Shown here piece by piece: positions 1-64,000 of a stretch of DNA of 64,000 bases. Both the position numbers and the translations under genes were made by a program. The DNA is from Rhizobium indicum (GTDB lineage: Bacteria; Pseudomonadota; Alphaproteobacteria; Rhizobiales; Rhizobiaceae): positions 372,001 to 436,000 of the forward strand of contig NZ_CP054022.1 in the NCBI RefSeq assembly GCF_005862305.2, read 5' to 3'. The notes under the pieces are model-generated. The model searched no databases. It had not been told where the DNA came from and saw nothing but the letters and a program-made list of their open reading frames with translations. The number at the start of each line of letters is the position of its first letter. Positions within the stretch are counted from its first letter, which is position 1.

Positions 1-786
1 CATGGATGACAAGCGCATCGCCTCTTCGATCGGCATGCCTTCGGCGATAGCCAACGCGAAAGCGCCATGGAAGATATCGCCGGCTGCGAGCGTATCGACG
101 GCCCTCACCTTCGGAGCGACAAGATGGACAACTTCGCCGGTTCGGTCATCGAACCAGAAGCAGCCGTTTTCGCCAGCCGTGACGCTGATGAAGGCATGCT
201 CGAACTTTCGCTTGAGAAGGCCGACGACCTTCACCAGCTCGGCTGTTCCGGCAAGCCGTTCGGCCGCCGGCTGCGAGAACACGATGTGGCTGGCGGCCGG
301 TGCAAGCATCTCGATCACGCCATCGCCTGCAACGTCACCATCGAGAATGGCCGGAATGGCCGCGTCTCTGGCTGCCACCAACGTCCGCAGCGCAAGCTTC
401 GGCCACCGGACGTCGACCAGCACCGCATCGAAAGCAGAAATTTCCTGTTTTGTGACCGGCTTGATCGTCTCGTGCAGGCCTGCATCGTAGAAAGGCACGA
501 TCAAGCGCTCGCCCTGATCATCGACAAGGATCGTCGAAACGGCCGAGCGGGCGCCTACCACGCGCAGCATGCCGCCCGTGTCTATGCCGCTATCGCTGAG
601 GTCGGCAATGATGCGTTCGCCAGTGGAATCATCGCCGACTGCACCCCAGAGGCTGGCATTGCCGCCCAGCCGGGCGACTGCAAAGGCAGCACTCGATGCC
701 ATGCCCTCGGCGACCTGCAGCATATCGTAAGGCAGGATTTTGCCCTGGCCAGTCGGTAGCGAGCGTACACGAAACAGGGTGTCCAT
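1..786 (-). CDS. PfkB-family carbohydrate kinase, C-terminus cut by window edge
   Basis: Sugar or keto-sugar-acid kinase of the ribokinase/PfkB family, which transfers the ATP gamma-phosphate to a sugar hydroxyl in the cytoplasm. The frame is open from the ATG at 786 to the window edge (262 codons). Near residues 225-240 it reads AVDTLAAGDIFHGAF, the PfkB signature with the catalytic Asp in AAGD. The N-terminal half has the expected Gly-rich sugar-binding part (ARLGGNASLWGAVGDD). It is the last visible gene of an operon with a DapA-like lyase and a CUT1 importer, 96 bp after the permease. A 2-keto-3-deoxy-sugar-acid or ketose kinase would fit that context, but the substrate is not readable from sequence. 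Confidence 0.85.
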   Translation of the reverse strand, partial: MDTLFRVRSLPTGQGKILPYDMLQVAEGMASSAAFAVARLGGNASLWGAVGDDSTGERIIADLSDSGIDTGGMLRVVGARSAVSTILVDDQGERLIVPFYDAGLHETIKPVTKQEISAFDAVLVDVRWPKLALRTLVAARDAAIPAILDGDVAGDGVIEMLAPAASHIVFSQPAAERLAGTAELVKVVGLLKRKFEHAFISVTAGENGCFWFDDRTGEVVHLVAPKVRAVDTLAAGDIFHGAFALAIAEGMPIEEAMRLSSM

Positions 787-882
787 AACCGCCGCGCCGA
801 CACACAAAACGCGGCGCGCCTGACCGGGAGGCGGGTCGAAGATAGAAATAGAAGAAGTCGTCAAAACCGTAGTCTCACCCGC

Positions 883-1698
883 TCACTTGACGGCGCCGGC
901 CGTCAGGCCCGCTACGATCTGCCGTTGCGCGAACACCGTCAATATCAGCACCGGCAAGGTGACAATCAATGCCGCCGCCGCCAGCGGACCCCAACTGACC
1001 TGTTCGAATGAGAGCATGTTGTAGACGGCGACGGGGAGCGTGCGCGTCTCGCGACTGGCGAGCACGATGCCGAAGACGAAGTTGTTCCACGAGAAGATGA
1101 CCGAGAGGATGAAGGCGACGACAATGCCTGGCCTGGCGATCGGCAAGGCGACCAGCCGGAAAACCTGCCAGGGTGTTGCGCCGTCGATGCTTGCAGCCTC
1201 TTCCAGCTCCATCGGCGTCGTCTCGAAATAACCGATCATGATCCACACGACGATCGGCACAGTGACGACGAGATGGATAATGATCTGCGGCAGCAGCGTG
1301 CCGAGCAGATTCAGCCACTGGAACAGCAGGAAGAGCGGGATCAGGAAGGAAAGGCCGGGCGTCATGCGCGCGATCATGATGACCAACGCAGACTTCTCAG
1401 CCTTCAGGCGCGCGATGCCATATCCGGCCGGTACGCCGATCAGCAGCGCCAGAAGCGTGGCGGCACCGGTCACCAGCACCGAATTCCAGAGATAGAGGAA
1501 GAAGTTGTTCTCCTCGAAAACCTTCAGATAGTTCGACCAGGCAAAGCGCTCCGGGATGAAGATCGGCGGATAAGCGCCGTTGTCGATTTCATATTTCAGC
1601 GACAGCGAGATCATCCAGAGGAAGAACAGGACGACCGGCGATATCATCACCAGGGCAACAAACAGCAAGCCGATGCGATCGAGCGTCTTGCGCTTCAT
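883..1698 (-). CDS. ABC sugar transporter permease, MalG type (CUT1)
   Basis: Inner-membrane permease of a carbohydrate ABC importer, 271 residues and about six hydrophobic segments, the usual size for MalG-like subunits. The cytoplasmic EAA loop is clear near residues 168-195 (EEAASIDGATPWQVFRLVAL followed by P and a Gly), which is where the ATPase docks. Its ATG overlaps the stop of the upstream permease gene (TGATG), so the two are translationally coupled. It pairs with the MalF-type permease and the Tat-type binding protein just upstream. No ATP-binding subunit lies in the visible part of the operon, so the ATPase is either beyond the left edge or shared with another system. Confidence 0.92.
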   Translation of the reverse strand: MKRKTLDRIGLLFVALVMISPVVLFFLWMISLSLKYEIDNGAYPPIFIPERFAWSNYLKVFEENNFFLYLWNSVLVTGAATLLALLIGVPAGYGIARLKAEKSALVIMIARMTPGLSFLIPLFLLFQWLNLLGTLLPQIIIHLVVTVPIVVWIMIGYFETTPMELEEAASIDGATPWQVFRLVALPIARPGIVVAFILSVIFSWNNFVFGIVLASRETRTLPVAVYNMLSFEQVSWGPLAAAALIVTLPVLILTVFAQRQIVAGLTAGAVK

Positions 1699-2636
1699 CA
1701 GCGTGCCTCCCCGTCGGACCAGTTCGCGCGCTGCCGCAGCATCATCAGGACGAAGGCGAGCAGGACGATGAGGATGAAAAAGACAACCGCCATCGCAGAT
1801 CCATAGCCAATATCGTAGTAAGCGAAAGCAGTGTTGTAGAGATAGATGTTGATCGTTTCCGACGCCGTGCCCGGGCCGCCCTGGGTCATGGCGTAAATGA
1901 TGTCGAAACTTTTCACCGCATCGATGCTGCGGATCATCACGGCAATCATCAGGAATGGCGCGATCATCGGCAGCGTCAGATAGCGAAATTTCTGCCAGAC
2001 ATTGGCTCCGTCGATTTCGGCACTTTCATAGGGCTCGCGTGGAACCGCCGCCAGACCGCCGAGCACAATCAGCATGATAAGCGGCGTCCATTGCCAAGTC
2101 TCGACCAGCACCAGCGATGGGATGACGCTGTTCTGATTATAGATCCACTCCTGCGGGCCGATGCCGATGAGGGAGAGAAGATAGTTGAGGACGCCGAGCT
2201 GCGGGTGGAACATCATCGTCCAGACGAGGGCAATGGCGACGGGCGTCGCCATCATCGGCATCACGAATATGCCACGCAGAAGGCCGCGCAGCGGAAATTG
2301 CGTATCGAAGATCAGCGCGGCGAGCGTCCCTAGGAAAAGGGGCGCCACCACGGAGAGCGTCGTATAGAGCACCGTATGCCACAGCGAGTCCCAGAAGCGC
2401 ATATCCACGACCAGGCGGGCATAGTTGTCCAGTCCCGCAAAGACCTGGGACTGGCCAAGCGTCCAGCTGTTGACGCTCATCCAAAGGGTAAACACCCATG
2501 GAAAAACGATGACGGCCGCAATGACGATGAGCGCCGGGATGACGAAAGGCCAGTAGTTGGGAGCAAACCGATCCGGTTTGCTCCTTCCTTTCGACGTCTT
2601 GGCCACTGCGGCCGTTTCGATGCTTGTCGAGGCCAT
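1698..2636 (-). CDS. ABC sugar transporter permease, MalF type (CUT1)
   Basis: Partner permease of the CUT1 importer, 312 residues. A hydrophilic N-terminal tail of about 28 residues precedes the first membrane span (NYWPFVIPALIVIAAVIVF). The EAA motif lies near residues 205-233 (EPYESAEIDGANVWQKFRYL followed by TLP). The start codon overlaps the stop of the binding-protein gene as TAATG, and the gene ends on the ATG of the MalG-like partner, so three transport genes are translated as one coupled unit. The substrate is not deducible from the permease. Confidence 0.92.
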   Translation of the reverse strand: MASTSIETAAVAKTSKGRSKPDRFAPNYWPFVIPALIVIAAVIVFPWVFTLWMSVNSWTLGQSQVFAGLDNYARLVVDMRFWDSLWHTVLYTTLSVVAPLFLGTLAALIFDTQFPLRGLLRGIFVMPMMATPVAIALVWTMMFHPQLGVLNYLLSLIGIGPQEWIYNQNSVIPSLVLVETWQWTPLIMLIVLGGLAAVPREPYESAEIDGANVWQKFRYLTLPMIAPFLMIAVMIRSIDAVKSFDIIYAMTQGGPGTASETINIYLYNTAFAYYDIGYGSAMAVVFFILIVLLAFVLMMLRQRANWSDGEAR

Positions 2637-3964
2637 TATCCCTCGCTTTTCGCCAGGACGGGTTCGAACTGTGCCGTCGCTGCCTTCAGCTCGGTTTCGG
2701 GATCGGCGCCGCCGATCATGTTGGTGAGACCGACACCATAGACGTCGCGGAACTCGGTGACCGGAATGATGACCGGCAGCGCGAGCTGCGAGATCTTGCC
2801 GGAACCGACAACGGCATCAAGCCAGGCGCCCGGCATCTTGACGCCTTCGCGGACCTTCGCATCCTCGAGGACGGACTGGCGGAAAGGAACGCCGGCGCCG
2901 GCCTGCAGCAGACGTGCGCCCATTTCATGCGAAATCGCCCATTGGCAGAAGAGGTAGCCGGCTTCTTTCTTCTGACTTGCCGCGACGACGCCGAGCCCGT
3001 CGCCGAAGGTGCCCGCGGCCTGTGCCTTCGGACCTTTCGGCATGATGCCGTAACCGACCTGGCCGACGACGCGCGACTTTTCCGGATTCTCGATCGGCGG
3101 CGCAAAACCGACGCCGTCCAGCCACATGCCGATCTTGCCCTGCAGGAAGGCCGACTGCGCCTCGGCCCAGTTGAAGCCGGAGACGCCGGGAGGGGCGGTC
3201 TTGGTCATCAGCTTTTGATAGAGCTTGGCTGCATCGATCGCTTCTTGCGATGTCGTGCGCAGCTTGCCATCAGGGCCGAGCGGGCTCGAACCATAGCCGA
3301 GCAGCAGCGACGTCCAGACCGGCGTATTGGCGTTCTTCAGGCCGCGGGCGACGAAGCCGTAGGTGTTGCTCGAAGGATCGGTGAGCGCTTCCGCAGCACT
3401 GGCGAGTTCTTCAAACGTCGTCGGGTAGGCCAGCCCCTTCTTCTCGAACAGCGTCTTGTTCCAGTAGATGATCCAGTAATCGACCGAGAATGGAAGCGAA
3501 CGCAGAACGCCGTCCGGATCTTTGGCGAAAGTCAGGCCGGCTTCGGCAAAGTCGGTTTCAACCAGAGACGGGTCGGTCAGCGAGGGGTCCTTGAGAAACC
3601 CGCCGATATCGGCAAGCCAGCCGCCCTTTTCGAACTGCCGCTTCTGGACATGATAGCTCATGTGCACGACATCGAAGCTCGGCTTGCCGGAGCTCAGCTC
3701 GATGGTCGTTTTCTGGCGCTGCTGTTGTTCGGGTGTCGCTTCGGCATTGACCTTGATGCCGGTGAGCTCCTCGAATTCGGACAGGTACTTCAGAAGTATT
3801 TCGCTGCGCGGGCTCTTGACCAGGTTGACTTCAAGCGTCGTGCCGGCAAAGCGCTTCCAATCGACGGCAGCCGATGCAAACCGGACGCCGAGCATGCTGC
3901 TGGCGCCAAAAGCGGCCGTACCTGCCAGAAAGCCGCGTCTCGTCGGGTTCAAAAACGATGACAT
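2636..3964 (-). CDS. ABC sugar-binding protein, family 1, Tat-exported
   Basis: Periplasmic solute-binding protein of the CUT1 importer, 442 residues, typical for the MalE/UgpB family. The N-terminus carries a twin-arginine signal (NPTRRGFLAGTAAFGASSM, then an Ala-rich stretch ending FASAA), so export in a folded state by Tat is likely rather than Sec. The mature part has family-1 features such as the LVKSPRSEILLKYLSEFEEL lobe and aromatic sugar-stacking residues (SVDYWIIYWNKTLFEKKG). A good Shine-Dalgarno, AGGAGGAA, sits a few bases before the ATG. The gene is first of the three transport genes, 55 bp after the GntR regulator gene. Confidence 0.92.
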   Translation of the reverse strand: MSSFLNPTRRGFLAGTAAFGASSMLGVRFASAAVDWKRFAGTTLEVNLVKSPRSEILLKYLSEFEELTGIKVNAEATPEQQQRQKTTIELSSGKPSFDVVHMSYHVQKRQFEKGGWLADIGGFLKDPSLTDPSLVETDFAEAGLTFAKDPDGVLRSLPFSVDYWIIYWNKTLFEKKGLAYPTTFEELASAAEALTDPSSNTYGFVARGLKNANTPVWTSLLLGYGSSPLGPDGKLRTTSQEAIDAAKLYQKLMTKTAPPGVSGFNWAEAQSAFLQGKIGMWLDGVGFAPPIENPEKSRVVGQVGYGIMPKGPKAQAAGTFGDGLGVVAASQKKEAGYLFCQWAISHEMGARLLQAGAGVPFRQSVLEDAKVREGVKMPGAWLDAVVGSGKISQLALPVIIPVTEFRDVYGVGLTNMIGGADPETELKAATAQFEPVLAKSEG

Positions 3965-4019
3965 GTGATTCCTCCTCCTTTTGCCGGCGATCTCCTCATC
4001 CCCGGCTGTTTATTTCCGA

Positions 4020-4679
4020 TTATATCCTGAGCGCACGATCTCTTGCATGATTGATATGTGCGACAAGGCTGTTGACGGCGTCCTCCGCCGATCGTCGTTC
4101 GATTGCCTCGAGCACCTTCAGGTGCTCAACCATGACAGGTCCGACGTGACCATCGATGCGAAAACGGTCCTGACTGATCAGGCGCATCTTGATCGAGTTC
4201 ACCCGGTAGGCGTTCGAGATGATGGTATTTCCCAAAGCATCGATAAAGGCGTCATGCATGCCCCAATCGACAGCTTGCGCGTGTACTTCCAATTCGTGCG
4301 ATCCATCGCCATTTCGAATGGCGTCGGCGATATCCCGATGCTGCTTCACAAGCCCGGCGACCGTCTCGTCAGACGCGGAGCGGGTGAAAAGCGCGACCGC
4401 TTCCTTCTCCAGGAAGACGCGCAGCTGGAACGCCTCGCGAATGAGGTTCAGGTCGATATGCGCGATTTGCAACCCCCGCTGGGGCACCGTCTTGATCAGA
4501 CCTTCGGCTTCGAGCCTCGGGATGAGTTCGCGGATGGCGCCAAGCGTCAGCCCTGTCAGCTCGACGAGGCGCCGCTGCGAAACGAACTGGCCGGGGCGCA
4601 CGTCACGCGCAAGAAGATGGCGTGTGAAGCTCTCATACGCCTTTTCCCGCAGTGTCGGCTGCTCGTCCGTTCCGTCCAT
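4020..4679 (-). CDS. GntR-family regulator, FCD (FadR) subfamily
   Basis: DNA-binding regulator of about 219 residues: an N-terminal winged helix (YESFTRHLLARDVRPGQFVS to EAEGLIKTVPQRGLQIA) and an all-helical FCD ligand domain with metal-ligand-type residues (WGMHDAFIDAL and a C-terminal HLKVLEAI region). I chose the ATG at 4679 because GGGAGAGG precedes it by a proper distance. An in-frame ATG at 4697 and a long extension to 4811 also exist, but the extension would overlap the DapA-like gene. It sits between the lyase gene and the importer genes of the operon it probably controls. A perfect palindrome in the operon promoter is the candidate operator. FCD regulators usually sense small carboxylates or sugar acids. 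Confidence 0.88.
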   Translation of the reverse strand: MDGTDEQPTLREKAYESFTRHLLARDVRPGQFVSQRRLVELTGLTLGAIRELIPRLEAEGLIKTVPQRGLQIAHIDLNLIREAFQLRVFLEKEAVALFTRSASDETVAGLVKQHRDIADAIRNGDGSHELEVHAQAVDWGMHDAFIDALGNTIISNAYRVNSIKMRLISQDRFRIDGHVGPVMVEHLKVLEAIERRSAEDAVNSLVAHINHARDRALRI

Positions 4680-4704
4680 CGCCTCTCCCAGAAACATCTC
4701 CGAC

Positions 4705-5589
4705 CTATGCCGCCTTCGAGCGGAAAAGAGTGTCGAACGCAAGAGCGAGTTGCGCCTGCCCTTCGTCGGATATTGAAACGAGTGGTGGGCGAACCGCAAG
4801 CCAGATTTCATCCGACGTCAAGTGAGCGACCATCGCTTTCACGGCAGCGGTCACCGGAAATTTCAACAATTCGGCCACGAAATCCTCTATGCGAGAATCG
4901 TCTTTGCCCTCTTCCGCCATCAGCTTGACTTCGCGAGGTACGAAATTCGCCATGCCGGAGATCGCACCCTGGCCGCCAAGCCGCACGCCCTTCGCCAGGT
5001 GACGTTCGTCGCCCACCAGGATGACGAGATCGCCATGCGCCTTCAGCAGCTTTTCCGTAAAAGGCCAGTCGCCGGAGGAATCTTTGACGCCCGTAACGAC
5101 ATTGGGAAAGGCGGTTCGTAGCCGGCCGATTAGCGATACACTCAGCGGAACCATGGTGACCGAAGGAATGTTGTAGACGATTATGTCTCGCGCCTTGTCG
5201 CCCAGAATAGCGAAAACAGCCGAAAACCACTGGAAGACGCCGTCGTCACTCACGTTCTTGAAATAGGACGGTGGCGCAAGAAGGATATTGCGGGCTCCCT
5301 TGGAGAGCGCATGACCGGCCTGCATCGCCGCATCCTCGGCAGCGTCGACCAGCACACCGACGATGATCTGCTTTGCGGCTATCCCACTGTCGAGCATGGA
5401 AGCGAGGATACGCTCACGTTCCTGGGTGCCGAGGGAAGAGCCTTCACCCGTCGTCCCGAACAGGGTCACACTCGAGCAGCCGGCCGCGAGGCTGCGCCGT
5501 GCCTGCTCGATCATCGCCTCGATCGCGATATCGCCATTGCTGTCGAACGGCGTGGCAAGAGCAACCGAGAGCCCGAATTTTTGTGTCAA
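4705..5589 (-). CDS. DapA-family (dihydrodipicolinate synthase/aldolase) lyase
   Basis: Class I Schiff-base lyase or dehydratase of the DapA/NanA/KDG-aldolase family, 294 residues with full-length TIM-barrel architecture. Seen directly: the GTTGEGSSL loop that binds the keto-acid carboxylate, the Tyr of IVYNIPS and the Schiff-base Lys of GVKDSSGDW. The start is TTG at 5589, preceded by GGGAGG at a good distance; no better ATG exists in frame. It is first gene of the operon with a GntR regulator, a sugar importer and a PfkB kinase. That context suggests cleavage or dehydration of a 2-keto-3-deoxy sugar acid rather than lysine biosynthesis. Exact substrate unknown. Confidence 0.85.
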   Translation of the reverse strand: MTQKFGLSVALATPFDSNGDIAIEAMIEQARRSLAAGCSSVTLFGTTGEGSSLGTQERERILASMLDSGIAAKQIIVGVLVDAAEDAAMQAGHALSKGARNILLAPPSYFKNVSDDGVFQWFSAVFAILGDKARDIIVYNIPSVTMVPLSVSLIGRLRTAFPNVVTGVKDSSGDWPFTEKLLKAHGDLVILVGDERHLAKGVRLGGQGAISGMANFVPREVKLMAEEGKDDSRIEDFVAELLKFPVTAAVKAMVAHLTSDEIWLAVRPPLVSISDEGQAQLALAFDTLFRSKAA

Positions 5590-5617
5590 ATATGCTTCCT
5601 CCCAATGAACGGATCAG

Positions 5618-5646
5618 ATGTAGCAAACTAACATGTTAGCTGTAAA
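5618..5646 (-). promoter_or_regulatory. Promoter of the DapA-like operon with embedded GntR operator palindrome
   Basis: On the minus strand TTTACA (5641-5646) and CTACAT (5618-5623) are separated by 17 bp and resemble a rhizobial housekeeping -35/-10 pair. The spacer contains the perfect 12-bp palindrome CTAACATGTTAG (5628-5639). An operator in the spacer would block RNA polymerase directly. The nearest regulator is the GntR/FCD gene of the same operon. Promoter and regulator assignment are inference; the palindrome is seen. Confidence 0.6.
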
Positions 5647-5698
5647 GAGGTGATTGCGCACTGCCTACGCGAATGTCGAGGCAGTCGCTTTCTCACGA

Positions 5699-7003
5699 TC
5701 AACTGGCATGCCTCGCCGCCGGCCCATTCGCCCGCACGAGCGCCATCAGCATCGGGCCGATCGCAAATTCGCCCCTTTCGGTCCTTCGGGTCAGATCTCT
5801 GAGATAACCGCCGGGCGAATTGATGTGCCCACCCCTTTCCAAGATGCAGGCGATCACGGTTGCGGCGTTTTCCGGCCCCATGCCCGAGCAGGCTTCCTCA
5901 TAGGCCGAGGGACTGACGCCGAGCATCGAGCGCACGACGACGGCCGCCGACATAAGGTCTCGCCAATTGCCGATGCTTCCGCCAGGCCCGTAATCGAGAA
6001 TACTGGGGCAGGCCTGGAGGACGAGGCCGAGCGGGAAGGATTTCAGGCTTGGTCCGGCGCCTGGATCGGCCGCGCCCCCCGTCCTGTTGCTCATCCCGCC
6101 GGAAGGCTTTTGCGGTTTCAATCTTCGTTCGTCGGACGGCCCGGCGTTCGGGTCATTATCGGCCGCTGCCTTTTCGCCCTGCTTCGTATCGAAGCTTGGT
6201 TCAAATTCATAAATGGAGTTGGGATTTGAATTCTGTTTGTGATGCTCAATTTGAGACTCATTGGCGTCTATTTTTTTTGTTTTTATCCGTATTTCCAGCA
6301 TGTTGACGATCTCGGCACGCAGCAGCCCCATCTCGTCGAGCAGCGGTGCCAGGTCTTCGGCTGTCGCCACGCGTGGAAGTCGGGCAAGAAGCGCTCGAAA
6401 CATCGCCGAAATGCCTTCCCAATCACCGGGAACCCCTTCTTCGAGGGCCGTCTCAATCAGCTTGGAGATATCGCGCCGGCACAGCGTCATGCGTTGCCTG
6501 GTCACCCGCAGCAGCTCCCGGTCGGCAACCGCCTGGGCGGCCAGGGTTTCGATTTCGACAGCACGCGCCAGAAGCGGTGCGACGCTGAAGCCGAAAGCCT
6601 CGCCGATGGCCCCTGCCCTGTCGCGGCGCGCATAGCGTTTGCCATTCGGGCTGTCCTTGCGCAGGATCAGGCCGGCCTCGACCAGGACGGCAAGATGCCG
6701 CCTGAGGGTGGCTGGGGTCATGCCTCGAGCGCGCAACGAAAGCTGCGCATTCGACGGGAAGACGATCAGTCCTTTTTCCTCGGAGATTTCGTCGTCAGGG
6801 TAGAAGGTCAGAAGCGCATCGAGCACCGTCAGCGCCCGATCGGTGACGCCAAGCGCCGGCCGCGCTTCGCAGATCGCCCTGAACAGCTTCCATTTACTGC
6901 GTTTCATTCCCGGCTCGATGGTCTCGGCCAGTTGCTGGCTTGCCAGCATGCCAAGCGACATCGGCCGCCGCCCAAAGGGCGTCGTCACATATCCACTCTC
7001 CAT
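5699..7003 (-). CDS. repC: Plasmid replication initiator RepC
   Basis: Initiator of repABC-type replicons, 434 residues, the usual length (about 400-440). The N-terminus (MESGYVTTPFGRRPMSLGML) is the conserved RepC start. It is followed by the winged-helix DNA-binding region (SNAQLSLRARGMTPATLRRH, then the KRYARRDRAGAIGEAFGFS segment). The C-terminal domain contains DYGPGGSIGNWRDLMSAAVV. The coding sequence has a strikingly AT-rich stretch near 6195-6302, which in other repABC plasmids marks the replication origin inside repC. It is the last gene of the repABC operon, and its expression should be limited by the antisense RNA encoded opposite the repB-repC gap. Confidence 0.97.
   Translation of the reverse strand: MESGYVTTPFGRRPMSLGMLASQQLAETIEPGMKRSKWKLFRAICEARPALGVTDRALTVLDALLTFYPDDEISEEKGLIVFPSNAQLSLRARGMTPATLRRHLAVLVEAGLILRKDSPNGKRYARRDRAGAIGEAFGFSVAPLLARAVEIETLAAQAVADRELLRVTRQRMTLCRRDISKLIETALEEGVPGDWEGISAMFRALLARLPRVATAEDLAPLLDEMGLLRAEIVNMLEIRIKTKKIDANESQIEHHKQNSNPNSIYEFEPSFDTKQGEKAAADNDPNAGPSDERRLKPQKPSGGMSNRTGGAADPGAGPSLKSFPLGLVLQACPSILDYGPGGSIGNWRDLMSAAVVVRSMLGVSPSAYEEACSGMGPENAATVIACILERGGHINSPGGYLRDLTRRTERGEFAIGPMLMALVRANGPAARHAS
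6195..6302. other. Candidate replication origin (AT-rich core inside repC)
   Basis: Inside the GC-rich repC gene this segment is abruptly AT-rich, with a run of eight T in a row followed closely by a run of five, and several AATT-type blocks. In characterised rhizobial repABC plasmids the origin lies within repC in such an AT-rich region, where RepC binds. The composition is seen; the origin role is inferred from the family. Confidence 0.55.
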
Positions 7004-7062
7004 TTGCCTTCACCTTCGTTCAGGCAAAAGAAAACCATCCACCAATTTGGTGCCTAAGACGC

Positions 7063-7152
7063 TTGACTGTGATTCGGGGAAATGCGATTCTCGATGTGCT
7101 TAAGATCTGAGAAGGGCTTCCACGGCGTCGTCGTTGGGGGCCTTTTTCTTTT
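7063..7152 (+). ncRNA. incA: Counter-transcribed RNA (IncA-type) opposite the repB-repC gap
   Basis: Encoded on the plus strand against the repABC mRNA. A promoter-like TTGACT (7063-7068) and GATTCT (7086-7091) are spaced by 17 bp, so transcription would begin near 7098. An 11-pair stem (7112-7122 with 7135-7145, including three G-U pairs) followed by a broken T-run through 7152 makes an intrinsic terminator, giving an RNA of roughly 55 nt. This position, size and terminator are the hallmark of the trans-acting incompatibility RNAs that repress repC translation in repABC plasmids. The RNA boundaries are predicted, not measured. Confidence 0.75.
7112..7152 (+). terminator. Intrinsic terminator of the counter-transcribed RNA
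   Basis: AAGGGCTTCCA (7112-7122) pairs with its partner ending at 7145 around a 12-nt loop, with T-rich sequence following. It ends just inside the 3' end of repB on the opposite strand. Confidence 0.65.
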
Positions 7153-7157
7153 GCGCG

Positions 7158-8159
7158 CTACGCTCCTCTGTCCTTGTTGAACTCCTGGAACAGGCCCTTC
7201 AGCCTTTCCTGGACGAATTGATCGAAACCGGGCGCGGTCTTGCCGTCGAAGACGAAGGTCGCACCGGATGCTGTCTTCTTGATCATGACAGGCACGCCAC
7301 TAACCTGGGCTTTGGCCACCGCCGGCTTCGGCGCAGCCGTCTTCTTCGTTGCCAGAACGAGTGCCCGCTGAAACCGCTCGTCGCTCGAAATTTTACGCGC
7401 GTCGTCCGCGGACAACTCCGCGATGATCCTTTCGACATCGGCTTTCTCAAGCCGCTCGCCCAATTCCAACCATCGCCGGCGGCCGATATCAGGTGCCGCA
7501 CCTATGGCGTTGACGAGATCAAGGGGGACCTGTCGTATGACGATCAGCATTCTCGACAGCGCCGCCTTGTCCACGCCGAGAGCCGCCATGATGACATCGC
7601 GGCCAAAGCTGCGTTCCTCGAGCCGCGATGCGAAGAGCGCGCGCTCGATGTAGGAGAGATTGGTTCGAGCGCTGTTTTCCTGTCCCTGGCTGACGACCAG
7701 CTGACCGTCGGTGAGATCGCGGACGACCGCACGCACCCTGATGCCGATTTCTCGGGTGGCAGCCAGGCGCCGATGGCCGTAGGCGACCTGATAGCGTCCC
7801 CTGGTTTCGGGATGCGGGCGGACAAGGATCGGAACCTGCTGCCCATGCTCGCGGATCTGCTCGACAAGTTGCGCGAGTTCGGCCGCATCGATCGCCAATC
7901 GGTCGCTGACGAAGGAAGCGTCGATCAGGCCGGGATCGAGTTCGACGATGGTCTGGCCGGTGGCAAGCTGCCGCTCCAGCTCACTCGCCCGCTCCATTTT
8001 CTCGGTAATGTTGCCGAGCGTCTTGGTAATGCCGCCGACCGGCGCTGCACTGCGCTCCTGCGGCACGAATCCCGCGATCGGGCGATTGTCGCGCGGTGCG
8101 ACTGCGTCCATTCTTTCCGGGCTCGGAGCGGAGATTTCGATGAGGTTCTTGCGCGCCAT
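7158..8159 (-). CDS. repB: Plasmid partition protein RepB (ParB family)
   Basis: Centromere-binding partition protein, 333 residues. Seen: the N-terminal ARKNLIEIS region that contacts RepA, the ParB/Srx nucleotidase-type motif (VPILVRPHPETRGRYQVAYGHRR), the box-II-like ENSARTNLSYIERALFASRL and a central helix-turn-helix (MAALGVDKAALSRMLIVIRQ). It follows repA by four bases and precedes the gap that encodes the antisense RNA. It should bind parS and, with RepA, also help repress the operon promoter. Confidence 0.96.
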   Translation of the reverse strand: MARKNLIEISAPSPERMDAVAPRDNRPIAGFVPQERSAAPVGGITKTLGNITEKMERASELERQLATGQTIVELDPGLIDASFVSDRLAIDAAELAQLVEQIREHGQQVPILVRPHPETRGRYQVAYGHRRLAATREIGIRVRAVVRDLTDGQLVVSQGQENSARTNLSYIERALFASRLEERSFGRDVIMAALGVDKAALSRMLIVIRQVPLDLVNAIGAAPDIGRRRWLELGERLEKADVERIIAELSADDARKISSDERFQRALVLATKKTAAPKPAVAKAQVSGVPVMIKKTASGATFVFDGKTAPGFDQFVQERLKGLFQEFNKDRGA

Positions 8160-8163
8160 CTAT

Positions 8164-9357
8164 CTATTTCCTCCCCCAGGTCGAGCGAATATGCGCCTCG
8201 ATCTCGCCATTCACGAGGTTGAGCGACTCCAGAGCCCGATCGTAGGTTCCGCGTGTGAACTGCGACCGCTCGACCTCGTAGAGTGTCTGCTTGGTGACGC
8301 CGGCGTCGGCGACCGCCGTCGACTTCACCATGGCGTTGTGGAGCATTCGATTGCCGAAGATCGCCCGCATGAAGCCGGTCATCTGGCTTTGCGGTCCGTC
8401 GTTCGGCTCGAACCGCGTCACGAGATAGCGCATCCAGTCATAGCTAGTACGCCCGCCGGCCTTTTCCACGACCGACATCAGCTCACTCGTCATCGTCAGA
8501 AACTGCGACATCGACATGACATCCAGCATCTGCGGGTGGACCGTGATCAAGACCGAGGTTGCCGCGCAGAGCGCCGACATCGTCAGGAACCCCAGTTGCG
8601 GCGGGCAGTCGATGACCACGACGTCGTAAAGGCTTTCGATCTCCGTCAGGACCTCGCCGATGCGGGCAAAGAACATCGTCTCCGCCGTCCCCGACGCCAT
8701 CGCCTTCGGCGTCTCGTGCTCGAATTCCATCAGCTCGAGATTGCCCGGAATGAGATGCAGATTGGGCGTGTAGGTGGCACGCACGATGTCGGCGATGGGG
8801 CGCGGCTCCTCATATCGGATCGCACCGTAGATCGTTTCGCCCTCTCCGACATCGAATTCCGGCTGATGGCCGAACAAGGCGGACAAGGAGGCTTGCGGAT
8901 CGAGGTCGACGGCGAGCACGCGGTAGCCCCTGAGCGCCATGAACTGCGCCAGATGGGCCGCGGTGGTGGTCTTGCCCGAGCCGCCCTTGAAATTCATGAC
9001 GGAGACGATCTGGAGCTTTTCCCCCGGCCTGCGGGCCGGCACATATTTCGGCGTTCCGTTTCGCTCGTCGAGGACCCGGCGAATCCGGTCCATATCGGTT
9101 GCACTGTAAAGCCGCCGTCCGTTTGCGAGCGGATCAGGCCCATGGCCGTCGGCGGCCACCTGGCGGAGATAACCTTCGCCGATACCGATGAAGGCCGCAG
9201 CTTCCGCCGGCGAAAATGTTCTGATGGTCTTTTGCGAGAGCGGGGGAAAGATTTTTGCCTGATGCTGCTGAAGTTGATAGGATAACTCCTTCGCATCTGT
9301 TGCCAGAAGCGACGGGAGATGCTCTTGATCGTCCTGAAGAGCAAGGCTCGGCTGCAT
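8164..9357 (-). CDS. repA: Plasmid partition ATPase RepA (ParA family)
   Basis: Deviant-Walker ParA ATPase of a repABC cassette, 397 residues. An N-terminal DNA-binding extension (TFSPAEAAAFIGIGEGYLRQ) is typical of type Ia ParA and allows autorepression. Seen: the deviant Walker A FKGGSGKTTTA, A' motif VDLDPQASLSALFG and Walker B-like VVVIDCPPQLGFL. It is first gene of the operon, and the inverted repeat around 9372-9416 upstream is its probable operator. RepA drives plasmid segregation along the nucleoid with RepB. Confidence 0.97.
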   Translation of the reverse strand: MQPSLALQDDQEHLPSLLATDAKELSYQLQQHQAKIFPPLSQKTIRTFSPAEAAAFIGIGEGYLRQVAADGHGPDPLANGRRLYSATDMDRIRRVLDERNGTPKYVPARRPGEKLQIVSVMNFKGGSGKTTTAAHLAQFMALRGYRVLAVDLDPQASLSALFGHQPEFDVGEGETIYGAIRYEEPRPIADIVRATYTPNLHLIPGNLELMEFEHETPKAMASGTAETMFFARIGEVLTEIESLYDVVVIDCPPQLGFLTMSALCAATSVLITVHPQMLDVMSMSQFLTMTSELMSVVEKAGGRTSYDWMRYLVTRFEPNDGPQSQMTGFMRAIFGNRMLHNAMVKSTAVADAGVTKQTLYEVERSQFTRGTYDRALESLNLVNGEIEAHIRSTWGRK

Positions 9358-9371
9358 GATCTTTTTCCCAA

Positions 9372-9420
9372 GTAACTGCGCAATTTTGAACGAAAGCGCT
9401 TCAGTTGCGCAGTTACTATA
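9372..9420 (-). promoter_or_regulatory. repABC promoter -10 and 12-bp inverted-repeat operator
   Basis: GTAACTGCGCAA (9372-9383) and its exact complement TTGCGCAGTTAC (9405-9416) are separated by 21 bp, upstream of repA. A -10-like TATAGT on the minus strand (9415-9420) abuts the outer arm, so the repeat covers the likely transcription start and leader. RepA autorepression, stimulated by RepB, commonly acts at such a site. Sequence repeat seen; factor inferred. It might alternatively serve as the partition site. Confidence 0.65.
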
Positions 9421-9628
9421 TGCCTCGATTCGTTACCAATTTACAAATGCTTAACCAAACCGTCCGTTTCAGCGCCATCGCGGCGGCTGGCGACATGAGC
9501 CAGATTTCAAGTGATTCACGCATTGCCGATCACTCGAAGTGACTAACCACGGTGGCTTTCCAGCCGACCGGGAGGTCAACCGCGTCGCCATATAAGCCTA
9601 ATGTATCAATAGCTTGGGCGCTTTCTCT
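9421..9628. other. Intergenic region between repA promoter and secreted-protein gene
   Basis: About 200 bp with moderate AT content. Apart from the repA promoter elements at its left edge I see no gene, and no palindrome fitting the 16-bp parS pattern GTT-N4-GC-N4-AAC. Confidence 0.5.
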
Positions 9629-10942
9629 CTATTTCCCATCGTCCTTCAGGTAGTTGTTGCCGTTGATCACCAGAAGGTCGTCGGAACCTTTGTCCGGCTC
9701 GAATATGCTCATGCTTTCCGTCTTGCCGCTCGCATCGGTCAGGTCGAGACGGTAGCCGGAAAGCTTGTAGCGTCCGCTTGCGCCCGGCCGGTTGCTTGAC
9801 GTGGTGACGCCCGATTGCGACCCGCCGATTTCGTTCGTGATCGAGGCGCCGGACCAGCCTGTACGTTCGAAAGTACCGTTTCGACGAAGCGTCATCGTAT
9901 GGCTGGACGCCACCGATCCCGACGAGGTCGCGGTCATGCCGCTCGAGGCGAAGGTGGATACCCATTCGCCGTCGAGCGTCGCACCCTCATCAAATGGCGG
10001 CACGGCGCGGTAGTCTGCGTCGGCAATTTCCAGGTCTTCGCCTTTTTTCGAGAATGGTTTCGTCTCGATCTCGATTGTGCCGTAGGCAGAGGTGACGCTA
10101 CGCATTTCGATCGACCCGGCGGAGGAGAAAAACCCGCCGCCGGCAAGCTTGTAGAGGCCGCAATCGGTCGGGGTGTCCCTGCAATGTTCGGCAATGCTCC
10201 GGCCGCCCTTCGGCAGTTCCGTGCTGAACAGCCCTTTCGGATCGAACGTGGTGATCGTGCTGTCCGAATAGAAATCCATACCACCGAAGACATTCGGCCG
10301 GAGACCGGTATCGAGATGGGTGAAAACGCCGTCCAGCCCGCCGTCATCGCTCGCCGGCACGAGATCGAAATCCTTGTCGGAAGGATCAAGCTTCACCGAG
10401 CGCACGAGGGTTGCGAAATCGGCCTCGGCGCTACTGCTTCTGTCCCCGTTCACATTCAGCAACACGAGCTGCAGATAGGTCTGCCGCTCGTCGCCGGCGA
10501 TGCCGACGACGATCTGGTTAATGGTCACGTTCTTCTGATGGACGCAGCAGCGTTCTTCCACGCGGATGTCGTAGCCGTTCACCGTGACCCCATAATGCTT
10601 GATCAGGATATCTTCCTTCGCCATGTCGGGAAGCGTCGCGACGAAGGTCTTCATGCCGGCCTGCAGAGAATTGCGCGCCGCCGGGAGCGGCTTGGTGATC
10701 TGGATCAGAGCACTGCCGCGCTTGTCATCCTCCGTTTCCGGAAAATCCTTCTGCAGCATGAACAGATTGCCCTTGCCGGCTTTCCTCCAGCCGGAAGCGG
10801 CATCGGGCAGGCTCACCGTCAGGTCGCCGATATCGGCGGGTGCCGCCAATGCCTGGGAGCAGGACAGGAGGCAGAAAATGACGAGAACGAAGCCCAAGGC
10901 CGATTTGTCCCGGCCGATCCGATCGATATGCGCGTTGCCCAT
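9629..10942 (-). CDS. Secreted protein of unknown function
   Basis: About 437 residues with a Sec-type signal peptide (hydrophobic core SALGFVLVIFCLLSCSQALA, cleavage before APADIG), so probably periplasmic or outer-envelope. I chose the ATG at 10942 because GGGGAGGG lies just upstream; a longer in-frame start at 11005 would place a charged stretch before the signal. The C-terminal quarter alternates polar and hydrophobic residues with Gly/Ser-rich turns (SGRYKLSGYRLDLTDASGKT), suggesting a beta-barrel or lipocalin-like fold. A CC pair (EERCCVHQ) and two further Cys in the middle could form disulfides. Not recognised as a named family. It stands alone between the rep operon and vapBC. Confidence 0.75.
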   Translation of the reverse strand: MGNAHIDRIGRDKSALGFVLVIFCLLSCSQALAAPADIGDLTVSLPDAASGWRKAGKGNLFMLQKDFPETEDDKRGSALIQITKPLPAARNSLQAGMKTFVATLPDMAKEDILIKHYGVTVNGYDIRVEERCCVHQKNVTINQIVVGIAGDERQTYLQLVLLNVNGDRSSSAEADFATLVRSVKLDPSDKDFDLVPASDDGGLDGVFTHLDTGLRPNVFGGMDFYSDSTITTFDPKGLFSTELPKGGRSIAEHCRDTPTDCGLYKLAGGGFFSSAGSIEMRSVTSAYGTIEIETKPFSKKGEDLEIADADYRAVPPFDEGATLDGEWVSTFASSGMTATSSGSVASSHTMTLRRNGTFERTGWSGASITNEIGGSQSGVTTSSNRPGASGRYKLSGYRLDLTDASGKTESMSIFEPDKGSDDLLVINGNNYLKDDGK

Positions 10943-11060
10943 ACGCCCTCCCCTCGCGTTTCGACTACCGCCGACGGGATTTGGAGTTGGGCGCGACCAT
11001 TTCAACCCTGAGCTTCATGAAGGTTTGTTGAATGCTTCGACACACGCCCTATCAGGGAGC

Positions 11061-11465
11061 TTAGGAAACAGGCGCTATCAATTTCAATGATGGGAAATAG
11101 GACCGATAGCGGCCGATATCGCGGGTCAACAGCGGCAGTTGTTCTACGGCTGCGTGAGCGCCGATGAAGAAATCGGGAAGCACGCCGGTGCGCAACCCGC
11201 CTGCCTTGCGATATTGCGTGAAGACCTTGCCCGCAAGAAACAGGGCGGCCTTCGGCATCGGCCTCATATCGAGGCCGGCCTCTTCCAGAAAAGTCTCGAG
11301 CGCTTCGATCCTGTCGTATCGAACCGCAAGTTCGGCATAGACGACATCATTGATCGGCAGGGAACCTTCGATGCTCGCCGTCTCGAGCTGGGCTATGGAC
11401 CAACTCGACCATTTCGGGTCACCGGTCACGAGGCCCAGAAGAACTTTGGTGTCGACGAGCGTCAC
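11061..11465 (-). CDS. vapC: PIN-domain toxin, VapC-like
   Basis: Putative Mg-dependent endoribonuclease toxin, 134 residues, normal VapC length. The four acidic residues expected of the PIN active site are present: D5 (LVDTKVLL), E45 (VYAEL), D98 (LPDFFIGAHA) and D116 (LTRDIGRY). The start overlaps the stop of the upstream AbrB-type antitoxin gene by four bases, the classic toxin-antitoxin arrangement. A usually conserved Asn after the first Asp is Lys here (DTK instead of DTN). It may contribute to plasmid stability beside repABC. Confidence 0.88.
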   Translation of the reverse strand: MTLVDTKVLLGLVTGDPKWSSWSIAQLETASIEGSLPINDVVYAELAVRYDRIEALETFLEEAGLDMRPMPKAALFLAGKVFTQYRKAGGLRTGVLPDFFIGAHAAVEQLPLLTRDIGRYRSYFPSLKLIAPVS

Positions 11466-11695
11466 GTTTCGCTACGCGTCAAAGCCATGATAGCGTCGGT
11501 GTCGAGGCCCTTGCCGGCATGGCCGCGTAGCTTCTCGAAACGACTGACCGGCCGCTTCCTGTCAGCGCGCGTCAGAACCACACTGCCGTCGGCAGCGCGA
11601 TGAAAATCGACCTGGCTGCCCGGAACGATGCCAAGCAGATCCCGGACCCGCTTGGGAATGGTCACCTGCCCTTTCGCGGTAACGGTCGTGGCCAT
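11462..11695 (-). CDS. vapB: AbrB/SpoVT-type antitoxin, VapB-like
   Basis: Antitoxin of about 77 residues with an N-terminal swapped-hairpin AbrB domain (TVTAKGQVTIPKRVRDLLGI and PGSQVDFHRAADGSVVL) and a basic/acidic C-terminal tail that would wrap the toxin. I prefer the ATG at 11695 (ATTVTAKGQ start) over the ATG at 11755, because the longer form would read through an inverted repeat that looks like the operator. The toxin gene follows with a 4-bp overlap. The complex is expected to bind its own promoter. Confidence 0.88.
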   Translation of the reverse strand: MATTVTAKGQVTIPKRVRDLLGIVPGSQVDFHRAADGSVVLTRADRKRPVSRFEKLRGHAGKGLDTDAIMALTRSET

Positions 11696-11708
11696 ATCGG
11701 GCGCCTTT

Positions 11709-11736
11709 GTAATACTCTCCTGTTGGAAAGTATTAC
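11709..11736. promoter_or_regulatory. VapBC autoregulatory operator candidate
   Basis: GTAATACTCTCC (11709-11720) and GGAAAGTATTAC (11725-11736) form a 12-bp inverted repeat with one mismatch and a 4-bp centre, 13 bp upstream of the chosen vapB start. The position and symmetry fit binding by an AbrB-type antitoxin dimer pair. Confidence 0.65.
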
Positions 11737-11783
11737 CTTCGTTGGAAAATTTCAAACCCGATGCTTACCGCAGAAGCCGGTTG

Positions 11784-12536
11784 CTAAGCGGCCATCGATT
11801 GGTAGAGCCAGTCGGAAAGCGTCTGGCGCGCCACGCGCGCGCCAGCGCCGGGAATCAGTGCGTCGTCGGTCAGTTCGACACCGAAATACGACGTGGATCG
11901 ATCGGTTATCACCTGCCGTTCGTCTTCGTTCGCGGCGAGATAGACCCGGGCGATTTCATCGATGCCGAATTGCTCCGGGCCGCCGATTTCGACGACATCG
12001 CCCGAGGGAGCACCGGCTGTCAGTTCCGCCAGGAATGCTGCGACATCCCCGGCTGCGACCGGTCTCATCAAGGCCGATGGCAATCGAAAGACATTGCCTT
12101 CGGCCCCGATGTCGATCAATCCGTTTATGAACTCGTAAAATTGCGTGGAGCGGAGGATCGTATAGGGTCGACCTGAAGCCCGGATGAGATTTTCCTGTAC
12201 CATTTTCGCGCGAAAATAGTCGCTTTCCACGAGGCGCGGCGTGCCAACGACCGAGAGTGCGAGATAGTGTCTGATGCCGGCTTCCGCCGCAGCTGCGAGC
12301 AAGTTCTTCGTCGACGCCTTGAAGAAATCGAACGCCGAACTGTCGCCGAACGATGCGGCATTGGTCACGTCTACAACGACTTCGGTTCCCGCCATCGCCA
12401 CGTCCAGACCCTTGCCGGTGACCGTGTCGACGCCAAGCGACAATGATGCGGCCGCGACGTCGTGGCCCGATCGGCGCAACTTCTCGCTGAGCCGCGTTCC
12501 GATGAGACCGCTTGCTCCCACCACCGTGACTTTCAT
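11784..12536 (-). CDS. NmrA/atypical short-chain NAD(P)-binding reductase
   Basis: About 250 residues. The N-terminus reads MKVTVVGASGLIGTRLSEKL, a Rossmann dinucleotide site of the GxxGxxG type. NmrA-like features follow (YLALSVVGTPRLVESDYFRAK, then RPYTILRSTQFYEFINGL). The SDR Tyr-x3-Lys pair is represented by SDYFRAKMVQ. Reading upstream of 12536 gives no plausible protein, so I start there. It is transcribed away from the histidine kinase gene and has no obvious operon partner. Such proteins are NAD(P)H-dependent quinone/epoxide-type reductases or redox sensors; the substrate is unknown. Confidence 0.82.
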   Translation of the reverse strand: MKVTVVGASGLIGTRLSEKLRRSGHDVAAASLSLGVDTVTGKGLDVAMAGTEVVVDVTNAASFGDSSAFDFFKASTKNLLAAAAEAGIRHYLALSVVGTPRLVESDYFRAKMVQENLIRASGRPYTILRSTQFYEFINGLIDIGAEGNVFRLPSALMRPVAAGDVAAFLAELTAGAPSGDVVEIGGPEQFGIDEIARVYLAANEDERQVITDRSTSYFGVELTDDALIPGAGARVARQTLSDWLYQSMAA

Positions 12537-12887
12537 ATCGGCATCCTCTGTTGCATGTCGTCTACAATGCCTCACGCCGATCGACAATGACCGGAAAGCC
12601 GGACGCCTTCCATCGTTCTTGAGGTCTGGCGCCCTAGCCGAAGGGCATAGCGGTACCAGCCTGACGTCTAGGATGCGCCATCGGGAAAACAGGACAGTCT
12701 TCCGATCCGTCGTCCGCCCGAAAATTCCGGCTACGTTCCCGCGCGATGCATGGGTTTCCATGAGTTGCGGTTGTGGTGCGGCGGGATTACGCTTTGTAAC
12801 ATGAGCTCGCCAGCCCCGAAATCGAGAACGACTGCTGCAGGAAATGCTGATGATCCCCCGGTTTTCTCTGTCCGGCAGGAGCAGTTG
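12537..12887. other. Divergent intergenic region between reductase and histidine kinase
   Basis: About 350 bp that should hold the promoters of both divergent genes. No strong palindrome or consensus promoter stood out. If the kinase starts at an upstream in-frame ATG (12750 or 12801) the true gap is shorter. Confidence 0.4.
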
Positions 12888-15800
12888 ATGCTGAGCGTCT
12901 GGTCGCACCGTCCCCGTTTCCTACATCTGGGGCTTTTCTTCCTCGCCTATGTACTCGCCTGCGGCTTCGCACAGTCGCTGGCAATCGTGCCGGGAACGGG
13001 TATTTCCATCTGGCCTCCGGGCGGGCTTTTCGTCGCGACCCTCATCCTTGCCTCCAGGCGCAGCTGGCCATGGTGGATCCTGGCGGGCTGCCTGGCAGAG
13101 ATGTTCAGCAATTTCCTGTGGTTCTACAGCCCCGTGCCTGCGGCCTTCCTGATTTATGTCGGCAACGCTCTTGGAGCAATGGTCGCGGCATGGCTGGTGA
13201 ACCGGACCTTGAAGCACCCAGTTCAGTTGGAAACTCTGCAGGAAGTTCTCACATTTGTCATCCTGGCTGCCGGAATTGCACCGATTGTCAGCGCGACCGT
13301 GGGAAGTGCCACGCTTGCCTGGTTCGCGATTCAATCGCAATCCTTCGCGACGGCCTGGCCGCTATGGTGGATCGGAGACGCAACCGGTGTCCTCATCGTT
13401 TCGCCGCTGGCCTTGGTCCTCTTTCACAGCTGGCGCAGCAAGACGCAGTTCTCGGCCGCGCAATGGGTGGAAGCCTGCGTCCTGGCGCTGATCTTTCTCG
13501 GTGTCGCGGCTCTTTCACTGAGCGGCTACCTTCCTTTCGCCTATATTATCATGCCGCCTCTCCTTTGGGCCGCAGTCCGCTTCGAGTTCAAGGGCGCTGC
13601 GGTATCGCTCGCTCTGCTTGCTCTGATCACGGCGGTATTCACGATAACAGGCGCCAGCCAGTTTGCCGGTGATCCCGAATCCCAGAAACACAATCAGATC
13701 ATGCTGCAGCTGTTTCTGGCCATCTCGGCATTTTCGGCGCTGATTGTCGCCGCCATATCCCGACAGCACCAGCTTGCAGTACTCACATTGCGCCAAAACG
13801 TGGAGACGTTGCGCGACCGGGAACGGGAGCTCTCGCAACTCGTGGACATGGTTCCGAGCCATGTCTGGCGTCTGACGCCCGAGGGCGAGCCAACCTTCTT
13901 CAATAGGCGGATGGTCGATTTCCTGGGTCTTGACGTGGCGGACTCGGACAGGCCAGGCATGAGCCGGCTGGAGGCGGTCCTGCAGGCCACCGTTCATCCC
14001 GATGATACAGCCGGGTTCAGGGACGCCCTTCGCCATTGCCTCGCCACCGGCGAGAGCTTCGTCATGCGGTATCGGCTGCGGCGCGCCGACGGTCTCTTTC
14101 GCTGGATGTCGAGCCGCGCCGAGCCGATGCGCGATCAGGCCGGAAACATCGTCCAGTGGTACGGGCTTTGTCACGATATCGACGATCAGATGCGTGCCGA
14201 AGAGGCCATTCGGCGGAGCGAAAGACAGCTTCAGCAGATGATCGACGCCGTGCCGGTCCGCATATGGAGCGTGGAACCGACAGGCGGATCGACCTACTTC
14301 AACAAACGCTACCAGGATCATTTCCGTGCCGTCATCGCCAATTTCGACGCGCGGGCCGAACCGCGCATCGACGAGTTGCTGCGGCAGCTGATTCATCCCG
14401 AGGATGCGCCCGACGTGCAGCGCACGCTACGCAATTGCTTCGAAACCGGCGGCGGCTCCGTCATGCGGTTTCGCTGGCTTGAAAAGGACGGCGTCTACCG
14501 CTGGGCCGAATGCAGGGTGGAGCCGCGCCGCGATGACAACGGAACGGTCGTGCAATGGTACGGCGTCTCCCTCGATATCGACGAGGAGGTGCGCGCGCTG
14601 GAGGCGTTGCGCGACCGCGAACGCGAGCTCTCGCAGCTCGTGGACATGGTCCCGGTCCAGATCAGGCGCCTGACGCCGGAAGGCGAACCGGTCTTCTTCA
14701 ACAAGCGCCTGATCGACTTTTTCGGTCTCGATGTCGGCGATATGGACAGGCCCGGCATGAGCCGCCTCTCCTCGGTCATTCACACTCTCGTCCATCCCGA
14801 TGACGCATCGAGGTTGCTGGAGACGGTTCACCATTCCCTCGCCACCGGCGATTCCTTCTCGATAAAATATCGCATGCGCCGTTTCGACGGAGCCTATCGC
14901 TGGGTCGATGGCCGAGCCGAGCCGCTACGCGATCAAAGCGGCGCGATCATGCAATGGTATGTCATATCCGTCGATATCGACGATGAGATGCGCGCGCAGG
15001 AAGCGCTACGCGACCGGGAGCGGGAGCTTTCGCAACTCGTGGACATGGTTCCGAGCCTGCTCTGGCGGCTCAATCCGGAAGGCGCTCCAACCTTCTTCAA
15101 CCAGCGCCTGATCGATTTTCTAGGTCTCGACATTGCCGATATGGAAAAGCCGGGCGTCAGCCGGCTGGCGGCGCTCATCGAGGCCGCCGTCCATCCCGAC
15201 GATGCAGCCAGCCTCGAGCAAGCGCTCAACCATTCCTTCGCTACGGGGGAGCGCTTCTCCAGCCAGTATCGCCTGCGGCGCGCCGATGGCGTCTATCGCT
15301 GGGTGAAAGGCAGCGCGGAGCCGCTGCGGGATCAGAGCGGCCGGATCGTCCAATGGTATGGTCTGTCGCATGACATCGACGATCAACTGCGCGTCGAGGA
15401 GGCACTGCGGGAGAGAGAACGATCGCTCTGGCAGCTCGTTGAAACGCTGCCGGCAATGATCGATTGCGCAGCACCTGATGGAGAACCGATCTATCGCAGC
15501 CAGCAACTGCGTGACTTCCTCGGCTATAATCTCGAGGAGTTGGACGGAACGGGCAAAACCCGGCTGGACGGCACACTCGATGCCGGTGTTCATCCCGACG
15601 ATGTGGCAGGGGTCAAAGAAAACTATGCCCATTCATTGTCCACTGGCGAGCCCTATGCGCGTAGGCACCGTCTGCGGCGCCATGATGGTGAATATCGCTG
15701 GGTCGAGACGCGTGCGGCACCGATGCGCAATGCCGAAGGCGTCATCGTCCAGTGGAATGTCATCTGCCTTGATATCGACGGTGAGGTTCACGCGGAGGAA

Positions 15801-16523
15801 GATCTGCGCCGAGCGCGAGAGGGTCTTGCACGGGCGAGCCAAGTGGCGAGCCTGGCCGAGCTTTCAGCCTCCATCGCGCACGAGGTGAACCAGCCGCTTG
15901 CGGCCGTCGTGGCCAACTCACACGCCTGCCAGCGCTGGCTCATGGCCGAACCGCCGAATATGGAGCGGGCACAGAGGACGGTCGAGCGCATCATCCGAGA
16001 TGCCAACTCGGCGGCGGATGTCGTCAGCCGCATTCGCGCTCTGTTCAAGCAATCCGCAGACAGAAGGATCCCATCGACGCTCTCCGGCATCGTCAACGAA
16101 GCGCGCAACCTCATGGCCGACGAGGCCTGGCGTCGTCACGTTAGGCTGGAGGTGGAGGTCGACGCCACCCTTCCGCTCATCGCAATCGACCGCATCCAGA
16201 TCCAGCAGGTTCTGATCAATCTCATCCGCAACGGCATCGAGGCAATGGACGCCACGACAGGCGACAGGGTCATCGAAATCCGCGTGCGCCAGATCGGGAA
16301 TATCCTCCAGACCGAGATCAGCGATCGCGGCCAGGGCATCGACTTTCCCGAAAAGATGTTCGAGCCGTTCTTTACGACGAAGGAAAACGGCATGGGCATG
16401 GGGCTGGCCATCTGCCGCTCGATCGTCGAACTGCACGGCGGACGATTGTGGGCCGAGAAGAACAATCCGTGCGGAGCAACGTTGATCTTCACATTGCCTA
16501 TTGAAACGAAGGCGGCGCCATGA
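12888..16523 (+). CDS. MASE1 / five-PAS sensor histidine kinase
   Basis: Membrane-anchored hybrid-free sensor kinase of about 1211 residues. Order: a MASE1-like eight-helix sensor domain (about residues 5-290), five tandem PAS/PAC units beginning near 309, 442, 575, 707 and 841 (each ending in a variant of IVQWYGLCHDIDDQMRAEEA), then a dimerisation domain with phospho-acceptor His about 998 (SASIAHEVNQPLAAVVAN) and an ATPase domain (N box LINLIRNGIEAM, G boxes DRGQGID and GMGMGLAI). I chose the ATG at 12888 because AGGAG precedes it by six bases; ATGs at 12750 and 12801 are in frame. It overlaps the first response-regulator gene by four bases. PAS units 1, 3 and 4 are nearly identical in places, evidence of recent duplication. 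Confidence 0.9.
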   Translation: MLSVWSHRPRFLHLGLFFLAYVLACGFAQSLAIVPGTGISIWPPGGLFVATLILASRRSWPWWILAGCLAEMFSNFLWFYSPVPAAFLIYVGNALGAMVAAWLVNRTLKHPVQLETLQEVLTFVILAAGIAPIVSATVGSATLAWFAIQSQSFATAWPLWWIGDATGVLIVSPLALVLFHSWRSKTQFSAAQWVEACVLALIFLGVAALSLSGYLPFAYIIMPPLLWAAVRFEFKGAAVSLALLALITAVFTITGASQFAGDPESQKHNQIMLQLFLAISAFSALIVAAISRQHQLAVLTLRQNVETLRDRERELSQLVDMVPSHVWRLTPEGEPTFFNRRMVDFLGLDVADSDRPGMSRLEAVLQATVHPDDTAGFRDALRHCLATGESFVMRYRLRRADGLFRWMSSRAEPMRDQAGNIVQWYGLCHDIDDQMRAEEAIRRSERQLQQMIDAVPVRIWSVEPTGGSTYFNKRYQDHFRAVIANFDARAEPRIDELLRQLIHPEDAPDVQRTLRNCFETGGGSVMRFRWLEKDGVYRWAECRVEPRRDDNGTVVQWYGVSLDIDEEVRALEALRDRERELSQLVDMVPVQIRRLTPEGEPVFFNKRLIDFFGLDVGDMDRPGMSRLSSVIHTLVHPDDASRLLETVHHSLATGDSFSIKYRMRRFDGAYRWVDGRAEPLRDQSGAIMQWYVISVDIDDEMRAQEALRDRERELSQLVDMVPSLLWRLNPEGAPTFFNQRLIDFLGLDIADMEKPGVSRLAALIEAAVHPDDAASLEQALNHSFATGERFSSQYRLRRADGVYRWVKGSAEPLRDQSGRIVQWYGLSHDIDDQLRVEEALRERERSLWQLVETLPAMIDCAAPDGEPIYRSQQLRDFLGYNLEELDGTGKTRLDGTLDAGVHPDDVAGVKENYAHSLSTGEPYARRHRLRRHDGEYRWVETRAAPMRNAEGVIVQWNVICLDIDGEVHAEEDLRRAREGLARASQVASLAELSASIAHEVNQPLAAVVANSHACQRWLMAEPPNMERAQRTVERIIRDANSAADVVSRIRALFKQSADRRIPSTLSGIVNEARNLMADEAWRRHVRLEVEVDATLPLIAIDRIQIQQVLINLIRNGIEAMDATTGDRVIEIRVRQIGNILQTEISDRGQGIDFPEKMFEPFFTTKENGMGMGLAICRSIVELHGGRLWAEKNNPCGATLIFTLPIETKAAP

Positions 16524-17161
16524 CGGCCGACGACCATATCGTCTTTATCGTCGACGACGATGAACGTATCCGGGAAGCGCTCGGCGAGCTGCTGGACTCG
16601 CACGGCATGCACGCCATTACCTTCGAATCGGCCTGCGACTACGTGAGAGCGGACAAGCCGGACGTGCCCGCCTGCCTCGTGCTGGATATCGAGCTGCCTG
16701 ACATCAACGGTCTCGATCTGCAGAGACAGATCGCAGACAGGGATCATCCGCCGATCGTCTTCATTACGGGACACGGCGACATTCCCTCTTCCGTGCGTGC
16801 GATCAAGCATGGCGCGGTGGACTTCCTGACCAAGCCGTTCAGCGATGCGGATCTCATGGCGGCAATCCACGCGGCGATTGCTCAGGATCGGGAAAAGAGA
16901 GCCGAGCGCGCCGAGATCGACATGCTCAGACAACACTATCTCGACCTGACGCCGCGCGAGCGCGAGGTGCTGCCGCTGGTCGTCAGCGGCCTTCTCAACA
17001 AGCAGGCCGCAGCCGAATTGGGGATCAGCGAAGTGACGCTGCAGATTCACAGAAGAAACGTGATGCACAAAATGGCGGCGGCATCGCTCGCCGATCTGGT
17101 GCGGATCGCGGAGAGATTGGAAATACCGATAACCCACTCGCGCCGAGTGGGAGGGAATTGA
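16520..17161 (+). CDS. FixJ/NarL-type response regulator
   Basis: 213 residues: receiver domain with phospho-acceptor D56 (LVLDIELPDING), the switch Thr of ITGHGD and Lys of TKPFSD, then a LuxR-type helix-turn-helix (LTPREREVLPLVVSGLLNKQ to SEVTLQIHRRNVMHKM). Overlaps the kinase stop by ATGA, so it is the primary cognate regulator. Receiver and output resemble FixJ, in which phosphorylation drives dimerisation and DNA binding. Target genes unknown. Confidence 0.92.
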   Translation: MTADDHIVFIVDDDERIREALGELLDSHGMHAITFESACDYVRADKPDVPACLVLDIELPDINGLDLQRQIADRDHPPIVFITGHGDIPSSVRAIKHGAVDFLTKPFSDADLMAAIHAAIAQDREKRAERAEIDMLRQHYLDLTPREREVLPLVVSGLLNKQAAAELGISEVTLQIHRRNVMHKMAAASLADLVRIAERLEIPITHSRRVGGN

Positions 17162-17164
17162 AAC

Positions 17165-17542
17165 ATGAACAAGACAAGACACGTCGTGGCAATTGTCGAT
17201 GACGATCCAAGGTTGCTTGAATCGATGGGCGACCTTCTGGAATCCGCGGGTTATGTGGCCCGCAGCTTCTCATCGGCGGGCTCGCTGCTCGTCAACGGGC
17301 TGTCGGACCTCGACCTGCTCATTACCGATATCGGAATGCCCGGCATCGACGGCTTCGAACTTCGTGACCTGGTGAGGAAATCACGGCCGGAGCTGCCGGT
17401 ATTCATGATCACGGGCCGCCACGAGATAGCAGATCAGGGACGCGCTCAAGGCGCGAGCGGATTTTTCCGCAAGCCCTTCGATGCCCAGGCCCTGCTGGCG
17501 GCCATTGCCAACGCTTTGCATAAATCGACAGATGGAGGGTGA
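17165..17542 (+). CDS. Single-domain receiver protein (CheY-like)
   Basis: 125 residues, receiver only, no output domain. Acidic pocket IVDDDP, phospho-acceptor D55 (LLITDIGMPGIDG), switch Thr in MITGRHE and conserved Lys in FFRKPF. Three bases after the preceding regulator and one base before the next, in the same operon. Such proteins act as phosphate sinks or intermediates, and here it could tune flux between the kinase and two FixJ-like regulators. Confidence 0.9.
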   Translation: MNKTRHVVAIVDDDPRLLESMGDLLESAGYVARSFSSAGSLLVNGLSDLDLLITDIGMPGIDGFELRDLVRKSRPELPVFMITGRHEIADQGRAQGASGFFRKPFDAQALLAAIANALHKSTDGG

Positions 17543-17543
17543 C

Positions 17544-18236
17544 ATGAGAGTTGACCAGCCGTTGCTGCGGAGATCGGCGCCGTTATCATTGCAGTGCAGT
17601 TATGAAGAGAACCAGCCGCTTGTCATTATCGTCGATGACGACGCATCGGTTCGCGAGGCGCTGTCGGAGCTGATCCTGTCGGCGGGTTTCCAGTCGACCA
17701 GTTTTGCTTCGACCCGTGAATTGCTTGACGCCGATATCTTGGATAGCCCCGGCTGCCTGATCCTCGACGTACGCATGCCAGGCGCAAGCGGTCTTCACCT
17801 GCAGAGCCATCTGGCCGAAAACGGCATTTCCAAGCCGATCATCTTCCTGACCGGGCATGGCGACATCCCGATGACCGTCCAGGCGATGAAGGCCGGCGCC
17901 GTGGATTTTCTCACCAAACCGGTGCGGGACCAGACGCTGCTCGACGCCGTGACTGCCGGCATTGCGATGGACGCCGAACGGCGAGCCGAAGCGGCGGTCA
18001 CCAAGCGCAATATCAAGCGCCTGGAGACACTGACGCAGCGCGAGCGCGAGGTCCTGCATGAAGTGGCGCGCGGCCGCCTCAACAAGCAGATCGCCTTCGA
18101 TCTCGGCATCAGCGAGGTGACGGTCAAGCTGCATCGCAGCAATGTCATGCACAAGATGGAGGCGGCCTCCATCGGCGAACTGATCCGGGCCTGGGAAACA
18201 CTGCCCGCACAAATGCGCCAGGTCGGCCCGCGCTAG
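17544..18236 (+). CDS. FixJ/NarL-type response regulator
   Basis: 230 residues. A short N-terminal tail precedes a receiver with phospho-acceptor D75 (LILDVRMPGASG), FLTGHGDIP and TKPVRD. The C-terminal LuxR-type helix-turn-helix reads LTQREREVLHEVARGRLNKQ to SEVTVKLHRSNVMHKM. The ATG at 17544 follows GGAGGGTGAC and lies one base past the previous stop; an ATG at 17481 would overlap that gene and lacks a site. It is clearly a paralogue of the regulator at 16520, so the operon has two DNA-binding outputs for one kinase. Confidence 0.92.
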   Translation: MRVDQPLLRRSAPLSLQCSYEENQPLVIIVDDDASVREALSELILSAGFQSTSFASTRELLDADILDSPGCLILDVRMPGASGLHLQSHLAENGISKPIIFLTGHGDIPMTVQAMKAGAVDFLTKPVRDQTLLDAVTAGIAMDAERRAEAAVTKRNIKRLETLTQREREVLHEVARGRLNKQIAFDLGISEVTVKLHRSNVMHKMEAASIGELIRAWETLPAQMRQVGPR

Positions 18237-18429
18237 TAGGCGAAGGATGCCGGCCTCGAAGATGATCTGCCGCCGCTGTCCATTTGATGCGCGCCGTATC
18301 CGATTTGCGCCGGAAAAGACGATGCGGCGCCGATAATGGGTTTCGGCCCCGCACCCATGCGTTATCTCTAAATTAAAGCTCGGGGATATGACCAGATACC
18401 CGGCTTTGGTTCCCCAAGGAGATCTCGCT

Positions 18430-18783
18430 TTGAACAATCAATCGTCAGCCGCGCCTTCCCCTGAAACCAACGTCTTCGACAACGAAGCAAACTTCCTGTC
18501 GGCCATGGGGAATGCCAAACGGCTTCACATTCTGCATCTGCTGGCCGAAGGAGAAATGTCCGTGAGCGTCCTGGCCGACGAGGTGGGATTGAGCCAATCT
18601 TCGACTTCCCAGCATTTGGCAATTCTTCGAGAGCAGGAACTCGTGCAGACCCGAAGGGCTGCCCAGACGATCTACTATTCACTTCAATCCGCCGCGGCCA
18701 CGGCGATGCTCAATACGCTTGCCGACATCTTCGGATGGCACCCTCGCCCCCCAGTGGAACGCGTCCAAGCCGTAGGCACCTGA
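18430..18783 (+). CDS. ArsR-family winged-helix regulator lacking cysteines
   Basis: About 117 residues with an ArsR-type winged helix (MGNAKRLHILHLLAEGEMSV, SQSSTSQHLAILREQELVQT). The metal-binding Cys pair of ArsR/SmtB helix alpha3 is absent (EMSVSVLADEVG), and the whole protein has no cysteine, so classical metal(loid) sensing is unlikely. I start at TTG 18430, which follows AAGGAG by eight bases; an in-frame ATG at 18388 has a poorly placed GGGG. The nitroreductase and flavin reductase genes follow on the same strand about 390 bp away and may be its targets. Confidence 0.85.
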   Translation: MNNQSSAAPSPETNVFDNEANFLSAMGNAKRLHILHLLAEGEMSVSVLADEVGLSQSSTSQHLAILREQELVQTRRAAQTIYYSLQSAAATAMLNTLADIFGWHPRPPVERVQAVGT

Positions 18784-19173
18784 CGAGACGACGAAGCGTT
18801 GCTCTTGCGGCTCATGATTGGAGCATGATCTTGTAGGCAACTCGGGATCGGCGCCGCGGCAACGAAGAGCAGCGCAATGGCGAAGACGGCGAAAAGGATG
18901 ACTGCGGCTTGAGCGTAAGCGCCAAGCTGAGGCCGTTCAGGGGCGTCATTCCAGGCCGGGACGCCCGTGGCGCGGGAGCCCCGCGATGCTTCGCCCACAT
19001 GCCCCCCCGAACGCATCGATCCCTGATGTACGTTTGATGTACGCCTCCTAGACCACGGTGTGATTACGCCTCCATTGCGAATGGAGATAATGAACCACAT
19101 CAGAAACGGAACAGTCAGGAGGAAGCGGCCATGAGTATGGACGTAACGAACGGCCAGCGCCATGGAGGCGATC
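18784..19173 (+). promoter_or_regulatory. Regulatory gap upstream of nitroreductase gene, with direct and inverted repeats
   Basis: No convincing gene. TGATGTACG occurs twice (19024-19032 and 19035-19043), 11 bp apart, so on the same face of the helix. CTCCATT-GCG-AATGGAG (19070-19086) is a perfect inverted repeat. Both lie upstream of the nitroreductase start and are candidate regulator sites. A minus-strand stretch near 18850-18960 encodes a hydrophobic segment (AAVILFAVFAIALLFVAAAP), which may be a decayed small membrane protein. Confidence 0.45.
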
Positions 19174-19839
19174 ATGGACGTATATGAGGCAGTCAAAAGT
19201 CGACGGTCGGTGCGCGGATTCAAAGACGAGCCTGTGGAGAGGGACGTGCTTGAGCGTGTGCTGTCCGCCGCAGCTTGGTCGCCGTCAGGATCGAACATCC
19301 AGCCGTGGAACACCTACGTGATGACCGGCGCACCGCTGGCAGAGCTCAAAACGTCCGCCGTCGAGCGCGTGGCCCATGGCGACGCCTGGGACAAGCGGCA
19401 GTACGAGATGTACCCGGCCGGGCTGAAGCCCCCTTACGGCGAGCGCCGGTCCGCCTTCGGCAAGGAGCGCTACAGCGCGCTCGGCATTGCGCGCGAGGAC
19501 TGGGAGGCGCGCCAGCGGGCAGCAATCGCCAACTGGAACTGTTTCGGCGCGCCCGCCGCCCTGTTCTGCTACATCGACCGTGACCTGGGCCTACCGCAAT
19601 GGGCCGACGTCGGCATGTATCTGCAGACCGTCATGCTGCTGCTCCGCGCCGAAGGTCTGCACAGTTGCCCGCAGATGGCGTGGTCGCAGGTTCGCGAGAC
19701 CGTCGCAGAGGTCCTATCACCCCCGGACGGGCTCATCCTCTTCTGCGGCATGTCGATCGGGTACGAAGATCCCACGGTCAGTTACGCCCGTACGGGCCGC
19801 GCCCCGCTCGGCGAGACGGTCACGTTCCTCGGCGATTAG
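19174..19839 (+). CDS. Nitroreductase-family flavoprotein
   Basis: FMN-dependent NAD(P)H oxidoreductase of about 221 residues. Seen: the N-terminal phosphate-binding SRRSVRGF, the WSPSGSNIQPWNTYV segment that lines the flavin site, and the C-terminal GMSIGYEDP motif of the NfnB/RutE-like subgroup. I choose the ATG at 19174 because GGAGG lies five bases upstream; the ATG at 19162 contains that site. It is followed 85 bp later by an NADPH:FMN reductase gene, so the pair may reduce nitro compounds or quinones in the cytoplasm. Confidence 0.88.
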   Translation: MDVYEAVKSRRSVRGFKDEPVERDVLERVLSAAAWSPSGSNIQPWNTYVMTGAPLAELKTSAVERVAHGDAWDKRQYEMYPAGLKPPYGERRSAFGKERYSALGIAREDWEARQRAAIANWNCFGAPAALFCYIDRDLGLPQWADVGMYLQTVMLLLRAEGLHSCPQMAWSQVRETVAEVLSPPDGLILFCGMSIGYEDPTVSYARTGRAPLGETVTFLGD

Positions 19840-19924
19840 TGACCTGCGAACGAAGGACAAGACACCCCTTCTATGATTCTTGCGTATGATACGTCCCTTA
19901 TCATGCGAGATATTGGAGAACGCC

Positions 19925-20497
19925 ATGACCACGCATAAAGTAGGCTATCTTATCGGCAGCCTCGCCAAGGGCTCGATCAACCGCAAGCTCGCCAAGGCGT
20001 TGGTGCGGCTCGCCCCGCCGGAACTTGAAATGTCGGAGATATCCTTCAAGGACCTGCCGCTCTACAGCTACGACTACGACGCCGACTACCCTCCGGCTGG
20101 CAAGGCATTCAAGGCGGCAATCGCGGCCGTCGACGCCGTGCTGTTCGTCACGCCCGAATACAATCGATCCATACCCGGCGGGCTGAAAAACGCCATCGAC
20201 TGGGCGAGCCGCCCGTATGGCACCAACTCGTTCACACGCAAGCCGTCAGCGGTGATCGGCACGTCGCCGGGCGCGATTGCCACGGCAGTCGCCCAGCAGA
20301 ATTTGCGCAGTGTGCTCAGTTTCTGCAACTCTCCCCAGATGAATGCCCCGGAAGCCTACATCCAGTTCACACCGGGGCTGATCACCGATGACGGCGAGGT
20401 CACCAACGACAAAACCGCCGATTTCCTTCGCACTTACATGCAGGACTTCCATGTCTTCATCGCAAGGGTTCGCTCAGTGCTGCCGAAAGATGCCTAG
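19925..20497 (+). CDS. NADPH-dependent FMN reductase (flavodoxin-like)
   Basis: 190 residues with the flavodoxin-like fold. GSLAKGSINRKLAKAL is the FMN phosphate loop and TPEYNRSIPGGLKNAIDWAS is the signature of the azoreductase/ChrR/YieF group. The ATG at 19925 has GGAG six bases upstream. Downstream lies a long palindrome that could end the transcript. ChrR-like enzymes reduce quinones, chromate or azo compounds; the real substrate is not evident. Confidence 0.9.
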   Translation: MTTHKVGYLIGSLAKGSINRKLAKALVRLAPPELEMSEISFKDLPLYSYDYDADYPPAGKAFKAAIAAVDAVLFVTPEYNRSIPGGLKNAIDWASRPYGTNSFTRKPSAVIGTSPGAIATAVAQQNLRSVLSFCNSPQMNAPEAYIQFTPGLITDDGEVTNDKTADFLRTYMQDFHVFIARVRSVLPKDA

Positions 20498-20544
20498 AAC
20501 AGGATGATTTTAGGCCGACCGGCCTAAAATTTGAATCCTGTTCT
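20496..20544. repeat. 49-bp nested palindrome, possible terminator
   Basis: Outer arms AGAACAGGAT/ATCCTGTTCT (20496-20505, 20535-20544) enclose a perfect 11-bp inner hairpin (20507-20517 with 20520-20530, 2-nt loop). It starts at the stop codon of the flavin reductase gene. It may terminate or stabilise that mRNA, and its form is typical of rhizobial intergenic mosaic repeats. Confidence 0.7.
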
Positions 20545-20556
20545 AAATTAAATAGT

Positions 20557-20608
20557 TAGAGCATGATGTCACCCGAAAACCGCTCACACTTTTCGGCATC
20601 ATGCTCTA
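20557..20608. repeat. 52-bp rhizobial intergenic palindromic repeat
   Basis: TAGAGCATGATG (20557-20568) and CATCATGCTCTA (20597-20608) form a perfect 12-bp inverted repeat around an inner CCGAAAA/TTTTCGG pairing. From memory, near-identical palindromes are dispersed in many rhizobial genomes (RIME-like). It sits between two convergent transcription units. Confidence 0.7.
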
Positions 20609-20680
20609 GAAGCGTCGCCCTGCAGGAGCTGGCCGCGCCATCCGGGCGGTCAGCTCCTGTTTTTTAAACGGGCAATGCCC

Positions 20681-21868
20681 TCAGGCGAAGGCGTAGGAGC
20701 CGTCGGGCCGCTTCGGCACGCGTCGCTGCCAATGGATGTAGCCCTCCTCTTCCATCGCCTTCTCGTCCATTTCGACGCCCCAGCCCGGCCGGTCGGGACG
20801 CAGTTCCAGATAGCCGTCCTTCGGCAGATAGGGATCGACGACGTAACGGGTTTCTCCCTCCCGCTTCTCGATATCGAGGCCGCCATAGACATAGGCCTGT
20901 CCCTTCGGCAGCCGGTATTCGAGGATGCGGAAATTCTGTGCCGCCGCCGAGAAATGAACATTGACCGCCGTCGCAAGCGGGCCCATCGGGTTGTGCGGCG
21001 CCACGCCGACGAAGAAGGCTTCGGCGAGTGTGGCGATGCGGCGCATTTCGCTGATGCCGCCGACGACGCAGATGTCGGGCTGGATGAGGTCGGCGCCCTT
21101 AACCTGCAGCAGCCGCAGGAACTCGTTTCTGTTATAGAGCGACTCGCCGGTCGCAAGTGTGCAGTTGAGCCCCTGTTTCAGATCGCCCCAGGCCTCGATA
21201 TTTTCAGGACGTAGCGGCTCCTCGAAAAACAGCGGGTCATAAGGCGCCAGCGCATTGCCGAGCTGGCGAGCGGCGATCGGTTCGAAAATCTTCGCATGGG
21301 CATCGAAGGCGATTTCGTATTCGTCATTGACCGTTTCGCGAAGCGAGCGGAAATAATCCGCCGAGGCTTTGACGACATTACCCCAGCGGTTGGAGTGCAT
21401 GTCGATCCGCCAGGGGCTGAGCTTGAAGGCGGTGAACCCCCATCCCTCCTTCAGGCGATCGAATTCGTCGCGGGCCGCCGGCGCATCCGGCGCGGTATAG
21501 ACACCGGCATAGACCTTGATGCGGTCGCGCACTTCGCCTCCGAGCAGCTTGTAGACCGGGACATTCACCGCCTTGGCCGCAAGGTCCCACAGGCAGTGAT
21601 CAAGCGCGGAGATCGCGGCAAGGCCAAGCGCCCCCGGCGGAAAGCGGCTCTGCTGGATCAGCAGATTGACGAGATACTCCACGCGTGTCGGGTCCTGGCC
21701 GGAGACAAATCCGTAGAGATAATCGAGCAGCGGCGGCAGCGCCTTGTCGGGGCCGTGATTGTAGCATTCGCCCCAACCCGTCAGCCCGTCATCGGTGTCG
21801 AGCGCGACGATCACGCGCGGACGGTCCTTGTCGCGGGTCATGAAAACCCGCATGCGGTCGATCTTCAT
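20681..21868 (-). CDS. Enolase-superfamily (mandelate racemase/GalD-like) dehydratase
   Basis: 395 residues with the capping domain (GLTGWGECYNHG) and TIM barrel of the mandelate-racemase subgroup. Likely metal ligands: Asp in AFDAHAK, Glu in FFEEPL and Glu in ATGESLY; the general acid/base His is in VAPHNPMGP. FKLSPW replaces the usual KxK. The tail WQRRVPKRPDGSYAFA resembles the C-terminus of galactonate/mannonate dehydratases. It would remove water from an acid sugar to give a 2-keto-3-deoxy acid. Last gene of the operon, 12 bp after a second enolase-superfamily gene. Confidence 0.88.
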   Translation of the reverse strand: MKIDRMRVFMTRDKDRPRVIVALDTDDGLTGWGECYNHGPDKALPPLLDYLYGFVSGQDPTRVEYLVNLLIQQSRFPPGALGLAAISALDHCLWDLAAKAVNVPVYKLLGGEVRDRIKVYAGVYTAPDAPAARDEFDRLKEGWGFTAFKLSPWRIDMHSNRWGNVVKASADYFRSLRETVNDEYEIAFDAHAKIFEPIAARQLGNALAPYDPLFFEEPLRPENIEAWGDLKQGLNCTLATGESLYNRNEFLRLLQVKGADLIQPDICVVGGISEMRRIATLAEAFFVGVAPHNPMGPLATAVNVHFSAAAQNFRILEYRLPKGQAYVYGGLDIEKREGETRYVVDPYLPKDGYLELRPDRPGWGVEMDEKAMEEEGYIHWQRRVPKRPDGSYAFA

Positions 21869-21880
21869 CTTTCTGTCCTT

Positions 21881-23088
21881 CTAGCGATTGAAATAGGTGC
21901 GGCGCGACTGGCGCGTCTGCACGTAGAGATGCTCGTTGTCGGTTCCGGGATTGTAGGCACCGGCACTTTGCGGCACCGAGACATTGCCGTTGCTGGGGAA
22001 GCGCGCCACGAAGGCCTCGTCGATATCGCAGCCAAGTCCCGGGCCATCGGGAACGGCGATCAAGCCGTCGACCTGTTGCGGGTGCGGCACGATCGTCTGG
22101 CGGCGGCCGTCCCAGTCGTCGTCGAGCCGCTCAAGGATGAGGGCGTTGGGGATCGCTGCAAGCAGATGCAGAGCCGCATATTCCGCCACCGGCCCGAGCG
22201 AACCCGAATGCGGCGCCATCTGGATATGATGGGCTTCGGCCATGGCCGCGATCTTCTTCATCTGGGTGATGCCGCCGGCCCGGCCGGTGTCCGGCTGGAT
22301 GATGTCGACCAGTTCCTTCTCTATGAGCTCACGCTCGCCGAAGATGGTCGCCGAGCGCTCGCCGGCGGCAAGCGGCACATGTGCTGCGTCGCGGATGCGC
22401 CGGTAGCCGTCGATATTCTCCGGCGCAATCGGATCTTCCACCCACATCAATTCATAGGGTTCGAGCGCCCGCACCAGCCGGCAGGCATCCGCAGGCGTCA
22501 GCCACGGCGGCCCATGCAGATCGATGGCGATGTCCATGTCGTCACCGACGGCGTCACGCAGCGCAGCAACCTTGCGGACCGGATCGGCGACGCCGCCGCA
22601 TTTGATCGCCTTTATGCCTCGCGCTTTGATGGCAAGCGCACGCTCGGGCGTATTCGCATGCGAATAGATCGGGATCCGGTCGCGCACCTTGCCGCCGAGC
22701 AGCATCCAGACAGGCACGCCGAGCGCCTTGCCCTTGATGTCCCATAGCGCCATGTCGATGCCGGTCATCGCACCGCCTCCGACCGTTCCGAGCATGCCAT
22801 GGCCCATCATCGCGATATGCATCTTCTGCCATAGCCGTTCGATATGGGCCGGATCTTCGCCAATGAGGAGTGGGGCGAGATCATGGATCGCCGTCTCGAC
22901 GACGCGCGGCCAGCCTGAGCATTCACCGATGCCGGTGATGCCCTCGTCGGTATCGACCTTCAGAAAGAGCCAGTTTCTGGTGCCGCCGAACTGTTTCGAG
23001 ACGCCACTACTGGAGCGTTGGTCGGAAGCCCAGTTCGCGGGATCGGGCTGACCGACATGCATGAGAAAAGTGCGGATTCCGGTGATTT

Positions 23089-23092
<4 letters not shown>
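21881..23092 (-). CDS. Enolase-superfamily (GalD-like) dehydratase
   Basis: 403 residues, same subgroup as the next gene but only distantly similar to it. Seen: GITGIGECSGWPRV cap loop, Asp in AIDLHGPPW, Glu in WVEDPI, Glu in AAGERSA and His in MAPHSGSLGP. IKCGGVADP stands where many relatives have a KxK pair, so only one base (Lys) is present there. The start overlaps the ABC ATPase stop by four bases, tying the enzyme to transport. Two dehydratases in one operon may act on two epimers or on successive substrates of an acidic oligosaccharide. Confidence 0.88.
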
Positions 23093-24810
<1,718 letters not shown>

Positions 24811-24817
24811 GCCGGCC

Positions 24818-25939
24818 TCATTTGTTGTAGGGGTCGGCTGCATCGCGCAGGCCGTCGCCGAGAAGGTTGAGCGCCATCACGGCGACCACGACGGCACAGC
24901 CCGGCATGAAGAGCCATGGCGCGGTGGCGATCGAGCGAATGTTCTGGGCCTCGCGCAGAAGCACGCCCCAGGAGATGGTCGGCGGCTGCAGACCGAGCCC
25001 CAGGAAGGAAAGAGAGGTTTCGGCAAGGATCATTGCCGGCACCGCAAGCGTGATCGACGCGATGATATGGCTGGCAAAGCTCGGCAGCATGTGGCGAAAG
25101 ATGATGCGTCTTTCGCGAACGCCGTCGAGCCTGGCGGCGGCGACGAATTCCTCGGTGCGCAAGGACAGGAAGCGGCCGCGAACGACGCGGGCGAGCTGCG
25201 CCCAGCCGGTCAGCGACAGGATGATCGTGATCATCATATATTGTAGCGTCGCAGGCCAGTCCTGTGGCAGGGCCGCGGCCATCGCCAGCCAGATCGGGAT
25301 CGTCGGCAGCGACAGCACGAAATCGATCACCCGCTGCAGGAAGAAATCGATGCGGCCGCCGTAATACCCCGAGATGCCGCCGAGCACGATGCCGAGCATC
25401 AACGAGAAGAAGACACCGACGAGGCCGATCGACAACGATATCTGCGAGCCCTGCACAGTTCGGCTGAAGACATCGCGTCCAAGCCTGTCGGCGCCGAAGA
25501 GAAGCAGCGGCGTCGTCTTGTCGGGCGAGGCGATCAGATGGATGTTGGTCCTGAATAGGCCGAACACGGAATATTCATAGCCGCGCCCGAAGAACTGGAC
25601 GTCGACACGTTTTGTCGTGTCTTCCTTGTAGATGGCGGCCAGCGTTTCCGGATCGCGGGTGAGCTTCATCGGATAATAATGCGGGCCGAAGGAGAACCCG
25701 TTCTCAGTATCGATCAGATGCAATTTCTGCGGCGGGTGAAAGGTCGCCCGCGCATTTTGCAGGTACGGATCGTTGATGGCGAAAAAGCCGGGAAGCAGGG
25801 CGACGATATACATCAGCACAGTGACGACAAGCGCCACCATGGCCAGCCGGTGCCGGCGGAAAGCCCACCAGATGAGTTGCCACTGCGATGCAACGGCGGC
25901 GCGATCCGGGGGAATGTTTGTAACGGTGATGTCGGCCAC
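24818..25939 (-). CDS. Dpp/Opp-type ABC permease (DppC-like)
   Basis: 373 residues. An N-terminal helix follows a cytoplasmic tail; a long periplasmic insertion (residues about 60-140, including FSFGHYYPMKL-like sequence) is followed by the five-helix BPD core with FGADRLGRDVFSR and the EAA loop (AAARLDGVRERRIIFRHMLP). The large periplasmic insertion is typical of the permeases paired with long (about 600-residue) family-5 binding proteins. It lies between the other permease and the fused ATPase. Confidence 0.92.
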   Translation of the reverse strand: MADITVTNIPPDRAAVASQWQLIWWAFRRHRLAMVALVVTVLMYIVALLPGFFAINDPYLQNARATFHPPQKLHLIDTENGFSFGPHYYPMKLTRDPETLAAIYKEDTTKRVDVQFFGRGYEYSVFGLFRTNIHLIASPDKTTPLLLFGADRLGRDVFSRTVQGSQISLSIGLVGVFFSLMLGIVLGGISGYYGGRIDFFLQRVIDFVLSLPTIPIWLAMAAALPQDWPATLQYMMITIILSLTGWAQLARVVRGRFLSLRTEEFVAAARLDGVRERRIIFRHMLPSFASHIIASITLAVPAMILAETSLSFLGLGLQPPTISWGVLLREAQNIRSIATAPWLFMPGCAVVVAVMALNLLGDGLRDAADPYNK

Positions 25940-25948
25940 GTGGGGCTC

Positions 25949-26935
25949 CTATTCCAACCGGATGCGGGGATCGACCAGCGCAAGCAGGATATCGCTGATC
26001 AGAGAGCCTATCAGCGTCAGCGCGCAGATCAGCAGGACGAAGGCGCCGGCCAGATACATGTCCTGGGCCATCAGCGCCTGCAGCAGCAAAGGTGCGGCCG
26101 TCGGCAGATTGAGGACGATCGCGACAACGACCGAGCCGGAAATGAGGTTGGGCAGCAGCCAGGCAATCGTCGAGATGAACGGATTGAGCGCGATCATCAG
26201 AGGATATTTCATCAGCAGCCGGAACTCAGAGAGACCCTTTGCCCGGGCCGTTGTGACGTAAGGCTTCGGCAACTCATCGAGCATGTTGGCGCGCATGACG
26301 CGGATGAGGCTCGCCGTCGAGGAGACGGCAAGGATGATGACCGGAAGCCAGAGATGCGAGAAGAGGTCGACCATTTTGGCGAAGCTCCAGGACGCGTTCT
26401 CGTATTCCGGCGAAAAGAGCCCGCCGACATCCTGCCCGAATTCGACCGCCGCGACATACATCAGCACCAGCGCCAGCAAGAAGGACGGAACGGCCAGGCC
26501 GAAGAAAGTGAAGGCGGTGAAGAAATAGTCGCCGATCGAATATTTGCGCACGGCGGAATAGACGCCGATCGGCAGCGCGATCGCCCAGGTGGCGATCAAT
26601 GTCGACAGGGCCAGAACCAGCGTCAGCGCCATGCGCTCCCAGATCAGGTCCGAGACCGGCTGCTGCCATTCGAAGGAGATGCCGAAATCGCCGCGCGTGA
26701 GAATGCCCCACATCCATTTGAAATATTGGACGAGCATCGGGTCGCCGAGGCCGAAGCGCTCGCGCAATTGCGCCGCCGTGTTCTGATCGACGATCTCGTT
26801 GGAGGCTGCCAGCGTCGCAATATAGGTCGTGACATAATCGCCCGGCGGCAGCTGGATCAGCACGAAAGCCAGGAAGCTGACGGCAAACAGCGATGGGATC
26901 ATCCATAGGAAGCGTTTGGCGATAAAGACCAGCAT
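25949..26935 (-). CDS. Dpp/Opp-type ABC permease (DppB-like)
   Basis: 328 residues, six predicted helices: the first near residues 9-29 (MIPSLFAVSFLAFVLIQLPP). EAA loop near 225-245 (TTARAKGLSEFRLLMKYPLM). QYFKWMWGILTRGDFGISFE is the conserved DppB periplasmic/membrane segment. It starts 124 bp after the binding-protein gene; a strong hairpin in that gap may lower its expression relative to the binding protein. Confidence 0.92.
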   Translation of the reverse strand: MLVFIAKRFLWMIPSLFAVSFLAFVLIQLPPGDYVTTYIATLAASNEIVDQNTAAQLRERFGLGDPMLVQYFKWMWGILTRGDFGISFEWQQPVSDLIWERMALTLVLALSTLIATWAIALPIGVYSAVRKYSIGDYFFTAFTFFGLAVPSFLLALVLMYVAAVEFGQDVGGLFSPEYENASWSFAKMVDLFSHLWLPVIILAVSSTASLIRVMRANMLDELPKPYVTTARAKGLSEFRLLMKYPLMIALNPFISTIAWLLPNLISGSVVVAIVLNLPTAAPLLLQALMAQDMYLAGAFVLLICALTLIGSLISDILLALVDPRIRLE

Positions 26936-27020
26936 GAGGCGCCTCTTGCATTGAACGCCGCCTTCCGGGCCTTGTCGGCCGTCAGGGCCGGCAAGGCATC
27001 TCGGAGGGCGAACTGAAAGA

Positions 27021-27048
27021 AAGCGCCGTACCTGATGGTACGGCGCTT
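27021..27048 (-). terminator. Intercistronic hairpin (attenuating terminator or mRNA stabiliser)
   Basis: AAGCGCCGTACC and its exact complement form a perfect 12-bp stem with a 4-nt loop, just downstream of the binding-protein stop. On the minus strand it is followed by TCTTTC, a weak U-tract. Hairpins in this position commonly keep binding-protein mRNA more abundant than permease mRNA. Confidence 0.65.
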
Positions 27049-27058
27049 ATGACGAAAA

Positions 27059-28996
27059 TCAGCTCGTGAAGGTGAATTGCTGCGGCATTGCAGGGCCGGG
27101 ATTGGGCCAGGACCAGCTATCCGGCTCCTTCTCGGGAACATTGCGCAGATTGTTGCGGATGATGCCGAAACCGCCGACGGCAAGGCAAAGGCCGACGGTC
27201 TCGAACTCCTCGGCCGCGATGTCGAAGATCTGCTTCATGATCGCGCCGCGCTTGTCGAGATCGGCCGTCGAACGCGCTTCGTCGAAGAGCTTCATGCGCT
27301 TCTTCTGGCTTTCCGGCGGTTCTTCGCCGCGTGCACCGTTGGAGGTGTACCAAAGCGTCCACGGAATGGCGTAACGCGAACCCTGCGGATGGAAGGCGAA
27401 GAAATCGCGCGGATCGAGCATTGGATCGAGACCGCCAGGACCTGGCCACACCGCCGCGTCATGGGCGTTGTCGTCGCCGCGGGTGTAATAGAGCGCCCGC
27501 TCGATCGTGTTGACCTTCATGTCGACACCGATCTGAGCCCAATGCGCCTTGACCAGTTCCAGGGCATCGACGAGGTCGGGATAAAGCGTCGGAATGACGT
27601 CGATCGAGAAGAACACCTTCTGGCCGTCAGGCCGGAGGCGGAAACCGTCGCTGCCTTTCTTATAGCCGGCCTCATCGAGCATCGCGCCTGCCTTGTCGGC
27701 GTCGAATTCGGTGAATTGGCGCGCGTATTTCTCGTTATACCAGGGATGGGTCGGACGCGGCCCGGCCTGATAGGGCTCACTCTGTCCGAAATAGACGATG
27801 TCGATGAGCTCCTGGCGATTGATGCCGATCGACAGCGCTTGCCGGAACGCCTTGTCGGCAAACATCTTGCGCATGGCAGGATCTTTGTGGGTGATGTTGA
27901 AATAGATCTGGCACTGTTGCGAGGCCGAAGGCACGAGCGTCAGCAGCCGATAATCGCCCTTTTCCATATTCTTGGACAGCGTCGGCTTGTTGGCGAGAAC
28001 GCTGATGTGACGTTCCTGGATGTCGATCTTTCCAGAGATGACGTTCAGCATCAGCGATTCGACGTCCTGCGAGATGCCGAAGTTGATCTCATCGATGTAG
28101 GGGAGCTGGTTGCCCTCGGTATCGACCTGCCAGAAATAAGGATTGCGGGTCATGACGACGCGCGTCGCGCCGCCGGCATAGGGCTCTTTGACCACCCATG
28201 GATCGAGCGTCGGCTTGTCGACATTGCCCCATCGCGACGGGATCTCGATGTCGCCGCAACGGCTGCGGAAGAGCTCCGTCCAGCTGGTGACGCCGGCCTT
28301 CTTTGCATCGGCCTCGATATTGGGATTATATTTCGGCAGGAACTGGCTGCAGTAATGCTTCGGGAACAGCGTCGGATGCTGGCCAAGCGGTGTGGCGAGG
28401 TTTTCCAGGTAAAGCGCGTTGGCCGCAGCAAAGGTGAACTTCACCGTATAGTCGTCAATCTTCTCGACGGTGACCGGCTTGCCGGCGACGGCAAGCTGCG
28501 CCGGTGTCGAGCTGTAGAGCTCGGTGTTCTTGACGCAGTCTTCGATCGCGAAAACGACGTCATCGGCCGTAAAGGGATGACCGTCGGACCAGTGCACGCC
28601 TTCGATCAGATGGAACGTGAATTGTGTTGCGTCGTCGCTGACTTCCCAGCGCTCGGCAAGGTTCGGCTGCACGGCGGTAAAATCGAGGTTCCAGCGCACA
28701 AGGCTCTGGTTGCCGACCATACGCAGGATGCCGTTATGGTCGGATGAACCGCGAAGGCCGCGGCGCAGCGAACCGCCATAGGTGCCGACCTTCTCGAACG
28801 GCGTCACGACCATCGGCTTTTTCGGCAGGCGCTCAGCCAGCGGCGGCAGCTTTCCATCCTTGGCGAGCTGCGCAAGGGCCGGCGCTTCGCCGCCTGCGGC
28901 AGACACGCGACCGGCGATAGACAGCGCCGCGACACCAGCCATGCCACCAAGCACGGCGCGGCGGGTGACGCCACGCGACAGTATTTCTTTGGCCAT
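27059..28996 (-). CDS. ABC peptide/opine-type binding protein (family 5), Tat-exported
   Basis: 645 residues, at the long end of SBP_bac_5 proteins. A Tat signal (SRGVTRRAVLGGMAGVAALS, ending VSAAGG) suggests folded export. The mature part shows the family signature (LVRWNLDFTAVQPNLAERWE; HWSDGHPFTADDVVFAIEDC) and TLYPDLVDALELVKAHWAQI near the C-terminus. Family-5 proteins of this long type import oligosaccharides, sugar acids or opines as well as peptides. The coupled genes here (two acid-sugar dehydratases) favour an acidic sugar ligand. Confidence 0.9.
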   Translation of the reverse strand: MAKEILSRGVTRRAVLGGMAGVAALSIAGRVSAAGGEAPALAQLAKDGKLPPLAERLPKKPMVVTPFEKVGTYGGSLRRGLRGSSDHNGILRMVGNQSLVRWNLDFTAVQPNLAERWEVSDDATQFTFHLIEGVHWSDGHPFTADDVVFAIEDCVKNTELYSSTPAQLAVAGKPVTVEKIDDYTVKFTFAAANALYLENLATPLGQHPTLFPKHYCSQFLPKYNPNIEADAKKAGVTSWTELFRSRCGDIEIPSRWGNVDKPTLDPWVVKEPYAGGATRVVMTRNPYFWQVDTEGNQLPYIDEINFGISQDVESLMLNVISGKIDIQERHISVLANKPTLSKNMEKGDYRLLTLVPSASQQCQIYFNITHKDPAMRKMFADKAFRQALSIGINRQELIDIVYFGQSEPYQAGPRPTHPWYNEKYARQFTEFDADKAGAMLDEAGYKKGSDGFRLRPDGQKVFFSIDVIPTLYPDLVDALELVKAHWAQIGVDMKVNTIERALYYTRGDDNAHDAAVWPGPGGLDPMLDPRDFFAFHPQGSRYAIPWTLWYTSNGARGEEPPESQKKRMKLFDEARSTADLDKRGAIMKQIFDIAAEEFETVGLCLAVGGFGIIRNNLRNVPEKEPDSWSWPNPGPAMPQQFTFTS

Positions 28997-29310
28997 CGAA
29001 TTCCTCCCTTTTGTGCCGGCGCAGCCTTTGCGCCGGCTGATGCGACGGGCTCCCGACCCGACGCTGACGCCCTCCTCGGCGCTACGATCGAAACCATAGA
29101 CACGTTCTCAAATGATTACAAGAGTTGACAGATAATTACAAATTTTGTAGCCATGCTGCATTGAAATGCGACGTTGTGCCGCTGAAATACGGCCAGCAGG
29201 ACGAAAAACGTTGGATCTGTCAGATGCTGTCGCCGCCCTGAACATCATGGCCGGCGACAGCCAAGGTGTGGCCGCTGACCCGGCGCACGCGGCCTTGAGA
29301 GAAAAGGACC
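28997..29310. promoter_or_regulatory. Divergent control region between the two acid-sugar operons
   Basis: About 310 bp between the binding-protein gene (minus) and the FadR-type regulator (plus). TACAAATTTTGTA (29137-29149) is a perfect palindrome about one base, and ATTACAA recurs at 29115-29121 and 29135-29141, exactly 20 bp apart (two helical turns). These are the likely regulator sites. TTGACA at 29125-29130 is a perfect -35 for the plus strand, although no good -10 follows it. Confidence 0.6.
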
Positions 29311-30027
29311 ATGATGACACTCGCCGTCGATGCCGTTTCGAACAGGGGCGCAACGCGCTTCAGCGACATCATCTACGAGAAGATCGTGGGGATGATCGCC
29401 GACGGCAACTTTCCGGTGAACGAACGGCTGCCGCCGGAGACGAAGCTCGCCGCTGATTTCGGCGCATCGAGACCCGTCGTGCGCGAAGCGCTCGAACGCT
29501 TGAGAGCCGATGGCTTGGTCGTTTCGCGCAAGGGTTCCGGTTCCTATGTCAGACAAAGGCCGGATTCGTCGATGCTGAAAATGGTGCCGGTCGGCTCCTT
29601 GGCCGATGTCCAGCGGTTCTTCGAATTCCGCGCCGGTCTCGAAGCCGAGGCGGCGGAGCTTGCAGCGCGAAACTGGCAACCGGTCGACAGGGAGCGGATA
29701 ACGGCAGCGCTTCTGTCGATCGAGCAATGTTTGCGCAACGGGGAGCTTGGCGCCGAGGAGGACCAGGCTCTGCATGATGCAATTGCCATGGCGACCGGGA
29801 ACCAGTTCCACATCACCCTGCGCGAGTGGTTCAAGCCGCATTTCGCCATCGGGCATTCCGTTACGCGAAGCTTGAGCTTGAAGCGAACGCCGGAACAGAT
29901 CCGCAGCGTCCAGGATGAGCATGCGGTGATCGTTGAGGCGATCTTCGCGCACCGGGAAACCGAAGCGCATGATGCGATGAAAAAACACATATTGAATGCT
30001 CGTGCCCGCATGTTCCAGGGCGTTTGA
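29311..30027 (+). CDS. FadR/GntR-family regulator (FCD domain)
   Basis: 238 residues: winged helix (FSDIIYEKIVGMIADGNFPV, then ETKLAADFGASRPVVREALE and GSGSYVRQRP) and an FCD domain with metal-binding-type residues (FRAGLEAEAAELAARN; DQALHDAIAMATGNQF; the final H in DEHAVIVEAI). First gene of the uronate-type operon and divergent from the Dpp/dehydratase operon, so it can repress both. Relatives such as ExuR/UxuR-type FadR proteins respond to uronates or aldonates. Start at 29311 or the adjacent ATG at 29314; AAAGGA is upstream. Confidence 0.9.
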   Translation: MMTLAVDAVSNRGATRFSDIIYEKIVGMIADGNFPVNERLPPETKLAADFGASRPVVREALERLRADGLVVSRKGSGSYVRQRPDSSMLKMVPVGSLADVQRFFEFRAGLEAEAAELAARNWQPVDRERITAALLSIEQCLRNGELGAEEDQALHDAIAMATGNQFHITLREWFKPHFAIGHSVTRSLSLKRTPEQIRSVQDEHAVIVEAIFAHRETEAHDAMKKHILNARARMFQGV

Positions 30028-30047
30028 GCGATATGGGAGGAGAGACG

Positions 30048-30878
30048 ATGAAACGGGTCGCTATGACGGGTGCTGCCGGACGTGTAGGGACGCTACTGCG
30101 CCCGCTTCTTCGGTCGCATGTCGAGCACCTCAGCCTGATCGATCTCCAGGAACCTGACGGGCTTGGCGAAAACGAGAATTTCGTCAAGGCCGACCTTACA
30201 AAGCTCGACGAGGCGACGGCTGCGCTGAAGGATATCGATGGCGTCGTCCATCTGGCGGGTATCGCAAGCGGCACGGACATGAATGCCATTCTGCACGCGA
30301 ACGTGCTTGGAACATACAATCTCTACGAAGCCGCGCGGATCAACAAGGTCCAGCGGGTCGTCTATGCATCGAGCAATCATGCCACGGGCTTTTATCCGCG
30401 CGGCCAGCTGGTGTCGCCGCTCGACCCGATGCGCCCCGACAGCCCATACGGACTTTCCAAATGCTGGGGCGAACTTGTGGCGGGGCTCTACTACGACACG
30501 TCGGGCATTCGCTCTCTTTCCATCCGCATCGGCAATGCGGGCACCTATCCCAACAGCGAACGATCGGTTGCGATCTGGATCAGCGCGCGAGACCTGGCGC
30601 AATTGGTCAGGATCGGCCTTTCGCACCCGTTGATCGCAGCAACAGTGGTCTACGGCGTTTCTGACACCGAGGAGATGTGGTGGGAGAACGATCTGGCGGC
30701 ACGATTGGGCTACCAGCCACAGGACCGGCCGCGTGATCACGCCCGCATCGAAGAGGGATCCGAGGGGCCGGTCGCGCTGGCGTTCCAGGGTGGCGGGTTC
30801 TGTGAGATCAATCACGACGGTACCATCCGCATGCGCGATGCCGAGGGCCTGGCCAAGAGCCTGGAGACGGTCGAATGA
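30048..30878 (+). CDS. udh: NAD-dependent uronate dehydrogenase-like epimerase-family enzyme
   Basis: About 276 residues, extended-SDR fold: TGAAGRVGTLL dinucleotide site, HLAGIASG, catalytic Ser in VVYASSNHATGFYP and Tyr-x3-Lys in PYGLSKCWGE. From memory the pattern ASSNH...GxYP plus RIGNAGTYPNSE closely resembles Agrobacterium uronate dehydrogenase, which oxidises galacturonate or glucuronate to the aldarolactone. The ATG at 30048 has GGAGGAGA upstream; 30024 is a weaker start. It overlaps the lactonase gene by ATGA. Enzyme class well supported; the precise sugar is inferred. Confidence 0.82.
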   Translation: MKRVAMTGAAGRVGTLLRPLLRSHVEHLSLIDLQEPDGLGENENFVKADLTKLDEATAALKDIDGVVHLAGIASGTDMNAILHANVLGTYNLYEAARINKVQRVVYASSNHATGFYPRGQLVSPLDPMRPDSPYGLSKCWGELVAGLYYDTSGIRSLSIRIGNAGTYPNSERSVAIWISARDLAQLVRIGLSHPLIAATVVYGVSDTEEMWWENDLAARLGYQPQDRPRDHARIEEGSEGPVALAFQGGGFCEINHDGTIRMRDAEGLAKSLETVE

Positions 30879-31765
30879 CTGCGCCTCGGATCATCCGCCC
30901 GGACGTCCGTCCGGTGTTCCAGCAGCCGCTGACGGTCGGTGAATCACCGGTATGGGACGAAGAGACCGGCACTTTGTGGTTCGTCGATATTCTGGCGCCG
31001 GCACTCGTCCAGCTCTCGGCTTCTGGAAAGATCGACCGCTTCGACATGCCGGCTGCAATCGGCGCCCTCGGGCTTTGCCGCGATCACAGGATCGTCGTGG
31101 CGCTTCAGACGGGCGTCCATCTTTTCGATCCCGTCTCAGGAGATTTGGAATTTCTGTGCGATCCGGTCGGACGCGACATCAACTGCCGCCTCAACGATGG
31201 AAAGGTCGGTCCCGACAGGCACTTCTGGATCGGCTCGATCAGTGAATCCAAGCCGCAGATCGATGAGGCCGCACTTTTCCGCGTGAGCGCCGACGGCAGC
31301 ACGCGGACCGTGGCCACGAACCTGACGAGCTCCAACGGCCTTGCCTGGTCGCCGGATGGCCGGCGGATGTATCATTCCGACAGCCGGCAATGCTTCCTGC
31401 AGGCATTCGACTTCGATCCTGATACGGGCGACCTCGGCGATGGGCGCCGGCTCCGCAGCTTCACTGAAGACGAGGGTCGGCCGGACGGAGCGACAACCGA
31501 TCGTGACGGGTTCTACTGGAGTGCCGGCGTTTCCGCCGGTCGCCTCAACCGAATATCGCCCGAAGGCGAAGTCGTCGAAATCTACATTCTGCCGGTCCCC
31601 GCACCGACGATGCCGTGTTTCGGAGGGCCGGATCTACGCACCCTCTTCGTCACGAGCCTGTCGACGGATCGCAGCGGGCGTTTCGAGACGGGGACGGTGA
31701 TCGCCTTCGACGTGGATGCAGAGGGCCTGCCGCCCTTCCGCTTCGGGGAGCATCCCGTCGGATGA
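30875..31765 (+). CDS. SMP-30/gluconolactonase-family lactonase
   Basis: 296 residues, six-bladed propeller. Metal-site residues are visible: Glu in GESPVWDEE, Asn in TSSNGLAWSPDG and Asp in EGRPDGATTDRDG, with the NDGKVGPDRHFWIGS substrate-loop motif. It would hydrolyse a sugar lactone to the acid, which is the step expected after a uronate dehydrogenase. Overlaps the dehydrogenase gene by four bases. Confidence 0.9.
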   Translation: MTAPRIIRPDVRPVFQQPLTVGESPVWDEETGTLWFVDILAPALVQLSASGKIDRFDMPAAIGALGLCRDHRIVVALQTGVHLFDPVSGDLEFLCDPVGRDINCRLNDGKVGPDRHFWIGSISESKPQIDEAALFRVSADGSTRTVATNLTSSNGLAWSPDGRRMYHSDSRQCFLQAFDFDPDTGDLGDGRRLRSFTEDEGRPDGATTDRDGFYWSAGVSAGRLNRISPEGEVVEIYILPVPAPTMPCFGGPDLRTLFVTSLSTDRSGRFETGTVIAFDVDAEGLPPFRFGEHPVG

Positions 31766-31825
31766 CAACGTGCCGATCACCCTCCGGGTGACGGCGGATT
31801 GATGGAAAGATAACGGGGGAGAAAG

Positions 31826-32776
31826 ATGAGCATCGCAACCATGCGCAAGGCGCTTACAGGCGTATCGGGTGTTCCGGTCACCGCCTATGACAGCCAGGGT
31901 GAAGTCGAACCCCGGATCACGGCGAAGGTCTATGAGCGGGTGGCGGCAGCGGGTATTCACAACATCGTCGCTGCCGGCAATACCGGGGAATTCTATGCTC
32001 TGACGCCGCAGGAGATTAGGATCGTCCACGAGGCGGCGGTTTCAGGCGTTAACGGCAAGGCGCCGGTGACGGCGGCGATCGGCCGGTCGCTGCGCGAGGC
32101 GATCGGGATGGCGAAAGATGCGGCGGCGATCGGCGCGTCCGCCGTCATGTCGCATCAACCCGTCGATCCCTTCGCAGCACCTGCAGCCCAGATCGACTAT
32201 TTCTGCAATCTTGCGGATGCTTCCGCCCTGCCGCTCATCGCCTATGTCAGGGCGGACGGCTTCGCCGTCGCTGATATCGTCCGCCTCGCAAATCACGGCA
32301 ATATTGCCGGCATCAAATTCGCCACGACCGATCTGATGTTGTTGTCGAGGGCGATCCCGGCGGCGAGCCCCGGCGGCGCGCTGTTCGTCTGCGGCCTGGC
32401 GGAGAGCTGGGCGCCGACATTTACGGCAGCGGGTGCGCGCGGCTTCACATCCGGCCTCGTCAATGTCGCGCCGAAGCTCTCGCTTGGGGTCCACGCTGCG
32501 CTTGAAAAAGGCGATTTTGCCGCCGCCAGGGCGATCGTCAACAAGCTCGAGCCATTCGAGCGGATGCGAACCAAATTCCGCAATGGTGCGAACGTGACCG
32601 TCGTCAAGGAAGCCGTCACCTATTCCGGTCTCGACGTCGGTCCCGTGCGTGTGCCGGGATTGCCGCAGCTCGACCAGCATGACCGCGAGGAGCTTCATCG
32701 GCTGCTTCAAGGCTGGGAGGCCGAAGGCGACATTCAAACTCATTCAGACCAGCCGGCCGTAAAGGCGGCCGGCTGA
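31826..32776 (+). CDS. DapA-family dehydratase/aldolase for a keto-deoxy sugar acid
   Basis: 316 residues, Schiff-base TIM barrel. The GTTGE motif reads AAGNTGEFYALT, the Tyr is in LIAYVRADG and the Schiff-base Lys in GIKFATTD. Positioned after a uronate dehydrogenase and lactonase, it would suit the 5-keto-4-deoxyglucarate dehydratase or a 2-keto-3-deoxy-acid aldolase step. GGGGGAG precedes the ATG. A short hairpin (TCACCC-TCC-GGGTGA, 31777-31791) lies in the 60-bp gap before it. Confidence 0.82.
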   Translation: MSIATMRKALTGVSGVPVTAYDSQGEVEPRITAKVYERVAAAGIHNIVAAGNTGEFYALTPQEIRIVHEAAVSGVNGKAPVTAAIGRSLREAIGMAKDAAAIGASAVMSHQPVDPFAAPAAQIDYFCNLADASALPLIAYVRADGFAVADIVRLANHGNIAGIKFATTDLMLLSRAIPAASPGGALFVCGLAESWAPTFTAAGARGFTSGLVNVAPKLSLGVHAALEKGDFAAARAIVNKLEPFERMRTKFRNGANVTVVKEAVTYSGLDVGPVRVPGLPQLDQHDREELHRLLQGWEAEGDIQTHSDQPAVKAAG

Positions 32777-32818
32777 TTTCGACACTATCCACAAACAACA
32801 GGATTGGGAGGTCTTGAG

Positions 32819-34405
32819 ATGCTGAGACAAGTACTGACAACGATCGCAATTGCCGGCGCCCTGACGACGGCGCAGCCCAGCTTCGCGGCGTCGCCGCCCA
32901 ACATGCTGGTGATCGGCACCAATCTCACCGGCATAAGGACGCTCGATCCGGCCCAGAACAATGCCCGCACGGTTTCGGAGCTGATCTCGAATCTCTACGA
33001 CAACCTCGTGCAGTTGTCGCCGGACGATCTTAAAACGCTGAAGCCAATGCTCGCGACGCAATGGAGCGTCTCGGCGGATGGCATGATCATCACGCTGACA
33101 TTACGCGACGACGCGGTCTTCCAGAGCGGCAACAAGGTGACCGCCGAAGATGCTGCCTGGTCGATCCAGCGCGTCATCAAGATGGGCCAGGTCGGCTCCA
33201 CGGACATCGCGCTCTGGGGCTTCACACCTGAAAACGTCGAAAAGCTCGTTCGCGCAAAAGACGAACACACGCTCGAGATCGAGCTGCCGCAAGCGGTCAA
33301 TACCGATCTGGTGCTCTATTCGCTGGCGGGCTCGTCGATCGGCATCGTCGACAAGAAGACGGTGCTGTCGCACGAGGCAAACGGCGATTTCGGCGGCGCC
33401 TGGCTTTCCGCCAATTCCGCCGGCAGCGGCCCATTCAGCCTGGCGCAGTGGCGGCCGAACGATGTCGCGATCTTCAATGCGCAGCCGAAATATTGGGACG
33501 GCAAGCCGGCCATGGCGCGCGTTGTCGCTCGTCACATCCCTGAATCCGGCAATCTCCGGCTGCAGCTCGAAGCCGGCGACGTCGATGTCGGCCAGTATGT
33601 TGCAAGCGGCGACCTCGATGCGCTCGCCACCAAGAAGGACATGGTCATCGAGAATGTCCCGGGTCTCGGCTTCTACTATATCGCCCTCAATCAGAAAGAC
33701 CCGGATCTGCAGAAGCCAAAGGTTCGCGAGGCCTTCCAGCATGCATTCGACTGGAAAGCGATCTCCGGCAATATCATGCGCCATACGGGCTTTCCCTGGC
33801 AGTCGATGATCCCGCGCGGCATGATCGGCGCTCCCGATGAGGCGGCGGTCCGCTACGATTACGATCCCGCCAAGGCCAAGCAGCTGCTGGCGGAAGCCGG
33901 ATATCCCAATGGCTTGAAGAAGGTGCTCAATCCGTCGGGAGCCCCGACCCTGCCCTTCGCCGAAGCGCTGCAGGCGAGTGCGCGCGCCGCCGGCCTCGAT
34001 CTCGAGCTCGTGCCCGGCGAGTTCACGCCCGCCTTCCGCGAACGCAAATTCGAAGTGCTGCTCGGCAATTCCGGCGCCCGCTTGCCCGATCCCTTCGCCG
34101 TGGCCACGCAATATGCCTTCAACCCCGACAATAGCGACGAGGCCCGCCTCGGCAGCTATTACCTCTGGCGCACGGGCATGAAGGTGGACGAGCTCAACAC
34201 GCTCATCGACCAATCGATGAAGGAGCGCGACACGGAAAAACGCACCGACATCTTCAAGAAGATGGACGGCATCTATGCCGGCATGGCTTCGCCGCTGGTC
34301 ATCTTCTTCCAGCGAACCGACCCCTATGTCATGCGCGCCAACGTCAAGGGCTATCACGGGCATACGACATGGTCGACGCGCTGGCATGACGTGACCAAGG
34401 AGTAG
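32819..34405 (+). CDS. ABC peptide/sugar-acid binding protein (family 5)
   Basis: About 528 residues with a Sec signal (RQVLTTIAIAGALTTAQPSFA, cleaved before ASPP). SBP_bac_5 features: IRTLDPAQNNARTVSELISN at the start and FQSGNKVTAEDAAWSIQRVI. The ATG at 32819 follows GGGAGG by seven bases. It begins the second Dpp-type importer of the locus. Only 528 residues, it belongs to the shorter DppA/OppA class and not to the long class of the minus-strand operon, so the two importers probably take different ligands. Confidence 0.9.
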   Translation: MLRQVLTTIAIAGALTTAQPSFAASPPNMLVIGTNLTGIRTLDPAQNNARTVSELISNLYDNLVQLSPDDLKTLKPMLATQWSVSADGMIITLTLRDDAVFQSGNKVTAEDAAWSIQRVIKMGQVGSTDIALWGFTPENVEKLVRAKDEHTLEIELPQAVNTDLVLYSLAGSSIGIVDKKTVLSHEANGDFGGAWLSANSAGSGPFSLAQWRPNDVAIFNAQPKYWDGKPAMARVVARHIPESGNLRLQLEAGDVDVGQYVASGDLDALATKKDMVIENVPGLGFYYIALNQKDPDLQKPKVREAFQHAFDWKAISGNIMRHTGFPWQSMIPRGMIGAPDEAAVRYDYDPAKAKQLLAEAGYPNGLKKVLNPSGAPTLPFAEALQASARAAGLDLELVPGEFTPAFRERKFEVLLGNSGARLPDPFAVATQYAFNPDNSDEARLGSYYLWRTGMKVDELNTLIDQSMKERDTEKRTDIFKKMDGIYAGMASPLVIFFQRTDPYVMRANVKGYHGHTTWSTRWHDVTKE

Positions 34406-34411
34406 AACGCC

Positions 34412-35509
34412 GTGGCGAGCGCCGATATGACATCGAAGGGGGGGAGCAGCCTGCCCTCCCCGGCGGGCGGGTTCGCCGAGGCGGCCCCTCACCCGGCACT
34501 GAGCCTGCTGCGGCGCCTGGCGGGACGTGTCGTGGCAGTCGTGACGACGCTGCTCGGCCTGCTCTTCCTGACCTTCTCGATGGGCCGCCTGCTGCCCGCC
34601 GACCCGGTGCTCGCCATCACCGGGGCGGAAGTCAGCAAGGAGGTTTACGATCGCGTCTATAACGAGCTGGGTCTTGGGCAGCCGATCTGGATGCAGTTCC
34701 TCTCCTACGTCGGCAAGATCGCCACAGGCGATCTCGGCATGTCGGCGACGACGGGCCAGCCGATCCTCACCGATCTCCTGACGATCTTTCCCGCGACGAT
34801 CGAACTTGCGATAATCGCCATGATCATCGGGGCGATCGTCGGCATTCCCTTAGGGATCACCGCTGCGGTCAGGCGCGGAACCATTATCGACCACATCGCG
34901 CGGATCGTCGCCCTTGCCGGCCACTCCATCCCGATCTTCTGGACCGGACTGATGGCGCTCTTCGTCTTTTATGCGAAGCTGAAGCTCGTCGGCGCCTCAG
35001 GCCGGATCGATGTCTTCTACGAGGGCCTCGTCACGCCGATGACGGGCTTTCTCCTGATCGACGCGGCGATTCAGGGCCAATGGGACGTGTTTTACAACGC
35101 CCTTGGCCACATCATCCTGCCGGCGGCAATCCTCGGCTACTATTCCGTCGCCTATATCAGCCGCATGTCGCGGAGCTTCATGCTGGAGCAACTGAGCCAG
35201 GAATACATCATCACCGCGCGGGCCAAGGGGCTCGGCACCCGCAAGGTGGTCTGGCGCCATGCCTTCAAGAACATCCGCGTGCAGCTTCTGACCATCATGG
35301 CGCTGACCTTCGGCGGGCTGCTCGAAGGCGCGGTGCTTATCGAGACCGTCTTCGGGTGGCCGGGGCTCGGCCAGTACCTGACCCGGGGGCTGCAGATGAA
35401 CGACATGAACGTGGTCATGGGTTCGGTGCTGACGATCGGCGCCGTCTTCCTGACGATCAACATCCTGTCGGACTTCCTTTATCGCATTCTTGATCCGAGG
35501 ACACGGTGA
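34412..35509 (+). CDS. Dpp-type ABC permease (DppB-like)
   Basis: 365 residues from a GTG at 34412 that follows AAGGAG by nine bases. An unusual Gly/Ser/Pro-rich cytoplasmic tail of about 30 residues precedes the first helix (VVTTLLGLLFLTFSMGRLLP). EAA loop: YIITARAKGLGTRKVVWRHA. Otherwise a standard six-helix DppB. It starts six bases after the binding-protein gene. Confidence 0.9.
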   Translation: MASADMTSKGGSSLPSPAGGFAEAAPHPALSLLRRLAGRVVAVVTTLLGLLFLTFSMGRLLPADPVLAITGAEVSKEVYDRVYNELGLGQPIWMQFLSYVGKIATGDLGMSATTGQPILTDLLTIFPATIELAIIAMIIGAIVGIPLGITAAVRRGTIIDHIARIVALAGHSIPIFWTGLMALFVFYAKLKLVGASGRIDVFYEGLVTPMTGFLLIDAAIQGQWDVFYNALGHIILPAAILGYYSVAYISRMSRSFMLEQLSQEYIITARAKGLGTRKVVWRHAFKNIRVQLLTIMALTFGGLLEGAVLIETVFGWPGLGQYLTRGLQMNDMNVVMGSVLTIGAVFLTINILSDFLYRILDPRTR

Positions 35510-35512
35510 GCC

Positions 35513-36448
35513 ATGACGATCTCCTCTGAGCACGCAGACAGCGTCAACACCGGCGGCCTTCGCAACTGGCTGCTCGCACCGGAGCCCCGAGGCTGGTTCC
35601 AGTCATCGGCGCAGCAAATTCATCAGGGCTGGCGGAAATTCAGCCTGCATCCGCTTGGTCTGGCGGGACTGGCCATCATCCTGCTGCTGATCGTGGTGGC
35701 GCTGGCCGCACCCGTGCTGACGAGCTATGATCCGATCGTTCAGGACATGGCCGGGCGGCTTGCCGCGCCATCGGCGAGCCATTGGCTCGGCACCGACAAT
35801 TTCGGCCGCGACGTCTTTTCACGGGTGATCTATGGTGCCCGCACGACGCTCTACATTATCATGCTCGTCACGGTCATTGTCGCCCCGCTCGGCCTGCTGA
35901 TCGGCACCGTCTCGGGTTATTTCGGCGGCATCGTCGATGAAATCCTGATGCGCGTCACCGATATTTTTCTCTCCTTCCCCGGCCTCGTGCTGGCGCTGGG
36001 TTTTGCCGCAGCGCTCGGTCCAGGCATCACCAATGCGATCATCGCGATTTCACTGACGGCCTGGCCGCCGATCGCGCGCCTTGCGCGCGCAGAGACGCTC
36101 AGCCTCCGCAAGGCGGATTACATCGCCGCCGTACGCCTGCAGGGCGCGACATCACTCGCGATTATCACTCGCCACATCCTGCCGATGTGCATTCCCTCGG
36201 TGATCGTCCGCGTCACCCTCAACATGGCCGGCATCATCATCACTGCCGCCGGTCTCGGCTTCCTCGGCCTCGGCGCTCAGCCGCCATGGCCGGAATGGGG
36301 ATCGATGGCCGCCAGCGGACGTGAATTCATGCTCGACAGCCCCTGGGTCATCGCAGCACCCGGCATTGCCATTGCGCTCGTCAGCCTCGCCTTCAACCTC
36401 GTCGGCGATGCGCTTCGCGATGTTCTCGATCCTCGAGGTTCAGAATGA
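35513..36448 (+). CDS. Dpp-type ABC permease (DppC-like)
   Basis: 311 residues. N-terminal helix (LAGLAIILLLIVVALAAPVL), WLGTDNFGRDVFSRVIYGAR signature, EAA loop (YIAAVRLQGATSLAIITRHI) and the C-terminal FNLVGDALRDVLDPR. It overlaps the ATPase gene by ATGA and follows the DppB-like gene by three bases. Confidence 0.92.
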   Translation: MTISSEHADSVNTGGLRNWLLAPEPRGWFQSSAQQIHQGWRKFSLHPLGLAGLAIILLLIVVALAAPVLTSYDPIVQDMAGRLAAPSASHWLGTDNFGRDVFSRVIYGARTTLYIIMLVTVIVAPLGLLIGTVSGYFGGIVDEILMRVTDIFLSFPGLVLALGFAAALGPGITNAIIAISLTAWPPIARLARAETLSLRKADYIAAVRLQGATSLAIITRHILPMCIPSVIVRVTLNMAGIIITAAGLGFLGLGAQPPWPEWGSMAASGREFMLDSPWVIAAPGIAIALVSLAFNLVGDALRDVLDPRGSE

Positions 36449-37302
36449 CAGAGCCCTTGATCGATATTCAAAATCTCGAAATCGCCTTTGGCGGCGGACA
36501 GGTGCGGGCCGTGCGCGGCGTGAGCTTTTCCCTTGGACAGGAAAAGCTCGGGATCGTCGGCGAATCCGGGTCGGGAAAGTCGACCGTTGGCCGCGCGATC
36601 ATGAAGCTGCTGCCACCGACGGCCATCGTCAATGCCGGGCGGATGCGCTTTCGCGACGTCGATCTGCTCAAGGCGAACGAAAAAACGATGATGACGATAA
36701 GGGGCCGGCGGATCGGCCTGATCCTGCAGGATCCGAAATATTCGCTCAATCCCGTCATGCGAATCGGCGAACAGATCGCCGAGACCTACCGCTTCCATCA
36801 TCCGAGGACGAGCAGGGCAAAGACCTGGAAGCAGGCGCTCGATATGCTGGAGGCCGTCCAGATCCGCGATCCGGAGCGTGTGGCCCGCCTTTATCCGCAC
36901 GAAATCTCGGGCGGGATGGGCCAGCGGGCGATGATCGCCATGATGCTGATTGCCGAACCCGAAGTGCTGATCGCAGACGAACCGACGTCAGCGCTCGATG
37001 TGACGGTGAGGCTCGAGATCCTGGCCCTGCTCGACGAGCTCGTCCTGCGCCGCAATCTCGGGCTGATCTTCATCAGTCATGATCTCAATCTCATCCGGAA
37101 TTTCTGCGATCGCGTCCTCATCATGTATGCGGGGCGGGTCGTGGAAGTGCTCGAGGCGCGCGATCTCGACAAGGCCCGACATCCCTATACGCAAGGGTTG
37201 CTGGCATCCTTGCCGACGATCGAAGATCCGCCTTCCCGTCTGCCGATCCTGAAACGTGATCCGGCCTGGCTTGAAGAATTCGCATTGGAGCCGCCGCGGT
37301 GA
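36445..37302 (+). CDS. Dpp-type ABC ATPase (DppD-like)
   Basis: 285 residues. Walker [13 protein letters not shown]-loop [12 protein letters not shown], signature [11 protein letters not shown], Walker [14 protein letters not shown]-loop FISHDLNLI. Compared with typical DppD (about 320-330) the C-terminus is short, yet it still ends with [12 protein letters not shown]. Separate from DppF, unlike the fused ATPase of the minus-strand importer. Overlaps both neighbours by four bases. Confidence 0.92.
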
Positions 37303-38042
37303 TTAAAATCGACAATCTTACGGTCCGTTTCGGGCCCGGGCAGCGGCCTGTCGTCCGAGACGTGAGCTTCGCCATCGAAAAAGGAACTGCTTTCGGCCTG
37401 GTTGGCGAGTCCGGCTGCGGGAAGTCTACTGTCCTGAGGGCGCTTTCCGGCCTCAACGCCAACTATGACGGCCGGATCGAGCTCCACGGCGAGCCGTTAA
37501 GTCAACAGCGCAGCCGACCTTTCTTCCGCCGGGTGCAGATGGTGTTCCAGGACCCCTACGGATCACTTCACCCCCGCAAGACCATTCGCTCGCAGCTGAA
37601 GGAACCGTTGCGCAACCAGGGGCTGGATACGAACTCTGTCGACATGAACGCGGTCCTCAGATCGGTCGGCCTCGACCCGGCGCTGAGCTACAGATTTCCG
37701 CACCAGCTGTCTGGGGGCCAGCGGCAGCGCGTGGCGATCGCCCGCGCGCTGATGCTGGATCCGGACGTTCTGCTTCTCGACGAACCGACATCGGCGCTCG
37801 ATGTGTCCGTTCAGGCCGAAATCCTCAATCTCCTCCAGGATCTGCGCACCAATCGCGGTCTGACCTATCTGCTCGTCAGCCATGATCTCGCCGTCGTCTC
37901 GCATATGTGCAGCCGCGTCGCCATCATGGAAGCGGGCGAGATCGTCGAACAGGTCGATGTCGGCGCACTCCGAAGAGGTGCGGTCGAACACCCCTACTCG
38001 CAACGCCTACTGCGCGCGAGCCGGATGTACGGAAGGGCGTAG
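37299..38042 (+). CDS. Dpp-type ABC ATPase (DppF-like)
   Basis: 247 residues from a GTG at 37299 that overlaps the previous stop (GTGA). Walker [12 protein letters not shown], signature [11 protein letters not shown], Walker [13 protein letters not shown]-loop LVSHDLAVV. It is short for DppF; the usual C-terminal extension stops after [11 protein letters not shown]. Last gene of the plus-strand operon; no strong terminator seen in the 41 bp before the convergent hydrolase gene. Confidence 0.92.
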
Positions 38043-38083
38043 CTGTTGTTCGGCACGCCCTGCCTGCTTTTTGACGCCACAAG

Positions 38084-38929
38084 CTACCGACCGCAATGAG
38101 CTTCGATAGCAGAAGTGATCTCCTGCCAATCCTGGAGATGAATTTCGTGGCCACCGCCCTCGAGCCGAATGAGCTTCGCTCCCTTGACGGTTCGTGTCAG
38201 CAATTCACCGTGCTCAAAGGGGTAAATCGGATCAGCGGTTCCGTGTATGACAAGGAGGGGCGCGGCAAGTTCACCCAACTTGCCCCTTAAGGCCTGGCCG
38301 CCCTTCAGCATGAAATGATTGGTAGCACTGACGAAGTTTTTGGCCCGTTTGACGTCGCGTTCAACAAAGGCGCGCGCCTGCCGTTCGTCGTAAGGGTGCA
38401 CCGAACCGGCGATCATCTGGGTATCCTTGAGGAGGAATTCGATCACTTGGGCATTGTCTGTCCAATCGACGTGCTCACCCGTCGCTGCGTGCTCCATGTA
38501 GGCGTCTGTGGTGTGGGGTAGAGCACTGGTATCAACGCCCACCGGCGTGGTGGAGATCAGCGTTAGTGTCTTGACGCGCTTCGGATTTGACAGTGCGGCG
38601 ATCTGGGCGATCGTGCCACCCAACGACATTCCAATCAGATTGGCGCGGTCGATGCCGTAGCCATCAAGTACCCTTATGGCGTCCTCGGCCATGTCGTCCA
38701 TTGCATAGGGCGGCTCCCCCGGCGGGTAGATCGTCGAGCGGCCGGTGTCTCGATTATCGTAGCGGATGACATAGAACTCGTGATCAGCAAGCTTTTGGCA
38801 GAATCCGTCCGGCCACCACAACATTGAAGCCATGGCGCCCATGATGAGCAGGATCGGCTCATGCGCCGGATTGCCGAAAGCCTGAGTGGCAATCTCGACG
38901 TCGTCAAACTTGATCATACGTTCAGTCAC
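38084..38929 (-). CDS. Alpha/beta hydrolase
   Basis: About 281 residues. Oxyanion region LIMGAMASMLWWPDGF, nucleophile elbow LIGMSLGGTIAQ (Ser), acid Asp in HGTADPIYP and His in GGGHEIH. I start at GTG 38929, which follows AAAGGA; an ATG at 38917 four codons later has no clear site. The frame stays open further upstream to 39244 but that sequence does not look like protein. Family members are esterases, haloperoxidase-like or epoxide hydrolase-like; the substrate is unknown. Divergent from the large LuxR regulator, which may control it. Confidence 0.85.
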   Translation of the reverse strand: MTERMIKFDDVEIATQAFGNPAHEPILLIMGAMASMLWWPDGFCQKLADHEFYVIRYDNRDTGRSTIYPPGEPPYAMDDMAEDAIRVLDGYGIDRANLIGMSLGGTIAQIAALSNPKRVKTLTLISTTPVGVDTSALPHTTDAYMEHAATGEHVDWTDNAQVIEFLLKDTQMIAGSVHPYDERQARAFVERDVKRAKNFVSATNHFMLKGGQALRGKLGELAAPLLVIHGTADPIYPFEHGELLTRTVKGAKLIRLEGGGHEIHLQDWQEITSAIEAHCGR

Positions 38930-39247
38930 TTGGCGGCATCCTTTATTGGCTTGGGTGAAGCGGCGAAAGTCGCAGGCCTTCGTATCCGCAGGCTTCCACG
39001 CGAACGCCACTCGACGTCCGCATATTCCCCACCCTGTGGCTAAGGCGGGTGGTGTCGCATCGGGCATTTTGAGTATGACGGGCCTAAAATCCACTTTGGC
39101 AGCATCAGGTGATCCAGTCGGATCCAGGTCAAGGTTCCGGGAGGCTACATCGCCGGCACTTGGGATCTCCGCATCGCTACTCTGCACCGTCGGGATGACT
39201 ATGTTTTCATCTCTGCTAATCTCGAACTTCAGGTTTCGGAGCATCTT
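38930..39247. other. Divergent intergenic region between hydrolase and AAA-LuxR regulator
   Basis: About 320 bp. Should contain promoters of both genes; no strong palindrome or consensus promoter was recognised. Confidence 0.4.
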
Positions 39248-42127
39248 GTGTCGACATCCCTCAGAAGGTCTCGGTTTTCAGGCCGTGCAGTAGAACTCGA
39301 TTCGATGGAGTCCGCTTTCCGAGATGTGTCCGGCGGGCGGCAACGTTCCTTTCTTGTCGGGGCAGAAGCAGGCGGCGGCAAAACGCGGCTGGTTGAAGAG
39401 TTTGCCAACCGACTGTCCGGCCGCGCCCTGATTTTGAAAGGCGGGTGCATTGAGCAGCGGGAATCGGCATTGCCCTACGCGCCGGTAACGGCTGTTCTGC
39501 ATGAACTTGTTCAGCTGCGCGGCGCGCCGGCAGTCAAATCCTTTGTCGGCGCCGAGGGTGCGCGAGAACTGGCCTGGCTTCTTCCCGAACTCGGCGAGAG
39601 CTCCGAAAGATTTGATGCGGGCATCGCAAGAGCGCGGCTGTTCGAGGTGCTGCGAAAGCTGTTAGAGGAGCTGGCACGGGAGACACCGCTCGTGGTGGTC
39701 TTCGAGGACATTCACTGGGCCGACCAGGCAACTTGCGATCTGCTTCGTTTCCTCGCGACACGGCTGAAGAAAATTCGGCTGATGCTGATCGTCACCTATC
39801 GACCCGAGGAGTCCAGCGCCACCAACGCCCTGCGGACGACCATCGCGGACCTCTCACTTTCCGAGGGTGCCGAGGTGTTGACGCTTCCCCGCCTTCAGCG
39901 CGCGGAGGTCGCCGTGCAGCTCGAGGGGCTGCTGGGACGCCCCCCAACACCTGCGCTGATCAACGAGGTCCATGCGCGGTGCTGCGGAATCCCGCTTTTC
40001 ACGGAGGCACTCATCGATGCGAGCGGAGGCTTGCGCAGAGATTTTCCTGGTTCGCTCAACGACTACCTGCTGAGAGCCGTCAGGGACATGCCGGCGTCGA
40101 CGGCCGAGCTTTTGAAGGTGATGGCGCTCGGCGGCCCGCATATCACTCATGCGCTTCTTCGCAGCGTCGCGAACAAGGCCGATCTTGAATTAGCGGAATG
40201 GCTGCGTCCAGCGATTTTGGCTGGGATCCTGGTGCCTGATCATGATGGATATGCGTTCCGCCACGCACTGATCCACGAAGCGGTGCGGCGTGACCTGATC
40301 GCCGGCGAAAAGGTGGCCATCCATCGCGCCTATGCGGACGTGCTCGAACGCGGACCGGTTCCAAGCTACCGGGTTTGGCATTCCGTAGCGCTCGCGCGCC
40401 ACTGGTACGGCGCCGGCCAAGCCGAGAATTGCCTGCGATGGGCCTGGCAATCCGCCACTGAGGCCGCGGCTACTTTCGCCTATGCAGACCAGATGGAAAT
40501 GCTGAAGCTCGTGCTGGCAGTATGGCCCGAGGTCGATGATGCGATTGTAGTGATCGGCGCGGATCACTGCAAGGTGTTGGAACTCGCTGCCGATGCGGCC
40601 TGCTGGGCAGCGGAGGCGGAACAGGGGTTGGCTTTTGTCGAACGCGCACTCGCCGAAGTGGATGTCGGTCGCGACAAGGAGCAACTGGCAGCACTTCTTC
40701 TGCAGCGCGCGGTGATGCGTCAACACGCGCTTATCCCAGGCGAGATCGCCGACCTGGAGCGCGCGCTCGATCATGCGCCCGATTCCACAAGGCTGCGCGC
40801 GGACGGACTGGGACAGTTTTCCCGCGCACTGATATTAAGGGGAGAGTTTGATCGCGCCAGCCGCTTGGGCGACGAACTGAAGGACCTGTCTGAAAGGCTC
40901 GATGACGAGGAGTACCGGATAGAGGCACTGATCGTCGCCGAGTCTTTGGAGATGGCATCGGGCAGTTACCACATCGATAGCCTCTGGAGCGTCATTGACC
41001 GCGCCAGGCAGGCCTCCATCGGACGAGTCGAGGTGCTGGCGGGCGCCGCATTGCTTCGAGCCCTGCTTGAGACCGGAAAATATCCTCAGGTCGCCGAAAT
41101 CGGACCGGCGATCTTTGCGCGGACGGTCGAGTTCGGCCAGGCGCGCTATATCGGGGCGATAATCGGTTCGCCTTTATGCCGCGCTCTCCTCGCCTTGGGC
41201 CGCGTTTCCGAAGCCATTGAGACATGCGAGCGGATGGCGGCATTGGATCCGCTGCCGCTCGGGCTCGTTCATGTTTTCGAATGCCAGGCGGAGATCGCCT
41301 TGGTATTGGGGAATTCGGATCGAATTGCCGTTGCGGCGAGATCCTTGCGCAGTCTGCCACCCGGCCCTCAGGTTGCGAGCCGCATGGCGGCCAATCTGTT
41401 GAGATTTGACATCGAAAGCCGCGCGCTGGCGGGTGACATGGATCAGTCTGCGACCCTGGCAAGATCCGTCTTGACCCATTGCGAAAAACAAGGACGCGTC
41501 TCTTGGCCACTCCTGGCCTCGGCGATGCGCGTTGCCGTTGATACGAACCAGAAAGATGTGGCGCGGCGGTTTGCCGACCTTGCCGCTCGGTCCTCGTGCC
41601 GCAATGTGGTGGAGGAAGCCGAGCTGCTGGGCATCCTGGCCGAGATGTCGCGCTCGACGGGTTCCGACCTCGAGGCGTGGGAAGCGGTTGCCAAAAGCTG
41701 GGCTGATTTGAGCCGGCCCTTTCGGCAGGCATATGCTCTTATGCAGGCCGGTTGTGCTGCGGTGAATGCCGGCCAGCGCGCGAAGGGTGCGGGCCATTTC
41801 CGACGAGGCGCAGACCTTGCCCATTCGACCGGCGCTTCCCTCCTGGGCAATCAGATCGAGACCCTCGCCGAAAAGGCCCGCATTGATCTTGGAAACGGGA
41901 AGGAGGGTGGCATGCCGAAGGCACCCCTCGGCCTGACGGATCGGGAATTCGAGGTGCTCCGGCTTCTCGCCGCGGGACAGAGCAATCGCGAGATCGCCGT
42001 CCATCTGTTCATTTCCTCGAAAACGGCGAGCGTTCATGTCTCCAACATCTTGAGCAAGCTCTCCGTCCCCAGCCGCGGCGCCGCGGCCGCAATGGCCCAC
42101 CGGCTCCGGATCGTAGATCCCGCCTGA
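39248..42127 (+). CDS. Large AAA-ATPase LuxR-family transcriptional regulator
   Basis: 959 residues of the LAL/MalT-like class. N-terminal STAND-type ATPase: Walker A GAEAGGGKTRL, Walker B VVVFEDIHWAD, sensor region LMLIVTYRPEES; a long helical TPR-like middle (about residues 300-870); C-terminal LuxR helix-turn-helix (LTDREFEVLRLLAAGQSNRE, then SSKTASVHVSNILSKL). Start is GTG 39248 with GGAG six bases upstream, which preserves the FSGRAVELDSMESAF segment typical of this family. Such proteins need ligand plus ATP to oligomerise on DNA. Divergent hydrolase is a candidate target. Confidence 0.88.
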   Translation: MSTSLRRSRFSGRAVELDSMESAFRDVSGGRQRSFLVGAEAGGGKTRLVEEFANRLSGRALILKGGCIEQRESALPYAPVTAVLHELVQLRGAPAVKSFVGAEGARELAWLLPELGESSERFDAGIARARLFEVLRKLLEELARETPLVVVFEDIHWADQATCDLLRFLATRLKKIRLMLIVTYRPEESSATNALRTTIADLSLSEGAEVLTLPRLQRAEVAVQLEGLLGRPPTPALINEVHARCCGIPLFTEALIDASGGLRRDFPGSLNDYLLRAVRDMPASTAELLKVMALGGPHITHALLRSVANKADLELAEWLRPAILAGILVPDHDGYAFRHALIHEAVRRDLIAGEKVAIHRAYADVLERGPVPSYRVWHSVALARHWYGAGQAENCLRWAWQSATEAAATFAYADQMEMLKLVLAVWPEVDDAIVVIGADHCKVLELAADAACWAAEAEQGLAFVERALAEVDVGRDKEQLAALLLQRAVMRQHALIPGEIADLERALDHAPDSTRLRADGLGQFSRALILRGEFDRASRLGDELKDLSERLDDEEYRIEALIVAESLEMASGSYHIDSLWSVIDRARQASIGRVEVLAGAALLRALLETGKYPQVAEIGPAIFARTVEFGQARYIGAIIGSPLCRALLALGRVSEAIETCERMAALDPLPLGLVHVFECQAEIALVLGNSDRIAVAARSLRSLPPGPQVASRMAANLLRFDIESRALAGDMDQSATLARSVLTHCEKQGRVSWPLLASAMRVAVDTNQKDVARRFADLAARSSCRNVVEEAELLGILAEMSRSTGSDLEAWEAVAKSWADLSRPFRQAYALMQAGCAAVNAGQRAKGAGHFRRGADLAHSTGASLLGNQIETLAEKARIDLGNGKEGGMPKAPLGLTDREFEVLRLLAAGQSNREIAVHLFISSKTASVHVSNILSKLSVPSRGAAAAMAHRLRIVDPA

Positions 42128-42300
42128 AGTTCGCTTGTCTGGCTATGCCCTTCCGGTGTCTGTCGTTCGCACGATACAGTCATTGCATTCCTATTTGATT
42201 GTCTAGGTATGTTGCCTGATGTGCTTATGCCGGCCTTAGGCCGAGGGTGTTCATATAGCGCGCGCCGAGCGGCGCCCAAATGCGAACATCCGGAGGTCAA

Positions 42301-42909
42301 ATGAACATCTCTTCCGCCACCTTGGCCAACACCCAACGCACGATCGATTCTTATGAAGGTTGTGCCGATGACTATAGTCGCATCGTTGATCAGTTTCCCT
42401 GGCCGAGCCTCGAGGCGGCACTGCGTCAGGTCGCCAGCGCCGCCGGCAAGGGCGGCCAGATCCTTGAGATCGGCTCGGGGGCCGGATGGGATGCGGATTT
42501 CCTGGAGACACTGGGCGTTTCGGTAAGGCGAACCGATGCGACGCGACGGTTTCTGGAACTGCAGGCGGCGCGCGGCAAGAAGGGCGAGCTCCTCAACGTC
42601 ATCACCGACGACCTTGACGGCCCCTATGACGCGGTGGTCGCTCTCTGTGTCCTCATTCATGTGCCTCGTGACCAGACCGGCCCGGTTCTCGAAAAGATCG
42701 TCGCTGCGCTACGCCCGGGAGGCGTCTTCCTGGTGTCGATGCGCGATGGGGACGGGGAGACAAGCGGCGCCTACCATATGTCCTACTGGCGCCGGGACGA
42801 TTTCGCGCTGTGCATCAAGGAGGCGGGGCTCGCTCTTGAATGGGACGCACACAGGATCAACCGTGACGGCGATGGGTGGAACACGTTTTACGCTCGCAGA
42901 CCAGAGTGA
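42301..42909 (+). CDS. Class I SAM-dependent methyltransferase
   Basis: About 202 residues. SAM site ILEIGSGAGWDADFL (motif I), acidic end of strand 2 in VRRTDATRRFLEL, motif II YDAVVALCVLIHVP and motif III LRPGGVFLVSMR. The ATG at 42301 follows GGAGG. Substrate unknown. It is 174 bp after the AAA-LuxR gene on the same strand; the gap holds a small CGGCC-TTA-GGCCG hairpin. Confidence 0.88.
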   Translation: MNISSATLANTQRTIDSYEGCADDYSRIVDQFPWPSLEAALRQVASAAGKGGQILEIGSGAGWDADFLETLGVSVRRTDATRRFLELQAARGKKGELLNVITDDLDGPYDAVVALCVLIHVPRDQTGPVLEKIVAALRPGGVFLVSMRDGDGETSGAYHMSYWRRDDFALCIKEAGLALEWDAHRINRDGDGWNTFYARRPE

Positions 42910-42977
42910 CGCGGTTTCGTGCCGCTCCGGTCCGCCACCGACCGTGAAGGCTCGGTCAGACAGCGGGGGCCATCTTT

Positions 42978-44090
42978 CTATTTCCAGCTCGTATAATCGT
43001 CGGCGACGCAACCAAACGGCGCGCGATCCTGACCGAACCGCTTCTTCAACTGCTCGCATCCCCACTCGTTCAACGGCGCTGGCATGAGATTGTTGATGTC
43101 CATGCCAGGCGATTGGAACGCTGTCGTGGAGGTCGTGACGTACCAAAGCCAGAAGCCGACCACACCCACGACGATCAGAAGCAACACACCGAAGAAAAGC
43201 TGCAGCCGCTTCCAGATCGATACCGTCCTTTTTGGTTCTTCAATCAAAATCGGCGCATTCCGATCGCGTTCTTGCTGATACGCGAAAGGTGCAAGAGCTG
43301 CGGTGCGCTCATTATCCGTAAGCTCCACGCGCTGAAGACGATCGTCGAGAAGCACCGGCAGGGCCGTATTGCCGTGCCTGACGGCCAGTCCGATCGCCTT
43401 GCCATTGGCTTCACCGACGATCAGAGGCTCCTCTCCATTCTTCATGCGCGTGTAAGCCGATCGTCCCGTTTTGTCGTCGGCGATCTTGTCGCTATAGGTG
43501 ATGGAAAGGACGCCGCGTTTGCGGTCGAATGCGGTGATCTCGACCGGGACAGGGGTCAGCAAGGCAGGCCGAAGCAGTTGGCCCTTGACCCGCCAAATGC
43601 GGATAGCGAGAAAAATCATCCCCAGGCCCATGCCGCCAAGCAGAACGGCGAACACAGTAAGCGTGATGATCCGGTTCCAGAGCATGTCCAGACCCAGGCT
43701 CATCGTCGCAAGTTCCGGGTGATCGGCTGATATCACCAGACCCGTTTCGTAGTCGCCGGTATGGAAATCGACGAACATGACCTCGACTTCGGTGTCGTAG
43801 TCTCGTCCACCGTAGCTGTAGACCAGGCGTGCCTCGCAATCGGTAAAGACTGCCTTGCGTGTCGTGCATCGCCCGTTTTGCACGTCGCCATTTTCAAGCG
43901 TCAAAGGGTTCTGGCTGATCTGGAAATCGCGGATTACCCCTGGCGCTTCCGAGACGAATAGAAAGACAGCCAGTGCGAGGATGATGGGCGTTGCCCAGAA
44001 GTAAGCATTCGGCGTGGAGATGACGTTGCGCGCCAACGAAAGCGGGCGACCAGGAAGAACAAGTGAAGGCAATGGCGTCGGACCCCTCAT
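42978..44090 (-). CDS. DUF3592-like membrane protein
   Basis: 370 residues with three clear hydrophobic segments (about 32-50, 143-165 and 300-320). Between the first two is a soluble part with two Cys (NGRCTTRKAVFTDCEARLVY) typical of DUF3592-like domains, and a second soluble domain follows the middle helices. A C-terminal tail has two more Cys (NEWGCEQL; APFGCVADD). No catalytic motif recognised. Stands alone, convergent with the methyltransferase gene. Confidence 0.75.
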   Translation of the reverse strand: MRGPTPLPSLVLPGRPLSLARNVISTPNAYFWATPIILALAVFLFVSEAPGVIRDFQISQNPLTLENGDVQNGRCTTRKAVFTDCEARLVYSYGGRDYDTEVEVMFVDFHTGDYETGLVISADHPELATMSLGLDMLWNRIITLTVFAVLLGGMGLGMIFLAIRIWRVKGQLLRPALLTPVPVEITAFDRKRGVLSITYSDKIADDKTGRSAYTRMKNGEEPLIVGEANGKAIGLAVRHGNTALPVLLDDRLQRVELTDNERTAALAPFAYQQERDRNAPILIEEPKRTVSIWKRLQLFFGVLLLIVVGVVGFWLWYVTTSTTAFQSPGMDINNLMPAPLNEWGCEQLKKRFGQDRAPFGCVADDYTSWK

Positions 44091-44454
44091 ATGTGACAGC
44101 GCAATGGGCTGGCAAGCTCAGGCAGCGGCCAATGAGGCAGCAATTCAAAGCGCTGCCGCGTCCTTTGCGCAACGCGCGGCGCTATAGCGGAATTGACGCC
44201 ATTGCGGCCGGCTTGCACAATCTCTTTGTGTAAGACCGATCTAAAGCCTGAGGCGGGAGATCGGCAATCCCTTTCAGCGTGCGTGGGCATCATTTGTACG
44301 TTGATCTTGTTGAAAACGTCCGCACTGCGTTGAGAACGCGATCGAATGCCTCCCCTACGGAACCAAACCATCGCCGAGCGGTTATATGACACCCCTCCTC
44401 CTCGAAGAGCCAAGCGTCATGATGCGGATGTTATGTGGCCCGAAAGTTACTCAG
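44091..44454. other. Intergenic region upstream of small secreted-protein gene
   Basis: About 360 bp between divergent genes. A short in-frame extension upstream of the secreted protein exists but looks non-coding. Nothing specific recognised. Confidence 0.35.
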
Positions 44455-44967
44455 ATGATCAAGATCCTTGCCTGCGCCATCGCCGCTGCTACGGCGTCAA
44501 TGCTCACGGCCGGCGCCGCCCACGCCGACGAATCCGCCTTCCTCAAAACACTGGCGGGAAACTGGAGCGGTAACGGTACGGTGAAAGTGCGGACAAATGC
44601 ACCCACGATTAAAGTCACTTGCCGTTTCAAGTCGGACGCGAATGCAAGTTCCCTTGCACTCAATGGACGCTGCACCAGTCTCGTCGTTTTTTCCCGTGTC
44701 ATCAGCGCTAAACTCAAGGCCAGCGGTGACAGCTACACCGGCTCCTATGTGGGCGCGGGCACCGGCACTGCGGGTCTAGGCGGAAAGCGCGCTGGTAATG
44801 CCATAAGCCTCGCGATCAAATGGGCGAAAGAGGTCAATGGTGACCGACGTGCGCAGATGACGATTGAAAAAACCGGGGCATCCGGCATGCGCCTCACAAC
44901 CGTCGACACAGACCCCGCTACAGGTCGATCGGTTGTTACGAGCCGCATTGACCTTCGTCGGAGCTGA
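44455..44967 (+). CDS. Small exported protein of unknown function
   Basis: 170 residues with a Sec signal peptide (ILACAIAAATASMLTAGAAHA, cleavage before DESAF). The mature part is a beta-rich, Gly/Ser/Lys-containing domain (LAGNWSGNGTVKV; GDSYTGSYVGAGTGTAGL) similar in outline to lipocalin- or avidin-like folds, with two Cys that could pair. I start at ATG 44455 because the signal begins there, although no strong ribosome-binding site precedes it; an ATG at 44386 is in frame. Confidence 0.7.
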   Translation: MIKILACAIAAATASMLTAGAAHADESAFLKTLAGNWSGNGTVKVRTNAPTIKVTCRFKSDANASSLALNGRCTSLVVFSRVISAKLKASGDSYTGSYVGAGTGTAGLGGKRAGNAISLAIKWAKEVNGDRRAQMTIEKTGASGMRLTTVDTDPATGRSVVTSRIDLRRS

Positions 44968-45079
44968 TATCTTTTTGCGTTCAAAGAGCCTCTAGCGTGC
45001 TAAAGGGTTGATAGAGAAGCTCCGAAGCTATAGTTTCGCCTTCGCAAATCGTCGAACGATACAAGGAAATAGTTATCTC

Positions 45080-45283
45080 ATGCCGACAGGTACCGTTAAA
45101 TTCTTCAATGACGACAAGGGCTTCGGCTTCATCACCCCTGAGGGTGGCGGCCAGGACGTTTTTGTTCACGTGTCTGCACTGCAGAGCGGCGGGTCGCTCC
45201 GCGAAGGCGACAAGGTCAGCTTCGAAGTTGGACAGGATCGCAAGACTGGGAAATCGAAGGCTGAGAACGTCTCGACCATCTGA
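45080..45283 (+). CDS. cspA: Cold-shock domain protein
   Basis: 67 residues, the classic single cold-shock domain. RNA-binding motifs RNP1 (KGFGFI) and RNP2 (VFVHV) are intact. The start [14 protein letters not shown] is the conserved N-terminus. AAGGA lies upstream at a rather long distance. An RNA chaperone acting on single-stranded mRNA. It stands alone behind the small exported protein with a 112-bp leader that could be thermoregulated. Confidence 0.95.
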
Positions 45284-45658
45284 TCGAAATCGAAGGTGGC
45301 CCAGCCTGCGTTGAGCGGGTTGGGCTCATCCTCACGAGTCGTGGGCGCGAATGCCTTCGTACTCTAAAGCGCGTCGCGATCTTTCAGGTTCGCTCTCGCG
45401 CTTTAGGTCTTTGTGCTACGCACGTCGTTGTCGCAAAACCGCTGCACGGTTTTGTGCGACATGCTTTAAGCCGAACCGACGGCAATCGAGGTCTGAGCGT
45501 GTCGTTTGACGTCAGCACCTTGGAAATTCCGAATATGACGCGTGACGACGCTCACGCCAGCGCAGTCGCGGCAAACTGAGCATTTTGTCTCTGACAAAAG
45601 GGGATGTTCCACGCATTCGCTTTAGACAATGCGAGAGTTCATCACGGCGAAGAACTCA
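45284..45658. repeat. Intergenic region with rhizobial palindromic repeat
   Basis: About 375 bp between convergent genes. TGTCGCAAAACCG (45429-45441) and CGGTTTTGTGCGACA (45447-45461) form an imperfect hairpin (2-nt bulge), part of a repeat type (GCGTCGCGATCTTT ... ATGCTTTA) that I recall as common between rhizobial genes. It may act as a bidirectional terminator. No gene recognised. Confidence 0.5.
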
Positions 45659-47278
45659 TCACACCCCTGATAGAATGCTTTCCGCGGCCTTCTCGGCAAT
45701 CATGATCACCGGCGAGTTCGTATTGCCCGACACGATCGTCGGCATGATCGAGGCATCAACCACCCGCAGTTTCGCCAGCCCATGCACCCGCAATTGTGGA
45801 TCGACAACCGCCATCATGTCGCTGCCCATCTTGCAGGTACCGACCGGATGGAAGATCGTCGTGGCGATATCGCCGACGCGACGGATCAGCTCCTCGTCAG
45901 TCCGGTATTCCATGCCCGGCAGCATCTCCTGCGGCCGGTACTTGGCGATCGCACCGGCCTCCATGAGCCGGCGGGCGTGCCGGATCGATTTCGTCGCAAC
46001 CATCCGGTCGCCGACGGTCGAAAGATAATTCGGGCGGATTTCCGGCGCCACGGAAAGGTCCGGGCCGTCAACATGCACCGTCCCCCGGCTTTCCGGCCGC
46101 AGATTGCAGACAGAGACGGTGACGGCGGGATATTTGTGCAGCGGCTCGCCGAGCCGGTCGGTGCTCAAGGGCTGCACGTGATATTCGAGATCGGCGGTTG
46201 CAACGGCCGGATCGCTCTTGGCAAAGATACCGAGCTGGCTCGGCGCCATCGACAACGGCCCGGACCGGCGCAGCATATATTCAAGCCCCATACCCGCCCG
46301 GGTGAACAGGTTGTGGTACAGCTGGTTCAGCGTCTTTGCGCCCTCGATGCGGAAGACGGTACGGATTTGCAGATGGTCCTGCAGGTTTTCGCCGACACCC
46401 GGAAGTTCATGGGCGACGTCCAGTCCGGCAGCGGACAACACATCCGGGCGACCGACCCCGGAAAGCTCCAGGATTTTCGGCGAATTGATCGCACCGGCGG
46501 ACAGGATGACCTCGCGACCGGCGCGAGCCAAGTGGCTCTGCCCGTTCAACCGGAACCGCACGCCGGTCACCATCCTGCCGTCGAATTCCAGCCGCTCGGT
46601 TTCGGCGTCGGTCAGAACACGCAGATTGGGCCGCTTCATCGCCGGGCGTAGAAAGGCCTTCGTCGTGTTCCAGCGCAGGCCACCGCGCTGGTTGACCTCG
46701 AAATAGCCTGAGCCCTCATTGTCTCCATCGTTGAAATCGGCGGGCTTCGGGATACCGAGTTCTTCGGCCGCATCGCGAAAAGCATCGAGGATCGGCCAGG
46801 AAAGCCGTTGCTTTTCCACCCGCCATTCGCCGCCAGCCCCGTGCATCCGCGACTTGCCACGATAGTTGTCCTCGGATTTCAGGAAATAGGGCAGCACGTC
46901 GTCCCAGCCCCAGCCGGAATTGCCAGCCTGCCGCCAGCCGTCGTAATCGGACGCCTGACCGCGCATGTAGATCATGCCGTTGATTGACGAGCAGCCGCCC
47001 AGCACTTTTCCACGCGGATAAGGCAGTGACCGGCCGTTGAGGCCGGCTTCCGCCGCCGTCTTCATCATCCAGTCGGTGCGCGGATTGCCCATGCAGTAGA
47101 GATAACCGATCGGCACATGCACCCAATGATAGCGGTCGCTGCCGCCGGCTTCGAGCAGCAGGACGCTGGTTTTCGGATCGGACGACAGCCGGTTGGCCAG
47201 CACGCATCCCGCCGATCCCGCACCGACGATGATGAAGTCGTAGCTTCCCGCATCAATGGCCACATCATCCACACGCAT
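45659..47278 (-). CDS. GMC-family FAD oxidoreductase (choline dehydrogenase-like)
   Basis: About 539 residues. FAD site [22 protein letters not shown] signature 1 [20 protein letters not shown], signature 2 [15 protein letters not shown] and catalytic His/Asn in [10 protein letters not shown] and SGNTNSP. The likely start is ATG 47278; a GTG at 47284 overlaps the kinase stop (GTGA). Last gene of the SorC-controlled operon. It would oxidise an alcohol to an aldehyde or ketone, passing electrons to FAD and then oxygen or a quinone. Substrate probably a polyol or related alcohol, by context. Confidence 0.9.
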
Positions 47279-47280
47279 GT

Positions 47281-48810
47281 TCACGCCGCCGCCCCCGCTG
47301 CCGCCGGCGGGACCGCCGTCAGACGCCGCCAGAGCGGTGCCATTGCTTCGGCGATATCCTGATAGAGAGCGTAGCGTCGCGCGTAATGCACCTCAAGCGA
47401 GACATCCGGACGATAATGCCGCTCGGTGCGGACCATGGCCGCAGCACCAGCGCCGAAATCAGCGAAGACGCCGACGCCGGTTCCAGCCGCAATCGCCGCT
47501 CCCAGGGCACCGGTTTCGCGCGAGCGGGTAACGCTGACCGGAACGCCGAGCACATCGGCGAAGATCTGCGGCCAGATCAGGCTGCGCGAGCCGCCGCCGG
47601 ACAGCACCGCTTCGTTGAACACCGCGCCCGCCTTTCGGATCGTCTCGATGTGCTGGCGATGACCGAATGCGACACCTTCGAGAAGCGCGCGAACGAGATG
47701 CCCCTTGGTGTGCCAGCCGGCAATGCCGTAGAAGCCGGCGCGTGCGTGACCGTCCTGCTGGGCGCCATAGAGATAGGGATGATAGAGCGGGTCGTCTGCC
47801 GCGGGCTCGATCGCCCCGGCCAGCGCGCAGCAGGCATCGAAGGGCGAAACGCCTTCCGCATGCTCGCCTTCGAAGAACTCCCTCACCAGCCATTCGAGAT
47901 TGGCAGCCGAGGTGGCGCTGTTCTCCATCGCCATGTAGCGGCTGCGATCGAAGGTCGAGGACATGAAGACCGGCCCGTCGAGGTCGGGACTGTCTATAAC
48001 GACCTGGTTGATGCTCCATGTGCCGGCAATGATAGAGGCGCTGCCGGTGCGCGAAACGCCCGAGCCGAGCGCCGAGGCGACGACGTCGAACAGCCCGCCG
48101 ACCACAGGCGTACCGGCGGCGAGCCCGGTTTGCGTCGCGACCTCTTCCGTTACCGTACCGGCAATGTCGGCGCTTTCGATGAGCGGCGGCAAGAGGTCCA
48201 TGCAATCGCCCAGTCCATAGGCTTCCATCAGTGCCTTGTCGTAGCGGCGCGCGGCAAGATCGAGCAGGCCGGCCCCCGACATGTCGGACACCTCGCTGAC
48301 GCGGCGGCCTGTCAGACGGTTGACGACGAAATCTTTGGAGAAGAACACCGTGCCGATGCGATTGAACAGTTCCGGCCGGTGACGCTTCAACCAGGCAAGC
48401 AATGTCGGCGTCTGGGATGGCCACGGGCGCTGGCGGGCAATGGGATAGGTCCGGTCTCCAACGCCGGCCTCTCGCCATTCGTCGACCAGCCCGGCCGCCC
48501 GCGTGTCGAGCGACTGGATGCCGATGAGCGGAGCGCCGTCGCGATCAAGCGCATAGAGACCGTTGCCGTGCCCGGCGCAACCGATCGCGGCGATTTCCTC
48601 CGGCTTGATCTCTGCCTTTTCGATGCAGGCGCGAATGACCTGCCGTGCATTCGCCCATAATTCGTCCAGCCCCCGCTCGACATGCCCCGGGCTTGGCATG
48701 CGGCTGTGTCCCTCTTCGGACGCAGCCGCGATCTCGTTACCCGCGCGGTCGAAAATCACCGCCTTGATGACGGTGTTTCCGGCGTCGAGCCCCAAAAGAT
48801 AGTTTCCCAT
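47281..48810 (-). CDS. FGGY-family carbohydrate/polyol kinase
   Basis: About 509 residues with both FGGY half-domains: N-terminal phosphate loop [17 protein letters not shown], the [12 protein letters not shown] segment, and C-terminal signature region [23 protein letters not shown]-dependent phosphorylation of a sugar alcohol or ketose. The ATG at 48810 follows GAGGGG; frames further upstream overlap the aldolase gene and are not coding. Sits with a GlpD/EryB-like dehydrogenase and an aldolase, the combination expected for phosphorylation, oxidation and cleavage of a polyol. Confidence 0.9.
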
Positions 48811-48842
48811 GCAGAACCCCTCCCCAGATTCGAAATCGCTGC

Positions 48843-49685
48843 TCAGCCCTGCTGGTAGAGCGCAAAGGCCTGTTCGCCGCTCGCATCCTCGTGCACGATC
48901 GCCATCAGCCCGCGCACCACGGCACTCGGATTGGCGTGCTGATAGATGTTGCGCCCATAGACCATGCCCATTGCGCCTTGCCGCATCAAGGCTGCGGATT
49001 TGTCGAAGACGGCGCGAAGATCTTCCTTGCCGCCGCCGCGCACCAGAACCGGGCAACGGGCTGCTTCCACCACTCTGTGGAAATCCTCGGCATTGGTGGT
49101 CGGATCCGCCTTGACGATATCCGCACCCATCTCACGGGCGAGCCGCGTCAGCGTAACGATCTTGTCGGCATCGCCATCGACCATGTAGCCACCCTTTTCG
49201 GTGACCGGCTGCATCACCAGCGGCTCGATCATCAGGGGCATGCCATACTTGTCGCAATCGGCCCGCACGCGGGAAATGTTCTGCACGCATTGGCGGAACA
49301 GGTCTGGCTCGTCCGGCAGCATGAACAGGTTGACGACGACGCAGGCCGCATCCATTTCGATCGCGCCGATCAACGGCTCGGCCTCGTTCTGCAGCACCGC
49401 CCACATGTCGCGGTGGCGGATCCGGTTATAGGGATTGCCCATGTCGATGCGCATGACCAGCGACGGCTTGTCCTTGCCGGGCACCTCCTGCAGCAGGTCC
49501 GCCTGGCCGTAGTTCATCTGGATCGCATCCGGCCCGGCAGAAACCAGCACCTTGACGACGGCCTGAATATCCTCCAGCCCGTTGAGGAAGGACGGTTCGT
49601 TGCAGACGCCGTGATCGATCGCCACGTCGAGGCAGCGGCCGCCGCCGAACAGCCGGTTCATCCGGACTTTGCTGTTGTGTCGCAT
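48843..49685 (-). CDS. Class I aldolase (DhnA/LsrF-type)
   Basis: 280 residues. TIM-barrel aldolase of the DhnA/LsrF group: LDVAIDHGVCNEPSFLNG near the N-terminus, Schiff-base Lys probably in GADIVKADPTT, and the phosphate-binding loop PVLVRGGGKEDL followed by GAMGMVYGRNIYQ. Well-placed AAGGAG precedes ATG 49685, and the gene overlaps the dehydrogenase stop by 28 bases. It would cleave a phosphorylated ketose into a triose phosphate and an aldehyde. Its presence separates this operon from the classical erythritol operon. Confidence 0.88.
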   Translation of the reverse strand: MRHNSKVRMNRLFGGGRCLDVAIDHGVCNEPSFLNGLEDIQAVVKVLVSAGPDAIQMNYGQADLLQEVPGKDKPSLVMRIDMGNPYNRIRHRDMWAVLQNEAEPLIGAIEMDAACVVVNLFMLPDEPDLFRQCVQNISRVRADCDKYGMPLMIEPLVMQPVTEKGGYMVDGDADKIVTLTRLAREMGADIVKADPTTNAEDFHRVVEAARCPVLVRGGGKEDLRAVFDKSAALMRQGAMGMVYGRNIYQHANPSAVVRGLMAIVHEDASGEQAFALYQQG

Positions 49686-51406
49686 TCTGTGCTCCTTGGT
49701 TCGTTCCTTGCCGAAAGCATATCTTCGTCGACGCCGTGGCGTTCGGTAAGAAGGGTGAGAAAACGATCGCGCTCACGGGCGTGATGCGCGAGCGTCCAGT
49801 GCTTTTCCTGCGCCAGCAGGTCGAGCGCGGCATCCATCATGTCGAGCGTAAGCTCGCCCGAAACGGCAAGCGTCGTGCGCCGTAAAAGCAGGTCGTCGAG
49901 ATGTTCCACCGCTTCACCGCGGATCAGGAACTGCAATTCGCGCACCGAGTAGCCGGCGTGCGGCAGCACCGCATCGGTGCCCGCCGCGATGAAACCGGCA
50001 ACCGCCTCGGCATCCGTGCCATATCGAGCAAACAGCTCAGCCATGCGCTGGATGGAAAGGCCTTTGCTGGCCGCCACCTGCGTTAGCCAGACAGGCGCGT
50101 TGGTGGGAAATGCCTGCCCGCCGCCGATCGGCCGATCGGTTGTCGTAATACGGCGCTGCCTGCCTAGCCTTTCCAGCGCCATGTCGGCCGCCAGTTCCCC
50201 GAAGGACCGGAATGTCGTCCACTTGCCGCCGATCATGCACAGAACCGGTGGGCCACCATCCGTCGGTTCTACGACCGTGCAGAAATGATCGCGCGGAATG
50301 CGCCCGGTAAAACTGTCGGTGCTGGCCGGCAGCGGCCGCACGCCGGAAAACTGGAAAACGATCTGTTCCGGCCGGATGGCAATATCAGGCAGCACGAAGG
50401 CGAGCGACTGCAGGATATAATCCCGCTCGTCCGCCTCGCAGCGCACCGTTTCCGGATCATCGACGCGGATATCGGTGGAACCCACGAGAACCTTGCCGAG
50501 ATAGGGAAAGAGGATGCAGATCCGCCCGTCTTCGTTCTCATAGTAGATCATATGATCAGCGAGCGCGTCGCGCAGGTCGGCATTGTCGATGATCAGATGC
50601 GAGCCCTTGGTGCCGCCCATCAGCGGTGACGGCCGCGCTTCTGGCGAAAGCAGAGTCTGATTGGCGATGTCGATCCAGCCGCCGGTGGCGTTGACGATCA
50701 GCGCCGGTTCGACGGTAACCGACGCGCCGCCGATCTGGTCTTCGACACGATATTGGCCATCCTCTGTCCGACGCAGTTCCGCATAGTTCAGTGCCATCGC
50801 CCCAAACTTTGCTGAAAGACCGTCCTGCAGAAGCTCGATGCCCACCCGCTCCGGGTGGCTGACCCAGGCGTCGAAATAGGTGGCGGAACTCTTGATGTCG
50901 GGATTGAGCGCCGGCCACTTGGCAAGCGTCGTGCGCCGGCCGCGAAACTGGTGGCGCGGCATCAATGCTCGCTTGCGCGTCAGGAAATCATAGATGCTCA
51001 GGCCCGCCTTGATGGCAACGGCGCCACGCCGGCTCGGGCGGCGGCTGAGGCCCAGGAAGCGGACGATGCCATTGCCAAGGCCGGAAAATATATCGAACAC
51101 CGGCACCGTCGTCGGCAGCGGCGCGACGTAATGCGGCGCGTTGCGCAGCAGCCGGTCCCGCTCGACCAGGGATTCCTGCACCAGCTTGAATTCGCCGTTT
51201 TCAAGATAGCGAAGCCCGCCATGCACCATGCGCGACAGCGCCGAGCTGGCCCCGGAGCAATAGTCGTGTTTCTCGACGAGCAGCACGTTCAGTCCCTGCA
51301 GCGACAGCTCGCGAAAGACGCTGATGCCGTTGATGCCGCCGCCGATGACGCAGACGTCCACCTTCGGGCTCTGGCGGAGCCCGTCCAATATCTCTTGCCG
51401 TTTCAT
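49658..51406 (-). CDS. GlpD/EryB-like FAD-dependent polyol-phosphate dehydrogenase
   Basis: 582 residues, GlpD-type fold: FAD site CVIGGGINGISVFRELSLQG, VEKHDYCSGASSALSRMVHG and GGLRYLENGEFKLV. The C-terminal region is longer than GlpD's 500-520 residues because of an added domain. It would oxidise glycerol-3-phosphate or a related polyol phosphate and feed the quinone pool at the membrane. Adjacent to an FGGY kinase and an aldolase; EryB of erythritol operons is the closest known analogue by context. Confidence 0.88.
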   Translation of the reverse strand: MKRQEILDGLRQSPKVDVCVIGGGINGISVFRELSLQGLNVLLVEKHDYCSGASSALSRMVHGGLRYLENGEFKLVQESLVERDRLLRNAPHYVAPLPTTVPVFDIFSGLGNGIVRFLGLSRRPSRRGAVAIKAGLSIYDFLTRKRALMPRHQFRGRRTTLAKWPALNPDIKSSATYFDAWVSHPERVGIELLQDGLSAKFGAMALNYAELRRTEDGQYRVEDQIGGASVTVEPALIVNATGGWIDIANQTLLSPEARPSPLMGGTKGSHLIIDNADLRDALADHMIYYENEDGRICILFPYLGKVLVGSTDIRVDDPETVRCEADERDYILQSLAFVLPDIAIRPEQIVFQFSGVRPLPASTDSFTGRIPRDHFCTVVEPTDGGPPVLCMIGGKWTTFRSFGELAADMALERLGRQRRITTTDRPIGGGQAFPTNAPVWLTQVAASKGLSIQRMAELFARYGTDAEAVAGFIAAGTDAVLPHAGYSVRELQFLIRGEAVEHLDDLLLRRTTLAVSGELTLDMMDAALDLLAQEKHWTLAHHARERDRFLTLLTERHGVDEDMLSARNEPRSTECDTTAKSG

Positions 51407-51418
51407 GATGGCGATCCG

Positions 51419-52414
51419 CTACCTGTCCATGTCAGTCAGTTTCGCCGCTATGGCCGTATCGATGGCGGCAAGATCGACCGCATCCAGCCGGATGGTCCCG
51501 GCCCGTGCATTGTCGAGCGCCTGTGCCGGATTGCGCGCCCCGCAAAGTGCAAAGGTGACGCCCGGCTGCGCCAGCGTCCAGGCAATCACGATCTGGGCGA
51601 TGCTGGCGCCGTGTTTTTCGGCGATCGGTTGGATGGCGTCGGCCAGCGCCGTCGCCTTCTGGCGGTTGCCGACTGAAAAGCGCGGATTGCCCTTGCGCTG
51701 ATCGTCGCCGGAAAACACACGGTCAGGACCGATGGTGCCGGACAGCAATCCTAACGCCAGCGACGAGTAGCTCAGCGTCGCAATGCTGTTGGCCTCGGTC
51801 AGCGGCAGAAGCTCCGCCTCGATCTCCCGGTCGATCATGCTGAACCGCTCCTGGATCGCATCGAGACCACCGGCAGCGATATAGGCATTAAGGTCGTCGG
51901 GGCTGACATTGCTTGCGCCGATCGCCCGGATCTTGCCCGATATGCGCAGGTCTTCCAGCGCCCGCATCGTTTCCTCAATCGGGGTCGTCGGGTCCTGCCA
52001 ATGGGTGATGTAGAGGTCGATATAGTCGGTTCCGAGCCGCCTCAGGCTTTCCTCGACCTCATGCAGGATCGCGTCGCGGCCGAGATAACGGTGCACCGGC
52101 TTGCCGTCCTGTTCGAAGAAATGACGGCCCTTCTGCGTATGCCAGACAAGGCCGCATTTGGTGGCGATGACAGCCTTGTCGCGTCGCCCGGTCAACGCCC
52201 TGCCGACGATCTCCTCGGAACGTCCAAGCCCATAGGCCGGTGCCGTATCGATCAGCGTCACGCCGGCATCGAGCGATGCCTGGATCGCGGCGATGGATTC
52301 GGCCTCATCGGTCCCGCCCCACATCCAGCCGCCGATCGCCCAGGTGCCGAGTCCCACCGCCGAAGCGGAAACGCCCGATTTGCCGATCTCACGTGTCAAT
52401 TGCTGTCCGCTCAT
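51419..52414 (-). CDS. Aldo/keto reductase
   Basis: 331 residues, (beta/alpha)8 NADPH-dependent enzyme. Catalytic tetrad: Asp and Tyr in DTAPAYGLGR, Lys in IATKCGLVW and His in YITHWQDP. C-terminal NADP loop FALCGARNPAQALDNARAG. The ATG at 52414 overlaps the regulator's stop (ATGA) and follows AAGGA; the ATG at 52420 is too close to that site. It may reduce the aldehyde released by the aldolase or interconvert the polyol and its aldose. Confidence 0.9.
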   Translation of the reverse strand: MSGQQLTREIGKSGVSASAVGLGTWAIGGWMWGGTDEAESIAAIQASLDAGVTLIDTAPAYGLGRSEEIVGRALTGRRDKAVIATKCGLVWHTQKGRHFFEQDGKPVHRYLGRDAILHEVEESLRRLGTDYIDLYITHWQDPTTPIEETMRALEDLRISGKIRAIGASNVSPDDLNAYIAAGGLDAIQERFSMIDREIEAELLPLTEANSIATLSYSSLALGLLSGTIGPDRVFSGDDQRKGNPRFSVGNRQKATALADAIQPIAEKHGASIAQIVIAWTLAQPGVTFALCGARNPAQALDNARAGTIRLDAVDLAAIDTAIAAKLTDMDR

Positions 52415-53415
52415 GCCCATTTTCCTTCGCCATTCGCCAGTGCCAGCACGCGGGCACCCGTCGCCTCATCGGTCACCAGCGTATCGAGATGATTGCCGCG
52501 CAGAACGCTGAGGATCGGCCCTGCCTTGTTCGGCCCGCTCGCCACACCGATCTTGGTGGGGATCGAGGCGAATTCCGGCAGAGTCAGGGACACCAGCGAA
52601 CGGTTGAGGCTGTAATCGCAGACCTGGCCATGATCATCGAGCAGATGCGCCAGCAATTCGCAGGAGGCGCCGGAGCGCTCGATCGCGGCGCGGTCGGTGC
52701 TCGAGGACGGATGCAGGTCGTAATAGCTCGAATCGTCCGAGAGGATCGAGCCGATGCCGACCACCGCCACTTTCGCCTCGCGCGCCCGTTTGAAAACGTC
52801 TGCAACGGAACGCATGTTGATCAGCATCGCCCGCTGCTCGGCATCATCGGCAAAGAGGGGCGCATGGATCTGGTAGGAACGCCCCCCAAGCCGGTCAGCC
52901 ATCAAGGTCGAGACATGGTTGACATCGGTATAGTGTTTACCTTGCACGCAGCCGGTTGCCGGAATGACCTCGACATTGAACCGACGCGGCGGCTGCAGAC
53001 CGGCCACGACGGCGCTCACCCCTTTGCCGCCGGTGATGCAGATCGTATCGCCGTCGGTGATCTCTTCCAGCAGCAACCTTGCTGCTGCCTCGCCGACGGC
53101 TTGAAGCGCCGTCTGCGGATTGTCGGACACTGTCGGCACCACCACGGCGCGGCCGATGCCGCCAAGCGCTTGTAGCCGTTCTTCCATATCGACCAGCGGC
53201 TCGACCGGCGACTTGATCTTGATCTCGACCAGGCCGAGCTGGCGGCCGCGCTTGATCAGGCGATTGACGGTGGCGTGCGAGATGCCGAGCTGATCGGCTA
53301 TCTGCGCCTGTGTCAGTCCCTCGAGGAAATGTAGGACCAGGGCCTGGTGCATCTGCCGGGCGATGACGATTTCCTCGCGCGGCGCATTTGCGGGTTTGAG
53401 CTTGGCTATCGGCAT
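52411..53415 (-). CDS. SorC/DeoR-family sugar-binding transcriptional regulator
   Basis: About 334 residues. N-terminal helix-turn-helix (GLTQAQIADQLGISHATVNR LIKRG, with the recognition helix around residues 40-60) and a C-terminal SorC sugar-binding domain (DTICITGGKGVSAVVAGL, VVGIGSILSDDSSYYD, ASGPNKAGPILSVL). Starts at ATG 53415, immediately after the permease stop (TGATATG). EryD of erythritol operons belongs to this family. It probably binds the site upstream of the binding-protein gene and is released or switched by a phosphorylated intermediate. Confidence 0.92.
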   Translation of the reverse strand: MPIAKLKPANAPREEIVIARQMHQALVLHFLEGLTQAQIADQLGISHATVNRLIKRGRQLGLVEIKIKSPVEPLVDMEERLQALGGIGRAVVVPTVSDNPQTALQAVGEAAARLLLEEITDGDTICITGGKGVSAVVAGLQPPRRFNVEVIPATGCVQGKHYTDVNHVSTLMADRLGGRSYQIHAPLFADDAEQRAMLINMRSVADVFKRAREAKVAVVGIGSILSDDSSYYDLHPSSSTDRAAIERSGASCELLAHLLDDHGQVCDYSLNRSLVSLTLPEFASIPTKIGVASGPNKAGPILSVLRGNHLDTLVTDEATGARVLALANGEGKWA

Positions 53416-53416
53416 A

Positions 53417-54409
53417 TCAGGCAGCCTTCCGCTTGTGCAGGAAATGGTCGATCGAGACGGCGGCAAGCAGAATGCAGCCTTTGATCATGTCTTGCCAATA
53501 GACGGACACGTCAAGCAAGATCAACGAGCTTGTTACGACCGACAGCAGGGCAATACCGAGAATAGCCCCAAGGATCGTGCCGGAGCCGCCATTCAGCGAC
53601 GCACCACCGATCACCGCCGCCGCGATGATGTTGAGCTCCATGCCAACACCAAAGGTCGGGGTCGCGGCGCCGAAGCGGGACATATAGATCACCCCGGCAA
53701 CGCCGGACAGCGTGGCGCAGAGCACCGTCACCCAGAACTTTACCTGGTTGGTCTTGATACCGGAATAGAGCGCCGCCTTTTCGTTGCTGCCGGTGTAGAA
53801 CACCTTGCGGAAGGCGGTTGCCCGGCGCAGCAGGAAATCGAACAGCACGACGACCGCAACAAAAATTAGGATCACATAGGGGACGCCATAGAACGTGCCC
53901 TGCCCGACCGCCTTGAACGAGGGCGGCAAGGTAAACAGCGACAGTGGCGTGCCCTTGGTGATGATCAGGCAGATACCACGCACGATGACCATCGCCGCAA
54001 GCGAGGTGATGAAGTGGTTGAGCCCGACAACCGTGACGAAGAAGCCCATGACACAGCCGATCAGACCGCTGGCAATGATCCCGATCAGGGATGCGCTCCA
54101 CGGATCGAGCCCCATCAGGAACAGTGAACCCGACAGCACCATCGAGAAGCAGACCACCGAGCCGACCGACAGGTCGATGCCGCCGACGATCAACAGGATG
54201 GTCATGCCGACGACGACGATCCCTTCCACCGAAAACGACATCAGCATCGCCCGGAAGTTGCCGAGCGTCAGAAAATGCGGCGAGGCAAAACTCATGACAA
54301 TGCAGAGCGCCAGGATGATCGCGATCAGTCCCGCCTCGCGCATCGTCCCCAACCGTTTCCAGCCGGGCGCGCGCGCCTGATGTGCCGTTGCCAATGTAGC
54401 GTCCGCCAT
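53417..54409 (-). CDS. Ribose-type (CUT2) ABC permease
   Basis: About 330 residues, RbsC-like with eight to ten hydrophobic segments. Family signature GGIDLSVGSVVCFSMVLSG in the first half and NIIAAAVIGGASLNGGSGTI in the second. The ATG at 54409 has AGGAG upstream. Companion of the ribose-type ATPase and binding protein. The regulator gene follows by one base. Confidence 0.92.
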   Translation of the reverse strand: MADATLATAHQARAPGWKRLGTMREAGLIAIILALCIVMSFASPHFLTLGNFRAMLMSFSVEGIVVVGMTILLIVGGIDLSVGSVVCFSMVLSGSLFLMGLDPWSASLIGIIASGLIGCVMGFFVTVVGLNHFITSLAAMVIVRGICLIITKGTPLSLFTLPPSFKAVGQGTFYGVPYVILIFVAVVVLFDFLLRRATAFRKVFYTGSNEKAALYSGIKTNQVKFWVTVLCATLSGVAGVIYMSRFGAATPTFGVGMELNIIAAAVIGGASLNGGSGTILGAILGIALLSVVTSSLILLDVSVYWQDMIKGCILLAAVSIDHFLHKRKAA

Positions 54410-54437
54410 GACCCTGTCTCCTGCCCCTGCTTTTTCC

Positions 54438-55979
54438 CTACGCGGCATGCTCTGATGCCTTTGAATTGTTGTGGCCGCCGATCCCCGAGGCGAGCCGCAT
54501 GATCGCTTCCTCCGTCATCGCCTCGCCCTCGACCTCGCCTGCAACGGTGCCTTCGTGGATGACCAGCACCCGGTCGCACAGACCGAGAAGCTCCGGCAGT
54601 TCCGACGAGATGACGACGATGCCGATGCCGGAGCGCGCGAGATCGCGCAGCAGCCGGTGGATTTCCGATTTGGCGCCGACATCGATGCCGCGGGTCGGCT
54701 CGTCCATCAGGATGACCTTGGGATCGACCGCCAGTTGCTTGGCAATCGCCACCTTCTGCTGGTTTCCCCCCGACAGCGACGAAACCGGCATGTCGATGCC
54801 ACCCATCCGCACGCCGAGCCGCCGGACCAGGTTGTGGGCACGATCCGCCTCGGCCTTGGAATTCAACAGTCCCAGTGGTCCGGTCAGCGATTTCAAATCG
54901 AGAACGGCAATGTTCTGGGCAATGGAAAGATCGAGGAAAATGCCGGAGCCTTTCCGGTCTTCCGACAGATAGACGACGCCCGTCTGCGCGGCCTGCGCAT
55001 AAGAGCGCGCCCGCAGCCGCTCTCCATGCAGTTGCACCTCGCCGCCGGTTACCGGCCGCAATCCGCAAATACCTTCGGCTATCTCGGTGCGGCCCGAGCC
55101 GATCAGCCCGCCGACGCCGAGAATTTCACCCTTGCGCAGGTCAAAGCTCACATCCGTGAAGCGGCTGCCGTCGCCGAGATCGCGGACGCTCAGAATGATC
55201 TCGTCGGTCCGCTCCGTCGGCGCCTGCTTTTCCGGATAGAGCTGGGTGATCTCGCGTCCGACCATGCGGCGCACCACATCATCCGGCGTCACGTCCGCCA
55301 CTTTCTCCGTCGAGACATAACGGCCATCGCGAAACACGGTGACCCGGTCGCAGAGGCTGAAGATTTCGGCCATGCGGTGGCTGATATAGATGATCGAAAT
55401 ACCTTGCGCCTTGAGGTCGCGGATGATTCCGAAGAGGATCTGCGTCTCCGATTCCGTCAATGCCGCCGTCGGTTCGTCGAAAATCAGCACCCGACAATCG
55501 AGCGTCAGTGCCTTGGCGATCTCGACAAGCTGCTGGCTGGAGATCGACAGGTCGCCGACTTTGCGGCGCACGTCGATCGGCGCCAGACGGTTCATCACGA
55601 CCTGCGCATCCCGCTCCAGCCGGCCATAGTTCATGAAAGGCGAGCGGCGGCGGTTGGTCGCCGCCATGAACATGTTCTCGGCCACCGTCGCATCGGGGCA
55701 GAGCGCGATTTCCTGATGCACGAGGCCAAGCCCCAGCGATTGCGCCACGGCCGGCGACGTCACCTTTACCGGCGCGCCATCGACGAGAACGTCGCCCTCG
55801 GTCGGCTGCAACACGCCGGCAATGATGTTCATCAGCGTCGATTTGCCCGCGCCGTTTTCGCCGCAAAGCGCATGAACCTCGCCTTTTTCCAAGCTGAAGC
55901 TCACCTCCGTCAACGCCTTCACCGCACCGAAGTGCTTGCTGACATTGCGGATTTCCAGAACCGGCACCGACGCCATCAT
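54438..55979 (-). CDS. Ribose-type (CUT2) ABC double ATPase
   Basis: About 513 residues, RbsA-like with two cassettes. First: Walker [16 protein letters not shown], signature [15 protein letters not shown], Walker [11 protein letters not shown]. Second: the degenerate Walker [17 protein letters not shown] usual in this family, signature [15 protein letters not shown] and [13 protein letters not shown] 55979 has AGGAGGAGA upstream; reading further 5' gives no protein-like sequence. It drives the importer formed with the permease and the TTG-started binding protein. Confidence 0.93.
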
Positions 55980-56044
55980 CGTCTCCTCCTCACGCTTGCG
56001 GTGGCTGTCCGGAGCTTCGTGCCCCGGACAGCCAGCACAAAGGT

Positions 56045-57073
56045 CTATTCCTCGATGCCTTTGGTGCCCCGCCGCTTCAGATACTTGTCCCAGTAGAAAT
56101 CGTCGGCATTGGCTGCCGTGACGATAGACAGGCCGTTGTCGACGAACGGAATGCTCATCGGGTTGAAGCCAACGCGCTTGGCGTCGTTCATCGGGTCGAT
56201 GAGTTCTGGATGCTTGGCAAGCCACAGGAGCATGAAGCCCATGTAACCCTGCATGCCCTGGTTGGGGTTGATCGAGCCGAACACTTCGCCCGCCTTGATC
56301 ATGTCGAGGATGTTGGCGTTGACGTCGGCGCACATCACGAGGATCTTGCCGCCGCTTTCCTTGTTGGCCTGCGAAGCGCCGATGGCCGAATTCGCTTCCG
56401 GCATGAAGACGGCGCCAATGTTCGGATGTGCCTGCACCAGGCTCATCAGGCCCTGATAGGCCTTGTTCGGGTCCTGGTTGGACGCAGCGCGGCCGACCAG
56501 CTTCATATCAGGATATTTTTCCTCCATACGGGCGATGAAGGCGGCGATACGCTTGTCGTGGTTGTCCTGGCCCGGATTTTCCAGAACGGCATATTCACCC
56601 TTGCCACCCATCTTTTCGGCAATCGCGTCGGCCGCATAGGTGCCTTCGCGGGTATTGTCCGAGGTGACGAACGAGATGCGCTTGGAGAGCGGCGCATCGG
56701 CTGCGAAGGTCACGACCGCCGTGCCCTGGTCGATCGCCCGGTTGATCGGCTCGATGAACGGGTCGGAGTTCATCGGGTGAACGAGAATACCGGCCGGGTT
56801 CTGGGCCAGCGCCTGGTCGAAAGTGGCGATCTGCTTGTTGACGTCATATTCCGGCGTGCCGGTATAGGCAGTCTCGCAACCGAGCTGCTGACCGGCCTGC
56901 TTGAACATTTCATAGACCGGGAACCAATATTCGACGCCCGATACCATGACGTTCATGACGTATTTTTCACCGGGCTTGCAGCGGAACGGATTTTCCGTGT
57001 CCGCGCTGGCCATGCCGGCATAAAGCGTCGATGCGAGGACCGCCAATGCGGTCGTGCTTAGAAATTTGCGCAA
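56045..57073 (-). CDS. Ribose-type periplasmic sugar/polyol-binding protein (TTG start)
   Basis: About 342 residues with a Sec signal ([21 protein letters not shown]). The mature protein has RbsB-like features ([40 protein letters not shown]). The start is TTG at 57073: GAGGAGGAAAC precedes it ideally and the signal peptide begins there, while the upstream ATG at 57217 yields non-protein sequence. The TTG start may limit expression. First gene of the polyol operon, downstream of the SorC-type site. Four cysteines, including RCKPGEK and LGCETA. Confidence 0.88.
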
Positions 57074-57178
57074 GTTTCCTCCTCGAGGCCGAAGCCCCTC
57101 CCAAATATCCGGCGGCGCCTCAGCAGCTGCCGATGATCCATTGAAGACCGGAGTTCCTCCTCGAAGTCCGGTATGGGC

Positions 57179-57235
57179 AGATAATCGCAACGGCAGAGCG
57201 CTGTCAATATAATTCATGCTATGAAATATATTTCA
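57179..57235 (-). promoter_or_regulatory. Polyol operon promoter with overlapping palindromic operator
   Basis: Minus strand: a perfect -35 TTGACA (57202-57207) and TTATCT (57179-57184) separated by 17 bp. Immediately upstream lie two overlapping palindromes, TTCAT-GCT-ATGAA (57213-57225) and the perfect 14-mer TGAAATATATTTCA (57222-57235). Site and position fit a SorC-family regulator acting beside RNA polymerase, so activation is as possible as repression. Confidence 0.65.
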
Positions 57236-57440
57236 ACACTATCCACTCGTGTGGCGGTCGATGCCTGCCTGCAAGCGCTCAAAGGTTAATACCGGTCGTC
57301 ATAGCGACTGGCGATGTCGTCCTGCTCCGCAAACGACCCAGCCGGAGCACTTCCGCTTTCCCCGCGCCATGGAAACGCTTTATCTTTTTTGGTTTTGTGC
57401 AATTTCGGGCGCAAGACCGCTGCGCACTTTGCTGGATGCT
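57236..57440. other. Spacer between polyol operon promoter and betaine transporter 3' end
   Basis: About 200 bp. No gene recognised. The betaine-type ATPase ends at 57441 in the same orientation, and no clear intrinsic terminator follows it. Confidence 0.4.
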
Positions 57441-58382
57441 CTACAGCCGATTGGCGCGCAACAAGGTGTCACGAGACAAATATCCCGCAAGCGTCCCATT
57501 CGCGGCTCTAACGTGCAGACCCGGCATCTCACCGGAGAGGATAAGCGCCAAGGCGTCGTGAACCGTGGCGTCAGCGTCGATCTCGGCATCGCCGTTCGAC
57601 GGTTCCGGCGCGGTCATGATCATCGATACGGCAATCAAGCTCAGCCTTTTTATGGCTCGGTCGGGGCCGAGGAAACTCTCGACGAATTCATTGACGGGAC
57701 GAGCGAGGATTTCCTGCGGGGTATCATATTGAAGAAGGCGGCCATCCCGCATGATGGCGATGCGATCACCCATCTTGATCGCCTCATCGAGATCATGGGT
57801 GACGATGACGACGGTCTTCTTCACCTTCCTGAGAATATCGCGGAATTCGTCCTGAAGCCGAACGCGGGTGATCGGATCGATCGCGCCGAATGGTTCGTCC
57901 ATCAGCATAATGGCAGGGTCGGCGGCGAGCGCACGCGCGAAACCGACGCGCTGACGCTGCCCGCCCGACAATTCGTGTGGCAGGCGCTGCCGCATGATGG
58001 CCGGATCAAGCCCCACGAGATCCAACAGTTCGTCGACCCGGCGATCACTGCGCGCCTTTTCCCAACCGAGAAGCCGCGGCACGGTCGCGACATTGCGCGC
58101 GATCGACATATGCGGAAACAGACCGACTTGCTGGATGACATAGCCGATGCTGCGGCGCAGCTCTTTCTGATCGACCCGGGCGATATCTCTGCCATCGACC
58201 AGCACACGTCCCGTCGTGGGTGTTTCCAACTGATTGATCATGCGCATGGTCGTGGTCTTGCCGCAGCCTGAAGGGCCGATCAGGGCAACCGTCGTACCGG
58301 TCTCGATCAGAAGATCGAGATTGTCGACCGCATGCGAGCCGCTTCCGCCGTAATTCTTCGTAACATGGTCGAGATGAATCAT
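57441..58382 (-). CDS. Osmoprotectant/betaine-type ABC ATPase (OpuCA/ProV-like)
   Basis: About 313 residues. Walker A GPSGCGKTTTMRMINQL, signature [15 protein letters not shown], Walker B MLMDEPFGAID. The segment after residue 265 (DADATVHDALALILSG to GYLSRDTLLRANRL) looks like one CBS-type repeat, the module that senses ionic strength in OpuA/OpuC; usually two are present. Last gene of the operon. Such cassettes import quaternary ammonium compounds such as choline, glycine betaine, carnitine, ergothioneine. Confidence 0.9.
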   Translation of the reverse strand: MIHLDHVTKNYGGSGSHAVDNLDLLIETGTTVALIGPSGCGKTTTMRMINQLETPTTGRVLVDGRDIARVDQKELRRSIGYVIQQVGLFPHMSIARNVATVPRLLGWEKARSDRRVDELLDLVGLDPAIMRQRLPHELSGGQRQRVGFARALAADPAIMLMDEPFGAIDPITRVRLQDEFRDILRKVKKTVVIVTHDLDEAIKMGDRIAIMRDGRLLQYDTPQEILARPVNEFVESFLGPDRAIKRLSLIAVSMIMTAPEPSNGDAEIDADATVHDALALILSGEMPGLHVRAANGTLAGYLSRDTLLRANRL

Positions 58383-58404
58383 CCTGATATCCGCTTTCGG
58401 CCGC

Positions 58405-59040
58405 TTAGCGCCGTTGAGTGAAGACGCGCTCCAGTGCGCCGAACGCCAGTTCCGCAAAGATCGCGAGCAACGCGATCGGGACCGCTCCGACGAGAAGGCG
58501 CGGCATGTTCATGATCGCAATGCCGGCATTGATGAAATCGCCAAGCCCGCCGCCGCCGATGAAGGAGGCCAGCGCCGCCCCGCCGATGACCTGGATGGCA
58601 CTCGTCCTGACGCCCGACAGAATCGACGGAACGGCCAGAGGAAGTTCGATCTCCCACAGCATCTGACCCGCGCTCATGCCCATTCCGTCGGCCGCATCGA
58701 TCACCGAGGCGTCGATCTCGCGGATGCCGATGATCGTGCTCAACAGCAGCGGCGGCACGGCAAGGACGATGAGGGCGACCACCGACGGCAACAATCCGAT
58801 GCCGAGAAACGGCATCGCCGCCGACAGGATTGCAAGGCTCGGTATGGAGCGCAAGGCGCCGGCAATATTGACCACTGCAAAGGCGGCACGAGGTGCCCGT
58901 GCAACGGCAAATCCGAGTGGCACGGCAATGACGAAAGCGATGCCGAGCGATAGGACGCACATCAGAAGATGGCGATTGAAAGCGTTGAAGAAGGTACCGG
59001 AGTTGTTGAAGATCCAGCTGAATGCATCGATAGCGATCAT
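58405..59040 (-). CDS. Osmoprotectant-type ABC permease (OpuCB/OpuCD-like)
   Basis: 211 residues, five to six hydrophobic segments. EAA-like loop near residues 125-150 (IDASVIDAADGMGMSAGQML, WEIELPLAVPSILSGVRTSA). Overlaps the second permease gene by four bases (ATGA). Two different permeases plus one ATPase and one binding protein is the OpuC arrangement. Confidence 0.92.
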   Translation of the reverse strand: MIAIDAFSWIFNNSGTFFNAFNRHLLMCVLSLGIAFVIAVPLGFAVARAPRAAFAVVNIAGALRSIPSLAILSAAMPFLGIGLLPSVVALIVLAVPPLLLSTIIGIREIDASVIDAADGMGMSAGQMLWEIELPLAVPSILSGVRTSAIQVIGGAALASFIGGGGLGDFINAGIAIMNMPRLLVGAVPIALLAIFAELAFGALERVFTQRR

Positions 59041-59669
59041 GCTGCTTTACCTCCACTGCGCCGGCGCAGCAGCTTTTCGAACGATGCAAAACAGTAGTCG
59101 GCAAAGAGCGCCAGAAATGACGTCAGCAGCCCGCCCGCGATGATCTTTTCGGGAAACCGCTGGTCGATCCCTTCGAAAATGATGACGCCGAGCCCGCCGG
59201 CATTGATATAGGCGGCAACGGTCGCGATGCCGATGACCGTCACCATGGCAATGCGGATACCGCCGACGATATAGGGCATCGCCAGCGGCAGCTCGACTTC
59301 CCAGATCCGGCGCGCGGTGCCGTAGCCCATGCCATCGGCAGCTTCGAGTATGTCACGCGGAATTGCCTGAAACCCCATGCCGATATTGCGGATCAGGATC
59401 ATCAGCGAGTAGGCGGCAAGACCGGTAATGGCGGGTGCCGCCCCAATCCCCATGACAGGAATGAGAAGCGCAAACAGCGCCAGGCTCGGCACGGCGAACA
59501 GGATACCGGTGAAGATGATGATAACCGCAAAGCTCCGCGGCCGCCTTGCCGCCCATATCCCGACGATCAGCGAGATCACCAGGGCAATGCCGACCGAGGA
59601 AAAAACGAGATACAGGTGCTCCAACAGCGCTTCGAATAGCCGGTCGAGGTGTTTAGGGACCCATTTCAT
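59037..59669 (-). CDS. Osmoprotectant-type ABC permease (OpuCB/OpuCD-like)
   Basis: About 210 residues. EAA-like loop (AIPRDILEAADGMGYGTARR, IWEVELPLAMPYIVGGIRIA). The ATG at 59669 follows GGAGG by about eight bases; the extension to 59840 overlaps the next gene and is not needed. Closely related to its partner permease, suggesting an old duplication. Confidence 0.9.
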   Translation of the reverse strand: MKWVPKHLDRLFEALLEHLYLVFSSVGIALVISLIVGIWAARRPRSFAVIIIFTGILFAVPSLALFALLIPVMGIGAAPAITGLAAYSLMILIRNIGMGFQAIPRDILEAADGMGYGTARRIWEVELPLAMPYIVGGIRIAMVTVIGIATVAAYINAGGLGVIIFEGIDQRFPEKIIAGGLLTSFLALFADYCFASFEKLLRRRSGGKAA

Positions 59670-59706
59670 TGTCGAGACCTCCGCGTCCGGGCGCTCGTTC
59701 GCCTGT

Positions 59707-60525
59707 CTACCATGAGATCCCCAATCTGCGATCGGCGTCGTCGGCTCTCTGCGGCAGGACATCGTAGGCCGACGGAGCGACCGACGAAAATCGCCTGAGG
59801 CCGAGCCGTTCCAAAGCCGCCGCTCCCTCAGGCGTTTCATGCAACGTCACGAGGCTCCGCTGTAACGCTGTGGCGATGTCCGCGGGTAATGTTTGCGCGG
59901 CAACCAACAGCGGCGCAGGAAGCGGATCAGTCGTCGCCAGAATGCGAAGGCCATCGATCGCGTCGCGTTCGTGCATCGACAACAATTGAAAGGCATAAGC
60001 GTCGATCGCGCCCGCATCGATCCTACCATCCTTGAGGGCTGCGACGATGCCTGAGGGATTGAGCAGTGGTCCGACCGTCGTGCTCTGCTTCATCGTGCCC
60101 GCAAATCGGCCGGCAAGGTAGGAGCGCGCCGCGTGGTAGCCCGATTGGGAATCGCGCACGGTCCAGCCCCAGCGTGCCGCAGCGAGATCCGCCACCGCGT
60201 TCACCGGCCCGGTGGAGGCGACGAGGATGTGGCTGGCATAGAACGGCTGGTCCAAAGACCATGCTTCGCTCGAGACGGGTGCAGCAAGGGCAGCCGGTCT
60301 TAGGCCCTCAGGCATGCGCGAAAACGGATAGCCACACATGAAGACCGCTCCCATGTCCGGCCTCGCCCATAACGCCGACAAGGGTGCTGGTGCGGCATGA
60401 GCGATGATCTCCAGCTCGACGCCGGAACGTAGGCTGACCAGCGCAAACAGCGCGTCCCACAGGCCGCGAATGCGCGGACTGAGATTGTACATTCTCGAAC
60501 AGGCGATTGGCTTGGATATGACCAT
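59707..60525 (-). CDS. PhnD-like phosphonate/phosphate-binding-family protein without signal peptide
   Basis: 272 residues of the PhnD/transferrin-like fold: MYNLSPRIRGLWDALFALV, FMCGYPFSRMPEGLRP, then the lobe LAAARWGWTVRDSQSGYHAA and GRIDAGAIDAYAFQLL. PhnD-like proteins are usually exported, but no signal sequence is visible, since residues 1-12 are polar. It may therefore be cytoplasmic, an intracellular ligand-sensing or carrier protein. The following binding protein of the operon (ProX type) already has a signal, so this is not the transporter's own binding protein. Role in the operon unknown. Confidence 0.72.
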   Translation of the reverse strand: MVISKPIACSRMYNLSPRIRGLWDALFALVSLRSGVELEIIAHAAPAPLSALWARPDMGAVFMCGYPFSRMPEGLRPAALAAPVSSEAWSLDQPFYASHILVASTGPVNAVADLAAARWGWTVRDSQSGYHAARSYLAGRFAGTMKQSTTVGPLLNPSGIVAALKDGRIDAGAIDAYAFQLLSMHERDAIDGLRILATTDPLPAPLLVAAQTLPADIATALQRSLVTLHETPEGAAALERLGLRRFSSVAPSAYDVLPQRADDADRRLGISW

Positions 60526-60531
60526 GGCTAT

Positions 60532-61536
60532 TTAGGCGAACCGCAGGCGCTGGCCGATATTCATCTCCCTGGCCTTCTCCACCATGGCGGCGCCGAGCGC
60601 CACGTCGGTCGTGCTGAGGCCGCGATGCCAGAACAGGATCGTCTCCTCGTCGCTCTCGCGGCCGGGTTTCATGCCGCAGACGATCTGGCCGATTTCGGCA
60701 TGCAGGTTCTCGGCCGTCACCTTGCCCTCGTCGACGTGACGGCGAAGTGCTCCGAACGGCTTGCCGGGGCCGCATTGTCCCCAATCGTCGACGACGACCT
60801 TGTCCATGATATCGGTGAGATCGAATTCAAGCGCGCTCATCGTGCCATAGGGCACGACGAAGGCCCCTTTCTTCACCCATTCCGTCTTGAACAGCGGCGC
60901 CGGTTCCGGCAGGCGGCTGGCCTCGACCATGATATCGGCGCCCTTGAGGCAATCCTGCCAATTGTCGGTGACGATGATCTTCTTGCCGATATCTGCCTCG
61001 AGACGCCTTGCGAAGGCATCGCGGCTTTCCGGGCGGCGTGAGTGTACGCGGATTTCATCGAAATCGAAGAGATGGTCGAGAAGCCGGACATTCCAGTAAG
61101 AGGTTCCGCGAGCACCGATATGGCCGAGAATCTTGCTGTCCTTGCGGGCGAGATACTTTGCGCCAAGGGCGGTCACGGCGCCGGTGCGCATGTCGGTGAT
61201 AGCAGTTGCGTCGATGATGGCCTTTGGCACGCCCGTGTTCGGGTCGAACAGGTTGAGGACCGCAAGCTCCGAGGGCAGATCGACCTTATAGTTGTCGACG
61301 AAATCGCCGACGACTTTGACGCCGGCATAGTTCAGCGCTTTGACATAACCGCGAAGCACGTTGAAATGGCCTTTGTCGGAGCTCTCCGGCACAAGATGAA
61401 CACGCGGCTCGATGACGGTTTCGCCCCTGCCCTGCGCATCCAGCGCTTTCGACACCGCATCGAGAATCTCGTCATTCGTCAGCGCCAGCGCCTTGGCATC
61501 GAGGGCGTTGAGATAATCGATCCAGATTTCCTGCAT
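60532..61536 (-). CDS. Ornithine-cyclodeaminase/mu-crystallin-family enzyme
   Basis: About 334 residues. NAD(P)-binding KILGHIGARGTSYWNVRLLD in place of the usual GSGxQA, with the N-terminal substrate region (IEPRVHLVPESSDKGHFNVL) and the conserved Asp/Arg-type ATAITDMRTGAVTALGAKYL. Family members reduce cyclic imino acids or keto acids, or deaminate ornithine. The dinucleotide motif is atypical (GARGTSYW), so cofactor preference could differ. Six bases before the PhnD-like gene. It may process the keto or imino acid left after removal of an amine from a betaine-type amino acid. Confidence 0.82.
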   Translation of the reverse strand: MQEIWIDYLNALDAKALALTNDEILDAVSKALDAQGRGETVIEPRVHLVPESSDKGHFNVLRGYVKALNYAGVKVVGDFVDNYKVDLPSELAVLNLFDPNTGVPKAIIDATAITDMRTGAVTALGAKYLARKDSKILGHIGARGTSYWNVRLLDHLFDFDEIRVHSRRPESRDAFARRLEADIGKKIIVTDNWQDCLKGADIMVEASRLPEPAPLFKTEWVKKGAFVVPYGTMSALEFDLTDIMDKVVVDDWGQCGPGKPFGALRRHVDEGKVTAENLHAEIGQIVCGMKPGRESDEETILFWHRGLSTTDVALGAAMVEKAREMNIGQRLRFA

Positions 61537-61654
61537 TTCCCGCTTCTCCACATTCCTGTCCGGCTGCTGAACGGACGGATTTTCGAACAAACACCGTAAG
61601 AAGATCGCCACACCAGATCGCGGCCGGATCGATACCCGGCCGCGGGCGTGACAA

Positions 61655-62542
61655 TCATTTCGGCAGCAGGCCGTTTTCCTTGAGGAATTCAACCGCCACG
61701 TCCTTGGCTTCCTCGTGATCGGTCTCGACCTTGGCATTGAGGACGCGCATTTTCTCGTTATCGAGATGGGTGCCGACGGCTTCCAGCAGTTCGGCAACCT
61801 TCGGATTGGCCTTCAGCACGTCCTGGCGGACAACCGGGGCCACGTAGTAGGGCGGAAACAGACCCTTGTCGTCTGCCAACGGCACGAGGTTCTTCGAGCC
61901 GATCTGCCAGTCGGTCGCGGCGCCATTGGCGACGTCAATGTCCTTTTGTTCCAGCGCATCATAACGAAGGCCAAGCTTGGCAAACTGCTTGAACTCCTTG
62001 AACTCGGCGTCGTAGACACGCTTCAGGCCGGGCAGGCCATCGGCGCGGTCCGGAAATTCAGCGCCGCCGCCGAAGACCAGGGTCTTGGAAACCTTGGCGA
62101 GATCCGACAGGCTTTTCAGATTGTTGGCCTGCGCCGTTTCCTGCCGGACCACGATGACATAGCCATTGTTGATGCCGCTCGGCTTCAGCCAGGTGAGGTT
62201 GAACTGCTTGGCGTAGAAATCCTTGACCTGCGTGTAGACCTTCTCGGCATCGGTCGACATCTCACCCTTGACGACAGAAGCCAGCGCCGTCCCGGTATAT
62301 TCCGGATAGAGATCGATCTCGCCGGCTACCAATGCCTGGTGAGCAATCAGCGTGCCGCCGAGGTTGATCTTGCGCTCGACGGTGATGCCGGCATTTTCCA
62401 AAACGGCGGCGTACATTTCGGCGAGGATGAACTGCTCGGTGAAATTCTTGCTGCCGACCTTGATGGTCTCCGCGGATGCAGACTGGAACATGGCGGCTGT
62501 CATGATGCCGGCTGCAAAGATGCCTTTTGTCCAATTTTTCAT
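61655..62542 (-). CDS. ProX/OpuCC-type quaternary amine-binding protein
   Basis: About 295 residues with a Sec signal (NWTKGIFAAGIMTAAMFQSASA). The mature start ETIKVGSKNFTEQFILAEMY is the hallmark of the OpuCC/YehZ-type choline/betaine-binding family, whose Tyr/aromatic residues bind trimethylammonium groups. Start ATG 62542 lies six bases after GAGGGA. It is the periplasmic receptor of the OpuC-type importer, separated from it by the enzyme and PhnD-like genes. The EgtU ergothioneine receptor of Gram-positives is a fused member of this family (from memory). Confidence 0.9.
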   Translation of the reverse strand: MKNWTKGIFAAGIMTAAMFQSASAETIKVGSKNFTEQFILAEMYAAVLENAGITVERKINLGGTLIAHQALVAGEIDLYPEYTGTALASVVKGEMSTDAEKVYTQVKDFYAKQFNLTWLKPSGINNGYVIVVRQETAQANNLKSLSDLAKVSKTLVFGGGAEFPDRADGLPGLKRVYDAEFKEFKQFAKLGLRYDALEQKDIDVANGAATDWQIGSKNLVPLADDKGLFPPYYVAPVVRQDVLKANPKVAELLEAVGTHLDNEKMRVLNAKVETDHEEAKDVAVEFLKENGLLPK

Positions 62543-62656
62543 AGTCATTCCCTCTTGTTGACTTTTCAATGAACGAACCGACGGCATTCCCCGGAATAAC
62601 CGTCGGCATGACCGGTCGGCACCCTGCCCTTCTTGCCGGGGCAGTGGCGAACCGGC

Positions 62657-64000
62657 TTATTGCGGGCCGAGCCCGATCAATGCGGCAATCGTCGCAAAAT
62701 CCGGCCCTTGCGCGCGATCCTCTTCAAGCGCCGGGACGTGGGTGCGCACGAAAGCATAGGCTTGCGCCGATCCCTTGCCCAATTCGCCCGAGACGCCTCT
62801 GAGTTCGACGGCCTGTACCGATGCGATCAGTTCGATGGCGACCAGATAGCGCAGGCGCTCGACGATTGCCTGCGCCTTTGCCAAAACACTCGGAGCCATC
62901 GATGCCTGGTCTTCGACGCCATCGGCGACAGGAATGGGCGAAAGCGAAACCGGCATGGCCAGATGGCGGATTTCGGCCTCCATGGCCGAGACGGTCTTTT
63001 GCACGGTCGCAAAACCGGTACGGCTCTGGCCCATCGGGGTCAGAAAGCGTGGCAGGTCGGACATAGCAGGCGACATGATTTTCATGATCCGATAGGCGGT
63101 GCCTGCCGCACAATGTGCCATCGCCTGCCCCAGCCTTTCCCAGGCGAGCACAAACGCGGTCATGTCAAAATTGCCGTGTGAAAGAATGACGCCTTCGGAT
63201 GCGATCACGACAGGATTGTCGCTGGAACTGACGAGCTCAATGTCGGTCGCCTGCCTTGCCTCATCGATCGCATGCCTCAACGCGCCCCAGACCTGCGGTG
63301 TGCAGCGATAGCTCAAAGGATCCTGGAGACGCCTTGCTGCATCGGCGGCAAGCAAGGAGCTGCCCGAAAGAAGCTCCATCAGCTGAGCCGCGACGCGGCG
63401 CTGCCCAAAGGCCGGTCTTGCAGCCAGAGCGCGGTCGTCGAAGGCACTGACATTGGCGCGAAACGCTTCGAAATTAACGGCAATCGCCTTCAGGGACCAA
63501 TCGAAGAGCTGCTCGATATCCACAAGCGTCAAGCAGGCGAGGCCGATGGAGAGGCTGTTGGCCACAACAAGCGCATGCCCGTCCTTCGGCGCGAATTCGA
63601 GAGGCTTCAGGCCGGCCCTTTCAAGGGCGATGGCGGCCGGCAGCACTTCGCCGCCAAGCTCGATCTCACCGAAGCCCAGAAGGCCCCGGCTCATATGGGC
63701 AAGCGGCGCCAAATCCGCCGCACCGATCGAGCCCAATGAGGGGACGACAGGATGCACACCTGCGTTGATGGCGGCAATCAGACCGTGGAAGACTTTCAGC
63801 GAAACGCCGGAACCGCCCGCCGCCATGCCGGCGGCCCTGACCGCCATCATCGCCCGCACGAATTCCTGGGCAAGCGGTTCTCCGACGCCGACCGAGCGGG
63901 CTTGCGGCACGCGCATCTGGAACGCCACCAGGTCTTCCGTTGCAAGTCGTGTATCGATCCCTGCTCCCAGTCCCGTCGTCAGGCCATAAACCGGCAGATC
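62657..64000 (-). CDS. Histidine/aromatic ammonia-lyase homologue lacking the MIO triad, cut by window edge
   Basis: Member of the histidine/phenylalanine ammonia-lyase superfamily (about 447 residues visible; the N-terminus lies beyond 64000). Conserved blocks: DLPVYGLTTGLGA, SYRCTPQVWG, SSDNPVV, LSHGNFD and VEDQASM. The loop at 63713-63733 reads GSIGAADLAPLAH where canonical enzymes have GSVGASGDLAPLAH: the Ala-Ser-Gly that cyclises into the electrophilic MIO group is replaced by Ala-Ala with one residue missing. A Lys (codon 62996-62998) sits 28 residues before the conserved Glu (62912-62914). Without MIO it cannot act as an ordinary histidase. In ergothionase, as I recall, the lack of MIO is tolerated because trimethylamine is a good leaving group. 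Alternative: decayed or non-lyase. Confidence 0.8.
   Translation of the reverse strand, partial: DLPVYGLTTGLGAGIDTRLATEDLVAFQMRVPQARSVGVGEPLAQEFVRAMMAVRAAGMAAGGSGVSLKVFHGLIAAINAGVHPVVPSLGSIGAADLAPLAHMSRGLLGFGEIELGGEVLPAAIALERAGLKPLEFAPKDGHALVVANSLSIGLACLTLVDIEQLFDWSLKAIAVNFEAFRANVSAFDDRALAARPAFGQRRVAAQLMELLSGSSLLAADAARRLQDPLSYRCTPQVWGALRHAIDEARQATDIELVSSSDNPVVIASEGVILSHGNFDMTAFVLAWERLGQAMAHCAAGTAYRIMKIMSPAMSDLPRFLTPMGQSRTGFATVQKTVSAMEAEIRHLAMPVSLSPIPVADGVEDQASMAPSVLAKAQAIVERLRYLVAIELIASVQAVELRGVSGELGKGSAQAYAFVRTHVPALEEDRAQGPDFATIAALIGLGPQ

Follow-up and report, generated by a model that had tools for sequence, protein, structure and literature searches.

The described systems closest to the locus analysed here are the histidine ammonia-lyase HutH, the ergothionase of Treponema denticola (PDB 6s7j), the ert pathway of ergothioneine breakdown and the importers of the EgtU/OpuC/ProX type. 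The ert pathway has five steps, with thiourocanate hydratase, thiohydantoin desulfurase, ErtD and ErtE acting beside a lyase that, like ergothionase, lacks the MIO group. The importers are built from an OpuAC-type binding protein, two permeases and an ATPase, and PMC9732360 gives a Y-to-F switch and G244 as residues of ergothioneine specificity in EgtU. In addition, a title naming an "ergothioneine sulfonate catabolic pathway" (Yan, Huang and Zhang 2022, ACS Catal.) stands in the reference lists of PMC13405746 and PMC9967237.

The window, that is, the whole stretch of 64,000 nucleotides that was analysed (G000:C2:372001-436000), belongs to a 7.5 Mb genome in six contigs of Rhizobium indicum, a bacterium of root nodules whose nearest named relatives are in the Rhizobium leguminosarum group. 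The first-pass annotation had proposed here an operon for a histidine betaine, combining an OpuC/ProU-type importer with a MIO-less lyase, an OCD-family enzyme and a PhnD-like protein. All of these genes were found intact and with Pfam matches, on the minus strand of the final 6.6 kb:

57441..58382, minus strand: ABC ATPase of ProV/OpuCA type (PF00005; TIGR01186 proV at 312.7 bits, below the cut-off of 326.6)
58405..59040, minus strand: ABC permease 2, ProW/OpuC type (PF00528; ProW the best model, below cut-off)
59037..59669, minus strand: ABC permease 1, ProW/OpuC type (PF00528; choline/ProW models best, below cut-offs)
59707..60525, minus strand: PhnD-like protein of the oxyanion-binding-protein fold, with no leader segment before the domain (Phosphonate-bd, Pfam, 5e-28)
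60532..61536, minus strand: OCD/mu-crystallin-family protein, alanine dehydrogenase-like, with GARGT replacing the GxGxxA motif (PF02423, OCD_Mu_crystall, 1e-54; PDB 1omo, 1.6e-44)
61655..62548, minus strand: substrate-binding protein of OpuC/ProX type whose N-terminal segment looks signal-like, judged by eye (PF04069, OpuAC, 2e-67)
62657..64162, minus strand, of which the window holds 62657..64000: MIO-less HAL-family lyase (PF00221, Lyase_aromatic, 8e-137)

The operon extends upstream beyond base 64000 on the same strand and comprises twelve genes, beginning with a YeiH-type membrane protein (PF03601), a CoA-transferase, an SDR, a MaoC-type hydratase and a HutC-type GntR repressor, followed by the lyase. 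The YeiH-type gene lies 100 bases upstream of the CoA-transferase gene, with a LysR gene divergent to it, and each of the four junctions from the CoA-transferase to the lyase is a 4-base overlap; the GTG start of the lyase, 162 bases past the window end, thus overlaps the stop of the repressor gene. The urocanase-like or thiourocanate hydratase-like genes anticipated beyond base 64000 are not there: as far as about window position 82 kb, no open reading frame was recognised as a urocanase, the two urocanase genes of the genome lie in its hut cluster and its ert operon, and no thiourocanate hydratase partner is encoded in the window's operon. Downstream of the LysR gene are two adjacent proteins of some 480-500 residues (L006:16452-19459) that are similar to each other, look secreted and presumably resemble DUF1254/DUF1214 proteins. 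A sulfatase-like reading frame, recognised by eye further upstream at a distance of about 15 kb (L007:5560-7197), shows no sign of a tie to these genes. An ABC import operon of the sugar type, which also includes an aldo-keto reductase and a sugar-sensing regulator (window 51419-57217), was judged from its reading frames to be separate and unrelated.

Gene order is conserved among 49 related loci, which were taken from named records and are in some cases truncated by contig ends. Of these loci, 45 carry the OCD gene, 46 a PhnD-like gene and 24 an OpuC-type importer, and wherever the OCD, binding-protein, first-permease and ATPase genes were counted they share the strand of the lyase. The repressor was found in 26 loci, MaoC in 27, the SDR in 24, the CoA-transferase in 23 and YeiH in 18 (not found in 31). 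The core of the cassette is the lyase, the OCD-family protein and the PhnD-like protein, and the importer and CoA module are lineage-specific. The extra enzymes that had been taken for a variant of the pathway are true partners of the lyase, and their role in it is putative.

The loss of MIO is clear in the alignment, in which Ala-Ser-Gly-Asp of HutH corresponds to Ala-Ala-Asp in the window's lyase and the Ser column is empty. The same Ser is missing from all 64 collected lyases that carry Arg at HAL position 83, and a sequencing error can therefore be rejected as its cause. The protein scores 386 bits against the HutH model TIGR01225, under the curated cut-off of 539, and it is closest to ergothionase by sequence and by predicted fold, in line with the proposed logic of a betaine-type importer coupled to a MIO-less lyase. 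Such an enzyme would probably release trimethylamine. Where these MIO-less genes are named in listings, they appear as histidine ammonia-lyase, hutH or HAL/PAL/TAL family lyase. Of the five PF00221 proteins that the genome encodes, two retain the MIO triad; the other three, namely the window's and those on contigs C1 and C3, lack it. At L151:12942-16006, two tandem and strongly diverged HAL-family genes have Met-Asp-Gly-Glu at the MIO site and lie 3 kb from an OCD gene of the same OCD subfamily as the window's.

The feature that sets the window's lyase apart is Arg at HAL position 83, where HutH, T. denticola ergothionase and the C1 lyases have His; residue numbers and roles follow HAL, and positions were matched by motif and not by superposition. 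Among 85 MIO-less rows, many of them near-copies and counted without rows bearing the MIO serine or rows of L010 and L011, 64 have Arg, 20 His and one Ala. Neighbourhoods were scored for about 10 kb on each side of the lyase, as far as the contig reached, C1-type lyase pieces at the ends of L197, L203 and L204 being left unscored. An OCD gene is near 58 of the Arg rows, hutU near two and ert genes near none; the His rows fall into six near ert, six near OCD and eight near neither. Five of the six His rows near OCD are C3-type lyases, encoded at loci that also hold an Arg lyase from the clade, and the sixth is in L151. The Arg lyase of L151 is a distant family member, counted among the 64 Arg rows and left outside the clade proper, in which 57 of 63 lyases are near OCD and none is near thiourocanate hydratase or ert. 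Within the clade every lyase scored beside this OCD has Arg-83, and all six lyases scored beside ert operons have His, from which the window's differs.

A tree of 59 rows, built with the position-83 column removed and after exclusion of seven drop-list names and of rows within 93% of a kept row, accounts for these labels with two changes (bootstrap 2-3). Rooted on HutH, it has a single change from His to Arg and a single reversal to His in five rows; several branches are long, the deep forks are unsure and the branch holding the whole clade has support of 91/95, under the program's mark. The reverted lineage includes the lyase of L049, which is 66% identical to the window's, has His-83 and is divergent beside an ert operon. 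That residue 83 could serve as a mark of the ergothionase family is our own reading and follows no published rule.

In this genome, ergothioneine breakdown is very likely the task of other genes than those of the window's operon. A complete ert pathway is encoded at C1:2295-2303 kb (L010:7717-15075), where its own MIO-less lyase heads the operon and thiourocanate hydratase, thiohydantoin desulfurase, ErtD and ErtE all pass their NCBIfam cut-offs. A survey of 397 genomes of the order scored the three top candidates of a first look in each genome, and its absences are accordingly soft. It found the window's lyase type (E <= 1e-95) in 21 genomes and thiourocanate hydratase in 29, with only five having both; the genus mates G023 and G187 have the hydratase and no lyase match. 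No OpuC-type importer is encoded in the 19.5 kb analysed at the ert locus of this genome; the window's importer might therefore be shared with the ert pathway and also carry ergothioneine. In ten of the 20 ert loci examined (L189, L191, L194, L195, L197, L198, L201-L204), the ert genes are accompanied by an OpuC-type binding protein with 34-39% identity to that of the window, and these are candidate ergothioneine importers. No literature was found on thiourocanate hydratase by that name, nor any on the topic of ergothioneine with Rhizobium leguminosarum.

We tentatively propose, at somewhat short of even confidence, that the operon imports and degrades a histidine betaine that, unlike ergothioneine, has no thione, and for which ergothioneine-2-sulfonate is the leading candidate. 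The OpuC-type importer would take up the betaine, and the lyase would eliminate trimethylamine (1,2-elimination), yielding a urocanate-type acid that the HutC-type repressor may sense. In the sulfonate version, the OCD-family protein would reduce C2 and expel sulfite, giving urocanate for the hut pathway, while the YeiH-type protein would export the sulfite and the PhnD-like protein would bind an oxyanion. A more detailed form of this proposal is, in our estimation, rather doubtful. It holds that the OCD-family protein is a reductive desulfonase converting 2-sulfourocanate to urocanate and sulfite, that the change from His to Arg at HAL 83 switched the lyase from a thione to a sulfonate betaine and was undone in one lineage, and that in Rhizobium the lyase product can also take a CoA-dependent side-chain route.

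The OCD-family protein reached no curated equivalog cut-off among 13 families (best TIGR02371, 194 bits against 409), and a reading as ornithine cyclodeaminase proper was rejected on this ground. Its nucleotide motif is GARGTx in the window and in 14 aligned relatives, versus GCGTQA in 1omo, a change that could mean it does not use NAD(P). It was found in 36 genomes, of which 24 were examined for the lyase; those left out are four others and eight of the window's genus or sister genus g2, all eight with lyase matches. Eight of the 24 genomes, all of them from outside Rhizobium and this sister genus, proved to have an Arg-83 lyase, with 30 of 38 matches classified and unclassified ones remaining in G891, G1089 and G823, among others, and in G576 the OCD gene is inside a hut operon and ordinary HutH is the only lyase match. 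This gene content indicates that the OCD protein has some other or wider job than that of lyase partner. Conversely, four genomes with an Arg-83 lyase (G087, G198, G121, G150) have no OCD at E <= 1e-60, and a strict pairing of the two was rejected. Near the OCD gene in L105, L107 and L163 there is an FAD oxidoreductase with GcvT domains (L105:5115-7532), dimethylglycine-dehydrogenase-like, for which Pfam was run on the L105 copy, and a TauE/SafE-type protein (PF01925, L150:4145-4909) lies about 4 kb from a same-subfamily OCD. The PhnD-like protein looks cytoplasmic, because its sequence starts directly with the binding domain. A PBP-fold enzyme such as MqnA, though conceivable for it, is not among the 50 matches listed, which are mostly oxyanion binders and transferrins.

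Several observations do not fit the sulfonate proposal. The CoA-transferase, SDR and MaoC genes are coupled to the lyase by overlaps, yet they have no role in the model. Moreover, the small share of OCD genomes with an Arg-83 lyase, the case of G576, the four genomes without OCD, the altered OCD motif and the lack of YeiH in 31 of the 49 loci are also at odds with it.

The main rival substrate is hercynine, the unsulfonated histidine betaine, which we consider unlikely though worth weighing. The lyase would then form urocanate directly for the hut pathway, leaving the OCD-family and PhnD-like proteins to a side task, for instance on demethylated or oxidised forms of histidine. In favour of hercynine, the repressor passes the HutC cut-off of TIGR02018 (278 bits against 220; the stricter PRK14999 gives 237 bits, below its 424), and a HutC encoded in the hut cluster of this genome matches it at 52% identity. 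The L164 cassette comes after hutU, hutI and hutG, which are accompanied by a C3-type MIO-less lyase and by a BCCT-type transporter that scores below equivalog cut-offs; the L157 cassette is convergent to a hutU at a contig end, and L165 has OCD and PhnD-like genes within a hut operon without such a lyase. As these are three loci out of many, the link of the cassette to histidine catabolism is only suggestive. In addition, hercynine has a bare ring nitrogen to which Arg-83 could offer a hydrogen bond, but the two NH groups of a thione would need an acceptor, which Arg-83 could not be. However, the C3 lyase, which lacks three residues at the MIO site and keeps Ser-His, would be a more natural hercynine lyase and is itself a candidate for that function: in the hut cluster of this genome it follows an ABC importer of the amino-acid type (L011:15590-17077, G000:C3:376113 region), and a relative is in the L164 hut operon. 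Hercynine also leaves YeiH and two conserved proteins, the OCD-family and the PhnD-like one, without explanation, and no literature was found joining it with a lyase, trimethylamine and urocanate.

Another aromatic amino-acid betaine, such as tryptophan betaine (hypaphorine), which occurs in legumes, is quite improbable. The lyase would give an aryl-acrylate to be shortened in a beta-oxidation-like manner by the CoA-transferase, MaoC and SDR, an arrangement suggested by their overlapping genes and by their recurrence in about half of the loci. Nevertheless, none of the twelve operon genes encodes a thiolase, the OCD-family protein would have no explanation, and in L164 and L157 this lyase and this OCD are linked to hut genes instead; a search for hypaphorine with bacteria and trimethylamine returned no such lyase by title. 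Least probable of all is ergothioneine itself, with the operon supplying a second ergothionase and the importer missing from the ert locus, as the kinship of the lyase to ergothionase, its nearest solved relative, and the binding proteins of other ert loci might suggest, since the complete ert set with its own lyase, the scarce co-occurrence across genomes and the separation of the Arg-83 clade from ert make this an unlikely substrate.

If ergothioneine-2-sulfonate is indeed the substrate, legume-associated bacteria would have a dedicated route for oxidised ergothioneine apart from that for ergothioneine, a single residue would help to predict the betaine used by MIO-less "histidine ammonia-lyases", and a conserved OCD subfamily and a leaderless PhnD-like protein would gain a testable function. 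The novelty of this is limited, because the 2022 paper may already describe these very enzymes; the literature found on ergothioneine sulfonate catabolism only cites it in the passages concerned.

Compared with the described systems, the operon may share both substrate and lyase type with the ergothioneine sulfonate pathway. Its importer has the make-up of EgtU, OpuC and ProX, and its binding protein is nearer to a nicotine/acetylcholine sensor scaffold (1e-62, 215 bits) and to ProX (2e-51, 178) than to EgtUC (2e-48, 168). With the ert pathway it has in common a MIO-less lyase, but it encodes none of the later enzymes. Its lyase belongs to the same family as HutH, PF00221, and differs from it in lacking MIO. 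With T. denticola ergothionase it shares the fold, the same one-residue deletion removing MIO, Leu in place of Tyr280 and the retained Arg283 and Glu414, at 30% identity over the structural alignment, whereas it has Ala-Arg instead of Ser-His at HAL 82-83 and Val instead of Ser at HAL 195.
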